Source of the DNA: Flavobacteriales bacterium
GTDB lineage: Bacteria > Bacteroidota > Bacteroidia > Flavobacteriales_C > GCA-002722245
Assembly: GCA_002722245.1 (NCBI GenBank)
Contig: PBLA01000019.1
Location: 1-64,000, forward strand
DNA length: 64,000 nt
Direction of reading: 5' to 3'
Positions 1-64,000 of this stretch are shown piece by piece. The notes under the pieces are model-generated. The model made no database searches. It saw only the letters and a list, made by a program, of their open reading frames with translations, and was not told the DNA's origin. Every line of letters begins with the position of its first letter. Position 1 is the stretch's first letter. A program made the position numbers and the translations under genes.

Positions 1-152
1 CGACACATCTAATACCGAAAGTTTTGTTAACTTTCTCCTCTAAATATCATTTGTCTGACGCGTCAAAAGTCCAGACTTCAAGCCACCGCTTTACACGAAC
101 ACCATAAAATATTTATACATTCGTGAGATAATTACCTTAAACGTAATAGCCA
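1..152. repeat. Intergenic repeat, copy A, directly upstream of CDS 160-738
   Basis: Near-identical blocks to 6324-6510, and its 3' half to 7915-7990. Confidence 0.85.
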
Positions 153-159
153 ATAAAAT

Positions 160-738
160 ATGAAGACAGGAATATTAAGCATACTTATTTTAACTCTCTT
201 TGGATTGACCAATGAGAAGACTGATAACTCTAAAGGGTTTGAGTGTTCAATTGTCGCAACTAAATCGACTTACGAAATAGGTGAAACCCCAGAAATAACT
301 GTTGCTATCAAAAATAACTCAGGAAAGGATATATACTTGATAGGGAGTTTAGATGCCTCAGAAAAACAATGGAGAAGTCCTTATTGTTACTTTAATATTG
401 AAAAGCCAAAAAATGACTCCCTTCCAATAACTGGCCGTTGTGGAAATATGAATTCATTAAGGAAAGAAGACTTTAAACTCGTCAAATCAGGCGAGATATT
501 TAATCCTTATCAATCAATTGATGGTTATGGATTCTTTGGCTCTTACGAAATTGGAAGAAAGGAAAATTTTCAAAATCCAGGTAAATACAAGATTACCTTT
601 CACTATTCAACGAAATCAACAAAATTAGATGACTATCTTGGAGACGGTAGTGAGAATACGGAATTAAGAGAACTTTTTAATAAGATGCCAAATATCGAAT
701 TGACTAGTAATACAATAGAAATTGAAATAAAAAAATAA
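160..738 (+). CDS. hypothetical secreted protein
   Basis: ORF with hydrophobic N-terminus (MKTGILSILILTLFGLT); no family recognised. Confidence 0.6.
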   Translation: MKTGILSILILTLFGLTNEKTDNSKGFECSIVATKSTYEIGETPEITVAIKNNSGKDIYLIGSLDASEKQWRSPYCYFNIEKPKNDSLPITGRCGNMNSLRKEDFKLVKSGEIFNPYQSIDGYGFFGSYEIGRKENFQNPGKYKITFHYSTKSTKLDDYLGDGSENTELRELFNKMPNIELTSNTIEIEIKK

Positions 739-771
739 AGGCTATAACACGTTTTATACAATAAAAGTGAA

Positions 772-2571
772 ATGAAATACTTCAAAACACTTATTATCCA
801 TACATTATTTATTTGTAATGCTTACTCACAGGTAACTAGTAACATTGATGAATTCACATCAAACTTGGACTACTACAATAGTTTTGGTTCTGGAACAGGA
901 ACAGTTAACACCTCCATTAATCAAACAGAATTTTCTAGTGGAAATAGTAGCTTGAACATTAACTATTCGTTCAATGCTGGAACCAACTCATTTTTCACCC
1001 TACTTAGGAATTATGGTACAACTCAGCAAGACTACTCTTATCTGGTAACAGGTTTCTCAATTGACCATAAGGGAGGTAATGTTAATGATCAAATTAGCAT
1101 TAGAGTTTGGGAAGATATTAATGGAAACGGTACTTTTGATGGCGAAGATGAAGTTTACCAATCTACAAATACAGCAATTGGTACTACCGATTGGACAACT
1201 TCTACTTTTGATTTGAACTCTTTCACCAAAGTAGTAGGTGCTGGAAACGAACAAATTGACTTAAATCGTATTAGAGCTTGGGACATCAAAATTTCAAACA
1301 CAACCTCTTATGCTCACAGCGAAAATGTGCTCGTCGACAATTTCTCATTAGAATCAAGCTATACCCCTCCTACCTCTGGGTCAGCCAAGTTAAACGGTGC
1401 TTTTATTCAACTTTGGAATACCTCAGGATGTAAATGTGGTGAATGGACACAAGCCCAGTGGGATTCAGAGTTTCAAGAAATGAAAGATGCTCAAATAGAT
1501 TATTTGGTAGTACAATACAGTATTTACCACGACTTGAGTTGGTATTCACCTTCCAATATTCCTACAGTCGTTTACAAAATGAATACACTGAACTACATAG
1601 TAGCTGCTGCTGAAAAGGTGAATATGCAAGTGCACTTCGGTCTATATTTCGACGAGACATGGAATAGTTCTGATAAGGCATCAGCAAATACTTATTCAAA
1701 TATTTTATCCAAACATAAATTAGTTATCGATGAGTTGTGGGACTTGTTTGGAACGAGCTCTGCTTTTGGTGGTTGGTATATTCCTCAAGAACTAAATGAC
1801 TTGGAATGGCAGGACGATCCTGAAAAGTCATTACTTTTTCAGTGGGTCAAAGACGTAACTGACTACATTGAAACCAAATCGACTACAAAGCCAGTTATGA
1901 TCGCTCCTTTTTTCAACTTGTGGCAACCTGCTGATAAATTAGAAGCATGGTATAATGAACTGCTACAAACTGCACCAAATCTAGACCGAGTTTACCCTCA
2001 AGATGGTGTCGGAATCACACTTAAAAACCCTGAATACCATATTCCTTTATATTACTCAGCAATCAAGAGAGCTTGTGACAATAATGGAAGAACATTTGGT
2101 GCTACCATAGAGACCTTCCACCAAACTAGTGGTTGGCCTGTAAATAATGAAAGTTTTGCCGCATCCTCTACGGACATTGAAACTTTAAAAAAACAACTTT
2201 GGAATGCTGGAGAGCAACAGCCTTACGAAATGATTCAATTTGCATGGTCTTACATGCAGCCTAACCTCAATGGGGCATCAACTCAGCTATATAACGACTA
2301 TTCTAATTATATTGAAGTTATTACATCATTCAAAAATGTAGATTTAGTGGGTAGCAACTCCATTTCGGTTTACCCGAATCCAACAACTGGGAAATTATTA
2401 ATAAACTCTAAATACACGTTTAGGCAAATTCGAATTTACAACATTAATGGACTCCTTTTATTAAGTAGTGAATTGAAACAAGTTGATCTTAATTCGCTAA
2501 AAAGCGGTATATATCTATTAGAAATCGAATTGGATGATATTGTCATCAATAAGAGAATCGTTAAGAAATAA
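772..2571 (+). CDS. DUF4434-like glycosidase-type domain protein with T9SS type A sorting domain
   Basis: Signal peptide; central LNGAFIQLWNTSGCKCGEWTQAQWDSEFQEMKDAQIDYLVVQYS resembles DUF4434; C-terminal VYPNPTTGKLLINS...GIYLLEIELDDIVINKRIVKK is a typical T9SS type A tail. Confidence 0.8.
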   Translation: MKYFKTLIIHTLFICNAYSQVTSNIDEFTSNLDYYNSFGSGTGTVNTSINQTEFSSGNSSLNINYSFNAGTNSFFTLLRNYGTTQQDYSYLVTGFSIDHKGGNVNDQISIRVWEDINGNGTFDGEDEVYQSTNTAIGTTDWTTSTFDLNSFTKVVGAGNEQIDLNRIRAWDIKISNTTSYAHSENVLVDNFSLESSYTPPTSGSAKLNGAFIQLWNTSGCKCGEWTQAQWDSEFQEMKDAQIDYLVVQYSIYHDLSWYSPSNIPTVVYKMNTLNYIVAAAEKVNMQVHFGLYFDETWNSSDKASANTYSNILSKHKLVIDELWDLFGTSSAFGGWYIPQELNDLEWQDDPEKSLLFQWVKDVTDYIETKSTTKPVMIAPFFNLWQPADKLEAWYNELLQTAPNLDRVYPQDGVGITLKNPEYHIPLYYSAIKRACDNNGRTFGATIETFHQTSGWPVNNESFAASSTDIETLKKQLWNAGEQQPYEMIQFAWSYMQPNLNGASTQLYNDYSNYIEVITSFKNVDLVGSNSISVYPNPTTGKLLINSKYTFRQIRIYNINGLLLLSSELKQVDLNSLKSGIYLLEIELDDIVINKRIVKK

Positions 2572-2573
2572 AC

Positions 2574-2780
2574 TGTATACAACACTATGTAAAAAACAAT
2601 AGCTGGGATAGTGGTAAAACTGTAGCTACTCCTCTCCTAGTTAAGTACGCCAATCCTTTGGATTGACTCGCAAGCAGGAATAAATTTGCAAGCTAATCCA
2701 AACGATTGGCTAAGTGGTCATAAGACAATATATTGTTTCAAAAACCGCTACAATTTTTACATTTAACGTTATAAGGAATA
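2574..2780. repeat. Intergenic repeat-like element with long imperfect palindrome
   Basis: GCCAATC ct TTGGATT (2649-2664) pairs with AATCCAA ac GATTGGC (2695-2710); inside it CTCGCAA / TTGCAAG extends the stem; a local hairpin CAATCC-ttt-GGATTG is also possible. Confidence 0.6.
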
Positions 2781-2953
2781 AATCATCCATACTTGTGAAA
2801 CTTGTTGAATTCAATAAAAATCTGAAATTTCAAACTCCTTTTATAAAATACATCAAGGAATGGAAAAACGAAATTCCAGCCCCTGGTGAAGACTATTACA
2901 AAATGTACTCAATGTTTCTTGAAAACTACGAGGAATCAATTACTAAAAAATAA
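2714..2953 (+). pseudogene. Short ORF, probably a truncated gene tail fused in frame to repeat sequence
   Basis: GTG start lies in the palindromic element; the C-terminus ...ESITKK and the ~60 nt after it resemble the 3' end of CDS 9282-10238. Confidence 0.4.
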
Positions 2954-2977
2954 AAAGCCACTAATACATGAAGTGTT

Positions 2978-4570
2978 CTATTTAAAAGAAATATTTAAAG
3001 CCTTCACTACATCACTGATAGGAAAACCAAAACCTATTCCTTCCACTCCTGTCTCGACATATTTTGTGTTCAATAAACCAATTACCTCGCCATCTGCATT
3101 GAGCATTGGCCCGCCATTACTGGAGTAATTAACACTCGCATCAGTTTGAAAAACTTTTAAACCTAAAGAAGTTGACCTAAATCCAGAAATTATCCCCTCA
3201 GAAAGGGTAGTATTGTTTTCAAGTCCACCACTTGATGACACACAATAAACGATTTGAGCTAAATCTACACTCTTATCTAACAAATTTTGTAAAGCTTTTG
3301 TGTTTTTTGAATTTATCTTTATCAGCGATACATTATAACCTTTATGAGACCTTATTATTTCAAATGGATACTCTTTTCCATTTCGCAAAACAACTGTTTG
3401 CTTTCCTGTATCATTAATAGAACAAAAACTTGTCAGTATATAACCATCATTGCTAATCAAATATCCACTTTTTTGCTCTCCTTTAGAGTTAATAGAAACA
3501 ATAGCATCTATACTATTAGCTATAGTTCCTCCAAAAGTTTGAGGTTTATCAATAATAAGTTCGCTTGACATATTTTCACTTTCATCTACTTCTTTAATCT
3601 TTAGTAGACTATTCATCTTATCACTCCTCAAAAGTTTAGAAAGTCCTTTTTGCACTATTTCATTTGTCAGCTCTTCCCAAAACGTTGTATCTATACCTTG
3701 ATATGCTAGTACGTTATCATTTGTATTATCAATGATATATTTTAATCGTCCATCATAATACTTATTATCACTGTATTGACCAGATACTACATTTGTTTCT
3801 ATGACTTCTAAAGGCACATCATAAAAATCAGTGATATTCCATTTGAGATTCGCAATTACTTGATAGTATGTATAGGGTGATCTTCTTTTTCCCTGGTGAA
3901 TTGTATTTAGAACAACATCTTTCATCTCCAATTCTAGTTTAAGAGAATTCTCATAGGAATAAGTAAGTCCTATGTTGTTGGTAGCCATATATTTTTTTGA
4001 TAAAAGAGTATTTTTAGTGAATTCCACGACATCTAAATATTTTATTTTGGATGAAATTGAATGCGTTTTCTTAGCAAGACGACTATCTGTTAAACCCGTT
4101 GAATTATATACTTTACAAGAATACGTAAAGGCTCTCATAAATTCAGGAATTACAACTTTTGTTAAGTTTATAAATTTATTTTGATCACCTTTAAGAGGCA
4201 CTTCTAAAACATTTTCTTTAAGATTTATCTCCTCAGGATACTTGTATAATTTCCCAGTGGATAAATCAGTAAGAATACCAACTGCAGATAAAGGTATATC
4301 TAAGAATACTAATTTAGAAAAGCTATTGGGTATAACAACATATTGTTCATCAATACAGCCCTTCTGTTTTAAAGTAAGAAGCTTTTTTTGTGAATTCCTT
4401 TTAAAATTAACCTCATTAACATTTCCTAAAACAACACTATCAAGTACAACATCAGCACTGTGATTTTTATTATTTAACTCTAAAATATGATTATTGGGTG
4501 TTAAAATAGTTGCACAACTTGTTAATGCTAAAACAATAGAAATAAAAAATAATCTAATTAAAATCTGCAT
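2978..4570 (-). CDS. Trypsin-like (S1C-type) lipoprotein, catalytically substituted pseudoprotease
   Basis: Lipobox LALTSC; C-terminal domain aligns with the neighbouring protease but has TSFCSI for TNYHVI, GYNVSLIK for IHDLALLK and YSSNGGP for PGNSGGP. Confidence 0.8.
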   Translation of the reverse strand: MQILIRLFFISIVLALTSCATILTPNNHILELNNKNHSADVVLDSVVLGNVNEVNFKRNSQKKLLTLKQKGCIDEQYVVIPNSFSKLVFLDIPLSAVGILTDLSTGKLYKYPEEINLKENVLEVPLKGDQNKFINLTKVVIPEFMRAFTYSCKVYNSTGLTDSRLAKKTHSISSKIKYLDVVEFTKNTLLSKKYMATNNIGLTYSYENSLKLELEMKDVVLNTIHQGKRRSPYTYYQVIANLKWNITDFYDVPLEVIETNVVSGQYSDNKYYDGRLKYIIDNTNDNVLAYQGIDTTFWEELTNEIVQKGLSKLLRSDKMNSLLKIKEVDESENMSSELIIDKPQTFGGTIANSIDAIVSINSKGEQKSGYLISNDGYILTSFCSINDTGKQTVVLRNGKEYPFEIIRSHKGYNVSLIKINSKNTKALQNLLDKSVDLAQIVYCVSSSGGLENNTTLSEGIISGFRSTSLGLKVFQTDASVNYSSNGGPMLNADGEVIGLLNTKYVETGVEGIGFGFPISDVVKALNISFK

Positions 4571-6115
4571 TTATAGAAACTTAAGATTAAAGACTTCAAT
4601 TGCTTTTGTAATTGGTATACAAAAAGACAAACCTTCTACTCCAAAACCAACTAATTTTGAAGTTACTACTCCAAGTACCTTTCCTTTTTTTGTAACTAAA
4701 GGTCCTCCACTATTTCCAGGACTAATACTTGCGTCTGTTTGTATGAGCTCGTAATTTTGAAATTTTCTGTAACCAGAAACTATTCCCCGACTAATTGTTT
4801 GTCCAAGGTTTTCAGCAGTAGGTGTTCCAATACAATAAATACTTTCGGATATAACTGGTTTTTCAAGTTCAGTAAAATCAAAAGGTACAAGATTATGTTT
4901 ATTCATTTTAAGAAGAGCTAGATCATGGATTTTACTTACCCTAACCACTTTAAAGGGAATAATTTCTCCATCATTCAAAAAAAGTTCTCCACCTGTCATG
5001 GAATTTGCAATTACATGATAATTTGTGATTACGTAACCATCTTCACTAATTACAAATCCACTCCCATGTCCATCCACTGATTTAACAGTTACACAAGCCT
5101 CGACTGCATTGGTCAAAGATTTAACTTTTTTGAATGATGAAATCATTTGTAATTCACTAAATTCCTCGGACTTTACTTGAGCAGTATCATATTTCAAAAA
5201 TTCCTGAGTTGATTTTAAATAAATAAATTTTGAAAAATTACGTTCGATTACATTTTCAACCGCATTATCAAACTCCAAATAACTCATGGTTGGGTCCTTT
5301 GAAGCAAATTGATTTGATTTAACATATATTACATCAGTTGAAATTGGCTTTTCATAAAAATCAAGCACTTCCCATTTTATACCTATCTCCAACTGAAAAA
5401 GATAGTCTCGCCGATACTTAAACCTATTCAATCGGAGCTTAAAAATAGTTGAATTAATGGATATATTTTTGGAGTAAGACTCTCCTAAAACTTTATTACT
5501 ATTATCAAGGTATTTATTTTTTAATAAAATCTTATTTAATGAACTTGAGTATTTAGTATTAGCTAAACTTATACCTTTATCAGCCTCTATTTTCTGGACG
5601 TAGCTATATTTATCAAAGCCATAAAAGAAACCTTTAAACCGATTAAAGCTAAACAAGATTAGACTATCTTTTGGCAAATTGACTTCTACATTATTTAAAA
5701 AAATACTCTTATCATTAATTCCTTTTTTCTGAATCCTAGGTATATTATTGGATAACGGTAAAGAATCTATGTAATTGAATGCCTTTCCTGTTCCATAGAG
5801 ATCTATTAATGGTGGTATTGCGTAAAAATATCCAAAAGGAACCCATGAAACAACATACCAAGGATTAGTAACATCTTGAATAACCATGTACTTTTCGTCC
5901 ATGTTTTCATCATTTCTAATCTCAATTTGCTTAATCTTACCATCTCTTTTTAAAGTTAATTTGTTGCCTTCAACACTTGTTTGATTTCCATCAATATAAA
6001 CTTTAGAATTCTTTTCAATATTAACTGTAACTTCTTGAGTGGATGAGGTAAAAAGTGAGGCACAGCTTGAGAATAAAAACATAGCCAATATGCAAATAAA
6101 TACAATACTTTTCAT
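4571..6115 (-). CDS. Trypsin-like serine protease (S1C/Deg-type) lipoprotein
   Basis: Lipobox FLFSSC; intact ITNYHVI, HDLALLK and DASISPGNSGGPL motifs. Confidence 0.85.
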   Translation of the reverse strand: MKSIVFICILAMFLFSSCASLFTSSTQEVTVNIEKNSKVYIDGNQTSVEGNKLTLKRDGKIKQIEIRNDENMDEKYMVIQDVTNPWYVVSWVPFGYFYAIPPLIDLYGTGKAFNYIDSLPLSNNIPRIQKKGINDKSIFLNNVEVNLPKDSLILFSFNRFKGFFYGFDKYSYVQKIEADKGISLANTKYSSSLNKILLKNKYLDNSNKVLGESYSKNISINSTIFKLRLNRFKYRRDYLFQLEIGIKWEVLDFYEKPISTDVIYVKSNQFASKDPTMSYLEFDNAVENVIERNFSKFIYLKSTQEFLKYDTAQVKSEEFSELQMISSFKKVKSLTNAVEACVTVKSVDGHGSGFVISEDGYVITNYHVIANSMTGGELFLNDGEIIPFKVVRVSKIHDLALLKMNKHNLVPFDFTELEKPVISESIYCIGTPTAENLGQTISRGIVSGYRKFQNYELIQTDASISPGNSGGPLVTKKGKVLGVVTSKLVGFGVEGLSFCIPITKAIEVFNLKFL

Positions 6116-6323
6116 CTTATTTAATAAAAGTGCAAAGATAATTAAAAATAAATTTCAAAACGAACACCAGCACAAGGATAATTAGCTCGACTTATTTTTA
6201 AAATAATCACATGATTTTATTTCATTCTAGGTGTAAATAATAATCTTTATAACTTGCAATCCATTAGCTCACCACAATATATTTTATTTGGTGTTCGTAT
6301 AACAAAGTGAAGTCTCACACTTC

Positions 6324-6510
6324 CGACACATCCTATACTGAAAGTTTTATTAACTAAATGCTGAAGATATTTTTATATCTTCTCCTCCAAACATCGTTTT
6401 CTAAATATCATTTGTAGGACGCGTCAAAAGCTCAGGCTTCAAACTACCGTTTTACATGAACACAATAAAATATTTATACATTCGTGAGATAATTATATTA
6501 ATCGTTAGCC
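6324..6510. repeat. Intergenic repeat, copy B (copy A at ~1-150)
   Basis: Shares cgacacatc.tatac.gaaagtttt.ttaac, ctaaatatcatttgt..gacgcgtcaaaag, ttcaa.c.accg.tttaca..aacac.ataaaatatttatacattcgtgagataatta with bases 1-150. Confidence 0.85.
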
Positions 6511-6516
6511 GTAATT

Positions 6517-7659
6517 ATGAAACTATTAATCATCAATGTTACCCTATTACTAGTCATTCAGCACTTACATGCCCAAGTGAAGTCAATTGAATCTAATCCC
6601 GTGTATAAAATAATTCCAAAATTAAAGGAAGGGAAAAAGGATTCTTTAGGAAAGAAACAAGGAGTATTTTATTCATATAACAAAAATGGAAAAGTTAATT
6701 TTATTAGAACCTATATTAATGACACTCTTAACGGATTCCTTGGCTGTTATAGCCCCAAAGGATACGTTAATAGCGAACAATTCTATAAAAATGGAGAAAG
6801 AGACAGTCTATTTTATGAATATTATAAAGGTAATGTTTTAGAGAAAAAAGGGTATTACAAAAAAGGTCTCAAGCATGGTATATTTATGGAGTTTTATGAA
6901 AATGGAAATCTTAAATATGAAGGATTCTACCAGAATGACACTTTAATTGGAAATGAAGTTTATTACTACAAAAACAGAAAGATTCGAGCGATAGGAAATA
7001 AAAAGAACGGGTTATATAAAGAATACAATTTAGTAGGTGATATCGAAAGTATTTTAACTTATCAAAATGGTGATATTTCCAGATATCAAAAGTTTTATCC
7101 TTACAAACTAAAAAAGTTGAAAAGGGAAAAAATACCATTAAAAATTATCAATAATGATTCTCTGATTATAAATAATACTAATCTTAAAGTTGAAGAATTA
7201 TACTCGAATTACCAATCAAAACAAAGGATTGGTTTTATTCATAGTTTCACGGTATTACATAAGGATAATGAAATATCAATTCACATATCCAAAGAAGGCA
7301 AGGTCGGATTAACATATGTTATTACTAAAGGTGGTATTGAAGAGTGTTATGGGTGTGTAAATTTTGATTCTGATCACATATACAAATCTTATGATTATGG
7401 AGCTTATGTGGAAGGTGACTCAGTTCAAAATATCCAGCATACAGAATACCAAATAATAGTGAAGCAAAAAGGAATGAATTGTCTAGACACTGGAAACAAC
7501 CCTGTAACCATAAAGTCGATTAAAGGTGATATTGATTTTAAAGAACTTAGAAATGTAATCATTTTTAATTATGATTCTGATGATGATAATTTTAATGAAA
7601 CTTACATTATTTCATACGAAAGTTGTGATGGGAAATTTAGAATTTTAAGAGTAAAGTAA
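6517..7659 (+). CDS. YwqK/MORN-repeat-like protein
   Basis: Signal peptide; repeats such as GYVNSEQFYKNGERDSLFYEYYKG, GYYKKGLKHGIFMEFYENGNLKYEGFYQND. Confidence 0.7.
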   Translation: MKLLIINVTLLLVIQHLHAQVKSIESNPVYKIIPKLKEGKKDSLGKKQGVFYSYNKNGKVNFIRTYINDTLNGFLGCYSPKGYVNSEQFYKNGERDSLFYEYYKGNVLEKKGYYKKGLKHGIFMEFYENGNLKYEGFYQNDTLIGNEVYYYKNRKIRAIGNKKNGLYKEYNLVGDIESILTYQNGDISRYQKFYPYKLKKLKREKIPLKIINNDSLIINNTNLKVEELYSNYQSKQRIGFIHSFTVLHKDNEISIHISKEGKVGLTYVITKGGIEECYGCVNFDSDHIYKSYDYGAYVEGDSVQNIQHTEYQIIVKQKGMNCLDTGNNPVTIKSIKGDIDFKELRNVIIFNYDSDDDNFNETYIISYESCDGKFRILRVK

Positions 7660-7914
7660 GCTGCTTTTAAATTATTAAAGAAGAAAGAATTTTATTCATA
7701 GAATCAACATACAAACAGGGACTAACACTATGGTAATTAGTTCGACTTTTTTACAAAAAGATCTTATAAACTTCGTTACTTCACTTAGAGGATTCCATTT
7801 TACTGATGCAAAAGATTAGCATTTTGTAATTCGCAAACTCGGTTAGTTTGGCTAATATGCAAAGATGGGTAATCATCTTTTCCTTTTAATATGATCTATA
7901 CCCTCTTAGAAAAA

Positions 7915-7990
7915 GGCTTCAAGCCACCGCTTTACACAAACAACATAAAATATTTATAAATTCGTGAGATAATTAACGTAAACGTTTCAT
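7915..7990. repeat. Intergenic repeat, copy C (3' half of A/B)
   Basis: ggcttcaagccaccgctttacacaaacaacataaaatatttataaattcgtgagataatta matches bases ~78-135 and ~6432-6494. Confidence 0.85.
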
Positions 7991-7997
7991 AGAAGCA

Positions 7998-9206
7998 GTG
8001 AAAGAAATCGCAGATAATAAACTCGATTGTTTAGACATTACAAATGTCTATAAATGGTCATTTAAAAACTATCTCGTTCTATTGATGATAATGTTTACTT
8101 CAATATCCAGCTATGCTCAATATGATAGCATTCCCCATGATGGTATAGATAGAACATACTTATTGCATTTACCAAATGGATATGATGGAACAAGTGGAAT
8201 CCCATTGGTTATTGCAATGCATGGTGGGTTTGGAAATGCCTATAATATTGAATATCAATCACAGTTAAGTACAAAAGCGGATGCTGAAAACTTTATAGTT
8301 GTATATCCCGAAGGAGTTGTAGGGGGACTTTTAGATATTAGTTCTTGGAATGCTGGGTGGTGCTGTGGATATGCGAGTAATTCTGATGCGGATGACGTTG
8401 GATTTATTGATGCATTATTAGATACTTTAATCAGTTTATATGCAATTGACACTAACCGTATTTACGCGACTGGAATGTCAAATGGAGGTTTTATGTCCTA
8501 CAGGTTAGGTTGCGAATTACCAGAAAGAATAGCAGCTATAGCACCTGTTGCGGCATCAATGGCTATGGTTGATTGCAATCCTTTCCGTGCTGTCCCTGTA
8601 ATTGATTTCCATTCCTATAAAGATGCACATATTCCATATTACGGAGGTATTGGTAATGGCCCCTCAAATCATTACAATCCACCTCAAGATTCAGTGTTGA
8701 ATAGCTGGGCAGAAATTAGTAATTGTGTTCATTTAAATGATACCATTGTTCATAACGCTCAATACACATTTATTAAATGGACATCTTGCGATTGTAATTC
8801 TGAAGTGCAATACTACATTACTCAAAATGGTGGTCATTCTTGGCCAGGAGGATTAAAAACTACGATAGGCGATTCTGTTTCGAACTATATTAACGCTACT
8901 GATCTACTTTGGTCGTTTTTTCAACAGCACTCGCTTGAATGTAATAATTCATCCGTTTCTACTAAGATTACAGGAAGAAATAGCGTTCTCGTTTATCCAA
9001 ACCCAACAAATGGAATACTAAAAATCAAGTCTAAACTTAATTACGAACAAATGGAAACTTCTGTTTTTAATGCAATTGGACAAAATATGTTTAACGTAAA
9101 GAACAAGACAGAATTAGATATAAGACACTTACCAAAAGGAGCATACTTTGTCGCAATTAAGTTGGATGGCACAACTAATTTTCAAGATATAATTAAAATA
9201 GAATAG
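7998..9206 (+). CDS. Polyhydroxybutyrate depolymerase/feruloyl esterase-like alpha/beta hydrolase with T9SS type A sorting domain
   Basis: IPLVIAMHGGFGN, YATGMSNGGFMSYRLGCELPERIAAIAPVAASM (GxSxG nucleophile), GGHSWPGG; C-terminal VYPNPTNGILKIKS. The signal peptide suggests the true start may be internal. Confidence 0.85.
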   Translation: MKEIADNKLDCLDITNVYKWSFKNYLVLLMIMFTSISSYAQYDSIPHDGIDRTYLLHLPNGYDGTSGIPLVIAMHGGFGNAYNIEYQSQLSTKADAENFIVVYPEGVVGGLLDISSWNAGWCCGYASNSDADDVGFIDALLDTLISLYAIDTNRIYATGMSNGGFMSYRLGCELPERIAAIAPVAASMAMVDCNPFRAVPVIDFHSYKDAHIPYYGGIGNGPSNHYNPPQDSVLNSWAEISNCVHLNDTIVHNAQYTFIKWTSCDCNSEVQYYITQNGGHSWPGGLKTTIGDSVSNYINATDLLWSFFQQHSLECNNSSVSTKITGRNSVLVYPNPTNGILKIKSKLNYEQMETSVFNAIGQNMFNVKNKTELDIRHLPKGAYFVAIKLDGTTNFQDIIKIE

Positions 9207-9281
9207 TCAGTATCTATCACTATAAAGATGCATTGAAACGCAGTCAATAGTAAATATTAGTGGCAATTAGGTTAAAACAAA

Positions 9282-10238
9282 ATGGCAAAATCCAGAATTA
9301 AAACACTTTTGATAGGCCTTACAATAGGAGTCCTCTATGCATTTATAATAATGCTAATTGTTACGCATTATCATCAAAATGTATCAATTGCTTATATTTT
9401 TATCTTACCGTTAATTCTCGGTGCTATTCCAGTTTTGTTTTCGACAAAAGAACAGCTTAAATCATATAAGACATATTTAATTCTCCCTTGGGGAATAACA
9501 ATGACATTTTTCTTTTTGGCTTGGGCTTTTGGTTTTGAGGGAATGATATGTTTAACCATAATTGTGGCACCTTTCTTGGCTTTAGGAACTGTAGGAGCCT
9601 TTATATACAGACTTATAAAACTTAAAAATAGTGGCAAAGGCACTAAGCTATATTTTTCATTGTTAGTTCCTTTAGGTTTTCTTTTGTTGGAAAATAATAT
9701 TAAACCCGAAAATCAGATTCATACTGTAAAAACTAGCATAGAAATTAGCGCTGATAAGTCTATAGTTTGGGAAAATATAAAAAACGTAAAAAATATTAAC
9801 CCAAATGAAATTAAACCTCATTTCATCCACCTAATTGGAATACCAAAGCCGCTAGACGGAGAACTTGATAAAGAACACATAGGTGGTGTAAGGAGCATAA
9901 CTTGGGAAAAGGGAATCCTATTCGAAGAAAAAATAAAATCTTGGAAGGAAGGTTATGGATTTACTTACGATATTAACGTGGATCCTAATTCAATTCCTCC
10001 TTCCACACTAGATGAACATGTCATGATAGGCGGCAGGTACTTTGATGTTATTGAGGGTGGTTATAAAATTAAAAATACTGGATTTAATACCAATCTAGTG
10101 ACTTTATCATGCACCTATAGAATAACTACTAATCTTAACTTTTATAGCAAATGGTGGGCTGACTTCATACTTGAGGACTTTAATGAAATGATACTGGAAG
10201 TCATTAAAAAAAGAAGTGAATCAATTACAAAAAAATAA
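9282..10238 (+). CDS. Membrane protein with C-terminal SRPBCC-like domain
   Basis: N-terminal TM helices; HTVKTSIEISADKSIVWENIKNVKNI... resembles SRPBCC/polyketide cyclase-like domains. Confidence 0.6.
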   Translation: MAKSRIKTLLIGLTIGVLYAFIIMLIVTHYHQNVSIAYIFILPLILGAIPVLFSTKEQLKSYKTYLILPWGITMTFFFLAWAFGFEGMICLTIIVAPFLALGTVGAFIYRLIKLKNSGKGTKLYFSLLVPLGFLLLENNIKPENQIHTVKTSIEISADKSIVWENIKNVKNINPNEIKPHFIHLIGIPKPLDGELDKEHIGGVRSITWEKGILFEEKIKSWKEGYGFTYDINVDPNSIPPSTLDEHVMIGGRYFDVIEGGYKIKNTGFNTNLVTLSCTYRITTNLNFYSKWWADFILEDFNEMILEVIKKRSESITKK

Positions 10239-10503
10239 AAAGCAACTAACTCATTAAGTGATCTGTTTAAAAGAAACTTTTAATTTGTATTGATGCAAAA
10301 TATAATATTTTATAATTCGAAAGCTCGCTTGCAAAAGCGCCTATAAAAATATCAGAATCCTGATGAATATATCAAAGCTTTGGGTGGGCTCTCCCCTTTT
10401 AATTATCTTCGGGAAAATAAATTTGTTTTGAAATAAACCTATTCTACTTCCAGGAAATTTGTTTCTTAATTTAAAAACTAAAAAACCAATTTAAACTAGC
10501 ATT

Positions 10504-10950
10504 ATGAAAAAAATTATATTAATTATTGCGTTAACTATTACTTCTTATTCTGTATCATTTGGACAAGTAGATGAAAATTATGTAAAAACATTAAAAACAA
10601 TGTTTAAAGTAACAGGTAGTGAAGAAACCTATAGTACGGTTATTAAACAAATGTTTACAATGTTTAAAGAGCAATATTCTAACGTGGAGGAAAAAACATG
10701 GGTTGAACTTGAAAAAGAATTTCAAAAAACCTCAATAAACGATCTTGTTAGAATGTTAGCACCTGTTTACGTAAAATATTTAAATCAGGAAGAATTACAG
10801 GAATTAATAGACTTTTATAGTTCACCTGTCGGAAAAAAAATTGCTCAAAGTACGCCTTTAATAACCCAAGAATCCATGCAAATTGGCCAAGAATGGGGCA
10901 AAAAAATAGGTGAAGAGTTTGTTCAAAAAATGAAAAAGAAGGGGTATTAG
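10504..10950 (+). CDS. DUF2059-like secreted protein
   Basis: Signal peptide; LAPVYVKYLNQEELQELIDFYSSPVGKKIAQSTPLITQESMQIGQEWG is typical of DUF2059. Confidence 0.85.
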   Translation: MKKIILIIALTITSYSVSFGQVDENYVKTLKTMFKVTGSEETYSTVIKQMFTMFKEQYSNVEEKTWVELEKEFQKTSINDLVRMLAPVYVKYLNQEELQELIDFYSSPVGKKIAQSTPLITQESMQIGQEWGKKIGEEFVQKMKKKGY

Positions 10951-11122
10951 ATTGGATACCTAAAATAGGTAAACAATTCAATTATTGAATACTCTTTAAA
11001 CAAAAGAGAACGATCATCAATTTAATATAATAACGTATTCAAAACTTTATTTAGAAGCTAAATCATCTAGTGATTGATCTCTCTATTGATTTTAGCTGTA
11101 GACTAATCGTAAAGCGTTATTA

Positions 11123-11195
11123 ATAAATTGCCGAATTTATTTTTATCTCTTCTACTCAAAAATCATTTTCTAAATATTATTTTCTTTAATTGGTA
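11123..11195. repeat. Degenerate partial copy of the A/B repeat (copy D)
   Basis: ttattaataaattgccgaatttatttttatctcttctactcaaaaatcattttctaaatatta aligns with ~6345-6412 of copy B. Confidence 0.5.
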
Positions 11196-11287
11196 AAACT
11201 TTTGCAGATAACAAACAATAAAATACTAATCGAAGAAAATTAACATTATATTGAACAAAATTTATATGTTTTTGAAATTTAAATAAT

Positions 11288-11920
11288 ATGACAAACAAAT
11301 TATTTGGCGCTCACTATTTTGATTCAAAACAGTCAGATATTTTTGAATCCAACGAAGATCAGCTCTATTTTTTTAGAACATTTATAGGAAATCACAAACT
11401 TCAAATTGAGAAAGGAGACTGTGTTTATTATTTCGACGAAAAATTAAAGAATGCAATTGTTAAAAAAGGTCCCTGTGAAGTTTCAAGCTATCATTTAGCT
11501 ACTATTTTAAGAGGTTATATGCATCCAGATGCCGTAATCTCCCTTCAAGGAGTAACAACTCTCCCTTATGTTAATGGTTGCTCAACTAAACAACTTTTTT
11601 CACCTATTAGATTAGGAGATCCAACATTACAGTATTTAAAAATGCCTCCATCTAGTAGAGAACAAGAACATCATATACATTCTACATTTAGAGTTGTATT
11701 AATTCTTTCTGGGAGAGCAAAAAGTATCGTAGGTATGGATAATACAAGCATAGCAACTGAATTAAAACCAGGGAGCATATGTATTTTGGAACCTATGTGC
11801 CCTCATCATTTTGAAAGTTATCCTGAAGAAAGTTTGATAGCTATTCCTTTACATATTTTTTCCTCAGTTGGTTCATCGGAAAAAAATCATCCAATGTTTA
11901 ATGGTACAGTTTTGATATAA
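11288..11920 (+). CDS. Cupin-domain protein
   Basis: EQEHHIHSTFRVVLILSGRAKSIV...ELKPGSICILEPMCPHHFESYPEESLIAIPLHIF resembles a cupin metal-binding barrel. Confidence 0.65.
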   Translation: MTNKLFGAHYFDSKQSDIFESNEDQLYFFRTFIGNHKLQIEKGDCVYYFDEKLKNAIVKKGPCEVSSYHLATILRGYMHPDAVISLQGVTTLPYVNGCSTKQLFSPIRLGDPTLQYLKMPPSSREQEHHIHSTFRVVLILSGRAKSIVGMDNTSIATELKPGSICILEPMCPHHFESYPEESLIAIPLHIFSSVGSSEKNHPMFNGTVLI

Positions 11921-12303
11921 TGAAAGATCATCAGATAGACTCAATAATTAATAATTTTTTGAACGATTTTAACAAAATGTGCCAATCTGAAAGAAAAGAT
12001 TTTCTGGAGAGAGAGCAAACTGTTAATTACGAATATGGGTCAGAAATAAAAAAATATAAGGTAGTATATCAAGTAAGAAAAAGTAAAAATATATGGTTAA
12101 TTGAAGCCGTTAATAATGGCTTTTGGATATTTAAGAAAAGATTTCCATTATTTAAAATAACGCGAAAGAAAGATAAAATCAACCTAACTGGATTGTTCAC
12201 TCATTCCATTAAAGATTTCGAACTAAAAGATTTGGAAAACAAACTCAAACTCTATTTATCAATTTGTAAGAATCAACCGAATGATATTTTCACCAAATCT
12301 TGA
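11920..12303 (+). CDS. Hypothetical protein, translationally overlapped with both neighbours
   Basis: TAATG 1-nt overlap with the upstream stop; 23-nt overlap with the downstream ORF. Confidence 0.6.
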   Translation: MKDHQIDSIINNFLNDFNKMCQSERKDFLEREQTVNYEYGSEIKKYKVVYQVRKSKNIWLIEAVNNGFWIFKKRFPLFKITRKKDKINLTGLFTHSIKDFELKDLENKLKLYLSICKNQPNDIFTKS

Positions 12304-13309
12304 TTCCCCTCTTTACTACCTAACTAAAAAACAGCTTTTCAACCAATACAGAAGATTGGCAAACCCTATTTATTTAAAAAGTTGTCAATTTTTTGGCGCG
12401 ACGCTTATCGATCGAACAAAAACTTTAGAGTCTGGATTTGAGTTTGAAATTATTGATAAAATTCCAGTATCCACTTCGTCTTTATCTTTTGAAGAAATTT
12501 GCACAAATCGAGCAAAAGATATCGTATTTCAAAATAAGAAAGCGCTCAATATCTTATGGTCTGGAGGAATTGATTCAACAGTAGCCTTAATTTCAATACT
12601 AAAGGTATTAGATAATCAATTTGACATTTCAAGATTAAAAGTTCTACTTTCTAAGGAATCAATAAAGGAATATCCATCCTTTTATAATGATGTCATTCAA
12701 AAACATCTGAACCACACAATAATAGATGGGACTATTTATGAAAATATTTACAGTAATGATACAATTATTACCGGAGAGCATGGGGATCAATTATTTGGTA
12801 GTGATAAATTGAAATATACTGTTATTTCAAAAGATGCTTTCAGTAATTATGAAAATATATTAGATTTCGTAATTTCTAGAAAGCTTGGCACTAATAAATT
12901 TACTGATGAAATAATCAACTACCTGTCCCCTTTTGTTAAAAAATGTCCATTTAAAGTTTCTACACTTTATGATTATTTATGGTGGATAAATTTTGGATTA
13001 AAGTGGCAAACTGTTTCAATGAGAATTTTAAGTGGTATCGGAAGAAATTCATATAATCTTGAGAAGGATGTATTCCATTTTTTTAAAAGTGATGAATTTC
13101 AAATCTGGTCTATCAATAATCATTGTCGTAAAATAAAAACAGAATGGAATTCATACAAGTACATTGCTAAAGATTTAATCTACAACTTCCACAAGGATGA
13201 AGACTATTTATTGAACAAAGAGAAAGAACCCTCTTTGAAAGAGGTGATAAAAATAAGAACTAAACCATTAAAAATGGTTTGGAACAAAAATTCACACAAG
13301 AAAACCTAA
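12281..13309 (+). CDS. Asparagine-synthase-like PP-loop ATP pyrophosphatase (no glutaminase domain)
   Basis: KALNILWSGGIDSTVALISILKVL (SGGxDS PP-loop) and DTIITGEHGDQLFGSDK (AsnB-like GxxGDQLFG). Confidence 0.75.
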   Translation: MIFSPNLDSPLYYLTKKQLFNQYRRLANPIYLKSCQFFGATLIDRTKTLESGFEFEIIDKIPVSTSSLSFEEICTNRAKDIVFQNKKALNILWSGGIDSTVALISILKVLDNQFDISRLKVLLSKESIKEYPSFYNDVIQKHLNHTIIDGTIYENIYSNDTIITGEHGDQLFGSDKLKYTVISKDAFSNYENILDFVISRKLGTNKFTDEIINYLSPFVKKCPFKVSTLYDYLWWINFGLKWQTVSMRILSGIGRNSYNLEKDVFHFFKSDEFQIWSINNHCRKIKTEWNSYKYIAKDLIYNFHKDEDYLLNKEKEPSLKEVIKIRTKPLKMVWNKNSHKKT

Positions 13310-13346
13310 ACCGAATTAATCATATTTCAACTTAGATTTTATTTTA

Positions 13347-14381
13347 ATGAAAATATCTAAATCAAAATTATTAGATGCATGCTCAAAAGCTGGATTAGAT
13401 AATATATCCGCAAAAAAAATTTGGGTTGAGCTTGAAAAAGAAAACTCATCAAAGTTCAACATAGAAAACTTAGCCTATTATTTTGGAGCATTAATAATTA
13501 TGTCTTCAATGGGTTGGTTTATGACTGAGGCTTGGGATAGCATTGGTGGTTTGGGAATATCTTTTCTTGGGACTATTTATTTTGTGATATTTTTGATATT
13601 TGGGCGACATCTTTGGTTTATTAAAAAACTTACTATTGCAGGAGGACTTCTCATCACTGTGTCAATATGGATGGTCCCATTGATCATTTTTGGCATTGAA
13701 AAATACACTGACCTTTGGCCACAAGATTCTCAAGGTAGTTTCCAGGATTATCATGTTTGGATTAGGGGTTCTTGGATAATCATGGAAATAGCCACAATTA
13801 TTGCAGGTTTTATTGCTTTAAAATTCATTCGGTTTCCTTTTTTGAGTTTTCCGATAGCGTTTTCATTATGGTATTTATCAATGGACTTAACACCTATTCT
13901 TAAAGGTAGTATAGACTTTAGTTGGGAGCAAAAACAATTGGTTTCAATATACTTTGGCTTAGCATTACTTCTATTTTCATACTTTATTGATAGAAAGTTT
14001 AAAGATGATTTTGCTTTTTGGGGCTATTTATTTGGTCTACTTGCTTTTTGGGGAGGCTTATCTTTGTTAAATAGTGACAGTGAATTAAACAAATTTTTTT
14101 ACTGTTTGATAAACTTTGTTTTTATTTTTCTTTCTGTAATCATTCAAAGGCGCGTCTTTATAATTTTTGGCTCGATTGGTGTTTTTTATTACATAGGGCA
14201 TTTGGCTTTCAAAGTATTTAAAGATTCTTTATTATTCCCAATTGCTTTGAGTATTTTAGGTATAATCATTATTTTTTTAGGTATAAAATACAATAGAAAT
14301 AAAGAATATATCGAAAGAAAATTAGTTCAACTATTACCACCTTTTTTAATTAACCTCAATCCTAACAAAAGAGATAATTAA
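13347..14381 (+). CDS. Multi-pass membrane protein, DUF2157-like
   Basis: N-terminal soluble segment followed by many TM helices. Confidence 0.5.
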   Translation: MKISKSKLLDACSKAGLDNISAKKIWVELEKENSSKFNIENLAYYFGALIIMSSMGWFMTEAWDSIGGLGISFLGTIYFVIFLIFGRHLWFIKKLTIAGGLLITVSIWMVPLIIFGIEKYTDLWPQDSQGSFQDYHVWIRGSWIIMEIATIIAGFIALKFIRFPFLSFPIAFSLWYLSMDLTPILKGSIDFSWEQKQLVSIYFGLALLLFSYFIDRKFKDDFAFWGYLFGLLAFWGGLSLLNSDSELNKFFYCLINFVFIFLSVIIQRRVFIIFGSIGVFYYIGHLAFKVFKDSLLFPIALSILGIIIIFLGIKYNRNKEYIERKLVQLLPPFLINLNPNKRDN

Positions 14382-14603
14382 AAATTGATATCACCCCCGT
14401 TTTATTAATCATTTCAAAGTATGAGCACCAATTTGATTAGATTTAAGCTTAGATGGAAATCAGTATAGTATAATTCTACATTTGTTTTCTTTTATTATAA
14501 TAATTAATCACTATTCTTTAAGTTATTTTACTTTAAGACTTTTTCCATTCTTAAAGTAAAAAACTAACAAGTATATTCATTTAAAAAGTAAATAGGTTAG
14601 ATA

Positions 14604-15635
14604 TTACCTAATAACGTTTAAAACACCTCTTTTGTATCTTCTCACAATTTGATTTCCCTCTGTTAAAATTTCATATGTTATGAGCCATGGATAAATGCCT
14701 TGAGGAAAAGTATCAAAAGTCCAGGTAGAGGGTGAACTTTTGTAAACATTTAATTTTCCTCCCCATCGATTAAATAGAACTAAATCTAAATTTAACAACC
14801 CCGAATAATATATTTCTAATTCATCATTAACTCCATCTCCATTTGGTGTTATCGTATTAGGAACATATAAATTAAACGGACATTTTTCCTTAACCTTTAG
14901 GGTCTCTATAACACAGCCTTCATTTGTAACACCTCTATATTGTCCAGTTTTGAAAATATAATCTCTAAAAATATCTCCTGAAACAATGTGTTCAAATTGA
15001 AAAATGTTTAAATCTATAGAGTCTAAATAAATACTTTCATTTAAATCTTCACACAAGTATAAGTCATCCAATTTTGGAACTTTATGAAGTTCTACTTCAA
15101 AATTCTGAATATTTATACAATTAACATTTGAAATAATAAATTCATAGTTTCCAGGATTCACTATTATATTATCAGATTCTACTGAGCCATCAACCCAATC
15201 TAAAAAATAATCTTTTGTATTTATTGAATTTAACACCTTTAGAGTATCACCATCACATATTTTATATCGATTTTGAATCTCAAGATAGGGTATCTCTTCT
15301 TTAGAAACGTAAACTGTGTCAGATTCAATACATCCAGATGTGTTTTCTACAGTAAAAAAATAATACCCCGAATCTGTAACTAATATTGACTTAGTATTAA
15401 AAACTTCATTTTTCGATGAGGTCCACTCAAATTTAAATTCTCCAAGATTGTCATGAATATTGGAACGAAACTCTATAGCATCTCCCTCACATAGAGCTAA
15501 ATCTGGTCCTAAATCAAGACCTATAGGATTAATATCACATTGAGAAAAGACAGAAAACCCCACTCCTAATATTAGAAGTAGGGTGTGATTAATTTTACTT
15601 AATGACTGAAACTCTCTGAGAATGAGATTTTCCAT
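14604..15635 (-). CDS. Gliding motility-associated C-terminal domain (T9SS type B) protein
   Basis: C-terminal YVPNTITPNGDGVNDELEIYYSGLLNLDLVLFNRWGGKLNVY...GIYPWLITYE. Confidence 0.9.
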   Translation of the reverse strand: MENLILREFQSLSKINHTLLLILGVGFSVFSQCDINPIGLDLGPDLALCEGDAIEFRSNIHDNLGEFKFEWTSSKNEVFNTKSILVTDSGYYFFTVENTSGCIESDTVYVSKEEIPYLEIQNRYKICDGDTLKVLNSINTKDYFLDWVDGSVESDNIIVNPGNYEFIISNVNCINIQNFEVELHKVPKLDDLYLCEDLNESIYLDSIDLNIFQFEHIVSGDIFRDYIFKTGQYRGVTNEGCVIETLKVKEKCPFNLYVPNTITPNGDGVNDELEIYYSGLLNLDLVLFNRWGGKLNVYKSSPSTWTFDTFPQGIYPWLITYEILTEGNQIVRRYKRGVLNVIR

Positions 15636-18600
15636 CTATTTTGATAACTGTAAAATATAAACCGGAGCCAATATTAGATAAATCTAACTGATAAGTATAC
15701 TCTCCTGATTTAATTGATTCTTGTAATATCAGTTCCCCTGCAAGATTATATAAGTTAATCTTTGAGTTTTTCATATTGAGATCATTATCATAAATTCTTA
15801 CATTCAAAACACCATTTGATGGATTTGGATAAATTTCATATTCAAAACTAATAGGGTCAACCTCCTCAGTGCTAACACTCCATGGCTTACATTGAGACTT
15901 AATATATGCTTTAAATTTAGAGTCTCTTTTTGCTGAAAATCCGTCACTTAATATAATTTTATTTCCAGCTTCAAGATTCAATTCAGCATATTCATTAATT
16001 GTAACACCCTCAGAGCAAGAACTTGACATTTGGATTCTTTCATATGCAACAATATCATCATTTACATCTTCATATTCACCACAAATTTCTTCAATCTGAG
16101 AAACACCCCAAATATAACCTGTATTCATAACCAAATAATCAACTTTTTTCGTACACCCATTTTGATCTGTTATGATTACATTTTCCTCAGAATCTTCAGT
16201 AATGGGGGATTTTAATGACATTGTTGGAGAAGATGTGTTATTACTAACGTTTATAAAATTATCACTCCAATCCCATGTAAAAGGTTGATCACCTGAGGAT
16301 ATTGAAACATCTGGCTTTGATGAATTTAATTCGCATAACTTTAAATTTGCAACCTCAACATCAATTTTATTATATATTTCTACACCAATCTCATCTTCTG
16401 AAACACATCCGTTAGCATCTCTTATTGTCAGAGTGTATGTCATACTTTCAGAAGCGTCTGAAATCGGATTCAAGATTGAATTACTTGATAAATTAGTTTC
16501 AGGAGTCCATTCAACATCATAACTTCCTGACCCACCAGAAACTGTAGCTTCCAATCCAATTGGAACTCCCTCACAATGAATTAAGTCATCACCTGCATAA
16601 ATATCTGGTTTAGAAGAATTAACCGTAACCGCGATATTTTCACTTGCTGTACATCCTGCTTCATCAGTTACAGTTAATGTATACAAGGTACTTTCTAACG
16701 GCTTGGCTAAAGCATCAAATTTAGTTGGATCACTAATTCCATCAGTTGGATGCCAATCGTATGAATAATCTCCAAACCCCTCAGTTGAGGCACTAGCCAA
16801 CTGAACACCGGAAGATTCATCAAAACAAATATCTTTATCTCCTAATGAATTAACTTGGGGTTTACTCACCGTAAAAAGAACATCATCACTTGAACTACAC
16901 CCATTAACATCCGTAACTGTCAATGTATAATTTGTAGTATTTATAGGTGATGCTTCCGGATTTTCAATGTCATAATTATCTAGCCCATCCATAGGAGACC
17001 ATTGATATGATAAAATACCATAATCACTATTTCCCGCCGGATCTCCACCTATAACTTTAGTCCCTGAAAAACAAACAACAACATCATTACCAGCGTCCAC
17101 ATCTGGTAGTTCAGTTGTGGAAACTAAAACTTCATCTGTTGAAGAACATCCATTAGCGTCATTTACAGTAACAGTAATTGACTCTGTAGAGTTCACTACA
17201 ACTTCAGGACTAGCTTCAGTTGAGGAAAAGCCACTTGGTGAACTCCAAATATATGAATACGAGCCACTACCTCCAGAGGCTGTTGGATAACCTCCTAAAA
17301 TTGTTTTAGCTTGAGAACAAATGGTTCTTTCTTCGCCTGCATTTGCAACAGGATAATTATTAGATACTATTACACTAACAACATCAAAGTCTTTACAACC
17401 TAAATTATCAGTAACTCTTAAAATATAGTCTTGAGAATTTGGTAAATTACCAACTGGGCGTTTTGTAGAAATTGAACTTAATCCAATACTTGGCGACCAA
17501 TTATATGAAACACCACTTGAGCTAGACGGATTTAACTGAAAGTCTAAATTTTCACAAACTTTTATATTTGATCCAGCATCAACCCATGGATTTTGGGTTT
17601 TAACAGTAACTTTATCGGTACTTTTGACTCCGTTATTATCTGTAACCTCTAAAGTATATACTGTATTTGAACTAAGGTTTGACACAGTTATATTTGAAGA
17701 GGATCCAATTATTGTACTTCCTCTTTTCCATCTGTAACTATAAGGTGAAGTACCATAGGAAGCAGACCCATATAATGTAACACTACCATTCGAACCGCTA
17801 GAATAACCTGATCTACAAACAATCTTATCAGAACCAGCATTAGCCTCCACACCCTTTGTTACTGTAATATAATTAGTAATAGTTTTCGTAACATAACTAG
17901 CTCCGTTTTTCGCTTTCAATGTAACAGTATATTTACCAGGAGTATTATACTTTATGCCAGACGGATTTTGAGAAGTTGAGCTAGTAGTAACGGCTCCAGG
18001 AAAACTCCACACCCATGAATTTGGACAACTTGTTGATTTATCAGTAAAGTTGATAGATGTTCCCGCAGGAAAGGAAGTTCTTGAAGCAGAAAAAGACACA
18101 GATGGAGGTTTTTTGTAAGTAATTACAGAAGATACAGACTGAACAACAAAACCTCCAACATTGTCACCCATGGCCATTATCTGTATATAAAATTCTTGAG
18201 CTGAAGAATTCATGAAATTTATATTCGAATTACTTAAAGTAAATGTCTGTGTAATGTAGGATCCTCTTGGGGTTGTAATATTTTTTTGCCCTACGAAACT
18301 CGTCAAACTACTGGAACCATTAGATAAACAGTCGTATATATTGCCAGGCCAAGTTTGGTTACCGCATGATGACTTTCTTACAGTTAATCCATAATTTCCG
18401 TTTCCACTGGTTATAACAGGATTATCACCAAACTCATCTTCATTTGCATGCCTCATTAATTTTATTGTAACTGATACAGATTGAATTTGATCATTTCTAA
18501 TATTTGGATGTGAAAACTTAAACTCTGCCTGCTTATGGGTATATTTCCTATTGATAATATCCCACGATGTTCTGGTATATGTCTGAAAAGAACCAAATCT

Positions 18601-18795
18601 AATTCCACTAGGAGAACTTGCAGAATTTGATTCAAAAGATATAAAACTAGAACTAATATTTTGAACTTCTGACGCCCCCTTAACTGAAATTTTAGAATGA
18701 TTCATAGTATAAGTGCCTGTTTCACAAGGAGACTGACAAAAACTAATATTTCCAAGACTTAATAGGACTAATAATCCTAATATTTTTTTCATCAC
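15595..18795 (-). CDS. Large cell-surface protein: PKD domain, tandem SprB-like repeats, 3-coathanger-like segment, T9SS type A sorting domain
   Basis: PKD PPSVSFSASRTSFPAGTSINFTDKS; ~7 repeats of the form AG.D..VC...YTLTVTD.NGCS; VTINEYAELNLEAGNKIILSDGFSA; C-terminal YPNPSNGVLNVRIYD. Confidence 0.9.
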   Translation of the reverse strand: MMKKILGLLVLLSLGNISFCQSPCETGTYTMNHSKISVKGASEVQNISSSFISFESNSASSPSGIRFGSFQTYTRTSWDIINRKYTHKQAEFKFSHPNIRNDQIQSVSVTIKLMRHANEDEFGDNPVITSGNGNYGLTVRKSSCGNQTWPGNIYDCLSNGSSSLTSFVGQKNITTPRGSYITQTFTLSNSNINFMNSSAQEFYIQIMAMGDNVGGFVVQSVSSVITYKKPPSVSFSASRTSFPAGTSINFTDKSTSCPNSWVWSFPGAVTTSSTSQNPSGIKYNTPGKYTVTLKAKNGASYVTKTITNYITVTKGVEANAGSDKIVCRSGYSSGSNGSVTLYGSASYGTSPYSYRWKRGSTIIGSSSNITVSNLSSNTVYTLEVTDNNGVKSTDKVTVKTQNPWVDAGSNIKVCENLDFQLNPSSSSGVSYNWSPSIGLSSISTKRPVGNLPNSQDYILRVTDNLGCKDFDVVSVIVSNNYPVANAGEERTICSQAKTILGGYPTASGGSGSYSYIWSSPSGFSSTEASPEVVVNSTESITVTVNDANGCSSTDEVLVSTTELPDVDAGNDVVVCFSGTKVIGGDPAGNSDYGILSYQWSPMDGLDNYDIENPEASPINTTNYTLTVTDVNGCSSSDDVLFTVSKPQVNSLGDKDICFDESSGVQLASASTEGFGDYSYDWHPTDGISDPTKFDALAKPLESTLYTLTVTDEAGCTASENIAVTVNSSKPDIYAGDDLIHCEGVPIGLEATVSGGSGSYDVEWTPETNLSSNSILNPISDASESMTYTLTIRDANGCVSEDEIGVEIYNKIDVEVANLKLCELNSSKPDVSISSGDQPFTWDWSDNFINVSNNTSSPTMSLKSPITEDSEENVIITDQNGCTKKVDYLVMNTGYIWGVSQIEEICGEYEDVNDDIVAYERIQMSSSCSEGVTINEYAELNLEAGNKIILSDGFSAKRDSKFKAYIKSQCKPWSVSTEEVDPISFEYEIYPNPSNGVLNVRIYDNDLNMKNSKINLYNLAGELILQESIKSGEYTYQLDLSNIGSGLYFTVIKIDGKSHSQRVSVIK

Positions 18796-18796
18796 T

Positions 18797-19786
18797 TTAC
18801 TTTTTAAGATTATTTAATTCTTTTTTCAACGCCTCAATTTCTTTTTGCTGTTGAATTAAATACAAAGTCAATTCTTCAATTTTTTCCATTTGAATGGTAG
18901 TAATTTGAGAAAGAGACATTCCTTCCTCTTCAACCTGTTCAGCAGCCGGAACTCCAGGCAAATGACCTAATGAATCGATAGAGGCCTCAACTTCTGATAG
19001 ACTAGCTAAGTTATAATCAGAGGAGAAAACATAATCTGGAAAAGCGTCAGTTTGTACCACCACCTCTCTAGAATAAAGAGATCCGTCCACAACTTTAATT
19101 ACCTCTTCACTATTTATTTTATCATAAAAAGACATTGTTGCCCCATTATCATTTTTTGAAAAAGTTAAGCTTGATATATCTGATAAATCACCATTTTGAA
19201 AATTCAATTCTGAAACTCCTGTTCCTGATTGAAAATTAATTTCAGCATTATCCGATCCTTCAGTCTCTATAACAATGGAAGTCGAAGTCGCGGATGTATT
19301 TGTTCCAACGTGCAGACTTGCCTCTGGCTCATCCTTATTGATCCCGACCATATAATATTCTTTACCTGTATTCAAATAAGCTGAACTGTTCTCTCCAATC
19401 CAAATTTCCTCTGAGATAACTTCTGTTACAGTAGGAGTAAAGCTTTGAGAGATAATTTCAATATCCGATGATGAACCACCTCCACAAAAACCAATTTCAA
19501 AAGGTGTTGCTATTGGAATTTTCCATGGGGATGGAGTGATTTTATATTCACCTCCACCTATTGGAACTGAGTTAGCCCCCCATAAACTATTTATTCCTCC
19601 GGGAGCCTTTATAACCATTTCCCAGTCGTCATAACCTTGGTCCGGTGTTATATTTATGTTAGCACAATACCCAGTACCCCAGTCACTTGTTATGTTAAAC
19701 TTAACATCTGGTTGAGCGAAAACATTTAAAGAAATTATTGATAAAATTGAAAGTAGTAGTTTTTTCATGATATTTAATTTTTTCAC
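18797..19786 (-). CDS. Secreted CBM2-like domain protein with tail-fibre-like C-terminal region
   Basis: N-terminal VKFNITSDWGTGYCANINITPDQGYDDWEMVIKAPGGINSLWGAN...FEIGFCGGG resembles CBM2; C-terminal YVFSSDYNLASLSEVEASIDSLGHLPGVPAAEQVEEEGMSLSQ + coiled coil, common in Bacteroidota surface proteins. Confidence 0.75.
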   Translation of the reverse strand: MKKLNIMKKLLLSILSIISLNVFAQPDVKFNITSDWGTGYCANINITPDQGYDDWEMVIKAPGGINSLWGANSVPIGGGEYKITPSPWKIPIATPFEIGFCGGGSSSDIEIISQSFTPTVTEVISEEIWIGENSSAYLNTGKEYYMVGINKDEPEASLHVGTNTSATSTSIVIETEGSDNAEINFQSGTGVSELNFQNGDLSDISSLTFSKNDNGATMSFYDKINSEEVIKVVDGSLYSREVVVQTDAFPDYVFSSDYNLASLSEVEASIDSLGHLPGVPAAEQVEEEGMSLSQITTIQMEKIEELTLYLIQQQKEIEALKKELNNLKK

Positions 19787-20175
19787 AAAAATAATTTATT
19801 CTCAATCAATCAATTAACTTTTTAATTTTGTTTTCAACAATGTTTTCAACATTTTTAAAAAAAAATTATCCAATATATTTATAATATATACCAATTATTA
19901 TAAAACACAAAAGCCTCACAATACAGTAATAGATTGATATTTATATTAAATAATGAATATTTCAATCTTTAATTTAATTTTTAAGAAAATAAAATTTTCA
20001 TTTTGAAAAAAAATAATAATTCAGTCAAATAAATTTCTTTTGGGTTGTAAATTTTAACCAATAGCCTCTCTCAATAATCTTCTCCACAAAATCAGATGAT
20101 TGAAATTTTTGATTCTTTTTTTTTGTCTCAAACACGTTATTTAAATAAATTAGATTGAAATCTTGTGAAAAGATC

Positions 20176-21765
20176 ATGGGACAAACTGAAAACAAAAAAA
20201 AATCGTTGAGTGCTTCATATAAAGCAGATATTGTTTCGGGTGTGGTTGTATTCTTGGTTGCTCTTCCCCTTTGCTTAGGAATTGCAGTAGCCTCTGGAGC
20301 TTCCGCCTTCTCTGGTATTATCACAGGAATTATTGGAGGTTTAGTTGTTGGTTACTTAAGTGCTTCCCATGTAAGTGTTTCTGGTCCTGCAGCTAGTTTA
20401 ATTGCGATTATTATTGTTGCTATTCAAGATTTAGGTTTTGAAGCTTTTCTTGTAGCAGGAGTATTAGCAGGAGTATTTCAGTTAATAATGGGGTTTGCCA
20501 AATTGGGTTCCTTTTCCAATTATATCCCAACGGGTGTTATTCAAGGTATGCTAAGTGGAATTGGTTTAATCATCGTTTTTAAACAAATACCGCATACCAT
20601 CGGATACGATAAAGAACATGAAGGTGATTTTTTTAATTATAGTTTAACTGATAGTGCAGACGGTAATTACATCTACGAAATTATACATTCCCTAAATTTC
20701 GCACATATTGGCGTTATCATTGTTACTCTAGTTTCTCTTGGTATTTTAATCAGTTATGGGAGAGTGAAATTTCTCAAAAAATTAAAGTTATTGCCTGGAG
20801 CTCTTGTTGCAGTTATTGTTGGTATTTTAATCAATGAGATTTTTCGTTTGTTTAGCCCAGACTTAGTAATAAGTGGTGATCATTTGGTAAAATTGCCTAT
20901 CTCAGGTTCTGCTAGGGAATTTATTGGTCAATTTTCATTACCTGATTTTTCAGCTATTTCAAATCCAGATATTTGGATAACAGCGGTTACCATTGCTGCA
21001 GTAGCCAGTATTGCTACATTACTCACGATTGAGGCAGGAGATCGATTGGATCCGTTTAAACGGCATTCTGATGGAAATATAGAATTGAAAGCGCAAGGAA
21101 TTGGAAATATATTATCTAGTTTAATAGGTGGTTTACCAATGACGTCTGTTATTGTAAGAACAACCGCAAATATTGATGCAGGAGCTCGATCAAAATTCTC
21201 TGCTATTTTCCACGGTTTTCTCTTGCTACTTACCGTTATTCTCATACCGGTTTTTTTAAACAAGATTCCAATGGCAAGTTTAGCTGCTATATTACTTATG
21301 ATTGGTTTGAAATTAGCAAGTCCCTCTGTGTTTAAGAACATGTGGAATGTGGGGAGGTATCATTTCATTCCCTTTATTGTAACTACAATTGGTGTTGTTG
21401 GTTTAGATTTACTGAAAGGAGTTATTTTAGGTATAGTTGTTAGTTTAATATTTGTACTTAGAGGATACACTAAGAAAGCATATGAACTTAAGCAAGAAAA
21501 ACGAAATGAAGAGGAAGAAATTTTTATCGTTTTAGCCAAAGAAGTCTCCTTTTTAAATAAATCACGTATTAAAAAAAGATTTGCTCAATTACCTGAGCGT
21601 TCTACAGTTACTATAAATGCTGAAAAATCTGTTTACCTCGGTCATGACGTGGTAGAATTAATTCGAGATTTTTACAACAATGGTGCAAGGGATAAAAACA
21701 TTAAAGTGATTCTAAAAGGCTTTCAAGAACACAATATTGTGACAAGAATAAAGAGTCGAATTTAA
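20176..21765 (+). CDS. SulP family inorganic anion transporter
   Basis: SASYKADIVSGVVVFLVALPLCLGIAVASGASAFSGIITGIIGG...; start chosen at MGQTENKKKS rather than the ORF start at 20155. Confidence 0.92.
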   Translation: MGQTENKKKSLSASYKADIVSGVVVFLVALPLCLGIAVASGASAFSGIITGIIGGLVVGYLSASHVSVSGPAASLIAIIIVAIQDLGFEAFLVAGVLAGVFQLIMGFAKLGSFSNYIPTGVIQGMLSGIGLIIVFKQIPHTIGYDKEHEGDFFNYSLTDSADGNYIYEIIHSLNFAHIGVIIVTLVSLGILISYGRVKFLKKLKLLPGALVAVIVGILINEIFRLFSPDLVISGDHLVKLPISGSAREFIGQFSLPDFSAISNPDIWITAVTIAAVASIATLLTIEAGDRLDPFKRHSDGNIELKAQGIGNILSSLIGGLPMTSVIVRTTANIDAGARSKFSAIFHGFLLLLTVILIPVFLNKIPMASLAAILLMIGLKLASPSVFKNMWNVGRYHFIPFIVTTIGVVGLDLLKGVILGIVVSLIFVLRGYTKKAYELKQEKRNEEEEIFIVLAKEVSFLNKSRIKKRFAQLPERSTVTINAEKSVYLGHDVVELIRDFYNNGARDKNIKVILKGFQEHNIVTRIKSRI

Positions 21766-21831
21766 CCCTTAATACCGGCGCTATTTGTACATCATAGATT
21801 TCAAAAACTCCTCAAACAGGTAACTTAGGTA

Positions 21832-21859
21832 CTCCTTCATAATTTTGAATATGAAGGAG
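21832..21859. other. Strong hairpin between SulP and MetY-like genes
   Basis: CTCCTTCATA attttgaa TATGAAGGAG, 10-bp perfect stem; no clear T-tract. Confidence 0.5.
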
Positions 21860-22033
21860 GGATATTGCTATTAAAACTAACTTTATCTGGATTCAATCGG
21901 ATTCTAAGTGCGATCAAAATGAAAAAACAACTGTTTATAGTTGATTCCACTTTATTGAATATTTTACACTTCTAATCTCATCGGTTAAGTAAAAAAAGTA
22001 TACATTTATAATACGAATTAAATCTACTATTTC

Positions 22034-23311
22034 ATGAAAAAAGAAACCATATCTATCCATGGAGGATATCAATCAGAACCAACTACTAAATCTGTTGCTG
22101 TTCCTATTTATCAAACTGTTGCCTATGAATTTGATGATGCTCAGCATGGTGCTGATCTCTTCAACTTAGAGGTAGAAGGTAATATTTACAGTAGAATAAT
22201 GAACCCTACTGTTGGTGTATTGGAAGAGCGAATAGCAGCATTAGAGGGTGGAGTTGCTGCACTCTGCGTAAGTGCAGGTAGTGCGGCCATTAACTATGCG
22301 ATTTTAAATATTGCAGAGGTTGGAGATAATATTGTGTCTGCGCCACAGCTTTACGGAGGAACATTTACCTTATTCGCACATATGCTCCCGAAATTAGGTA
22401 TTGAAGTTCGATTTGCAGAATCTGCAGACCCTGCAGATATGGCAAAATTAATCGACGAAAAAACAAAAGCAGTTTACTGTGAAAGTATAGGGAATCCTGC
22501 TGGGAACATTGCTGATATAGCTGCGATTTCAGCGGTTGCAAAACAACATGGCGTTCCGTTAATTGTGGATAATACAGTAGCATCTCCAGCACTTATTAAC
22601 CCCATTGAATATGGTGCGGATATCGTTGTACATTCGTTAACAAAATATGTTGCCGGTCATGGTACTACACTTGGTGGAGTAATCGTAGACGGAGGGACAT
22701 TTGATTGGGTAAAACATAAAGATCGTTTTCCTAAATTAAATGAACCAGAGCCATCCTACCATGGAGTTGTTTACACTGAAGCTTTTGGACCAGCAGCATA
22801 CATTGCTCGAGTAAGAACTGTTGTGTTGAGAAATACAGGTTCTTCATTAAGTGCCATGGCAGCCTTCCAAATTATTCAAGGTTTGGAAACATTAAGCTTA
22901 AGAATGGAAAGACATTGTGATAATGCTTTAGCTGTAGCCAAGCACCTAGAAAATCATGAATCAGTTTCATGGGTGAGATATGGTGGTTTGGAAAGCAGTG
23001 AATACCATGAACTTGCTCAAAAATATTGCAATGGAAAGCCATCTTCATTGTTAACTTTTGGAATTAAAGGTGGATATGATAATGCAGAGAAATTTTATGA
23101 CGCTTTAAAATTATTTAAGCGATTAGTAAATATTGGTGATGCAAAATCACTCGCTTGTCATCCTGCTTCCACTACTCATAGACAAATGACCGTAGAGGAA
23201 CAAAAATCGGCGGGTGTAACAGAAGATCTTTTAAGATTATGCGTTGGTATTGAACATATAGATGACATCCTTGCTGATTTAGATCAGGCTTTTGAAGCAG
23301 CAAAAGGATAG
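22034..23311 (+). CDS. metY: O-acetylhomoserine aminocarboxypropyltransferase/cysteine synthase (MetY-like)
   Basis: Cys/Met metabolism PLP enzyme motifs: YSRIMNPTVGVLEERIAALEGG, VHSLTKYVAGHGTTLGGV. Confidence 0.92.
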   Translation: MKKETISIHGGYQSEPTTKSVAVPIYQTVAYEFDDAQHGADLFNLEVEGNIYSRIMNPTVGVLEERIAALEGGVAALCVSAGSAAINYAILNIAEVGDNIVSAPQLYGGTFTLFAHMLPKLGIEVRFAESADPADMAKLIDEKTKAVYCESIGNPAGNIADIAAISAVAKQHGVPLIVDNTVASPALINPIEYGADIVVHSLTKYVAGHGTTLGGVIVDGGTFDWVKHKDRFPKLNEPEPSYHGVVYTEAFGPAAYIARVRTVVLRNTGSSLSAMAAFQIIQGLETLSLRMERHCDNALAVAKHLENHESVSWVRYGGLESSEYHELAQKYCNGKPSSLLTFGIKGGYDNAEKFYDALKLFKRLVNIGDAKSLACHPASTTHRQMTVEEQKSAGVTEDLLRLCVGIEHIDDILADLDQAFEAAKG

Positions 23312-23333
23312 TTTTATACTTGTTTAATAACAA

Positions 23334-23368
23334 AAAAGCATCAACGCTGTGTTGATGCTTTTTTTTGT
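23334..23368 (+). terminator. Rho-independent terminator
   Basis: AAAAGCATCAAC gctg/gtGTTGATGCTTTTTTTT. Confidence 0.85.
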
Positions 23369-23487
23369 TCCCACCTAACGACTAATATTCATTACCATAT
23401 ATACGGTATAAATTATAGCTTAATACCTTATCATTGGTATTGTGGATGGAAGAATCATATTCTAGTTTTGTCTAGAAAATTTAACTA

Positions 23488-23856
23488 ATGAATAACTATC
23501 ATATTTTAAAACATAAAAATTGGACTTGTGAATTCTCAAGTACTAATTTCAGCTTAAACTATTCCGGGCAAGCTCTTATTGAGAGTTACTCAGGCTATGA
23601 AGAACTTATTGCCGCGTTGTCATCCTATTTATGTAAAAAAACACATTGTAAATATCCAAATCAAAACTTCAGAATAGAAAACGATGAAAATGAGCAAAGT
23701 GTTCTTATTACAAAAAAAGAAACTCAAGGTTTTCTAAATTTTCTACAAAATATTTCATTGGAAATCGGAAAAATTAGGAACTATGATTTAAAAATATCGA
23801 TTCGGCATTTTCAACAATCACGAAAAGGCCCACTCTCAAACTTTTCAATGAATTAA
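23488..23856 (+). CDS. Hypothetical protein upstream of flavodoxin
   Basis: Intact ORF 10 bp upstream of the flavodoxin gene. Confidence 0.6.
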   Translation: MNNYHILKHKNWTCEFSSTNFSLNYSGQALIESYSGYEELIAALSSYLCKKTHCKYPNQNFRIENDENEQSVLITKKETQGFLNFLQNISLEIGKIRNYDLKISIRHFQQSRKGPLSNFSMN

Positions 23857-23866
23857 ATCTACATAT

Positions 23867-24412
23867 ATGAGAATAGGACTTTTTTTCGGTTCCGATACAG
23901 GAAGGACAACCGCAGCGGCTGAACAAATTAAAGAAACACTAAGTAATAAATTAACTATTGATATGTTTGATGTAGTTGATTTTGATAAAAATGAACTTGA
24001 AAAATATGACCATTTAATCATAGGTTTATCAACTTGGTTTGATGGTGAATTACAAAGCGACTGGGACACTAACTTCAATGAATTTTGTGAGGTGGATTTC
24101 ACCAATAAGGTTGTTGCTCTTTACGGTTTAGGTGATCAAATAGTATATTGTGATTATTTTATTGACGGTGTAGGAATTCTTGCCGAACAAATTTTAAAAA
24201 AAGGTGGTACATTAATCGGAAAATGGCCCACTGAGGGTTATTTACATACAGATTCAAAAGCAGAACTAGAGGATGGTGTGTTTTGTGGTTTAGCATTGGA
24301 TGAAGACACTCAAGAAGAGATGACTGCTGAGAGAATTGTTTCCTGGTGCGAACAAATATATAATGAATTTATTGCGCTGGAAATAAATTTACATGGAGCA
24401 TACAGTCAATAA
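23867..24412 (+). CDS. fldA: Flavodoxin (long-chain)
   Basis: RIGLFFGSDTGRTTAAAEQI FMN-phosphate loop; LIIGLSTWFDGELQSDW; VALYGLGDQIVYCDYFIDG. Confidence 0.93.
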   Translation: MRIGLFFGSDTGRTTAAAEQIKETLSNKLTIDMFDVVDFDKNELEKYDHLIIGLSTWFDGELQSDWDTNFNEFCEVDFTNKVVALYGLGDQIVYCDYFIDGVGILAEQILKKGGTLIGKWPTEGYLHTDSKAELEDGVFCGLALDEDTQEEMTAERIVSWCEQIYNEFIALEINLHGAYSQ

Positions 24413-24446
24413 TTAAGGATCAACTAAAAGTCAAAATTACCACCAG

Positions 24447-24476
24447 AGAAAGCGCTATGTAGCGCTTTCTTTGTTT
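24447..24476 (+). terminator. Rho-independent terminator
   Basis: AGAAAGCGCTA tg TAGCGCTTTCT then TTGTTTTT. Confidence 0.8.
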
Positions 24477-24544
24477 TTAAGTTAGTAGATTGTATTCAAA
24501 AGTTATTTTGGAAAAAGAACAAAAATTCTATTATCTTATAAATC

Positions 24545-25114
24545 GTGAAAATTCTACTAATTATTATAACTGTTGTCTTCAATTTTTCCTTAACAGCTCA
24601 AAAGAGAGTACAAAACATGCACTTATATTGTGATATGGGACTGAATTATACTGGAGGATTTAACTTTTCTACTTCAAAAACTTTAATTCCAAAAGTTGGT
24701 TACACGGCGAATGTTTACCACGAGCATCAATTTAATGGAGGAAATACAATTAGGGTGGGGATTGGTCATTCATTGAATGGGTTTGCTTTTGATAATAGTT
24801 TTACTAATGTGTTACATTTGTTTAATTTAAACACTCCCCTGCTCTATGGTAAAAAACTAAAAAACAGACAAAAAATATACATCGGTGTCATTCCATCATA
24901 TGCTTTTAAAATCGTTTATACCGAATTGCTAAATAGTTATTCTCCTAGTAAATTTGATGCAAAATTGAACCTAACATATTCTAAGGCTATTAACCCAATG
25001 TTTGGGTATGAACTAACAGAGCAAATAGGAACTATTAATGTGGGGGTTTTCGAAGGAGGATACATGATGAATTGGCCTTTCATCCAAACTATACTTGAAG
25101 TTTTTAACGAATAA
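24545..25114 (+). CDS. Hypothetical outer-membrane/secreted protein
   Basis: Signal peptide and beta-rich composition. Confidence 0.5.
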   Translation: MKILLIIITVVFNFSLTAQKRVQNMHLYCDMGLNYTGGFNFSTSKTLIPKVGYTANVYHEHQFNGGNTIRVGIGHSLNGFAFDNSFTNVLHLFNLNTPLLYGKKLKNRQKIYIGVIPSYAFKIVYTELLNSYSPSKFDAKLNLTYSKAINPMFGYELTEQIGTINVGVFEGGYMMNWPFIQTILEVFNE

Positions 25115-25147
25115 AAGCGAGGCCTTTTTTCCATCCGATGACTAAAA

Positions 25148-25173
25148 AAAATGCTGGCATTTACCAGCATCTT
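25148..25173. terminator. Hairpin between convergent genes
   Basis: ATGCTGG cattta CCAGCAT flanked by A- and T-rich runs. Confidence 0.65.
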
Positions 25174-25194
25174 TACTCTAAATCAAAATCTTGC

Positions 25195-25635
25195 TTACAC
25201 GGTTGAACCTTCCATTTTGTTTTTCCAATATTGCATGAGGCCAAAACTCAATATTATCCCTGCTGCAAACCCTTCTGCAAAGATTGCAAACGCAAATTGC
25301 GATACAGATAAATTGAAATAGCCAATTGCTAAGAGGGGCTGTGCGAGAGAATTTATATGCTCTACTCCTTGGAAAAAGAAGATGTAACCTGCTAGTGCAA
25401 TTGTAGAAAGCATTACAGCGATTAAATTGGTCACAAATGCGCTTGCAAATAAACCAATAAAATTTTTACCTTCTTTCATACGTTTGGATATGCTGTTGTT
25501 TACAAAATATCCTACAATAAAAACATTTAAGATTCTCAAATAAGTAGAATGTTCAACCCCCAGTGCCTCTACAATGAGGAAGTAAACGCCTAATACCAAA
25601 AAGGCTTTTAGTCCATTATTTATTTCTGTGTCCAT
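25195..25635 (-). CDS. Hypothetical membrane protein
   Basis: Four predicted hydrophobic segments. Confidence 0.6.
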   Translation of the reverse strand: MDTEINNGLKAFLVLGVYFLIVEALGVEHSTYLRILNVFIVGYFVNNSISKRMKEGKNFIGLFASAFVTNLIAVMLSTIALAGYIFFFQGVEHINSLAQPLLAIGYFNLSVSQFAFAIFAEGFAAGIILSFGLMQYWKNKMEGSTV

Positions 25636-25860
25636 GGCTTATAGTTTTAAGGGTTAACCTCTTAATTTAACGTGACACATGTGAAATGTTACTTAATTTT
25701 GACTAACGGACTATGAATTTAGACTAAGTGCGATTATTGCTATTAATTATTCAAGTATTCTAGAAGAAATATATTATAAACGGTGATTTAAAGGCTCTTT
25801 AAGAACTTATCCTCTCAATTTTCCGTAAAGGCATTATTTGGTTAGTTTAACTACGATTTC

Positions 25861-27276
25861 ATGCGAATACTACTAACAGGTGCAACGGGTTATATAGGCA
25901 AGCGATTATTACCAGTGCTGATTAAAGAGGGACACGAAGTTATTTGTTGCATCCGCGATCAATCAAGGTTTTCGTCACATAACTTTATTCAGAACAACAC
26001 CTCTATTCTTGAAGTTGATTTGAATGAACCATCTAGCCTTACTCAAATTCCTGAAGATATTGATGTGGCCTATTACCTCGTTCATTCCATGTCAGCAGCC
26101 TCTGACTACTCCGATATGGAAAGAAATTGTGCCATTAATTTTAGAGAGGCGCTAAATAAAACGCGCGTAAAACAAGTTATTTATTTAAGTGGTATCGTGA
26201 ATGAGAAAGAACTCTCCGAACACCTAACATCACGAAAAAATGTTGAAGTTGAATTGAAAAAAGGAAACTTTCCATTAACCACGTTTAGAGCGGGTATTAT
26301 TGTTGGATCTGGGAGTGCATCATTTGAAATCATTCGTGATTTAGTGGAAAAACTCCCTGTTATGATTGCGCCTAAATGGCTTTTAACACGCTGTCAACCG
26401 ATTGCTATTGCAGATGTCATACAGATTCTAAAAAAAGGGGCTCTTAATCCAGAAACCTATCATCAAAACTTCGATATTGGATCCGATGATATTCTCACCT
26501 ACAAGGAAATGCTTTTAGGCTTTGCGCGTGTTCGAAAACTAAAAAGGAAAATTTGGATTATTCCTGTAATGACACCTAAACTATCATCCTATTGGCTCTA
26601 TTTTGTTACATCTACTTCGTTTAAACTTGCATCTTCACTTGTAGCAAGTATGAAAGTAGAAGTAATTTGTAGGGACTCGAGAATTAACGAAATGTTGGGG
26701 ATTCGTCCTATCCCTTATAAAAAAGCTATTGAAAATGCATTTGCAAAAATTGAGAGCAATACTATACTTTCAAGTTGGAAAGATGCGTATTCCAGTAGTG
26801 TTGCAAAGTTCAATATTTCAGATTTTATTCATGTTCCTAGATTTGGATGCTTTAAAGAGTATCGACAAGAATTAATTCAGAACACCGATCAAACCATCCG
26901 AAAAATTTGGCGTATTGGAGGGGACAACGGCTGGTATTATGGGAATTGGCTTTGGAAAATTAGAGGATATATTGATAAACTATTTGGAGGCGTTGGATTA
27001 CGCAGAGGACGTACCAATATGACTCAAATATCACCGGGTGATGCACTTGATTTCTGGCGTGTGATCTATGCCAATAAACACGAAGGTCGCCTATTACTTT
27101 ATGCTGAAATGAAACTTCCCGGAGAGGCTTGGCTGGAGTTTAGAATAGAAAATGGGTATTTAAATCTTATTGCTACTTTCCGTCCACTTGGTCTTATGGG
27201 TAGATTATACTGGTACTCTGTGGCTCCTTTTCATGGTTGGATTTTTAAAGGATTACTTAGGGAACTAACCCGCTAA
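25861..27276 (+). CDS. SDR/NAD(P)H-binding protein with C-terminal DUF2867
   Basis: RILLTGATGYIGKRLLPVLIKEGHEV Rossmann motif; C-terminal ISPGDALDFWRV...GRLLLYAEMKLPGEAWLEF. Confidence 0.88.
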   Translation: MRILLTGATGYIGKRLLPVLIKEGHEVICCIRDQSRFSSHNFIQNNTSILEVDLNEPSSLTQIPEDIDVAYYLVHSMSAASDYSDMERNCAINFREALNKTRVKQVIYLSGIVNEKELSEHLTSRKNVEVELKKGNFPLTTFRAGIIVGSGSASFEIIRDLVEKLPVMIAPKWLLTRCQPIAIADVIQILKKGALNPETYHQNFDIGSDDILTYKEMLLGFARVRKLKRKIWIIPVMTPKLSSYWLYFVTSTSFKLASSLVASMKVEVICRDSRINEMLGIRPIPYKKAIENAFAKIESNTILSSWKDAYSSSVAKFNISDFIHVPRFGCFKEYRQELIQNTDQTIRKIWRIGGDNGWYYGNWLWKIRGYIDKLFGGVGLRRGRTNMTQISPGDALDFWRVIYANKHEGRLLLYAEMKLPGEAWLEFRIENGYLNLIATFRPLGLMGRLYWYSVAPFHGWIFKGLLRELTR

Positions 27277-27300
27277 ACAATTATTGACGTAATTTTCTTT

Positions 27301-28185
27301 TTAGTACCTTTTTGGCGTGTTGTAATATCGATCATACAGATCAACGGCAAGATCTAAACTAATCATACGGTCTCTAAACTCTGCTACAACATTCGCCTTA
27401 CTTGTAATTGATTTATACTTCTGTAATTCACGAAAAGCGGCATGATGATTCTCATATGTTCCAACGAGGTAATATTTCTGACCATTTTGCTTGTACATAT
27501 AAATAGTTTCATGTTTTAATTGTGACACTACGCTAGGTATTAAGCTATCTACAGAAACATTTGTTAAGTAAATTCTAAAAACAGGCGGATAAGGTACCAT
27601 GGTACTGTTTACATAAGCTGCCTCTCCTCCACTTTTTGTAGGTTCAGTAGGCATTTCTTCTTTTACAATTATATTTTCTTCCAACAATTCTGGTTGAATC
27701 TTTTCTGGACTTTTGTCAGGAGTATCCTCAATCACAATAACTTTTGTTTTTGTTACTCGCTTTTTAGATTCCTTTTCTGTAGGTACTTCTTTTACAGATT
27801 GCTTTCCCTTATCGTTTGATACAACAGTAGGTTCATCCTTCTTTCGAAGAGATGCTATATATTGATCACCTTCTAATTTACTAAGAAGTACATCACCATT
27901 GAAGACCCGAATGTAAGCTCCTCTAAATCCCATTTCCTTTACTTTCCTCAAAATATTTTCTGCTTCCTTTAAATCACTACAATACCCTTCCCAAAAGAAA
28001 AGTTTGATACCGGTTGGTAAAATATACATTTGTATTTCAGGTAATTTATTTAATAATTCTGCAGATAAATTTTGTTGAGAAGAAGCGCACTGAACCCTAA
28101 ACTTCATTTGGTTAGAAGCTTCACTTATTGATGCAAACAGCATTAAAGTTATAAATAAACCAATTAATCTATTCATTCTACGCAA
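27301..28185 (-). CDS. Hypothetical secreted SPOR-like protein
   Basis: Signal peptide; FRVQCASSQQNLS...AENILRKVKEMGFRGAYIRVFNGD resembles SPOR-type repeats. Confidence 0.5.
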   Translation of the reverse strand: MRRMNRLIGLFITLMLFASISEASNQMKFRVQCASSQQNLSAELLNKLPEIQMYILPTGIKLFFWEGYCSDLKEAENILRKVKEMGFRGAYIRVFNGDVLLSKLEGDQYIASLRKKDEPTVVSNDKGKQSVKEVPTEKESKKRVTKTKVIVIEDTPDKSPEKIQPELLEENIIVKEEMPTEPTKSGGEAAYVNSTMVPYPPVFRIYLTNVSVDSLIPSVVSQLKHETIYMYKQNGQKYYLVGTYENHHAAFRELQKYKSITSKANVVAEFRDRMISLDLAVDLYDRYYNTPKRY

Positions 28186-28463
28186 GTTAAACGTATTCAG
28201 TAAAGTAGAATATTAGTGGTTGTTTTAAACTCGCAGTCAAAGAGTTATCGGATTAATATAGCGAATTATTTTTCTGAAATCCAGTTTTTTTCAGTCAAAT
28301 AATAGATAAAATACTGATCACTAATTGTTGATTTTATAGGCTTACAAAGTGGTCGCCATTATTCAAATAAATAAAAGAGCGTTTCATTTTATATGAAAAA
28401 CAACTCCATAAATCAGGATAAAAAATATAGCTGTATTTTTATTCCTTTTTTAAGAATTTAACC

Positions 28464-29474
28464 ATGCAGAAATACGTTCTCTCTTTATTCATTTTAATAT
28501 GGATGTTGTCATGTAATGTTTCCAATAATCAATCTGTGCAAGTCATCAGCTCAGCGAAGGAAATTCCAGAAAAAATTCAAGAACGCATCCAGCGATATGA
28601 TCAAAAAATTATTCGTTCCTTAAAAGAAGAAAATGCACTAAGCATTGATTCTATTTCCTCTGCCTTTTTTAAAAAAGAAACAGATATAAAAAGCTTGGCA
28701 TCAATGATGCCACAAATATCCACTTTACTCAAAGGATTAACTCCAATTCAGAAAGACCATATATACTTAACAACGAATCCTTCGGCATTAACATCAAGCA
28801 AAAATACTGTTTTAAAAGGCTCTGATGATTACAATTTTGAGCTGCCAATAAATTCTGAACAAATGTATATCTCATCCTATTTATTTAATAGTAAATCAGA
28901 TGGTTATATGATGACCTTGATTTACAGCCTTCATAAAAATCAATGGTTCTTGGATAGAATTAATTTAGGAAGTTATTCTTTTTATGGAAAAAACGCGCTA
29001 GATTTTTACAATAAAGGAATTGAGCACATGGAACAAGGTCATCTTATAGATGCGTTCATAGCATTAGAAGTAAGCTCAAATTTACTACAACCTTCATCCG
29101 GAAATTTAAACTATTTAAAATCAGATGATATCACACAAACATTGCAGTTTGTATCGAAATCAATCAACGAAAAATATAATTTTCCATTTACACTCCAAGT
29201 AGGTACATCTAATATTGAAATTTTCAGAATTTATTCTCAAAGGGTTGGTAAAGATGGTTTTTTTCCTGTAATAGATTATAAAAGCACTTTTGATATCTCC
29301 GATACGACTGCCTTACAATTAGAAAATGAATTGTTACATGATTCTATAGAAAAAGTATTCCCTGGTATACTGAAAAATAAAAGTTGGTTGTTTTACGGTT
29401 CATATAATACGATTCCTTCCTCAGAAGTTCAAACACCAAAACATAGTTTCGCGCATCAACTTGATTCCCTTTAA
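28464..29474 (+). CDS. Hypothetical lipoprotein
   Basis: Lipobox-like ILIWMLSCN. Confidence 0.6.
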   Translation: MQKYVLSLFILIWMLSCNVSNNQSVQVISSAKEIPEKIQERIQRYDQKIIRSLKEENALSIDSISSAFFKKETDIKSLASMMPQISTLLKGLTPIQKDHIYLTTNPSALTSSKNTVLKGSDDYNFELPINSEQMYISSYLFNSKSDGYMMTLIYSLHKNQWFLDRINLGSYSFYGKNALDFYNKGIEHMEQGHLIDAFIALEVSSNLLQPSSGNLNYLKSDDITQTLQFVSKSINEKYNFPFTLQVGTSNIEIFRIYSQRVGKDGFFPVIDYKSTFDISDTTALQLENELLHDSIEKVFPGILKNKSWLFYGSYNTIPSSEVQTPKHSFAHQLDSL

Positions 29475-29521
29475 ACAGGTTGTCGTAAACACAACGATTT
29501 GATTAAAATAAAATAATAAAA

Positions 29522-29548
29522 CCCTCAAGAACCATTTGATCTTGAGGG
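29522..29548. terminator. Hairpin terminator between convergent genes
   Basis: CCCTCAAGA accatttga TCTTGAGGG. Confidence 0.7.
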
Positions 29549-29572
29549 TACACTTTTCAAAAAAGTGTTTTT

Positions 29573-30559
29573 TTATTGATTAATATTATTGTTAAGCAAT
29601 CCATTAAAAACATCACTTCCTCCCTGCCCACTTGGTAAAACAGCAATTTTCACCTTACTTGCTAATTCTTTGTTTACAATATATTTAGCATAAACTGGAT
29701 TTTCTGAACAGAGCTTAGCCATTTTCATTTCATTGGAGAACTTTTGATCCTCTATTTTTTGTGTTTTGCTTAATTCAATATTGTCTAAATCTCTGCGCTT
29801 TTGCATGTCTAAAGCTTGAATATCTCTCTTTTTTTCCAAGTCAGCTTTTGCTAATAATTTTAATCGATCAGCTTCTGATTCCGCTTTAGATCGAGCAACT
29901 TGTTTTTCGGTTTCCGCTTTTGCCAAGCGACTTAGTCTCCTACTTTTTTCAGTTTCTGCTTTTATTTTTTGGACTTTCGCATCCATTTCTGCGCGAACCA
30001 TAGCAACTTGACCATCTGCCTTTGCTTTTTCTGTAGCTGATTTCGCTCTCTGTTTTTCTAGAAGATCCTCTTTTCGTATTTGCTCTAATTTTTGTTCCAA
30101 CATTGCCAATTTCTCTTTAGAATCTGTATAGGATCGAGGAAATTCAATGTCAGAAATGATTACCTCTTTTATTTCTACTCCGCTTTCACCTAAATGAGAA
30201 AGTAAATATTGTTTTAACTCTTTAATAAATGCGTGTCTCTGAGTATTAAAAAGTGTATCCACATTTGTATAACGGTTACCCACATCGTTAGCAAGTTCTA
30301 GTTCTCTTGGCGATAAAATTAAAGAATCGTATTTACCTGGACTTTCAAACTGCTCTTTAAAAGTTACATAATCATTTATCTTCCAACGAACTGCCACGTC
30401 AATATTTAATGGAACTCCATCTCCTAAACGAACCGATTGAAGAGTAGATTTAAAAACCTGATCTCGAGCAACGGGAACAGGCGCTTTAGGTGGTTGACTA
30501 CAAGAAGATAAAAGTGCTGCAAGCACAACTGAAGTGAATAATGTCTTTGCGATTTTCAT
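29573..30559 (-). CDS. SPFH/prohibitin-like domain lipoprotein
   Basis: Lipobox AALLSSCSQ; SPFH-like VPLNIDVAVRWKINDYVTFKEQF...; long coiled coil rich in KA.AE. Confidence 0.75.
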   Translation of the reverse strand: MKIAKTLFTSVVLAALLSSCSQPPKAPVPVARDQVFKSTLQSVRLGDGVPLNIDVAVRWKINDYVTFKEQFESPGKYDSLILSPRELELANDVGNRYTNVDTLFNTQRHAFIKELKQYLLSHLGESGVEIKEVIISDIEFPRSYTDSKEKLAMLEQKLEQIRKEDLLEKQRAKSATEKAKADGQVAMVRAEMDAKVQKIKAETEKSRRLSRLAKAETEKQVARSKAESEADRLKLLAKADLEKKRDIQALDMQKRRDLDNIELSKTQKIEDQKFSNEMKMAKLCSENPVYAKYIVNKELASKVKIAVLPSGQGGSDVFNGLLNNNINQ

Positions 30560-30707
30560 AATAAGTTTGGTTAATTGATTTACCCAAACTTACCATCATC
30601 AATGATTCGATTTTGTTCTAATCTATTATTCGAATGTGGTTATTGATTAATTGCTGCAGGATGAAAACCATTAAAACAAATAATCAATGAATAAAACAAA
30701 ATAGCAT

Positions 30708-31185
30708 CTACTCTCCAAGTTCTTCCTCAATCATCAATTGAAAATCATATTGTAAATCTTCATGAAGACTTTTTATTTTCTTTTGGGCGATTTCCAGTTG
30801 CTTATCATAAATTGACAACAAGCTTGCATTATATTCATAGTACGAACAAATCAGTTTTACTTTTGCACAAAAATAAATGAGTACTTCGGCCTCAGTAGCT
30901 TTATTTTTTGAATAGCGAATGTATCGCTTGGCAATTCTTAAAATTTTTCTAATCCCCTTCATTGCAAGGTAATAACTACTGTAGTTTACGTCATCAAAGA
31001 GGTTATTCATCTCTTCTTTTATAGACTCTATATAACCTCCCTCATCTCCCCTTTCAAAAAGTAAATACGTTAAAAGCTCCTTATTTTCTTTTTTGTGCTT
31101 ACTCATCATTAAGCACAACTCAACAAGTTCTTCTTTCGGTTTATAAATTAATTCCGCTTTAATCTCTTTTACAGATGCAGGTTTC
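30708..31185 (-). CDS. Hypothetical protein
   Basis: ORF track 30708-31244; start reassigned to MKPASVKEIK. Confidence 0.55.
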
Positions 31186-31394
31186 ATAGAATTCCTTTTG
31201 GTATATATAATCAACTGTATTCCATCCAAGACTCTAAGAATCACGTATTATGGATGCTTTCTAATTTCTACTTTTTTTCTCTCTTCCAACTTAAAGCTCA
31301 TATTATGTTCGCTTTATTTTGTATTGAATACTGCCTTCCAATTAAATCAAAGATATGTGAACTTATTTTTAGAACGAAACAGTTAAAATAAAAA

Positions 31395-31414
31395 GGCCGG
31401 TAATAAAACCGGCC
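31395..31414 (-). terminator. Rho-independent terminator of the GH20 gene
   Basis: GGCCGGT aataaa ACCGGCC with T-tract on the minus strand. Confidence 0.8.
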
Positions 31415-31439
31415 CATACTAATACTTTATATCGCAGTA

Positions 31440-34109
31440 TCAAAATACAATTGAAGTCACTCTACTATGCTTTCCATTTGGATAAAAAGCAATCACTCTA
31501 ATCTCTTTTCCATTCACATCAATGGGCTGAGTATATGGCGTAGACTGAATACCAGGATCCGTTCCATCGGTAGTATAGGTAATAGTAGCTCCAGGATAAT
31601 TGGAATTCATCATAACTTTCCCGTCCTTAACTTTTACTCCTGGAGGAGCCACACGATAATTCACCCCGCCATTCATGTACGTTAATCTCGGTAATTCAAA
31701 GTTTCCAATTCTACTCGCAAACACCGCCCATTCTTTTTCCAGTGTTTCAAATCGTAATGCTTCATCTTCAATAGAAACCCAGTTTGGCGCAGGAGCCCAT
31801 GCTCTTTCTACTAAACCAAGCATTTTAGGATAAAGGTAATATTCCAACATTTCCTCCCCTTTTACTGTTTCAGCCCATAATTGTCCTTGAATTCCCTTAA
31901 TATTTTTCACACCCTCCTCAGTTAAACGAGCATGGTTTTTAAAATCTTCTTTTACGTTTAATCGAACCCCCTCTCTGTTGGTAATTGGTTCAGCAAACAC
32001 ATTTAATGGAGCAAACTCCCAAGCTTTCTTCGTATCCACAAAACCGCCCCAATAGTATCCAGGATCTGCAGGATCAGTATCATAAGCTAAATCAAAGTAA
32101 TTATTCGAAACATTAGACAATACTACTTTAAAACCAGCATTTGCTAATTTATAGCCTCTGTCTTCGTCACCCCAGCTCCATACAGTATTCCACACATACG
32201 GAGTAAATCCTCGCTCATTAAAGTCTTCATTTAAATCAACTCGTAAATCACCTTCTTCATCATGACGCTTTCTTAAACCAATTTCTTCCCATCCTCCTGT
32301 TTCTATTTTTCGGTCTTCCAATATTTTAGAAAAACGATCTACGAAATAGTAAAATAATTCCTCTGAATTAGCGTAATCGTCATCAGCTTCCAATAATCCA
32401 TTACATTTTGGTGAACCTTTCCATGCACCGTGCCCAGGATCATCATCCGTTGGATGTGGAACTTCGTCACCGCCGATGTGCACGTTTTTTAACTCCAATC
32501 CTGCTTCTTCATACATTTTTACTACTTCGTCCGTAACTTTTGATAAAAATCTGTACGTAGATTCTTGACAAACGCATACAACATTGTCATCGTACAACTG
32601 AATTGATCGATATCGTGAAGCGTCATTTGGATCATGCAGGATATACTCATTGGCCTCGGCCTCCTTTCCTTCTGCAAGAAGTTTCTTTTGACGAACTTTC
32701 ATAGATATAATAGCTGCTCTAGCATGCCCAGGAAAGTCAAGCTCAGGAATAACCTCAATGTGACGTTGTTTGGCATAATTTAAGATTTCAATAAAATCTT
32801 CTTTTGAATAAAATCCGGTTCCAAAGGAATATGAACCATCAGGATGAGGACCAGAACCATATGCAGGATTTAACATCTCAGACTCATCTTTAGAATACCC
32901 TCTTCTAGATCCTACCTCCGTTAGTTCTGGAAGTCCTGGTATTTCTAATCGCCAACCTTCATCATCAGTGATGTGAAAATGAAACTTGTTTAGCTTATAA
33001 AAAGCCATATAGTCAAGAAGGTTTAAAACTGTTTCTTTTTTGGAAAAATTCCTTACAACATCTAAATGCATTCCTCTATATGCAAATCTTGGTGCATCCT
33101 CCACAGAAACATGAGGAATAAGCGCATTCCCTGATTTATCTGCAAGTACAGTAGCAGGAATTAAAGCCCTCAAACTTTGGACACCATAAAACGCTCCACT
33201 CGCATTATTTGCTTGAATTTCCACACCTTTATCGGAAACAATTAATCCATAGGCTTCATCTGATTTTCCATTGACCTTAACATCACCTTTTTTTAATATA
33301 ATATCACCAAGATCTCCCTCTTCAATACTTACTTCAATCCCTGCATCAACTCTTAATTTTTCAGCGAGAAAAGCAGCCTCAGACTTCATGGATGGATCAT
33401 GCGCGATCACCATTCCTGAACGCAACTCCAATTGCCCCTCTGCTTCCTCATATTTGGCTGGAGTTGGGATGATTTTTACCAATTCCTTTTTCTCTTCAAA
33501 AGATAATTTTTCATTAAACGAAAAGCGTGTTTCATGATTTGTTTTTACGATAGGGTCATTTTTAAACCGATTAAATTGGTTTTCTTTTACTAAAGGACTG
33601 TATGACACATTTGTTAAGGATTCAGGAGTTGATTCTACTCCAGCTGTATCTGTGAAAACAATGAACAGTCCGTTTGGTGCATCAACTTCTTTAATTGCCC
33701 AGGCATCGCTCTCAAATGAAACCAAAACATCTTGATTCGGTTTTAATTCAGGGAAAGAATCCGTGGGTTCCAAACGAAAATAATCACCATTGACATGTGT
33801 GATTTTAATATTTTTTGACGTTGATTCTGAAATTACTCTTCTAGGCTGATGGAAGTAGATAGCCCATCCACTATTCTGCATAACCTTAGAAGAGTTATTC
33901 GTAATCATAAATTCCGATAAATAGGAACTTTTACCTTGAAATCCATTTTCCACTAAATTCCAAAAAACATCAAGTTCTGAACCAATTGGACGGTTAAGAG
34001 AAACCTCAGGCTGAGAGGACGGCCCTTCACCTGGGTTACACGATTGAAAAACAATTGTGGTACTCACTATGAGTACACATGCGAACATTTTAAGAAATGG
34101 AATCTTCAT
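31440..34109 (-). CDS. Beta-N-acetylhexosaminidase, GH20, lipoprotein
   Basis: RGMHLDVVRNF, FHFHITDDEGWRLEIPGLPELTEVGSRR, VHIGGDEVPH, lipobox IVFQSC; CHB_HEX-like N-terminus; start reassigned to MKIPFLKMF. Confidence 0.93.
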   Translation of the reverse strand: MKIPFLKMFACVLIVSTTIVFQSCNPGEGPSSQPEVSLNRPIGSELDVFWNLVENGFQGKSSYLSEFMITNNSSKVMQNSGWAIYFHQPRRVISESTSKNIKITHVNGDYFRLEPTDSFPELKPNQDVLVSFESDAWAIKEVDAPNGLFIVFTDTAGVESTPESLTNVSYSPLVKENQFNRFKNDPIVKTNHETRFSFNEKLSFEEKKELVKIIPTPAKYEEAEGQLELRSGMVIAHDPSMKSEAAFLAEKLRVDAGIEVSIEEGDLGDIILKKGDVKVNGKSDEAYGLIVSDKGVEIQANNASGAFYGVQSLRALIPATVLADKSGNALIPHVSVEDAPRFAYRGMHLDVVRNFSKKETVLNLLDYMAFYKLNKFHFHITDDEGWRLEIPGLPELTEVGSRRGYSKDESEMLNPAYGSGPHPDGSYSFGTGFYSKEDFIEILNYAKQRHIEVIPELDFPGHARAAIISMKVRQKKLLAEGKEAEANEYILHDPNDASRYRSIQLYDDNVVCVCQESTYRFLSKVTDEVVKMYEEAGLELKNVHIGGDEVPHPTDDDPGHGAWKGSPKCNGLLEADDDYANSEELFYYFVDRFSKILEDRKIETGGWEEIGLRKRHDEEGDLRVDLNEDFNERGFTPYVWNTVWSWGDEDRGYKLANAGFKVVLSNVSNNYFDLAYDTDPADPGYYWGGFVDTKKAWEFAPLNVFAEPITNREGVRLNVKEDFKNHARLTEEGVKNIKGIQGQLWAETVKGEEMLEYYLYPKMLGLVERAWAPAPNWVSIEDEALRFETLEKEWAVFASRIGNFELPRLTYMNGGVNYRVAPPGVKVKDGKVMMNSNYPGATITYTTDGTDPGIQSTPYTQPIDVNGKEIRVIAFYPNGKHSRVTSIVF

Positions 34110-34233
34110 ATCATGAATTTTTATGGAGACAAAATTAATAATATAAAAGACAAACAAAAGTTTTAACGAGGTAGATTGGCGGTATAATTATGTCTTGGAA
34201 TAGGACTATATTTGGACATTTAAATTAAACGCC

Positions 34234-35115
34234 ATGATCCATCAATTGGAAAACGAATATATATCTGTAAAAATCAACCAGTTAGGCGCCGAATTATGCA
34301 GTTACTTTAATAAACAGACCGAACGAGAAATTATTTGGCAAGGAGATCCTAAATTTTGGAAAAGGCATGCCCCTACGCTCTTTCCCATTGTAGGGAAAGT
34401 GGAGAACAATACCTACCGTTTAGGGCAAGATCAATTTTCATTAAGTCAACATGGCTTTGCAAGAGATCAAGACTTCAAAGTACTACACCATTCAAGCCTT
34501 TCTATCACGTTTCAATTAACAAACAACAATCAAACGAAAGAGATTTATCCATTTGAATTTGTCCTAGAAATTCAATTTTCTATTCAGGATAAGGAACTTA
34601 AGGTGCTCTATCGTGTATTTAACCCTTCTGTTGAAAACATCTATTTTTGTCTTGGTGCACACCCAGGTTTTAATTGTCCGTTTGAAAAACATACGTCTTT
34701 CCATGATTATCAATTAAAATTTGAAAAATCAGAAAGTTCGGATCGAATATTACTAACTCCCTCGGGATTTAGAACAGGAGAGCGAGAAGAAAAATGGCTT
34801 TACGGAGATACACTCTCTTTATCTGAAGAATTGTTTCGTGAAGACGCTTTGATATTTGATGATTTGAAAAGCACCTCTTTGTCCATAGAATCACCAAAGT
34901 CAAATGAACGTATTATAGTAACCTGGAACAACTTTCCTCACATGGGAATATGGAAACCGTTAAATAATGCACCTTTTATTTGTATTGAGCCATGGAACGG
35001 AATGGCCGATCAAGCTGAATTGGACAATGATTTTAAGGAGAAATACGGAGTGATTTCTTTAGCCTCACAAAAAAGTTTTGAATGTGCTTATACTATTGAA
35101 AATGTCCAGAAATGA
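34234..35115 (+). CDS. Aldose 1-epimerase family protein
   Basis: LGAELCSYFNKQTEREIIWQGDPKFWKRHAPTLFPIVG; CLGAHPGFNCP. Confidence 0.9.
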   Translation: MIHQLENEYISVKINQLGAELCSYFNKQTEREIIWQGDPKFWKRHAPTLFPIVGKVENNTYRLGQDQFSLSQHGFARDQDFKVLHHSSLSITFQLTNNNQTKEIYPFEFVLEIQFSIQDKELKVLYRVFNPSVENIYFCLGAHPGFNCPFEKHTSFHDYQLKFEKSESSDRILLTPSGFRTGEREEKWLYGDTLSLSEELFREDALIFDDLKSTSLSIESPKSNERIIVTWNNFPHMGIWKPLNNAPFICIEPWNGMADQAELDNDFKEKYGVISLASQKSFECAYTIENVQK

Positions 35116-36236
35116 TCCTCATCGTTGATTCATTTTTTACAGGTTCACATCAGTATTGGGGAAAAGAACTAAAAAAACGTCTTCCTTTTGAAGTGGAACT
35201 TCTCACATTAAGTGGAAAGTTTTGGAAATGGCGCATGGAAGCCGGAGCGATTGAATTGGCTGAAAAATTCAAAAAATTGAACAAAAAGCCCAATTGTATC
35301 ATTGCAACCGACATGGTAAATATCCCTCTGTTTTATGCCTATGCAGGAATTACAATAGACCGAATACCATGTATAATGTATTTTCATGAAAATCAATTCT
35401 CTTATCCTTTGAGTAAAAAAGACACCGACATAAAAGAGGGAAGAGACAATCACTATGGATTTATCAATTTGTCCTCAGCTTTATTTACTAAAAACTTGGT
35501 TTTTAACTCCCTATTTAATCAAAAATCGTTCTTTGATGGATGCCTCAAGCTGTTTAAAAAGCTTCCTAATCACAAATTAAAAAATGATTTTGATCGGTTA
35601 AAAAGCCGGATCATATATCCCGGAATAGAAAGTAACCCAATCGTTAAAGAGAGTAAGAATAAGCCCAAAATGCATACAATTCTTTGGAATCACCGCTGGG
35701 AACATGATAAAAATCCTGATTTATTTCTAAAAGGAATCACCGCGCTTCAAAAGAAAAAGATTCCATTCAAACTAATCATAACGGGTAAAGGAACCGAGAA
35801 AAACGAAGTTAAACGCATCATTAATGCTCAGTTTCATAACGAATTAATTCACTGTGGATATTGTGAAAACAAAAATGAATATCTCACCTTACTTCAACAA
35901 GCCACGCTATTGCCCGTTACATCAAAACATGATTTCTTTGGCATAAGTGTAGCAGAAGCTATGGATGCAGGATGCTTTGCAATTTTACCAAATCATCAAG
36001 CCTATCCTGAACATTTAGAAAACAACTTCAAATCAGGTGTGTTATATGATTATCCTGAGGGATTTTATGAAGCGCTGATACAATCTGTTGGAAATGATGT
36101 TGTTTCTGCCACATCAACCTCGTCATTTTATTGGGAAGCCATCATTGCTGAATGGACGGAGCTTTTACAAACTATTGAACAAGCTCATTCGTCATCCTTA
36201 ACAATTGATACTCATACACCTTACAAACGTATTTGA
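35112..36236 (+). CDS. DUF3524 glycosyltransferase, tRNA-queuosine alpha-mannosyltransferase-like
   Basis: ILIVDSFFTGSHQYWGKEL, LSGKFWKWRMEAGAIELA, YFHENQFSYP, LWNHRWEHDKNP are typical of the QTMAN/GTDC1 family. Confidence 0.85.
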   Translation: MILIVDSFFTGSHQYWGKELKKRLPFEVELLTLSGKFWKWRMEAGAIELAEKFKKLNKKPNCIIATDMVNIPLFYAYAGITIDRIPCIMYFHENQFSYPLSKKDTDIKEGRDNHYGFINLSSALFTKNLVFNSLFNQKSFFDGCLKLFKKLPNHKLKNDFDRLKSRIIYPGIESNPIVKESKNKPKMHTILWNHRWEHDKNPDLFLKGITALQKKKIPFKLIITGKGTEKNEVKRIINAQFHNELIHCGYCENKNEYLTLLQQATLLPVTSKHDFFGISVAEAMDAGCFAILPNHQAYPEHLENNFKSGVLYDYPEGFYEALIQSVGNDVVSATSTSSFYWEAIIAEWTELLQTIEQAHSSSLTIDTHTPYKRI

Positions 36237-37473
36237 AATTATTCAATTTGTTTTGAATTTGAAGAAGGTTTAGCTGAGCTTGACGAAATTGAATACTAGT
36301 AAGTGTACCGTTTTCATAGAGTGCCTTTGATTTATCAAGATTCAATTTTGCCACCGCTATGTTTTGCTTTTCTAATTGAATAAGCTGAAGATGTTGTTGA
36401 ATGGCATCGTGATAATTTTGTGCTTCTTTTTCAATATTTAAGAGTGTTTGCTGTTGCTTCGTAGTATTTACTTGAATATTTATTTTAGCCTGTTCAATCG
36501 CCTTTCTTTTTTTCATACCATCAAACAAATTCCAAGAAAGGCTCACCCCTCCTGTATATCCTAAAGAAGAACTCGACTTAAAAACACCTACATCACTCGC
36601 TGAACCAGCATAACCATAATCCATGTTGGCTACTATGGTTGGCATAAAACGTGAACTTACTATTTCTTTATCCAATTCTAATTTGGTCAATTGGATGTTT
36701 GAAAGGAGAATTGAAGTATTATTTGCTTTTGCTTTTTCAATATAAACCTCTACATCCTCAAGTTTAGGCAGATCCAATTCTAGCGCAACACTAAAATCAA
36801 TTGAAATTTTTCGCCCTAAAAGAAAATTTAATTCGTTTTTCGCTGTGCGAAGGTTAAGCTGAGTACTTACATAATTTGCGCTATCATTATTGAAATCAAC
36901 CTGGGCATTAAACACTTCTATTTTTCCAATATTTCCATATTCATAATTGGTATTCAAACGATTTAATCGAGCTTTTGAAAGAGTCAGGGATTCTTGTATT
37001 AAGTTAAGCTGATTGGATAATCTTGCCACTTCATAATATCGATTAACCAACTGAATAAGGGTACTTTCAATGGTTATTTTGGTTTGAATGTCCGACACAT
37101 CTCCTGTCATTTTTAACTGCTCATAAGCTTTTAAACGCTCACCTCCATTGAAGAGAATGTATCGAGCACTTATTTTTGCCGATTGATTACTTTGAGCCGC
37201 TTCTTGATTCACAATAGAAGGTATGGATGCTAAATGAAAGGCTTGATCAGTAATGGAATAGGTATAATTCCCTCCTGCGTTTGCATCAACTGTGGGTAGT
37301 AGACCTACAGCTCCAGAGTGAATACCCGTTTTCGTGTATTCTGATTCCTGTTTAGCAACAATAACACCATGATTATTAGCAAGAGCAATACGAACAGCCT
37401 CTTGAAGTTGAAGCTCTTGAGCACTTAACCCTTTAATAATTAATAAACCTAAAATAAGGAGCTTTTTGGCCAT
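36172..37473 (-). CDS. TolC family outer membrane efflux protein
   Basis: ELQLQEAVRIALANNHGV...NTNYEYGNIGKIEVFNAQVDFNND. Confidence 0.9.
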   Translation of the reverse strand: MAKKLLILGLLIIKGLSAQELQLQEAVRIALANNHGVIVAKQESEYTKTGIHSGAVGLLPTVDANAGGNYTYSITDQAFHLASIPSIVNQEAAQSNQSAKISARYILFNGGERLKAYEQLKMTGDVSDIQTKITIESTLIQLVNRYYEVARLSNQLNLIQESLTLSKARLNRLNTNYEYGNIGKIEVFNAQVDFNNDSANYVSTQLNLRTAKNELNFLLGRKISIDFSVALELDLPKLEDVEVYIEKAKANNTSILLSNIQLTKLELDKEIVSSRFMPTIVANMDYGYAGSASDVGVFKSSSSLGYTGGVSLSWNLFDGMKKRKAIEQAKINIQVNTTKQQQTLLNIEKEAQNYHDAIQQHLQLIQLEKQNIAVAKLNLDKSKALYENGTLTSIQFRQAQLNLLQIQNKLNNFKYVCKVYEYQLLRMTNELVQ

Positions 37474-37476
37474 ATT

Positions 37477-40400
37477 TTAAAATTTGTTTTTTGAAACATC
37501 TGAATTTGAATCATCAATCATACGCTCATATTTCAGTTCTTTAAAAGCCGGTTCTACTTCCTTATCTTTTCGATAAACTTTTCCTGTTACCAGCCAAGAA
37601 AGCACTTTGTTTATCTGGTTTAATACCAAAAGAACAGATGGTAAAAACACCAAGGTTAAAAACGTAGCCATAATTAACCCATAGGCTATTGCGATAGCCA
37701 TTGGAATAAGAAACTGTGCCTGCATACTTTTCTCAAATATAAGTGGGGCAAGTCCTGCAATTGTGGTAATTGACGTAAGTAATATCGGACGAAATCTTGA
37801 TATCGCTGCTTTTTTTAATGCAGGTACATATTCCATTCCCTTTTTAATATTAATATTTAGCGCGCTAATTAAAACCAAAGCATCATTCACCATAATTCCA
37901 ATAAGGGCAATCATTCCAAAAATAGAAAACAAACTCATTTGGTAACCATGTATGAAATGCCCCCAAATTACACCTGCAAAACCAAAAAGCGAGGTTAAGA
38001 AAACGGCAAAAGCTTGGGTAAATGAACGAAAAGTCATGGTTACTGTAATAAACATAAAGAGGAGAAAAATCCACCCTCTTTCACCAACTGACTTTCCTAC
38101 TTTGGCCATTTCTCTGGCCTGCCCCTCTACTGACTTTCGCACATCAGGGTATTCTAAAAGAAGGGGACCTACAATACTATCGTTCACAAACCGCAATAAA
38201 TCACTTGAACTAGACCCCTCAACGTCTAATAAATCGGCCTCTACCTTAACCATTCTTTTCCCGTCCAAATGCTCATATTTAACAACCCCTCGCGTTTGCT
38301 CAAATGTTACCAAATCTTTGGCTAAATAATCTCGCCCTCGAATCCTCAATGTCTTGTTTTCTAAATCTCCAATAGAGTTTCTGTTGCTCTTGTCATACCT
38401 TACCCAAACTTTAACCTCATCCAATCCCCGTTGTAATCGTTGAACTTCATATCCATAAAACCCATTTCGTACTTCGGCAATAATTTCTTGATAACTCATG
38501 CCCAAGGAATAGGCTTTATCTTTTAGTTTTATATTTAACTCAAGCATTCCTTTTTGATCGGAGGATTCAATATTTTTTAAGCTTCCCATGTCTTTCATTC
38601 CTGCCATAACCTTCATTTTAAACTCATCTAAAATGGCGTTATCATTGGAATAAAGAGCAACCGAAATGGGTCGTCCGAATGGACCTCCATCTTTGGCTGT
38701 TAATTTATCTGCGTTGGGTATTTGCCCTACTTTTTTAAGAATCGCTGAACTTATTTGAGAAGAGGTTATAGAACGAACCTCACTTCGCGTTAAATTAACA
38801 CTGAGCATTGCCTGGTGAGTTCCAACACCTAATGTTTTTTCTACCGTTTCTACCACACCTTCTCCTGTAGCGTGTTCCAACGAATCATTATAAGCCCATA
38901 CAGCCTTATACACTTTATCAATATACTGCTCAGTAATAGCTTCATTTGTCCCTGCAGCCATTTCTAATGTAATTCTGAAATTATCGGCATAAATTGGGGG
39001 GAAAAAAGAGAATTTTTGATGCTTAAAAGGAAGCATTGAAACGGCCAATATCAAGAAACCTAAAGAGGAAACAATAACAAACATTGTATTGCGTAAAGAG
39101 AAATTGATAATTGGCATGTATATTTTCGTTTTAGCCGCATCCAATACTCGGGTAAACCAGCTAATTAGTTTAACCATTTTCCCTTGTTTCCCTTTTGATG
39201 TTAAGGCTTTGGAGTGAGCAACATGGGCGGGAAGTATCAGTGCACCCTCCACCAGCGACACCACCAAAGTAGCGACAACTACAAACCCCATATCCACAAA
39301 GAAATCGCCCATTATACCATCAATCACAAAAAATACAGAGAAGGCAATTACTGTGGTTAAAATGGCAGAAAAAACAGCTGGTAAAACTTCGAGTGTACCG
39401 TCAATTGCTGCCTGAACTGGAGTTTTACCTCTTTCCCAATGCTGGTAAATGTTTTCTGCGATAACAATTCCATCATCAACTAATATTCCTATCACAATAA
39501 TCATCCCAAAAAGAGAAATAACGTTGATGGAAACTCCAGCTCCATTTGCTAGGATAAACATACCTCCAAATGCTACAGGAATAGCCATTGCAACCCATAT
39601 TGCAAGTCGAGGATGAAGAAACATGGAAAGAAAAAGGAATACCAAAAAGAATCCTAAAATCCCATTATTAACCAACAAGTTTATCCGCTCTACTAATATC
39701 TTGGAGCTATCCCTTGTGATTTCAGTTTTAATTTTAGGGTGGCTCTGCTCAAAATCCTGAAGTAATTCTTTCACCCGTTCCACAATACTTTTGAGATCCT
39801 CATTGAGGGTGTAGGATATTTTAACCAAAACCGAGGGAACGCCATTCACATAGCGTTCAGCGGGTTTATCTACCCAACCATCTTTAATCTCTGCAACATC
39901 CTTCAATCGAACGATGTTTCCATTTGGCATTGCCTTTATTACCACATTTTCAAATGCCTCACCTGTGTATTTCTTATTTTTCGCACGTATAAGAATATTT
40001 TCTTGTGGGGTTAATAGCTCTCCTCCTGTGACCTCAATATTATCTCGCTTCACAGCCATAGCAACGTCTTGGATGGAAATGGCAAACTTTTTTAACAAAT
40101 GCTCATTTACTTTAATTTCAATTTCTTCATCCGGAAACCCCAAGATATCAACTTGAGAGATCAGCTCATCCTCCTGCAATATAATTTCCCAACCTCGTGC
40201 AATATGCTTTAGCTCTTTAACTGACAAATCTCCACTTAAAGCAATTGAAATAGCATGTTGTGGGGGTTCACGCTTGGCAACAGATACAGGCTCCATTCCC
40301 GATGGAAAAGAGTTAATCCCATCCACCGCATTTTTTACATCTTGAATCACAACATCTGTACTGTACTTGGAATTCACTTCAACATTCACCATTCCAAGGT

Positions 40401-40662
40401 TTTCAGAGGATGTGGATGTTACACGCTCTATCCCGTTTACCCCTTCTAATCGATCTTCAATTTTTAAAACAATACCTTCCTCAATTTCTGCAGGAGATGC
40501 ACCAGGGTAAACTGCTCTTACCTGAATAAGGGTTGATTCTCGCTCTGGAAAAAATGTGGTTCTGAGCGATTTCATCCCTACCCACCCCATCCAAATGAGT
40601 AAAATCATCAAAATGTTTCCTGCAATTGGGTATTTAATAAAATAGGATATTAGTTTTCTCAT
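37477..40662 (-). CDS. Efflux RND transporter permease
   Basis: 1061 aa AcrB-type protein; GILVDDGIVIAENIY, GIMVNDALVL motifs. Confidence 0.95.
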   Translation of the reverse strand: MRKLISYFIKYPIAGNILMILLIWMGWVGMKSLRTTFFPERESTLIQVRAVYPGASPAEIEEGIVLKIEDRLEGVNGIERVTSTSSENLGMVNVEVNSKYSTDVVIQDVKNAVDGINSFPSGMEPVSVAKREPPQHAISIALSGDLSVKELKHIARGWEIILQEDELISQVDILGFPDEEIEIKVNEHLLKKFAISIQDVAMAVKRDNIEVTGGELLTPQENILIRAKNKKYTGEAFENVVIKAMPNGNIVRLKDVAEIKDGWVDKPAERYVNGVPSVLVKISYTLNEDLKSIVERVKELLQDFEQSHPKIKTEITRDSSKILVERINLLVNNGILGFFLVFLFLSMFLHPRLAIWVAMAIPVAFGGMFILANGAGVSINVISLFGMIIVIGILVDDGIVIAENIYQHWERGKTPVQAAIDGTLEVLPAVFSAILTTVIAFSVFFVIDGIMGDFFVDMGFVVVATLVVSLVEGALILPAHVAHSKALTSKGKQGKMVKLISWFTRVLDAAKTKIYMPIINFSLRNTMFVIVSSLGFLILAVSMLPFKHQKFSFFPPIYADNFRITLEMAAGTNEAITEQYIDKVYKAVWAYNDSLEHATGEGVVETVEKTLGVGTHQAMLSVNLTRSEVRSITSSQISSAILKKVGQIPNADKLTAKDGGPFGRPISVALYSNDNAILDEFKMKVMAGMKDMGSLKNIESSDQKGMLELNIKLKDKAYSLGMSYQEIIAEVRNGFYGYEVQRLQRGLDEVKVWVRYDKSNRNSIGDLENKTLRIRGRDYLAKDLVTFEQTRGVVKYEHLDGKRMVKVEADLLDVEGSSSSDLLRFVNDSIVGPLLLEYPDVRKSVEGQAREMAKVGKSVGERGWIFLLFMFITVTMTFRSFTQAFAVFLTSLFGFAGVIWGHFIHGYQMSLFSIFGMIALIGIMVNDALVLISALNINIKKGMEYVPALKKAAISRFRPILLTSITTIAGLAPLIFEKSMQAQFLIPMAIAIAYGLIMATFLTLVFLPSVLLVLNQINKVLSWLVTGKVYRKDKEVEPAFKELKYERMIDDSNSDVSKNKF

Positions 40663-40718
40663 CTCATCCGTATACTGGCGCGTTCATTTTAAAACAGTTC
40701 AAGACTCATTCGTTGAGT

Positions 40719-41822
40719 CTAATTGGACATTGAAACCTTCATGCCTTCATAAAGTCCTTTCATATTATCGGCTATATATTGATCACCGTTTGCCAAACCT
40801 GTCACGATTGCTTTGGCTTGGTTGATGTACAGCACATTAATTTTCTTATGCGTTACAACCTGATTTTCAACGATATAAACACCTCCATTCTTAATTAACT
40901 TTCTGTTTATTTGAGTAGCATTTTTAAAGGTAGCACCACTAGCAACTCCGTGGAGAAACATTCCCTCCTTCAACGATCTGCCTTGAGCCTTGATGAATAT
41001 CTTAACCATTTGAGAAGAAGGATCTAGTGAGGAATTAATTCGACTTACAACTCCTTGCCAAGACATATTCAAATCATCTGAATGTAAATTAACCTTACTG
41101 CCTTTTTGAATAAATTGTAAATCACTTAAACTAATTTCCGTTTCCAGTTCAAAAGATGCTGGATTTATAAATTCTCCAATCTTTTGTCCTGGTCGAACTA
41201 ATGTGCCTTTTTTGAGGGTTGTGTTCGTTAGCACTCCGTTAAAAGGAGCATAAATACAAAACTTTGAGAGTTTATCCTCTTGTCCCTGTATGGAATAAAA
41301 GGTATTCAATATGCCTTTCCCTGCCATAAAACGCTTTAATTTCTCATTTTTAAACTCAGGTAACTCAGGCAATTGATCATGCACATCAATCGTGTTTAAA
41401 AAGCCTTCCCAATCTTTTGCTTCACTGGGATAATCCATTTTTAAATCACCCATCACGCCAGCAACTTGTGTCATTAACTGCGATTTCACTGCTTTAAGAT
41501 TGTTGCTAAATTCTGTCGCGTTTAATTGAACCAAGACACTTCCTTTAGAAAAGGTATTCCCCTGTTTGAAATTATCCGTTAATAATACACCTCCAACTTC
41601 TGTAAAAACATCAATTTTGTCCTCAGCCGATAATTTACCTGAAAATCTCACTTCAGCCTTATGATCACCCAATTCAACCGTTGACACTTTCACAAGCCGA
41701 TGACTCTCTATAACCTCAGTGCGCTCTTCAATCGGTTTTAATTTCCATGAGATAAACACACCCAGAGCAGAGATAAAAATGGACAATAGAATCAGAATTA
41801 TTTTTCTACTTTGATTATTCAT
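40719..41822 (-). CDS. Efflux RND periplasmic adaptor subunit
   Basis: MFP/HlyD architecture, YAPFNGVLTNTTLKKGTLVRPGQKIGEF; upstream of the RND gene. Confidence 0.92.
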   Translation of the reverse strand: MNNQSRKIILILLSIFISALGVFISWKLKPIEERTEVIESHRLVKVSTVELGDHKAEVRFSGKLSAEDKIDVFTEVGGVLLTDNFKQGNTFSKGSVLVQLNATEFSNNLKAVKSQLMTQVAGVMGDLKMDYPSEAKDWEGFLNTIDVHDQLPELPEFKNEKLKRFMAGKGILNTFYSIQGQEDKLSKFCIYAPFNGVLTNTTLKKGTLVRPGQKIGEFINPASFELETEISLSDLQFIQKGSKVNLHSDDLNMSWQGVVSRINSSLDPSSQMVKIFIKAQGRSLKEGMFLHGVASGATFKNATQINRKLIKNGGVYIVENQVVTHKKINVLYINQAKAIVTGLANGDQYIADNMKGLYEGMKVSMSN

Positions 41823-42136
41823 ACGTATGTTTTTAATATCCCCAATAATTCAATGTTTAAGGGGCATAATTTAAACCTTTTGGGATTTCAAATTACGAAA
41901 ATTTCCTTCAAAAATTACAGTGAAAAACCATCGGATTATTTACCGAAAATAAAGATTCTTTGGCTAGCATTTAAATTTTAATTCAATGAAATGATGAAAG
42001 GCTTTAATGAATTGATGAGTGGGTAAAAAAGGTCATAAAATCATGGATTTACATTCTGGTTTGAGCAAATGGATAGAAACTAATTCAGATAATGAAAAGC
42101 AACAGGTTTGATTGACATGTTCAACTCAAAGTGATT

Positions 42137-43447
42137 TCAACTCCCCAAAAGTTCTTTTCTTAATTTATCTAATTCATTTTGACGACGTTTTTCGCGTTCC
42201 TCTGCTTCTTCTAACTCTCTTTTTTTAAGTTCTTCCAGTAATTGTTCTGCTTTTCGAGCTTCCTCTTCTGCTTTTTTCAATTCTTCTTCAAACCTAGCGA
42301 CCATTTGGGCTTCCTCTTTAAGTCGTCGTTCTTCTGCCAGTCGTTGTTCCTCTTCTTTTCGTTTGCGCTCAGCCTCTTTTCGTTCAGCCTCCTTTCTTTT
42401 GCGCTCTTCCTCTGCTTTTTTCTTTGCTTCGAATTCTGCTCTTCTCTTTTCCTCCTCTGCTCTTTGCTTTGCTTTGAACGCATCGATTTCCTTTCGTCTT
42501 TTTTGCTCTTCTACTAATTTTTTAAGCTCCTCTTTGAATCGTTCCTCTTCTGATTTTCGACGCTCCTTTGTTTCTTTTTGAAAGTTCTCTAATGCCTTGT
42601 TGGCTTCATCTTGTTTTTTAAGCACCTGATCTAGCTTATTGGTTAACTCTTCATTTTTTGTTTGTAAGTTATCCTTGTGTGTTTCCTCTGCAATTTTCGC
42701 ATTAATCTTTTCTAATTCTTTCTTCTTTCGAGCTAAAAATTCTTCTTCTGTTTCTTTTTTAGAATCATCTAATTGTTTTTGATTCAATTCTTCTTGAATT
42801 TTGATTTTTGTATCATAATAGGCTTTTAATTTCTTTTCTCGTTCTAAAGCTGCCTTTTCCATTTCGGTCATGTTTGCCTCAATAACCTTCACTTGGTCTT
42901 GATAGGCTTTTTCATTTTCTTTCGCTTTTTTCTCTTGCTCAGCCATCTTTCGATTGTGCGCATCTTCCAATGCTTTTAATTTGGCTTCTTGAACTGCCTT
43001 TCGCTTTGCTTTAAGAGCTTCTCGCTTTGCCTCTGCTGCTTGAGCTCTTTCAAGCATTCTTTGCTGCTTGAGCTCTTCCGCATCATTTCGTTCTTTAATT
43101 CTTCGTGCTAATTCTTGTTGACGAAGTTTTTCTCGTGCAATTTCTCTTCGTTTTTTTTCTTGACGTTTTTTGTACTCTTCATTGAGTTTCGTCTCTCTTT
43201 TTAATTGCTTCTTTCGTGCTAATTCGGCTGCGTGCTTTTGTTTTAAAAACGATTTATACTCTGCTTCCTTTTGTTTAATTTCTTTTTCTTTCTCCTTGCG
43301 CTCTTGCTCATATTTCTTTTTAAGCGCTTTTGCAGCTTTTTTAACATCTGAAACATCAGAAGTTTGCGCAAAAGCGGTATTACAATTAAAGGCGATAAAA
43401 AATAGTAAAAGGGGGAACAAAAAATAATTCTTTATTAAAGCACTCAT
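42137..43447 (-). CDS. Secreted highly charged coiled-coil protein
   Basis: Signal peptide (...FNCNTAFAQ) then ~400 aa dominated by K/E/R/A coiled coil; start reassigned to MSALIKNYF. Confidence 0.75.
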   Translation of the reverse strand: MSALIKNYFLFPLLLFFIAFNCNTAFAQTSDVSDVKKAAKALKKKYEQERKEKEKEIKQKEAEYKSFLKQKHAAELARKKQLKRETKLNEEYKKRQEKKRREIAREKLRQQELARRIKERNDAEELKQQRMLERAQAAEAKREALKAKRKAVQEAKLKALEDAHNRKMAEQEKKAKENEKAYQDQVKVIEANMTEMEKAALEREKKLKAYYDTKIKIQEELNQKQLDDSKKETEEEFLARKKKELEKINAKIAEETHKDNLQTKNEELTNKLDQVLKKQDEANKALENFQKETKERRKSEEERFKEELKKLVEEQKRRKEIDAFKAKQRAEEEKRRAEFEAKKKAEEERKRKEAERKEAERKRKEEEQRLAEERRLKEEAQMVARFEEELKKAEEEARKAEQLLEELKKRELEEAEEREKRRQNELDKLRKELLGS

Positions 43448-43528
43448 CGTCAATAGCAAACATTTATAAGTTACACACAATTCAATCTTCCTACGCAAAA
43501 TTTTAGCTTTTGTTATTCGTTAGGCTAC

Positions 43529-44716
43529 ATGAAATGTTACCTTTATTGTCCAAACATTAAGCCAAAAGTAATCGCAAATATTCTTTTCATATCAAGTTGG
43601 TATCCAAATAAAGAAGATCCTACGCTAGGTATTTTTGTACAAAGACATGCAGAAGCAGCAGGAATATACAACCATGTTGCAGTATTGCATGTTCAAAGTG
43701 ATCAATCCATTTCAAAAGCCAACATTCAATACAGCGAAAATAAGACTTACAAGGAATTAATTGTGAATTACCCTAAGGTAAATTCTCAATTACCTCGTTG
43801 GGCAAACCTTACGAAAGTTAAACAGTATAAATTCCATTACAATTTAGGCCTTACTCTCCTTGCGGAGAAAGGATTTATTCCTGACTTAGTTCATTGTAAC
43901 ATCATGAACCCTGTTGGATTAATTGCCAAATACTGGAAAAGAAAACATCAACTGCCTTATGTGGTTACTGAGCATTGGACAGGCTACCTGGAAAGCGACG
44001 GCAGATATAAAAAGAGCACGCTTTTAAAACTCCTTATTCCCTCTATTGCTCGACGTTCAGAAATGATCCTTCCAGTAAGTGATGACCTTAAAAGAGCCCT
44101 TCAAAAAAATCGTATCGGTAAAAATTTCAACGTCGTTCGAAATGTTGTAGATACGGATCAGTTTTTTATTCAAGAAAAAACAAAAACAGGATTTCTAGTC
44201 GTTGCGGATTTAGAAAACAGTCAAAAAAATATTTCTGGTATTATTTACTCATTTCAAGAAGTACTTTACAACAACCCAAACCTTCAGCTTCATATTGCAG
44301 GAGGAGGAACTGATGAAGATCAACTTAAATCATTAGTGGAAGAACTTAACCTTTCTGAAAGCATTCATTTTCATGGCCGAATTAGCGCTGACGGCATAAA
44401 CGACCTTCTCGCTCAAAGTTATGCATCCGTGTTGTTTAGTAATTATGAAAACTTACCTTGTGTAATTGTTGAGTCTTTTGCAGCTGGCGTTCCATTTATT
44501 GCAACTGATGTGGGTGGAATTAGGGAAATTCTTCATGCTGAAAGAGGTATTCTTATTCCAGCAAGAAATCAAAGTGCGCTTGTTGATGCTATGCTTCAAA
44601 CAATACAAACATCATGGGATAAGAATACCATAAGAGCTTATGCTGTTAAACATTTCAGTAAAGCATCTATTGGAAAAGAATTCGACCATATTTATAAAAG
44701 TATCCTTGGAGAATAA
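43529..44716 (+). CDS. Glycosyltransferase family 4 protein
   Basis: ILFISSWYPNKEDPTLGIFVQRHA; ...NYENLPCVIVESFAAGVPFIATDVGGIREIL. Confidence 0.93.
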   Translation: MKCYLYCPNIKPKVIANILFISSWYPNKEDPTLGIFVQRHAEAAGIYNHVAVLHVQSDQSISKANIQYSENKTYKELIVNYPKVNSQLPRWANLTKVKQYKFHYNLGLTLLAEKGFIPDLVHCNIMNPVGLIAKYWKRKHQLPYVVTEHWTGYLESDGRYKKSTLLKLLIPSIARRSEMILPVSDDLKRALQKNRIGKNFNVVRNVVDTDQFFIQEKTKTGFLVVADLENSQKNISGIIYSFQEVLYNNPNLQLHIAGGGTDEDQLKSLVEELNLSESIHFHGRISADGINDLLAQSYASVLFSNYENLPCVIVESFAAGVPFIATDVGGIREILHAERGILIPARNQSALVDAMLQTIQTSWDKNTIRAYAVKHFSKASIGKEFDHIYKSILGE

Positions 44717-45980
44717 ATCAACCATCCATATAATTTTAAAGTCACTCCTTGGTACGGCAGGTATTTTTGTCGTAGGCATGTTCTTTAGTTTCACCTTTAA
44801 CTGGGCAATTACCAAATATATGGATCAAGATGAAGTTGGATTGTTTCAATACTACATTTCCATAATTACTTTTGCTATGGTTATTATTCCACTTGGCTAC
44901 CAATCACTTGCTCAACGCGAGGCATTATCTTTGGGTAGAAATGGAATTTCAAAATTGAGTAAACAAGCTTTGCTTGCTGTGTTTTTTAGTTCAGTTTTAT
45001 TTGGAGGACTATGGTATTGGGGACTCACAAAACATAACCTCGTAAAAGACCTTACTGATTTTTCAGGATTGAAAATCGCATTAATGATCATTCCAGTTTA
45101 CGCGTTAAATGTATTCTTCAGAGCTATATTGCAGAGCCAAAACAAAATTTTCAGTTCTGTGCTGCCCGATGTTTTAATTCGACCTATTATTCTTTTAGGA
45201 TGTACAATGATTCTCCCTCTTTTTGCAGTGGATATATCGGGTAATCTTTTACTTTGGATTTTACTTTTCATTCTTGTTGGCGCATTGATATTTTCAATTG
45301 CGAGAGTGTATCAGCATACCGAAGTGAAAGAATTACCTCAAAAAACAAATTGGTTAAAACAAGCTTTACTTCTCCTCCCCATAGGACTTTTAACAACTGT
45401 AAATGAGCGAATTGATGTTGTGATGGTTTCTAAAATATTAGGTAAAATAGATAATGCTGTGTATGGAATAGCATTTAAATTTGCCCTTTTTAGTGGTTTT
45501 GGATTGGTTATTCTAAATCAGGTTCTTGTGCCTCATTATGCAAAATATTTCAGTTCGGAAGAAAATTCAAAAAAACTTCGAGAGAAAATTAAACCGAATG
45601 TCCGATTATCTTTCGCATTAAGCTCTTTTGTTGTACTATTATTAATCGTAATTGGGCAAATGCTCTTAAGTTGGTTTGGCAAAGGAGGGGAAGACTATAC
45701 CGTTGGTTACTCAAGTATGATCATTTTAGCTTTCGGACAGCTGTTTAATGTAGCATTAGGTTCAACAGGATATATTTTAATTATGGCTAAAAAAGAATCA
45801 TTAGTTATGCTGAGTATTGTTGCGGGTATCATTGTTAATATTCTCTTAAACTATTTACTACTTCCAACTCTTGGAATTACTGGCGCAGCAATTTCAACAA
45901 GCGCAAGCATAGTTGTTTGGAATTTAATGATGCTTATTTTTGTAAAACGAACAACAGGAATTAATCCAACAATTTTTTGA
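44706..45980 (+). CDS. Polysaccharide flippase family protein (MATE/Wzx-like)
   Basis: Multi-TM; the ORF track start at 44640 overlaps the GT by 77 nt, and a TTG start at 44706 (LENKSTIHIILKSLLG) gives an 11-nt overlap. Confidence 0.85.
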   Translation: MENKSTIHIILKSLLGTAGIFVVGMFFSFTFNWAITKYMDQDEVGLFQYYISIITFAMVIIPLGYQSLAQREALSLGRNGISKLSKQALLAVFFSSVLFGGLWYWGLTKHNLVKDLTDFSGLKIALMIIPVYALNVFFRAILQSQNKIFSSVLPDVLIRPIILLGCTMILPLFAVDISGNLLLWILLFILVGALIFSIARVYQHTEVKELPQKTNWLKQALLLLPIGLLTTVNERIDVVMVSKILGKIDNAVYGIAFKFALFSGFGLVILNQVLVPHYAKYFSSEENSKKLREKIKPNVRLSFALSSFVVLLLIVIGQMLLSWFGKGGEDYTVGYSSMIILAFGQLFNVALGSTGYILIMAKKESLVMLSIVAGIIVNILLNYLLLPTLGITGAAISTSASIVVWNLMMLIFVKRTTGINPTIF

Positions 45981-46870
45981 TGATTAAATCTCTTCCACAT
46001 TTTCTTATTATTGGTGCCCCAAAATGCGGAACTACCGCGTTACATAATTATTTATCTCAACATCCCGAGATAAATATGTCGCCTAAAGAAATTCATTATT
46101 TCGGAAAAGATCTTGGATATAAAGTAGACCGACCCACTTTGGAAGAATACCAATCCCATTTTAAAAATACCGGGATCAACGGCGACGGATCGGTATGGTA
46201 TTTGTATTCAGACACTATTTATCAAGAGTTGAAAGATTTAGGTATATCTCCTAAAATTATTGTTCTGCTTCGAAATCCTGTGGAAGTAGCATACTCATTA
46301 CACAGTCAAAATTTAGTTGATGCAAATGAAAGTGTTACCGTATTTGAAGAGGCCCTCTCGTTAGAGGAAAGTCGTAAAAATGGTAAAAACCTCCCTCCTA
46401 ATGTTGACCCGCCAAGAACGCTCTATTATCGAGAAACAGCTGATTTCTTCCCTAGAATGCAGGTGCTATTTCAACATATTCCTTCAGAAAATATATTTGT
46501 GGGACTTCAAGAGCACATGCAAAAAGATACCGCTCAATTTCTTAAACAAGTAGAGCATTTTTTAAATCTCAATCATTTTAATGGGTATACGTTTAATTTA
46601 GTCAATGAAAATAGACAGATAAAAAACAAAAAGGTTCATCAATTAATAAAAAAGCCCAATTCATTGAATAGAATGTTGTTTAGAACCATCATTCCTTTCA
46701 AAAAAGTAAGAAGTTGGATGGTGCATGGTATTTATAAAAAAAACGTAACAACTTCTAAACGACCCGAACTTTCATTACAAACAAAGCGTGTGCTTCAACT
46801 CTATTTTAAGCCAAGTATTCAAGCACTAAACGAGATTATTACTCCAGATATTTCTCACTGGATAGATTAG
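45977..46870 (+). CDS. Sulfotransferase domain-containing protein
   Basis: HFLIIGAPKCGTTALHNYLSQHPEI 5'-PSB loop; KIIVLLRNPVEVAYSLH 3'-PB motif. Confidence 0.93.
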   Translation: MMIKSLPHFLIIGAPKCGTTALHNYLSQHPEINMSPKEIHYFGKDLGYKVDRPTLEEYQSHFKNTGINGDGSVWYLYSDTIYQELKDLGISPKIIVLLRNPVEVAYSLHSQNLVDANESVTVFEEALSLEESRKNGKNLPPNVDPPRTLYYRETADFFPRMQVLFQHIPSENIFVGLQEHMQKDTAQFLKQVEHFLNLNHFNGYTFNLVNENRQIKNKKVHQLIKKPNSLNRMLFRTIIPFKKVRSWMVHGIYKKNVTTSKRPELSLQTKRVLQLYFKPSIQALNEIITPDISHWID

Positions 46871-46913
46871 TGTGTTGATTTAAATATGAAATGGGAAAAC
46901 TCAGAAAAAAAAC

Positions 46914-46960
46914 CAAATTAGGAGTAGGAAAACTGACCTCTCAACTCCTATCCTAATTTG
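46914..46960 (+). terminator. Large stem-loop after the sulfotransferase gene
   Basis: AAATTAGGAgTAGGA ... TCCTATCCTAATTT, one bulge. Confidence 0.55.
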
Positions 46961-47164
46961 ATTGGGTTATTTGGGTATGCAATATAGCCGAAGGTTAACC
47001 GGCTATTTTGTAAATATCAATGTTTTCTCTAATTTTTAAAAGATAAGCACCCAGCATAAACACATTTCTAACCACAAATAAAAACACATAAAATATTGAA
47101 AATGTGATCGATAAGAATAAAAAAAACACATTTCAAAAAATATTAAACAAACAGAAAAAGAGTA

Positions 47165-48679
47165 TTACAATTGATCCAACCACTGTAAAAACTTTCGCTC
47201 TTCCGGTAAATCAATAAAATTATCTTTATTAAATTGTTTGTGAACAGCTTCTTTCAAAGGTTTCTTGGAGAGCACATCAAGATACACTTTCAACCACCCC
47301 TCCTTTCCATTATAGGTTACACCTTTAAGTTTTTGATCATCATAAATTGCAAAAAAAGCATCAAATAAGAGCTTTTGATCAGGAGTAAAAACAATTGCCT
47401 CTATCCTTTCTTTACGCTTTATGGTTTCTACATTTTTGTCAAACACATCTTGTTTACCCATTAAATGATAAACCATTAATAAATGTAATTCACTGTCCAC
47501 AAAATAACTTGAATTCTTTTTATCTAACGATAATGATTGATAGTCAATCAAATGGAGTAAAGCATGTTTAAAGTCTCCTGATAAAATTAAGAGTTGAGCG
47601 AAAAGTAAGTAAACACGAGAAACCAAAAGATTATTTCTTCGAAATTCTTTCTTGGAAACTGTTTTGAACTCTTCTAGTAGTTGATTAATAACTGGCTTGT
47701 CCAAATACCAATATTGCAAATAAATATTGGTCCGAAAATAAATATCATAATACTTTTCAGTGAGTACACCATCGGTATTTTTTTCAATCAAAGGCAAGTA
47801 ATACCTTTTCATGTAGCCTAAGTAACTTTTTACAACATCAATAGCAACTTTCGCAATTAAAAAAGTAAACAGGTTACTAAAAACAAGCAGTTGAGACAAA
47901 TAATTCTTTTTAAAGACCTCTGCTGTTACCAAAAGTTTAAGTTGACGTTTTCGAACATTGTGATGCTCTTCCATATCAACTTGGATAATGGCTCCCATAG
48001 CTTGAATTTCAAAACTACTCATCTTTGCTTTAGAGGATTTCAATGCGTCTACATCAGCAATTAAGCTTGATGAGGTTAGTTTTAGAAGCAACTCTTTGGT
48101 TTCCTCTTTCCGCTCATAAAAAAAGTACTGATAATACAATGTTACGGCTTGACGATATTTACTATCTATTGTATTCACCTCATTTTCTCGTACCGTAACT
48201 TCTTCTAGCGCATGTTCAACTTCCTCGGTAAAGGTTTGAGTGAGCTCTCCTTTCAAATGACATAGGTCCCAGCTTTTTAACAGGGCCTCTTTTTCATAAA
48301 AAAAATACTCTAGGGTTTGAGCATGCTTTAAAAGTTTCGCGTTAAGTTTCCCAGCCTCAAACAACATTGACTTTTCCTGAAGGTTTTTTACATCTTTCAG
48401 CATATCTGCCAAATAACCTTCGTGATCAGATGGTGCATTATAAGACCTTAAATGCTTTAGAATAATTAAATAAAGGTTACGAAGAGAATTCTTTAAGACT
48501 TTTGATGAGGTTTCCTTATACTTTTCCTGAAGGGCATCAAAATCATACTCATTATAATCTTGAATTGTTTGAAAGTAATTATGCAGTAAACTATTATTCC
48601 TACTCGATTGTAACTTTAGGTTAACATACCTTTTTTCTGTGGGATGAAGTGACTTTATAAGTTTAAATAAACTCTTCAT
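47165..48679 (-). CDS. Hypothetical protein
   Basis: 504 aa intact ORF, helical-rich; family not recognised. Confidence 0.75.
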   Translation of the reverse strand: MKSLFKLIKSLHPTEKRYVNLKLQSSRNNSLLHNYFQTIQDYNEYDFDALQEKYKETSSKVLKNSLRNLYLIILKHLRSYNAPSDHEGYLADMLKDVKNLQEKSMLFEAGKLNAKLLKHAQTLEYFFYEKEALLKSWDLCHLKGELTQTFTEEVEHALEEVTVRENEVNTIDSKYRQAVTLYYQYFFYERKEETKELLLKLTSSSLIADVDALKSSKAKMSSFEIQAMGAIIQVDMEEHHNVRKRQLKLLVTAEVFKKNYLSQLLVFSNLFTFLIAKVAIDVVKSYLGYMKRYYLPLIEKNTDGVLTEKYYDIYFRTNIYLQYWYLDKPVINQLLEEFKTVSKKEFRRNNLLVSRVYLLFAQLLILSGDFKHALLHLIDYQSLSLDKKNSSYFVDSELHLLMVYHLMGKQDVFDKNVETIKRKERIEAIVFTPDQKLLFDAFFAIYDDQKLKGVTYNGKEGWLKVYLDVLSKKPLKEAVHKQFNKDNFIDLPEERKFLQWLDQL

Positions 48680-48690
48680 ACACCCTAAAC

Positions 48691-49749
48691 CTATTTTTTA
48701 ATCAGAACTCCTTTAGTACGTTCATCAGAATTACTTAAAGCAACTTCGTATAAGTACACTCCAGCAGACAAATCAGAAACCTGAATAGAAGTGGTATTTA
48801 AACCATCAAAATACTGAATAACTTTTCCCTGCATGTTTAGTATTCGAAGGGCTTTGATGTGCCCTTTTCCTTCAACAGCTATCGTTACCTCATTGTCGGC
48901 AGGGTTTGGGAATACTTTTAACTTATCCTGAGCAATTTCCCTTGTACTATTTGAACCAATAACATGAACCGTAACTGTGTCCGGAATTATATTACCACTC
49001 GCGCTTAATTTAAGGTCATATACACCAACTTGATCAAATCGAATATTTGTAAATGTTAACCATCCTGTTCCATACATGCTCAACGAACCGTACAAATTTC
49101 CAGGGCCAGATATCTTATCCACATAGGCGTAATTTTGAAAAGTAGAATCAACAAAACCAGTTAAACGATCGTAAACACCAATTGTAATGGGAAAAATAGC
49201 ATCAACAGGAATAATACCTCCATTTCCTGATAACGGAAACACCGCGTCTCCGGCGGAAGAGTTACATCCTTTAGGTGCAAATGCACATAAATCAATTTTT
49301 TCAGGCACATTGAATAGAATTGTATCGGTTATAAAACCACTCACTGAAATTTCCACCTCATATTCTCCTGGTTCAGTGAACATCCAATCATTAAAGTATG
49401 CATGTCCCCAAATATTGTTAGATATTGTTCCTTTTAAAATGCCTGGCCCAGAGAGTAATTTAGCAAGGACAGTACCTGAGTAAGTAGAATCCAACAAACC
49501 ATTGGACGCATCTCCAATAGCAATCCAAAAAGGAGAGGATGTTCCTACGGAAACATACTCAAAAGTGGAATTCCCAAATGAATAAACAAGTTCTTTTCTT
49601 GCGTCCTCATTTGCACAACTAATTCCTTTTTGCTGACATGGATTAGGGTTATAAAATTGAGCAGTTGATGAAAAATAACCACAAACAACCAATACATACA
49701 GTATAATACAACTGAATGAATCAAAGGTTTTACGTGCTAAATTTTTCAT
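48691..49749 (-). CDS. T9SS type A sorting domain-containing protein
   Basis: C-terminal KVFPNPADNEVTIAVEGKG...GVYLYEVALSNSDERTKGVLIKK. Confidence 0.88.
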   Translation of the reverse strand: MKNLARKTFDSFSCIILYVLVVCGYFSSTAQFYNPNPCQQKGISCANEDARKELVYSFGNSTFEYVSVGTSSPFWIAIGDASNGLLDSTYSGTVLAKLLSGPGILKGTISNNIWGHAYFNDWMFTEPGEYEVEISVSGFITDTILFNVPEKIDLCAFAPKGCNSSAGDAVFPLSGNGGIIPVDAIFPITIGVYDRLTGFVDSTFQNYAYVDKISGPGNLYGSLSMYGTGWLTFTNIRFDQVGVYDLKLSASGNIIPDTVTVHVIGSNSTREIAQDKLKVFPNPADNEVTIAVEGKGHIKALRILNMQGKVIQYFDGLNTTSIQVSDLSAGVYLYEVALSNSDERTKGVLIKK

Positions 49750-50029
49750 GCAAAAAAAATTACAATATTAAGGGTTGCTATACCTACTATATTTAAATTC
49801 ATAAACATAGTTTCAAAAAAGGACAAATTTAAAACTAAAAGCTTTAAAAGCAATTAGTTAATACCTTTTTTTTCATGTTTTCTTACCATTTTATACACGA
49901 CGGAAATATAAAAAACAGCTTCTTTTTAAATTTTTCAAACTCAACGATCTACGAATTGTTCACTAGAATCCTTAAGAATTTATTTAAGAATACCTTAAAT
50001 GGTGTATTGTACTTTGCGAGCTAAAAAAA

Positions 50030-50037
50030 TAATTTTG
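50030..50037 (+). promoter_or_regulatory. Bacteroidota -7 promoter-like motif
   Basis: TAATTTTG (TAnnTTTG) immediately upstream of a small ORF at 50042. Confidence 0.4.
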
Positions 50038-50041
50038 CATC

Positions 50042-50179
50042 GTGAATAATTCCAGACCTAAAAATGAATTAGAAGCTTTGTTCCAAAACATGGAATGTGT
50101 GGTTTGTGCTAAAAAAAAGAAATGCTGTAAGAAATACAAAAAGAAATCAAAACCCTGTAAAAGCTGTCCTAAGTTCTAA
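50042..50179 (+). CDS. Cys/Lys-rich small protein (45 aa)
   Basis: GTG ORF below the track cutoff: VNNSRPKNELEALFQNMECVVCAKKKKCCKKYKKKSKPCKSCPKF; two CxxC and a CC. Confidence 0.5.
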   Translation: MNNSRPKNELEALFQNMECVVCAKKKKCCKKYKKKSKPCKSCPKF

Positions 50180-50290
50180 TTCCCTTTCTAAAAATTAGTT
50201 GATTTCCAATTGATTTAATCTTCCTTTAACACGTGATTTAAATCACCTTTATAGTTGAATTTTTGCTAGTGATCACATTATAGAAAATAG

Positions 50291-50491
50291 TTAAGACACT
50301 CTCTTAAAGTAATATAGAATGAACCAAATCATAACTAATACTGATAGAAATAACAGTGTGATTTGAAACTCACTTATACAAATTGGGCATGGACCTCCTT
50401 CATTACAAGGCTCGCAACTTGGTTGAAATAAACTAAAGAACACACCTATCAATAATTCAAGTAATATTAAATAGAAAATATATCTTTTCAA
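50291..50491 (-). CDS. Small Cys-containing membrane protein
   Basis: Two TM segments flanking PSCEPCNEGGPCPICISEF. Confidence 0.45.
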   Translation of the reverse strand: MKRYIFYLILLELLIGVFFSLFQPSCEPCNEGGPCPICISEFQITLLFLSVLVMIWFILYYFKRVS

Positions 50492-50584
50492 ATCCCAACG
50501 ATTTAATTAAAATCCAACCTATAAAATTTTTCTAACTTAAACTACCAAATAAATAAGCAAGAAAAATTGCTGTTAGCAAATTTT

Positions 50585-51142
50585 TCATTGGTAATTAGAG
50601 AGCAATAAATCTAACGAATTAATTAAATCTTCTGAAGGAGCTACAGAATAATTAACAAATATTTTTTGATCTTGAAAAGAGAAATATGATACTATTAAAT
50701 ACCCATCATAAAATGCATTATCCGTTTCAAATCTAAAATTGATATTATTAAGCTTATTAATTGATATCCCTATACCTTTACTTATTACCAGCTTATTTTC
50801 AGAACTACTTGAATTAGAAATTTTAAAAAAAAGATTTGATTTTTCGAAACTTACTAAAACTATTTCGCTTACATTTCTAAATTCTCCATTTACAACTAAT
50901 TGATAACTTAATATTTGTTTAACAGGCCCTAATTTTTTAATAGAAAATTTAGACAAACTAAAAAGAGTGTCCAACAATTCATTTCTAACTGGAGTAAACC
51001 CTTCTTTTTTAAAAGTGCTAAAAGCTTGATTATGTAGAAAATTCATATCCAAACCTCCTTTCAATGAATCAGAGAGAATAAAACGGTTAATTGAAGAATC
51101 TAATTTTAGTTCCCAATCTTTCTGATTAAAGTAATTATTCAC
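50585..51142 (-). CDS. Hypothetical protein
   Basis: Intact 185 aa ORF. Confidence 0.5.
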   Translation of the reverse strand: MNNYFNQKDWELKLDSSINRFILSDSLKGGLDMNFLHNQAFSTFKKEGFTPVRNELLDTLFSLSKFSIKKLGPVKQILSYQLVVNGEFRNVSEIVLVSFEKSNLFFKISNSSSSENKLVISKGIGISINKLNNINFRFETDNAFYDGYLIVSYFSFQDQKIFVNYSVAPSEDLINSLDLLLSNYQ

Positions 51143-51402
51143 CTTATTTAAGAGACAAAAATTTTTTTCCTTCGATTGATTAATCGACTATCATCCAGTC
51201 AAAATCAAGAAAAAAATAATTATTTGACATAATCTTAATAACATGAATTAGTTCTATTACTTCGTTTAAATTCACTTTTAGAGTAACCTGTGGTTATTTC
51301 AATGTAAAAATAAAATTTACCGAATCGCAAAAAAAATTACATTATACTTATTTTCATTTAGTGAATCTAAAAGTATTTTTAAAGTTGAAATGCTTAGCAT
51401 TT

Positions 51403-52560
51403 TTACTTACAAGATTTATACCTGTAATTCTCTTCTTTAATTAATTCACCTTTGTCGTTGTAATATTTCCAAACGCCTTCTTTAATATGCTTGATCGACT
51501 CTGAATAGACCGGTATAGGCTTAACTTCTCTACCCATGAAATCTTTTATTTTTGGATCTGGAGTTATCAAAAATGTATCCAATTCCGGATAATAATAATT
51601 GGTATCGATTTCATAATCTCTTTTTATTACTCCTAAGGCTGTTTCATAACCGTACTTACCTGAAATCGCAATCAAACCATTTGTATGATAAAACTTGTAT
51701 TCCCCAACTTTCTGACCCAACATGTAATTGGTTATTTCTTTTACAATTCCGTTTTTATAGTATTTAATACAAGGTCCATTTTTCGATCCTTTAACTTCCA
51801 CCCACTTCATAGAATCATTCTGATTAAACATGTTTATTAACGGTTGATTTTTATTTGTAACATCTACTTCAACAACCTCTTTGTTTTTTCCGAATACTTG
51901 GTAATGAATAATACGTCCGTTTTCATCCATCTCAACTCCTAAACCACCTTCATTTGGTATCCAAGAGTATGTTCTTAATAATTTATTTGAAGCATTAAAT
52001 GTTCTTCTTTCTAATTCAACATTGCAGGAATCAAAATAGGCTATTATCGAATCACCATTGGGTTCAATAGAAACATAAGATTGAGCAACGCCATTAAAGA
52101 ACTTACAATTATTAAGTTTTTTACTGTTCGGGTAAATCACTTTGTAATCACCATTTAATAATCCATTTTTAACTGGTTTTTCAAGACTAAAATATTTTTC
52201 ATCCTCAAATACAGAGGCTATTCTCCAAACACCTGTTGGTAATCCATTAGCGTTTTTAATATTGCATTGAACTCCTGAAAAATTCAAATCATATATGTAC
52301 GGATATTTAAAATCAACAAGATTTTTAATTTCCTTAAGTGATTTCTCTACTTTTTTAGGAGATAAATGACCCTCGTATACAATAAAATCACCTCCATACT
52401 CGGGATCAACTAATCCACTTTGATCAATGACTTCAAATACTTGACTCAATTGCTTTACAGGTTTTCCAATTTGCTCCCCATTGAATTGGAAAACTGAAAT
52501 GCTTTGAGCGTTAGCTAAGCAAAACATTAATAATGGAATTATATTAAAGATTGGTTTCAT
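51403..52560 (-). CDS. Hypothetical secreted protein with MORN/YwqK-like repeats
   Basis: Signal peptide; GPCIKYYKNGIVKEITNYMLGQKVGEYKFYHTNGLIAISGKY. Confidence 0.6.
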   Translation of the reverse strand: MKPIFNIIPLLMFCLANAQSISVFQFNGEQIGKPVKQLSQVFEVIDQSGLVDPEYGGDFIVYEGHLSPKKVEKSLKEIKNLVDFKYPYIYDLNFSGVQCNIKNANGLPTGVWRIASVFEDEKYFSLEKPVKNGLLNGDYKVIYPNSKKLNNCKFFNGVAQSYVSIEPNGDSIIAYFDSCNVELERRTFNASNKLLRTYSWIPNEGGLGVEMDENGRIIHYQVFGKNKEVVEVDVTNKNQPLINMFNQNDSMKWVEVKGSKNGPCIKYYKNGIVKEITNYMLGQKVGEYKFYHTNGLIAISGKYGYETALGVIKRDYEIDTNYYYPELDTFLITPDPKIKDFMGREVKPIPVYSESIKHIKEGVWKYYNDKGELIKEENYRYKSCK

Positions 52561-52655
52561 TCAATAAATTTTCTGTTTCAACTTTTCATCAGTTATCGCT
52601 TAACCCAATTTACAATACGTTTTACTAATTTACATTAAAGAAAACTTGTATAAAA

Positions 52656-52695
52656 AAACCGGAAATTTTCATAACAATTTGAAAAAATCCGGTTT
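52656..52695 (-). terminator. Terminator downstream of tRNA-Met
   Basis: AAACCGGA ... TCCGGTTT with T-tract on the minus strand. Confidence 0.75.
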
Positions 52696-52697
52696 AG

Positions 52698-52771
52698 TAC
52701 CGAGAGGCGGGCTCGAACCGCCGACCTCGTGAGTATGAATCACGCGCTCTAGCCAGCTGAGCTACCTCGGC
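52698..52771 (-). tRNA. tRNA-Met (anticodon CAT)
   Basis: GCCGAGGTAGCTCAGCTGGCTAGAGCGCGTGATTCATACTCACGAGGTCGGCGGTTCGAGCCCGCCTCTCGGTA folds as a cloverleaf; anticodon loop TTCATAC; tRNA-Ile(CAU, lysidine) not excluded. Confidence 0.92.
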
Positions 52772-52931
52772 GCGTATTCCCATCAAATAACGGGAGCGCA
52801 AATATATAACATTCGTTTTATAACCACATCTAATATTTTGTGAAATTTAATTGCGTATTAATTATTTTAATTAAAACAGCTACCTTGAAAGGTTTTTAAT
52901 TTGTAAATTGCAGCACTATTTTTTCGATGTT

Positions 52932-53309
52932 ATGACGAAGTTTGAATTAGAATACCCTGTAAAATCCTCAGTAAAAGTTTTATATGATTCACTTGTTGAC
53001 TCTTCTAAGCTTACAGAATGGTTTTGCGACGACATTACGCTTTATGATAATGGTAAGAAGATGGAGTTTTTCTGGGAGGGTTCTGGTCAAATTGCTGAAG
53101 TAATTGGTAAGAAAGACAATCAATTTATACGTTGGCAGTGGGAGGATGAAGAAGATGACACCTACTTTGAATTACGTATTCAAGTTGATGAGATCACAAA
53201 TGATGTAGCCTTAATTGTAATTGACTTTGCAGAAGAAGATGAATTGGAGGAAGCGAAAATGCTTTGGGATAACCAAATCAGAGACCTTTTCATTTCTTTA
53301 GGTGCATAA
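52932..53309 (+). CDS. START-like (SRPBCC/AHSA1) domain protein
   Basis: MTKFELEYPVKSSVKVLYDSLVDSSKLTEWFCDDI; start reassigned from 52908. Confidence 0.85.
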   Translation: MTKFELEYPVKSSVKVLYDSLVDSSKLTEWFCDDITLYDNGKKMEFFWEGSGQIAEVIGKKDNQFIRWQWEDEEDDTYFELRIQVDEITNDVALIVIDFAEEDELEEAKMLWDNQIRDLFISLGA

Positions 53310-53324
53310 CTCTTTTTTTCTTTC

Positions 53325-54746
53325 ATGAAAAAGCTCCATAAACTAGTTTTTAAAACTTATGTTGGACCGTTTTTGGTGACTTTTATCGTGAGTAATTTTT
53401 TACTCTTGATGATCTGGATGGTGAAATATCTAGAGGACATCATTGGTAAAGGCCTTGACTTCATTGTAATTTTTGAAATGATTGCTCGAGGTTCCTTGAA
53501 TCAAATTCCTTTTTCACTTCCGTTGGCAATTTTGTTATCCAGTATAATGACCTACGGAAAACTGGGGGAAACGATTGAATTAACGGCAATGAAGTCTTTA
53601 GGTGTGTCGTTAACTAAGGCAATGCGTCCTCTTTTAGTTTTTACAGTGGGACTGGCTATTGGGGCCTATTTTTTCGCAAACAACTATCTCCCCTATTCCA
53701 ATAAAAAACTCAGCTCCTTGATGAGTGATATAACTCGAACCAAGCCTGAGCTTTTGATTCCTGAAGGGGTATTTTACAATAACCTAAAAGGATATACCAT
53801 TCGAATTGGCAAAAAATATCGCGATAAGTCTATTGCTGATGTCCTCATTTTTGACGATTCAAATGACGGAAAGGGAGGCTTTGTTGCTGCAGATTCGGGT
53901 TCATTGGAATTATCGAAAAATGGAAATTATTTAATTCTGAATTTAATCAATGGAAACACTTACAAGTTAGATAAAGAAAAGATTAGACCAGGAACACAGA
54001 GAAAATTACCTTTTGTAAAAAATCAATTCAGTAGAAATCGATTAATTTTTGAGCTCACAGGATTTACCTTTGAAAAGTCCGATCCAAATAAAAGAAGTAA
54101 GCATTTAAAAAATATGTCCAATAGTGATATTGCGCATCACAAAGACAGTCTCGAGTTGAAGCAAAAAAAAGAAGCCTTTAATATTGTTAATCACCTTCAT
54201 TATAAATACTTTTTTATTGAGGATACTACATTTTTAAGGGATACTGTTACTGCCTTTTCATATAATGAACTAATTGGTTCAATTGATTCAATTGAAGATT
54301 CTAAACGAAAGATCATCCAAAAAACAGCAAAAGAGACAGCTTCAAAATTGAAACGAAAATTAGAAGTGGAGAAAAAAAACAAACAAAATGGTGCGATTTA
54401 CATAGGAAGACATTCTCTAGAAATCCACAAGAAATATTCAAATTCAATTGCATGCATCATTATGTTTTTTATTGGTGCACCCTTTGGGGCTATTGTTAGA
54501 AAAGGAGGATTAGGATTACCCGTGGTAATTGGTGTATTGCTCTTCCTATTGTATTATGTTTTATCAACGACGATGTATAAAATGGGAAAAAAAGGCGATT
54601 TTGACCCAATCTGGGGTATGTGGTTAGCCCCTTTGATCCTCTCTCCTGTTGGTCTTTTTCTTACCTATAAGGCAGCTACCGATTCAAGTATATTCCGTAA
54701 AGAAGCATACAAAGCGGTTATTAAACGATTATTCAAAAAAAAATAA
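53325..54746 (+). CDS. LptF/LptG family permease
   Basis: KLHKLVFKTYVGPFLVTFIVSNFLLLMIWMVKYLEDIIGKGL; C-terminal TM bundle. Confidence 0.92.
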   Translation: MKKLHKLVFKTYVGPFLVTFIVSNFLLLMIWMVKYLEDIIGKGLDFIVIFEMIARGSLNQIPFSLPLAILLSSIMTYGKLGETIELTAMKSLGVSLTKAMRPLLVFTVGLAIGAYFFANNYLPYSNKKLSSLMSDITRTKPELLIPEGVFYNNLKGYTIRIGKKYRDKSIADVLIFDDSNDGKGGFVAADSGSLELSKNGNYLILNLINGNTYKLDKEKIRPGTQRKLPFVKNQFSRNRLIFELTGFTFEKSDPNKRSKHLKNMSNSDIAHHKDSLELKQKKEAFNIVNHLHYKYFFIEDTTFLRDTVTAFSYNELIGSIDSIEDSKRKIIQKTAKETASKLKRKLEVEKKNKQNGAIYIGRHSLEIHKKYSNSIACIIMFFIGAPFGAIVRKGGLGLPVVIGVLLFLLYYVLSTTMYKMGKKGDFDPIWGMWLAPLILSPVGLFLTYKAATDSSIFRKEAYKAVIKRLFKKK

Positions 54747-54784
54747 ACCCTTATCCAAGCTTTACGTCATAGGCTTGAAAAACT

Positions 54785-54792
54785 TATATTTG
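54785..54792 (+). promoter_or_regulatory. Bacteroidota -7 promoter-like motif upstream of glycosyltransferase
   Basis: TATATTTG, with TTTACG 18 nt upstream. Confidence 0.4.
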
Positions 54793-54830
54793 TACACCTT
54801 GCTAACCCTTCAAGTAGAGAACTGCATTGT

Positions 54831-56036
54831 ATGAAGATACTTCAGATTTGTAATAAACCTCCATTTCCTGCTGTTGACGGTGGAGCAATTGCAATGAATA
54901 ATACAACGCAAGGATTGCTTCAAAATGGTCATAAAGTAACCGTTTTAGCAATCACTACACCTAAACACCCTGTTCATCTATCCGATCTTCCAGAACAGTA
55001 TATTTCGGATACTAATTTTCAATCTGTATACATTGATACAAGTATTCGTTTGCGAGATGCTTTTTTTAACTTGTTTACGAAAAAGTCATACAACATTGAG
55101 CGTTTCATAAGTGTTGCCTTTCAACAGCACCTTCAAAAAATGCTAAAAGAAACATCTTTTGATGTGGTTATTATTGAGAGCCTTTTTGTAGCCCCCTACA
55201 TTTCTACAATTAAAATGCTCAGCAACGCCAAAATTGTGTTGAGAGCACATAATGTTGAGCATAAAATTTGGGAGCGGATTTGCAAAAATACTCGAAACCC
55301 TCTAAAAAGAAGATACATTAGTTTATTGGCTAAACGGCTGAAGAATTATGAAATTGAAACCTTTGAACATATTGATGGAATAGCTGCAATGACAAAAGTA
55401 GATCAAGCTGTTTTCTGCAAGTTAGGGTTTGAAAAAAATATTGCATCAATACCAACAGGTTATATTATTCGCCCAGAAAAAGAAGCGCAAGAAACCTCTG
55501 TGGAAGAACATTCAATATTTCACATCGCCTCAATGGATTGGCTACCGAATTTAGAGGGTGTACAATGGTTTTTAAATCACGTTTGGAAAACTGTTCATAA
55601 ACAATTTCCTCCTGCAAAATTGTATTTAGCAGGAAGAGAAATGCCCGAAGATTTTTTTGCAATAAATCACTCGAATATTGTAACGGTTGGAAAAGTGAAA
55701 AGCGCTAAAGCGTTTTACCTTTCCAAAAAAATAATGATTGTCCCCATTTTATCAGGCTCGGGAATGCGTATCAAAATAATTGAAGGGATGGCTCTTGGGA
55801 AAGTCATTATCTCAACAACAATTGGAGCTGAAGGAATTAATTGCACTTCGGGGGAAAACATCATTATCGCTGACTCCCCAGACAATTTTGCCCAAGCAAT
55901 CTTGCACTGTTTAAAGCATCCTGAATATTGTGAATTCATTGGGAAGAATGCAAGGAAGTTAATTGAAAATGAGTATGCTAATGCGCATATTAGTAAAAAA
56001 ATGATTTCTTTTTTCGAAGAACTTCAAACAACGTGA
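54831..56036 (+). CDS. Glycosyltransferase family 4 protein
   Basis: KILQICNKPPFPAVDGGAIAMNNTTQGL; VPILSGSGMRIKIIEGMALGKVIISTTIGAEGI. Confidence 0.92.
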   Translation: MKILQICNKPPFPAVDGGAIAMNNTTQGLLQNGHKVTVLAITTPKHPVHLSDLPEQYISDTNFQSVYIDTSIRLRDAFFNLFTKKSYNIERFISVAFQQHLQKMLKETSFDVVIIESLFVAPYISTIKMLSNAKIVLRAHNVEHKIWERICKNTRNPLKRRYISLLAKRLKNYEIETFEHIDGIAAMTKVDQAVFCKLGFEKNIASIPTGYIIRPEKEAQETSVEEHSIFHIASMDWLPNLEGVQWFLNHVWKTVHKQFPPAKLYLAGREMPEDFFAINHSNIVTVGKVKSAKAFYLSKKIMIVPILSGSGMRIKIIEGMALGKVIISTTIGAEGINCTSGENIIIADSPDNFAQAILHCLKHPEYCEFIGKNARKLIENEYANAHISKKMISFFEELQTT

Positions 56037-57226
56037 GTAACAGAAAAAAAATACTGTTTTTAACCTCTCGAATCCCTTTCCCTCTTGAAAAAGGAGATAA
56101 GCTACGTGCATATTATCAAATAAAATATTTGAGCAAAAATGCTGATATTATTCTATGCTGTATATCTCAAGAGCCACTCTCCATAGAGGCTGATCGGGAA
56201 CTGAAAAAATATGTCAAAGAAATTTATGTTTACACCACCTCCAAATGGAGTATTCTATATAATATGCTCGTTGCTGGAATATATAAACTTCCATTCCAAG
56301 TTGGTTTTTTCTTTAATACCGGAGCGCATTATTTTTTCACGAAGGCTATCCAAAAAGAACAGCCGGATCACATTTTTGTGCAACTGATTCGAATGGCCGA
56401 ATATGTTTCTAAAGAAAAATCTATTCCAAAATCTTTGGATTACATGGATACGTTTTCAAAAGGAATCCAACGCAGAATGTTGAACGCATCTGGTATTAAA
56501 AAATTAGCATTTCGATTTGAATATAATCGACTCCGAAAATATGAGGCGAAAATTTACGCTAATTTTAAAAACACCTACATTATCTCTGAGCAAGATAAAC
56601 AATCCTTTGACTTTCCTGAATCAAAAGATATAAAGGTTTCTCCAAACGGTGTAGATCATCATTTTTTCAAACCTAATGAAAACATACAAAAACGATATGA
56701 TCTTGTTTTTACGGGAAACATGAGTTACCCTCCTAATGTAAATGCGGTAATGTATATTGCAAAAGAAATCTTTCCTCTTCTTCTAAAACACAAACCAGAT
56801 ATTAAATTATTAATTGCTGGAGCTACTCCTACTAATGCGGTTAAATCTCTTGCGAATGCAAATATTCATGTGAGTGGGTGGATGGATGATATACGTGATG
56901 CGTACAATGAATCTTCAATCTTTATAGCACCGCTTCAAATTGGAACAGGTTTACAAAATAAGCTTTTGGAAGCCATGTCTATGGAATTACCTTGCATTAC
57001 CTCCGCGTTGGCAAACAATGCCTTAAAAGCTTGTGATGGAGAAGAAATACTTATTGGTGAAACACCCGAAGATTACTTACACCATATTTTAAACCTTCTT
57101 CAAGATCAAGCGTTGAATATAAAAATTGCTCAACAGGGAAAACAATTCGTCACCAATACGTATAACTGGAACGCCATTACTAAGGATTTAGAGCAAGACT
57201 TTTTTAATCAAAATAATATAAACTAG
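56033..57226 (+). CDS. Glycosyltransferase (sugar transferase, PEP-CTERM/EpsH1-like GT4)
   Basis: ILFLTSRIPFPLEKGDKLRAYYQIKYLS; IAPLQIGTGLQNKLLEAMSMELPCITS. Confidence 0.9.
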   Translation: MSNRKKILFLTSRIPFPLEKGDKLRAYYQIKYLSKNADIILCCISQEPLSIEADRELKKYVKEIYVYTTSKWSILYNMLVAGIYKLPFQVGFFFNTGAHYFFTKAIQKEQPDHIFVQLIRMAEYVSKEKSIPKSLDYMDTFSKGIQRRMLNASGIKKLAFRFEYNRLRKYEAKIYANFKNTYIISEQDKQSFDFPESKDIKVSPNGVDHHFFKPNENIQKRYDLVFTGNMSYPPNVNAVMYIAKEIFPLLLKHKPDIKLLIAGATPTNAVKSLANANIHVSGWMDDIRDAYNESSIFIAPLQIGTGLQNKLLEAMSMELPCITSALANNALKACDGEEILIGETPEDYLHHILNLLQDQALNIKIAQQGKQFVTNTYNWNAITKDLEQDFFNQNNIN

Positions 57227-57230
57227 AAAT

Positions 57231-57407
57231 TTACACCGGGACTGTCTTAACCTGATAACCTTTTGTCATCATCCACGCATTTAAAAGTCGAACTTCTTCT
57301 CGTTCTAATAACTTTAGGGCTTTTTGGTATTCTTTTTTCACTAATTCAAGATCAAAACTTACGCGTTCCAAAATATACTTCGTGTATTCTAAAAAAGATT
57401 CTTTCAT
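57231..57407 (-). CDS. Small hypothetical protein
   Basis: MKESFLEYTKYILERVSFDLELVKKEYQKALKLLEREEVRLLNAWMMTKGYQV; start reassigned from 57437. Confidence 0.6.
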   Translation of the reverse strand: MKESFLEYTKYILERVSFDLELVKKEYQKALKLLEREEVRLLNAWMMTKGYQVKTVPV

Positions 57408-57567
57408 TATTTTAAACTTTAGGCTAATATGAATCACTAAATGTTAATTCAGAAATTCTTAAGTTTTTTTAAGAGAACGACTATCAAATTATTTAATAAG
57501 CGTTAATGATTTTATTTTATTCTGTCAAAAGAATCAAATCACCGACGAAATTGGGGTTTTAAGCAGG

Positions 57568-58749
57568 TTAAGAGAGTCGATCTCTGTAATCTTCGTAGAC
57601 AAATTCTTTTAACAACTTAAAATCGCATTCTTTAGTCCATACCCCTAAACAAGGGTGTTGAACACCATTGAAAAAATTGGTTTTCACAAAGGTATAATGA
57701 ACCATATCCTCAAACACAATAACATCTCCTATCCGCAAGGGCTTTTCAAATGTAAATCCTTCAACATAGTCTCCACTCATGCATGTATTACCACCAAGAC
57801 GATAGTGAAATGTACCTGATGATTCTTCATTGATTACACATGGTTTATAGGGCATTTCAAGACAATCGGGCATGTGGGCAGCAAAACTTACATTTAGAAT
57901 GGCGGTATGAACACTATGGGCAGTAACAACATCCTCCACTTTAGAAATTAAATAACCTGCGTTTAAACCTATTGCCTCTCCTGGCTCTAAAAATACCTCA
58001 ACGGCATAACGTTGTTTAATACGTTGAATTAATACTGTTAGTAAGTCTATGTTATACGCCTCTTTGGTGATATGATGGCCACCACCAAAATTCACCCATT
58101 CTGCCTGATGCAATAAATATCCAAACTGCTTTTCTATCGTTTCAAGTGCTTGTTCAAAATCTTCGGCAGAAGATTCGCAAAGCATGTGAAAATGAATCCC
58201 CGTGACACCCAAAGGCAGATGTTCTCCCATTAAATCACTTGTTATTCCGAATCTACTTCCAGGTTTGCAAGGGTTGTAGTAATCAACCTCAACGGTGGAA
58301 AAATCAGGGTTAATCCTAATCCCATATTTCACGTTCTCCTTTAATCGGCCTTTAAACTTTTCATATTGGTTGAGCGAATTAAAGGTGATATGCGAACTCA
58401 TGGAATTCACAGTATCAAATTCTTCTTCAGTATATACTACAAAACAAGAGTGAGCCTTACAGTTCATTTTGTCCGCAATTAATTTAACTTCATTAAGCGA
58501 ACTTGCTGTTCCTCCTGAAATATATTGCATGGCTAATGGAAAAACTTCCCACATCGCAAAACCTTTAAGTGCGCACAAAATGTTAACTCCGGCACATTGT
58601 TCTAGCTTATGCAAACATTGCATATTACGTTCAAAGAGAGATTCATCAATGACAAAACATGGATTCGGAATCTTCTCTAATTCATTCAACAAACCACTCA
58701 TAACCAAGCTAAAGGATATTCGTAACAAAAATAAACCAATTAAACACAA
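57568..58749 (-). CDS. nspC: Carboxynorspermidine decarboxylase
   Basis: Fold-III decarboxylase motifs: PCFVIDESLFERNMQCL, ILCALKGFAMW, VNFGGGHHITKE, EPGEAIGLNAGYL, GGNTCMSGDY. Confidence 0.9.
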   Translation of the reverse strand: MCLIGLFLLRISFSLVMSGLLNELEKIPNPCFVIDESLFERNMQCLHKLEQCAGVNILCALKGFAMWEVFPLAMQYISGGTASSLNEVKLIADKMNCKAHSCFVVYTEEEFDTVNSMSSHITFNSLNQYEKFKGRLKENVKYGIRINPDFSTVEVDYYNPCKPGSRFGITSDLMGEHLPLGVTGIHFHMLCESSAEDFEQALETIEKQFGYLLHQAEWVNFGGGHHITKEAYNIDLLTVLIQRIKQRYAVEVFLEPGEAIGLNAGYLISKVEDVVTAHSVHTAILNVSFAAHMPDCLEMPYKPCVINEESSGTFHYRLGGNTCMSGDYVEGFTFEKPLRIGDVIVFEDMVHYTFVKTNFFNGVQHPCLGVWTKECDFKLLKEFVYEDYRDRLS

Positions 58750-58789
58750 TAGTATTGTTTAGGCCTTTTTTAAAAGCGAATTTTACTTT

Positions 58790-59275
58790 ATGAGTTTTTA
58801 CAATTTTGAAATTAAACAACCCAATGGTCAACAATTAAATTTAAATGACTTTTCGGGCAAGGTATTATTGGTGGTTAATACCGCGACAAGATGTGGTTTA
58901 TCACCTCAATTTAAAGCCTTGGAGAAATTACATCAAACCTACAGGGATAAAGGGCTTGTTGTGCTTGGATTTCCATGCTCTCAATTTATGAATCAAGAGC
59001 CTGAGACAAATGAAACGCTTGTGGAGGCGTGTAAAACTAATTACGGAGTAACGTTTCAATTAACAGAAAAAATAAATGTAAATGGCCATGACGCACATCC
59101 AATTTTTAAGTTCTTAAAGAAAGAAAAAGGTGGTTTTCTGTCCAGCTCCATTAAATGGAATTTTACAAAATTCCTTATTTCATCTGAAGGAAAAGTATTG
59201 AGAAGATATGCCCCAACAACGGTTCCCGAAAAAATTGAAAAAGACATCATCAAGGAGTTGAAAAAATTGAGCTAA
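58790..59275 (+). CDS. Glutathione peroxidase
   Basis: GKVLLVVNTATRCGLSPQFKALEKLHQTY; LGFPCSQFMNQEP; KWNFTKFLI. Confidence 0.95.
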   Translation: MSFYNFEIKQPNGQQLNLNDFSGKVLLVVNTATRCGLSPQFKALEKLHQTYRDKGLVVLGFPCSQFMNQEPETNETLVEACKTNYGVTFQLTEKINVNGHDAHPIFKFLKKEKGGFLSSSIKWNFTKFLISSEGKVLRRYAPTTVPEKIEKDIIKELKKLS

Positions 59276-59327
59276 CCTTTAGCGCTTTCAATGTGCTTCA
59301 TATTTACGAAAATACGTGTACAAAAAA

Positions 59328-59349
59328 GGGAGCTGTAAGCTCCCTTTTT
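59328..59349 (+). terminator. Rho-independent terminator
   Basis: GGGAGCT gta AGCTCCC TTTTT. Confidence 0.8.
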
Positions 59350-59372
59350 AACTCATAATTATCTTAACTAAA

Positions 59373-59693
59373 TTATTTTCTTCCTGTTGCTCCTGCTCCT
59401 TCACCATTTAACACTGCAATGGATGATTTCTCAATGCGTAATTTCATATGATTTTCTACTGTAATCACTGCAGTGGTTTCATCCACACTTGCAATTACTC
59501 CATGCACACCACCTGTTGTGATGACTGAATCACCTTTTAAGGCTGCTTCTCGTTTTTTTGCAAATTCTTTTTCTTTCTTCTTTTGAGGTCGAATAAAGAA
59601 AAAATACATTACGCCGAATATTAACAATAAAAATATCGGTAAAAGATTGCTTCCTCCTTGTGCTTGTAAAAGTATAGTATTCATCATTTTCAA
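59373..59693 (-). CDS. yajC: Preprotein translocase subunit YajC
   Basis: MYFFFIRPQKKKEKEF...ALKGDSVITTGGVHGVIASVDE. Confidence 0.95.
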   Translation of the reverse strand: MKMMNTILLQAQGGSNLLPIFLLLIFGVMYFFFIRPQKKKEKEFAKKREAALKGDSVITTGGVHGVIASVDETTAVITVENHMKLRIEKSSIAVLNGEGAGATGRK

Positions 59694-59700
59694 ATTTTAA

Positions 59701-60153
59701 TTATTCTGCTTTTGGTGTGCCTTTGAGCCAAAGTTTAATTTTCTGGTCTAATGAGTTTGATTCAATCGTCACAGATACACGAAACTGTTTCCCTGCTGTT
59801 TTATTTGCTGTAGTAACTTCCGCCAGAATACGTCCTTTTTCTCCTGGTAAAATAGGGTCTTCTGTATATTCAACATTCGTACACCCACAAGAACCTTTTA
59901 CATTTGTTAAGACTAACGGTGCGTCACCGGCATTAACAAAATAGAACGCATGTTCTAACTCATCTCCTTTTATCATAGGCGGAAACTCATATTCAGTTTC
60001 ATTAAAGATCATTTTTGGCCCACCTGTTACTGACTCATAATCTTCTATGGCTGAGTAATTGTTTTTCACAATTGAAGCGTCTATCGATGCTCCATCTCCT
60101 GCGCCACAAGAAAACAATAGACCAACTGTTAAAATATAGAGTATACTTTTCAT
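59701..60153 (-). CDS. DUF1573 domain-containing lipoprotein
   Basis: FPPMIKGDELEHAFYFVNAGDAPLVLTNVKGSCGCTNVEYTEDPILPGEKG. Confidence 0.93.
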   Translation of the reverse strand: MKSILYILTVGLLFSCGAGDGASIDASIVKNNYSAIEDYESVTGGPKMIFNETEYEFPPMIKGDELEHAFYFVNAGDAPLVLTNVKGSCGCTNVEYTEDPILPGEKGRILAEVTTANKTAGKQFRVSVTIESNSLDQKIKLWLKGTPKAE

Positions 60154-60154
60154 C

Positions 60155-61102
60155 TCAATTCATTAATCCTCGTCCTGTTTTTCGCAATTCTCCTTTTTCT
60201 TTTAAATCGGGGACAATTTTATCCAAAATCCCATTAATAAACACTCTACTTTTAGGTGTACTATAGGTTTTAGATAATTCTATGTATTCATTTAAACTTA
60301 CTTTCACTGGAACTGAAGGCAGATTTATTAACTCACACACGGCCATTTTCATTAAAATAAAATCTAATATTGCGATACGATCCGCTTCCCAATTTTTTGC
60401 TTTCTCCATAATAATGGCTTGATAATCATCATTATGAACTAAGGTTTGACGATAAAGGGTTTTAACAAACTCTAAATCATCCTCTAAATCTTTGAATAAT
60501 TCAGGAACGCGGTAGTTTTGAGCAAATCGTGAGGTAAATCCTTTAAAGTATTTTACCACATACCCACAAACAAAGTAGTGATCATCGGACCAGTGAATAC
60601 TTCGCTCTTCAAAAAGATCTTGAAGAATTTCATTATCCGCAACAAACTCCCTGTATAGTTTTAAAACGAAACTTTTTTGAGTTTCTAAATCATACTCCGG
60701 CGCATTCATAAACCGTTGAAAAGTTTCAGAGGCTTCAATCGTTTTGAAGAGCTTTGGAATAATATCGTCGTTGGCAACCCAAGAAATTTTATACTGCTCT
60801 ACTTTTTTCTGCAATGAGTCACTATTCACTAGCGCCATGAGCAGTTCATTATTTACAAATCGAAGATTTGGATTTAAATCTTGTTCAGAAGGAAGTTTTT
60901 TATTTCTTCTCTCTTCAAGTCTTTTCGAGGCAAATCGTTGTAATTCGGTAAATACCGAAACATGTAAAATGAATAATTCATGTATTCGATTAATACAGGT
61001 AATCAGTTCCTTTTCACCTACACCTAAATCATTTTTAGCTCCTCTCAAATACGAATATATCGCTTGAAAAACTTTAATTCTTAAATGTCTTCTATTAAGC
61101 AT
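60155..61102 (-). CDS. nusB: Transcription antitermination factor NusB
   Basis: LNRRHLRIKVFQAIYSYLRG; DFILMKMAVCELINLPSVPVKVSLNEYIELSKTYSTPKSRVFINGILDKI. Confidence 0.95.
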   Translation of the reverse strand: MLNRRHLRIKVFQAIYSYLRGAKNDLGVGEKELITCINRIHELFILHVSVFTELQRFASKRLEERRNKKLPSEQDLNPNLRFVNNELLMALVNSDSLQKKVEQYKISWVANDDIIPKLFKTIEASETFQRFMNAPEYDLETQKSFVLKLYREFVADNEILQDLFEERSIHWSDDHYFVCGYVVKYFKGFTSRFAQNYRVPELFKDLEDDLEFVKTLYRQTLVHNDDYQAIIMEKAKNWEADRIAILDFILMKMAVCELINLPSVPVKVSLNEYIELSKTYSTPKSRVFINGILDKIVPDLKEKGELRKTGRGLMN

Positions 61103-61162
61103 CAGAACGTATTAATTACTCTGCAAATCTACTACTTAAATTCGAACCGAAGGCGAACTTAA

Positions 61163-62377
61163 TCAATTATATTCTTTTTCTATTGGAAGCGGCTGATCAA
61201 TAATTTCAACCCATGGCAAACCGTAACTTCCTAATTGTTCCATAAATGGATCTGGATTGAATTCTTCCACATTCCAAACTCCTGGTTTAAACCATATGCC
61301 TTTAGCCATCAATTTTGCGCCCAACATAGCTGGAACTCCTGTTGTATAAGAAACTCCCTGACCACTCACATCTTTAAAAGCGTCTTGATGTTTACAATTA
61401 TTGTAGATATAACATGTTCGTTTCTGACCATTTTTCAATCCCGATATTTGACAACCTATAGAGGTTTCTCCTGAATAATTTTCGCCCAATGCTGAGGGCT
61501 CTGGTAAAACCGCTTTTAAAAATTGTAAGGGTTGTATTTTTTTACCCTCATATTCAATTGGTTGAATACTAGTCATACCAACATTTTCAAGCACTCGCAA
61601 ATGAGTAAGGTATTCTTGTCCAAATGTCATCCAAAAACGAGCTCTTTTTAAGGTTGGAAAGTTTTTTACTAAACTCTCCAGCTCCTCGTGATACATTAAA
61701 TAACTTTCTCTAGTACCAATATTTGGATAATCAATTGGTTGATGAATCTCCATTGGTTCGGTTTCCAGCCATTGGCCATTTTCCCAATATTTTCCAGGTT
61801 GGGTAATTTCTCTGATATTGACCTCGGGATTAAAATTGGTGGCAAAGGCTTTTCCATGGTCTCCACCGTTACAATCTACGATATCTAAATAATGAATTTC
61901 ATCAAAATAATGTTTTGCTGCGTAAGCTGTAAATACCTGTGTTACTCCAGGATCAAATCCACAGCCTAAAAGTGCCATAATTCCAGCATCTTCAAATTTT
62001 TGTTTATATGCCCATTGCCACGAATACTCAAATTTAGCTTCGTCTTTTGGCTCATAATTCGCAGTGTCGAGATAGTGTGTTTTTGTACGAAGGCATGCAT
62101 CCATAATGGGAAGATCCTGATAAGGCAGAGCCAAGTTTATCACCAATTGCGCTCGTGTTTGCTGAATAAGCGCAACAACTTCATCCACATTGTCCGCGTC
62201 TACTTGAGCAGTTTGTACACACACACCTTCTGCTTTAATTTCCGCCGCAATTTGTTGACATTTAGCTAATGTTCTTGAGGCGAGTGTAATTGTTTTAAAA
62301 ACAGTGTGAAGACGTGCAATTTTTTTTGTCGCAACATTACTTACACCACCTGCGCCTATGATTAATACATTATTCAT
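61163..62377 (-). CDS. Carboxynorspermidine synthase (saccharopine dehydrogenase family)
   Basis: VLIIGAGGVSNVATKKIARL; LLGCGFDPGVTQVFTAYAAKHYFDEIHYLDIVDCNGGDHG. Confidence 0.9.
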   Translation of the reverse strand: MNNVLIIGAGGVSNVATKKIARLHTVFKTITLASRTLAKCQQIAAEIKAEGVCVQTAQVDADNVDEVVALIQQTRAQLVINLALPYQDLPIMDACLRTKTHYLDTANYEPKDEAKFEYSWQWAYKQKFEDAGIMALLGCGFDPGVTQVFTAYAAKHYFDEIHYLDIVDCNGGDHGKAFATNFNPEVNIREITQPGKYWENGQWLETEPMEIHQPIDYPNIGTRESYLMYHEELESLVKNFPTLKRARFWMTFGQEYLTHLRVLENVGMTSIQPIEYEGKKIQPLQFLKAVLPEPSALGENYSGETSIGCQISGLKNGQKRTCYIYNNCKHQDAFKDVSGQGVSYTTGVPAMLGAKLMAKGIWFKPGVWNVEEFNPDPFMEQLGSYGLPWVEIIDQPLPIEKEYN

Positions 62378-62438
62378 GCTTTATTTTTTTGCAAAAATAA
62401 TACGGATATTGTTTCAATAAGGTATTATTGTAATCCAT

Positions 62439-63359
62439 ATGCAATTTTTTATTATTCTCTTCGCGGCACTTAGTCTCACCCATCAAGTTTTTGCTCAATG
62501 CGATTCTATTAAGATTGTTTTCTACAATGTGGAAAATTTATTTGATATTGAGGATGATTCACTTAAAAACGATAATGAATTTTTACCTTTTGCAAAAAAG
62601 AATTGGAACGAAGATAAATTCAACAAAAAAATCACACGCGTTGTTAAGGTAATTGCTGCGAATAATTTCCCGGATATCATTGGGCTTTCCGAAATTGAAA
62701 ACGCAACCGTTCTAAAAGAAATAATCAATCATTTCCAATTAAAAAAACAACATTACCGTATAGTTCATTTTGAATCCGGAGATCAACGAGGAATTGATTG
62801 CGCCCTTCTTTATAATTCAAACAAATGGCATTTACACAGTTTAAAACCCTATCCTGTTGTTTTGAAAGGAAGGCCAACTCGAGATATTTTATCGGCCACA
62901 CTTGTAAACGATCGAGACACACTTGCTTTGTTAGTAAACCACTGGCCTAGTAGATTTGGCGGTAGGAAAGCATCGCAACCTAAGAGAATGGCAGCTGCTC
63001 AGGTTTTATTGCAGGTTATGGATTCGATTACCAAACAGTTTCCCACAAAAAAAGTTATTGCCATGGGAGATTTTAATGATGAACCAAAAGATTCCAGTTT
63101 ACAACTTCTTAATGGGTTTTCTAATCAATCAGAGAAATTTAAAGGAACATTAAAATATAGAGGTCGCTGGCAAACATTTGATCAATTTATATGCTCTACT
63201 AACTTCAACTACCTGTCCTATCCTTTTCGTAAATCGTTTTTATTGGAAGAAGATAAAACGTACGGAGGGTATAAGCCTTTTCGTACATATTACGGGCCTA
63301 TCTATCACAACGGATTTTCGGATCACCTTCCCATTGTACTCACTTTTTGCGCACCATAA
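62439..63359 (+). CDS. Endonuclease/exonuclease/phosphatase family protein
   Basis: IVFYNVENLFDIEDD, IIGLSEIEN, LVNHWPSRFGG, AMGDFNDEP, GFSDHLPIVLTF. Confidence 0.93.
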   Translation: MQFFIILFAALSLTHQVFAQCDSIKIVFYNVENLFDIEDDSLKNDNEFLPFAKKNWNEDKFNKKITRVVKVIAANNFPDIIGLSEIENATVLKEIINHFQLKKQHYRIVHFESGDQRGIDCALLYNSNKWHLHSLKPYPVVLKGRPTRDILSATLVNDRDTLALLVNHWPSRFGGRKASQPKRMAAAQVLLQVMDSITKQFPTKKVIAMGDFNDEPKDSSLQLLNGFSNQSEKFKGTLKYRGRWQTFDQFICSTNFNYLSYPFRKSFLLEEDKTYGGYKPFRTYYGPIYHNGFSDHLPIVLTFCAP

Positions 63360-63981
63360 ACAACCCATCTCGTATAGGAAGAAGAACCTGTTCTACTCTA
63401 GAATCTTCTTCTAAAAGATTTGCCAGTTCTACTAACGTTTTTGTTTCAACGTCTTTAGGATGTATACTTTTTGTGACTTTCCCGCTCCACAACACATTAT
63501 CAAAAATAATGAGCCCTCCTTCTTTTACGGCATCAAAAACAAGATGGTAGTAATTAACATAATTTTCTTTGTCTGCATCAACAAAAACCATATCCCACTT
63601 TTTATTAATTCCAGGAATAATAGTTAACGCGTCTCCTACATAAGTTTTTATGCATTTCTGTAATCCCGCTTTTTTAAAAAAGCCTTTTGCAAAATCTTCG
63701 ATTTCCTCATTCACATCAATGGTGTGTAACTCTCCTCCTTTTGCCAATCCTCTTGCCATACATATCGCGCTATAACCAGTATAAGTACCAATCTCTAGAA
63801 TGGCTTCAGGGCACATCATTTTGGAGAACATGGATAATATTTGTCCTTGCAAATGACCCGACAACATCCTAGGTTGCAGAATCTTTTGATGCGTTTCGCG
63901 ATGCAACTGATAGAGCACATCATCTTCTTTTTGGGTATACCGTTCGCTGTAATCGTTTATTTCTTTCGGTAAAAAGTTCAT
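63340..63981 (-). CDS. SAM-dependent O-methyltransferase
   Basis: AILEIGTYTGYSAICMARGLAKGGELHTIDVNEE; DMVFVDADKENYVNYY. Confidence 0.93.
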   Translation of the reverse strand: MNFLPKEINDYSERYTQKEDDVLYQLHRETHQKILQPRMLSGHLQGQILSMFSKMMCPEAILEIGTYTGYSAICMARGLAKGGELHTIDVNEEIEDFAKGFFKKAGLQKCIKTYVGDALTIIPGINKKWDMVFVDADKENYVNYYHLVFDAVKEGGLIIFDNVLWSGKVTKSIHPKDVETKTLVELANLLEEDSRVEQVLLPIRDGLFMVRKK

Positions 63982-64000
63982 TGTTTAGTAGTAGGATATT

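Follow-up and report, generated by a model that had tools for sequence, protein, structure and literature searches.

It is well supported that a cupin gene and a gene for a stand-alone PP-loop enzyme constitute a conserved, mobile two-enzyme module, which is spread through phage genomes and is joined by a third gene in the 64,000 nt stretch of a Flavobacteriales genome analysed here (hereafter the window). On the forward strand of the window, three open reading frames encode a bicupin of 210 aa (11288–11920), a small basic protein of 127 aa with no known domain, the cell-specific partner that we call X (11920–12303), and an AsnB-like PP-loop synthetase of 342 aa that lacks a glutaminase domain (12281–13309). 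All three were confirmed where an earlier note on this DNA had placed them, as were the overlaps that it reported: 1 nt between cupin and X, where the cupin stop codon TAA (11918–11920) forms part of a TAATG (11918–11922, forward strand), and 23 nt between X and the PP-loop gene (12281–12303, forward strand). Homologues of these genes co-occur, the cupin and PP-loop genes adjoining across phages and the whole trio recurring in bacteria, which bears out the earlier claim that the three form one unit.

The full trio is present, in the same gene order, in three sampled Bacteroidia genomes: that of the window and two others, G597 and G672, whose proteins are 65% (cupin), 37–48% (X) and 49–53% (PP-loop) identical to those of the window. 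The cupin–X overlap is not conserved, being replaced by a gap of 2 nt in G597 and 86 nt in G672. The X–PP-loop overlap has a counterpart of 20 nt in both genomes, and from this arrangement X and the PP-loop gene are likely to be translationally coupled. Because the order and the 20–23 nt overlap of the second and third genes are repeated in two other genomes, the trio is beyond chance. It also appears to be self-contained, since the surroundings are unrelated in all three genomes: membrane and secreted-protein genes in the window, what we read as carotenoid-type genes in G597, and a presumably pirin-like gene near the trio in G672. The three loci have no precursor, transporter or additional tailoring gene in common, and the spacing between the upstream gene and the cupin is ~55–60 bp in two of them. 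No Rfam model matched an RNA element at the operon, and the genes flanking the window trio have no usable syntenic relatives for an empty-site comparison. The GC content of the trio tracks that of each host (27–32% in the window, 43–52% in G597 and G672), so that any transfer must be old; a recent one was rejected on this composition.

The PP-loop protein carries the SGGIDS and GEHGDQLFG motifs (residues 94–99 and 165–173) without an N-terminal glutaminase domain, as the earlier note had described. In an alignment of 46 relatives, the conserved residues are SGGIDS (94–99), E130, TGEHGDQLFGSD (164–175), WW (234–235), K241, FQxW (273–276), YK (292–293) and KxK (313–315). Within these, SGGxDS and E130 are invariant, D169 is nearly so and the lysines are conserved; E166, which we take to match the position of a catalytic Glu in Escherichia coli AsnB, is found in most relatives, and W234–W235, K241, Q274/W276, Y292–K293, K313 and K315 are further conserved positions. 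Judged from sequence, this pattern is compatible with an active adenylating enzyme. The viral members of the family share the motifs SGGIDST, SIxExP, TGExGDQlFGS, WWxNFxxKWQ, FFxxxxFQxWS, YKxxAK and KxKxxSL, and by these motifs and its full-length fold the window protein belongs among them. When its AF2 model (pLDDT 86) was searched against structures, the best PDB match was asparagine synthetase (E 2e-4, TM 0.38), followed by beta-lactam synthetase, with TsnB9 also among the matches; the AsnB-like reading given earlier is thus supported at the level of fold. Six viral proteins, variously unnamed, uncharacterised or labelled asparagine synthase, match the model near full length (E <1e-14, TM 0.67–0.81, 21–29% identity), with a clear gap between them and everything else.

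Family assignment by sequence gave nothing specific in Pfam, NCBIfam, PHROGs, PADLOC or a PDB sequence search: the PP-loop protein has no Pfam or NCBIfam match and only a sub-threshold PHROG match. The PF00733 profile finds four other AsnB proteins in the same genome and not this one, and it matches just one of the 46 relatives (E 1e-3). The earlier note had also raised clustering with a tRNA- or cofactor-modifying family; by profiles and by structure the protein does not group with such families. No profile of QueC, LarE, the tRNA thiolases or DndC matches it beyond the PP-loop motif (the LarE match spans the PP-loop only, and that to phrog_1550 only residues 80–107).

The cupin consists of a degenerate N-terminal cupin barrel and a C-terminal barrel with three candidate metal-binding histidines (H129, H131 and H173/H174) that fall in invariant columns across 46 sequences. 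Arg135, likewise invariant in these 46, stands at the usual cupin Glu position, which by our own motif alignment we take to be the site of the Glu ligand of acireductone dioxygenase. The window protein carries all the defining motifs of the viral cupin family (Y-[IV]-N-G-C-S, R-x-G-D-P, EQxHHIHST, HHF and HPMxxGT). Its Pfam Cupin_2 match (E 4e-6) falls just short of the cut-off, NCBIfam and PHROGs give no match, acireductone dioxygenase is nearest in a profile search (E 4e-4), and a PDB structure search with the AF2 model (pLDDT 89) returns bicupins. The His pattern and the cupin fold are present, in the sequence and in the predicted model, and the protein may be a metal-dependent cupin enzyme.

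Searches for homologues of X recovered those of G597 and G672 (E 7e-31 and 4e-34) and no others: viral contigs and phages had none, nor had 396 Bacteroidota genomes other than its own, and the PDB contains no relative. X accompanies the cupin/PP-loop pair in all three bacterial loci, and the phage versions are without it. The ~200-aa proteins that partner the pair in viruses were considered as X homologues and rejected by profile comparison. The three-gene grouping proposed earlier holds for the bacterial trio; what it missed is that the two enzymes are a phage gene pair and can dispense with X.

Bacterial distribution was assessed in samples of some 390–400 genomes. A single-sequence search of 98 other related genomes found no PP-loop relative, and 397 genomes of the phylum held no convincing one, the only other match (E 2e-4) being a short frame with stops. 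With the 46-member profile, 388 genomes of the class yielded two true relatives, those of G597 and G672 (E ~1e-94, against an AsnB background of ~1e-6). These two genomes are members of a single family, where the gene occurs in 2 of 13 genomes (2 of 22 with the rest of the order). A cupin profile run on 396 genomes gave only the window's own genome as a convincing match, the others being generic cupins near E 1e-4.

In viral contigs of IMG/VR, a query alignment that included the PP-loop proteins of Pseudomonas phage Cygsa01 found at least 416 candidate PP-loop relative stretches (best, 37% identical), and the cupin searched alone found 80 viral loci with up to 48% identity. The PP-loop gene accompanies the cupin in 61 of 76 new cupin-found loci, within 800 bp in 57 of these, a proportion biased upward by the origin of six of the seven cupin search seeds in PP-loop loci. 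In 31 non-redundant loci, the window included, the two genes adjoin, with the PP-loop gene ahead in 16 and the cupin ahead in 15, three of the latter being convergent. That the pair has been repeatedly reordered yet is still adjacent is strong evidence for a joint function. Of 79 loci recovered with the PP-loop query, 52 have no cupin nearby, some of them being contig ends, and the cupin is therefore not obligatory; cupin distances correlate only weakly with PP-loop distances (Mantel r 0.17, with 166 of 5000 permutations as high). The neighbouring genes are of phage type (terminase, T4-type neck and sheath genes, Gp38 adhesins, S74 chaperone), which identifies the contigs as phage, and the sites differ, the pair lying in the adhesin region or by tail adhesins, before terminase, or beside gp46/gp47. 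Among named phage isolates we found one record, Cygsa01, with two divergent PP-loop genes annotated mnmA, and no cupin of this family; no PP-loop gene was found in the plasmids searched.

The gene content around the module is varied. Seven cupin loci without an AsnB-like gene carry instead a cassette of ParB, a DUF3440/IbrA-type PP-loop protein and IbrB, in which the DUF3440 protein resembles DndC and BrxP. Such cassettes with a cupin occur, for example, at L087:7216-11046, L090:4592-7521, L095:5717-8648, L098:5257-8182 and L105:1369-4802, several directly preceding terminase, and a cupin-bearing IbrAB system is possibly undescribed. One phage contig holds four tandem PP-loop paralogues with TRAP transporter genes nearby (L047:7427-12404), another a protein in which two PP-loop domains are fused (L077:6744-8870), and in L016 and its relatives the PP-loop protein is fused to a 240-aa domain of no known kind. 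B12-binding radical SAM-like genes lie between the PP-loop and cupin genes in two contigs (L096:2923-5951, L097:3012-4547), the pair stands beside QueE-, QueD- and FolE-like genes at L192:7818-13348, and a QueD-like gene is directly upstream of the cupin at L122:2236-3406. A Paraburkholderia megaplasmid (L176:7659-9169) encodes a divergent cupin of this family beside a SAM methyltransferase, without the PP-loop gene.

In the cupin tree and the PP-loop tree alike, the three bacterial sequences group as a single clade (support 100/99 and 100/100). This clade lies inside the viral sequences in the midpoint-rooted cupin tree and is sister to a viral group in the PP-loop tree, a topology that favours one exchange between phages and bacteria. 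The root of the trees is arbitrary; that the transfer ran from phage to bacterium is our inference. Within the clade, the cupin tree joins the window with G597, and the PP-loop tree joins G597 with G672 (L188:7804-9846, L189:5066-7144); these conflicting groupings possibly reflect exchange or artefact.

We give an even chance to the reading that the trio is the bacterial version of the phage module, in which an ATP-dependent, amide-forming or adenylating PP-loop enzyme and a three-His bicupin would work on one shared substrate. The PP-loop protein would adenylate a carboxylate or an amide carbonyl with ATP, after which an amine or ammonia would attack, as happens in the synthetase portion of AsnB. 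The reactions known for cupins, as for PP-loop enzymes, are many; here the bicupin would bind or convert the substrate or product of the PP-loop reaction, as a metal-dependent isomerase, lyase or oxygenase, and it could also be a pure binding or sensing protein. Because the pair is kept in unrelated phage genomes and sites with no other constant neighbour, both enzymes probably have a single common metabolite or side chain as their target and are less likely to belong to a long pathway. For the substrate itself, a common metabolite is probable, or else a macromolecule of the host or the phage. In Bacteroidota, X probably binds the PP-loop enzyme and may serve in amine delivery, substrate handover or regulation. 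A wider proposal, to which we hold only tentatively, is that cupin and PP-loop protein make up an undescribed phage system that modifies virion protein, a metabolite or nucleic acid and can exchange one PP-loop partner for another; Bacteroidota would have captured this system and added X to it.

Some of the phage loci point to the virion itself. In 12 of 72 non-redundant loci, glycine-rich proteins, mostly Gp38-like adhesin candidates, are encoded no more than three genes away from the module, the PP-loop protein of L034 carries a fused tail fibre assembly chaperone domain (PF16778, E 1e-12), the PP-loop pair of Cygsa01, the only one in a phage isolate, comes after the genes for a long tail fibre and a Gly-rich protein, and the ~200-aa protein family is often found between or beside the two genes. 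The pair might accordingly amidate or cross-link tail fibres or adhesins during assembly, helped by tail-chaperone-like partners, with the bacterial trio a captured and repurposed copy. We consider this unlikely: many loci are elsewhere (a gp17 terminase relative occurs in the fetched flanks of 33 loci and gp46 in 19, counts that are not dereplicated), tail-fibre regions are general insertion hot spots, and no tail or adhesin gene is near the bacterial trios. Production of a modified base or cofactor, by analogy with QueC- or DndC-like PP-loop enzymes, seems rather improbable. The exchange of the AsnB-like partner for a ParB/IbrA/IbrB cassette with a DndC-/BrxP-like PP-loop protein would fit it, as would the frequent position of modules directly before terminase, the weak PHROG matches to QueC-like proteins, the QueE-, QueD- and FolE-like genes that come after the module in L192 and L196, and the QueD-like gene before the cupin in L122. 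The QueD/QueE-like genes are, however, confined to two lineages, on which ground the 7-deazaguanine pathway was rejected as a general partner; in Pfam, the QueC, ThiI and tRNA families are each matched by a single one of the 46 members, with E values no better than 1e-3; and the neighbours of the bacterial trios include no evident DNA glycosylase, transglycosylase or methyltransferase.

Stand-alone AsnB-like synthetases form amide bonds in lasso peptides and beta-lactams, and the earlier note had suggested a biosynthesis or modification module of this kind. A natural-product or RiPP-type role in the bacterium, for which X would be the carrier or precursor, would agree with the PDB matches to beta-lactam synthetase and TsnB9, and with the constant company of X, whose gene overlaps the PP-loop gene. 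The conservation of X runs along its length, which is not precursor-like, the three loci share none of the precursor, transporter or tailoring genes looked for, and the phage versions do without X, so we think such a role quite improbable. Of the suggestion itself the unit stands, and the link to lasso peptides, beta-lactams or other natural products is not supported, given no common precursor or transport gene and the ~55–60 bp upstream in two loci; the wider idea is neither shown nor refuted. The sporadic, self-contained occurrence of the trio in bacteria and the DndC-/BrxP-like partner in the cupin-linked IbrA/IbrB cassettes recall a cassette for anti-phage defence or superinfection exclusion that phages and hosts pass to one another. 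We hold this to be very improbable, as no PADLOC model matches the cupin, X or PP-loop protein, the trio has no toxin-like or nuclease part, and we noticed no defence genes near the trio in the bacteria.

The cupin/PP-loop pair was not described in the open-access literature that we searched, and it is essentially missing from phage isolates and protein family databases; Pfam, NCBIfam and PHROGs contain no family specific to the PP-loop protein. The parts of the pair come from known superfamilies. That the pair recurs in phages unrelated to one another, whether at tail, packaging or replication sites, suggests that it is probably useful in infection, and the bacterial trio offers a small, expressible version that would show what the phage enzymes make.

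Set beside known systems, the PP-loop protein is most readily compared with the C-terminal synthetase domain of AsnB (PF00733), with which it shares SGGIDS and the best PDB fold match, its TGEHGDQLFG corresponding to the SGDGGDELF of the same genome's own AsnB. Unlike AsnB, it begins its PP-loop at residue 94 with no glutaminase domain, has no PF00733 match and a TM of ~0.38, and possesses its own conserved WWxNFxxKWQ, FQxWS and NKxKxSL blocks. It resembles beta-lactam synthetase and the lasso cyclase in being a divergent synthetase of AsnB type that could form an amide with no need of glutamine, but it is without their pathway genes or precursor, and its relatives are in phage genomes with a bicupin. 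The cupin shares its metal-site motif and bicupin fold with acireductone dioxygenase and the bicupins EF2996 and ureidoglycine aminohydrolase, whereas it differs from them in the Arg in place of the Glu ligand and in identity (~10%). The IbrA/IbrB phage cassettes (DUF3440 PAPS-reductase-like plus ParB-like) provide an alternative PP-loop partner for close cupin relatives, although the PP-loop family of the trio is a different one and ParB-like proteins are not beside the window trio. Full-length structural relatives of the PP-loop protein are found in proteins of uncultured Caudovirales (for example A0A6J5LYZ2 and A0A6J5TBC6), annotated as 'asparagine synthase' or uncharacterised.
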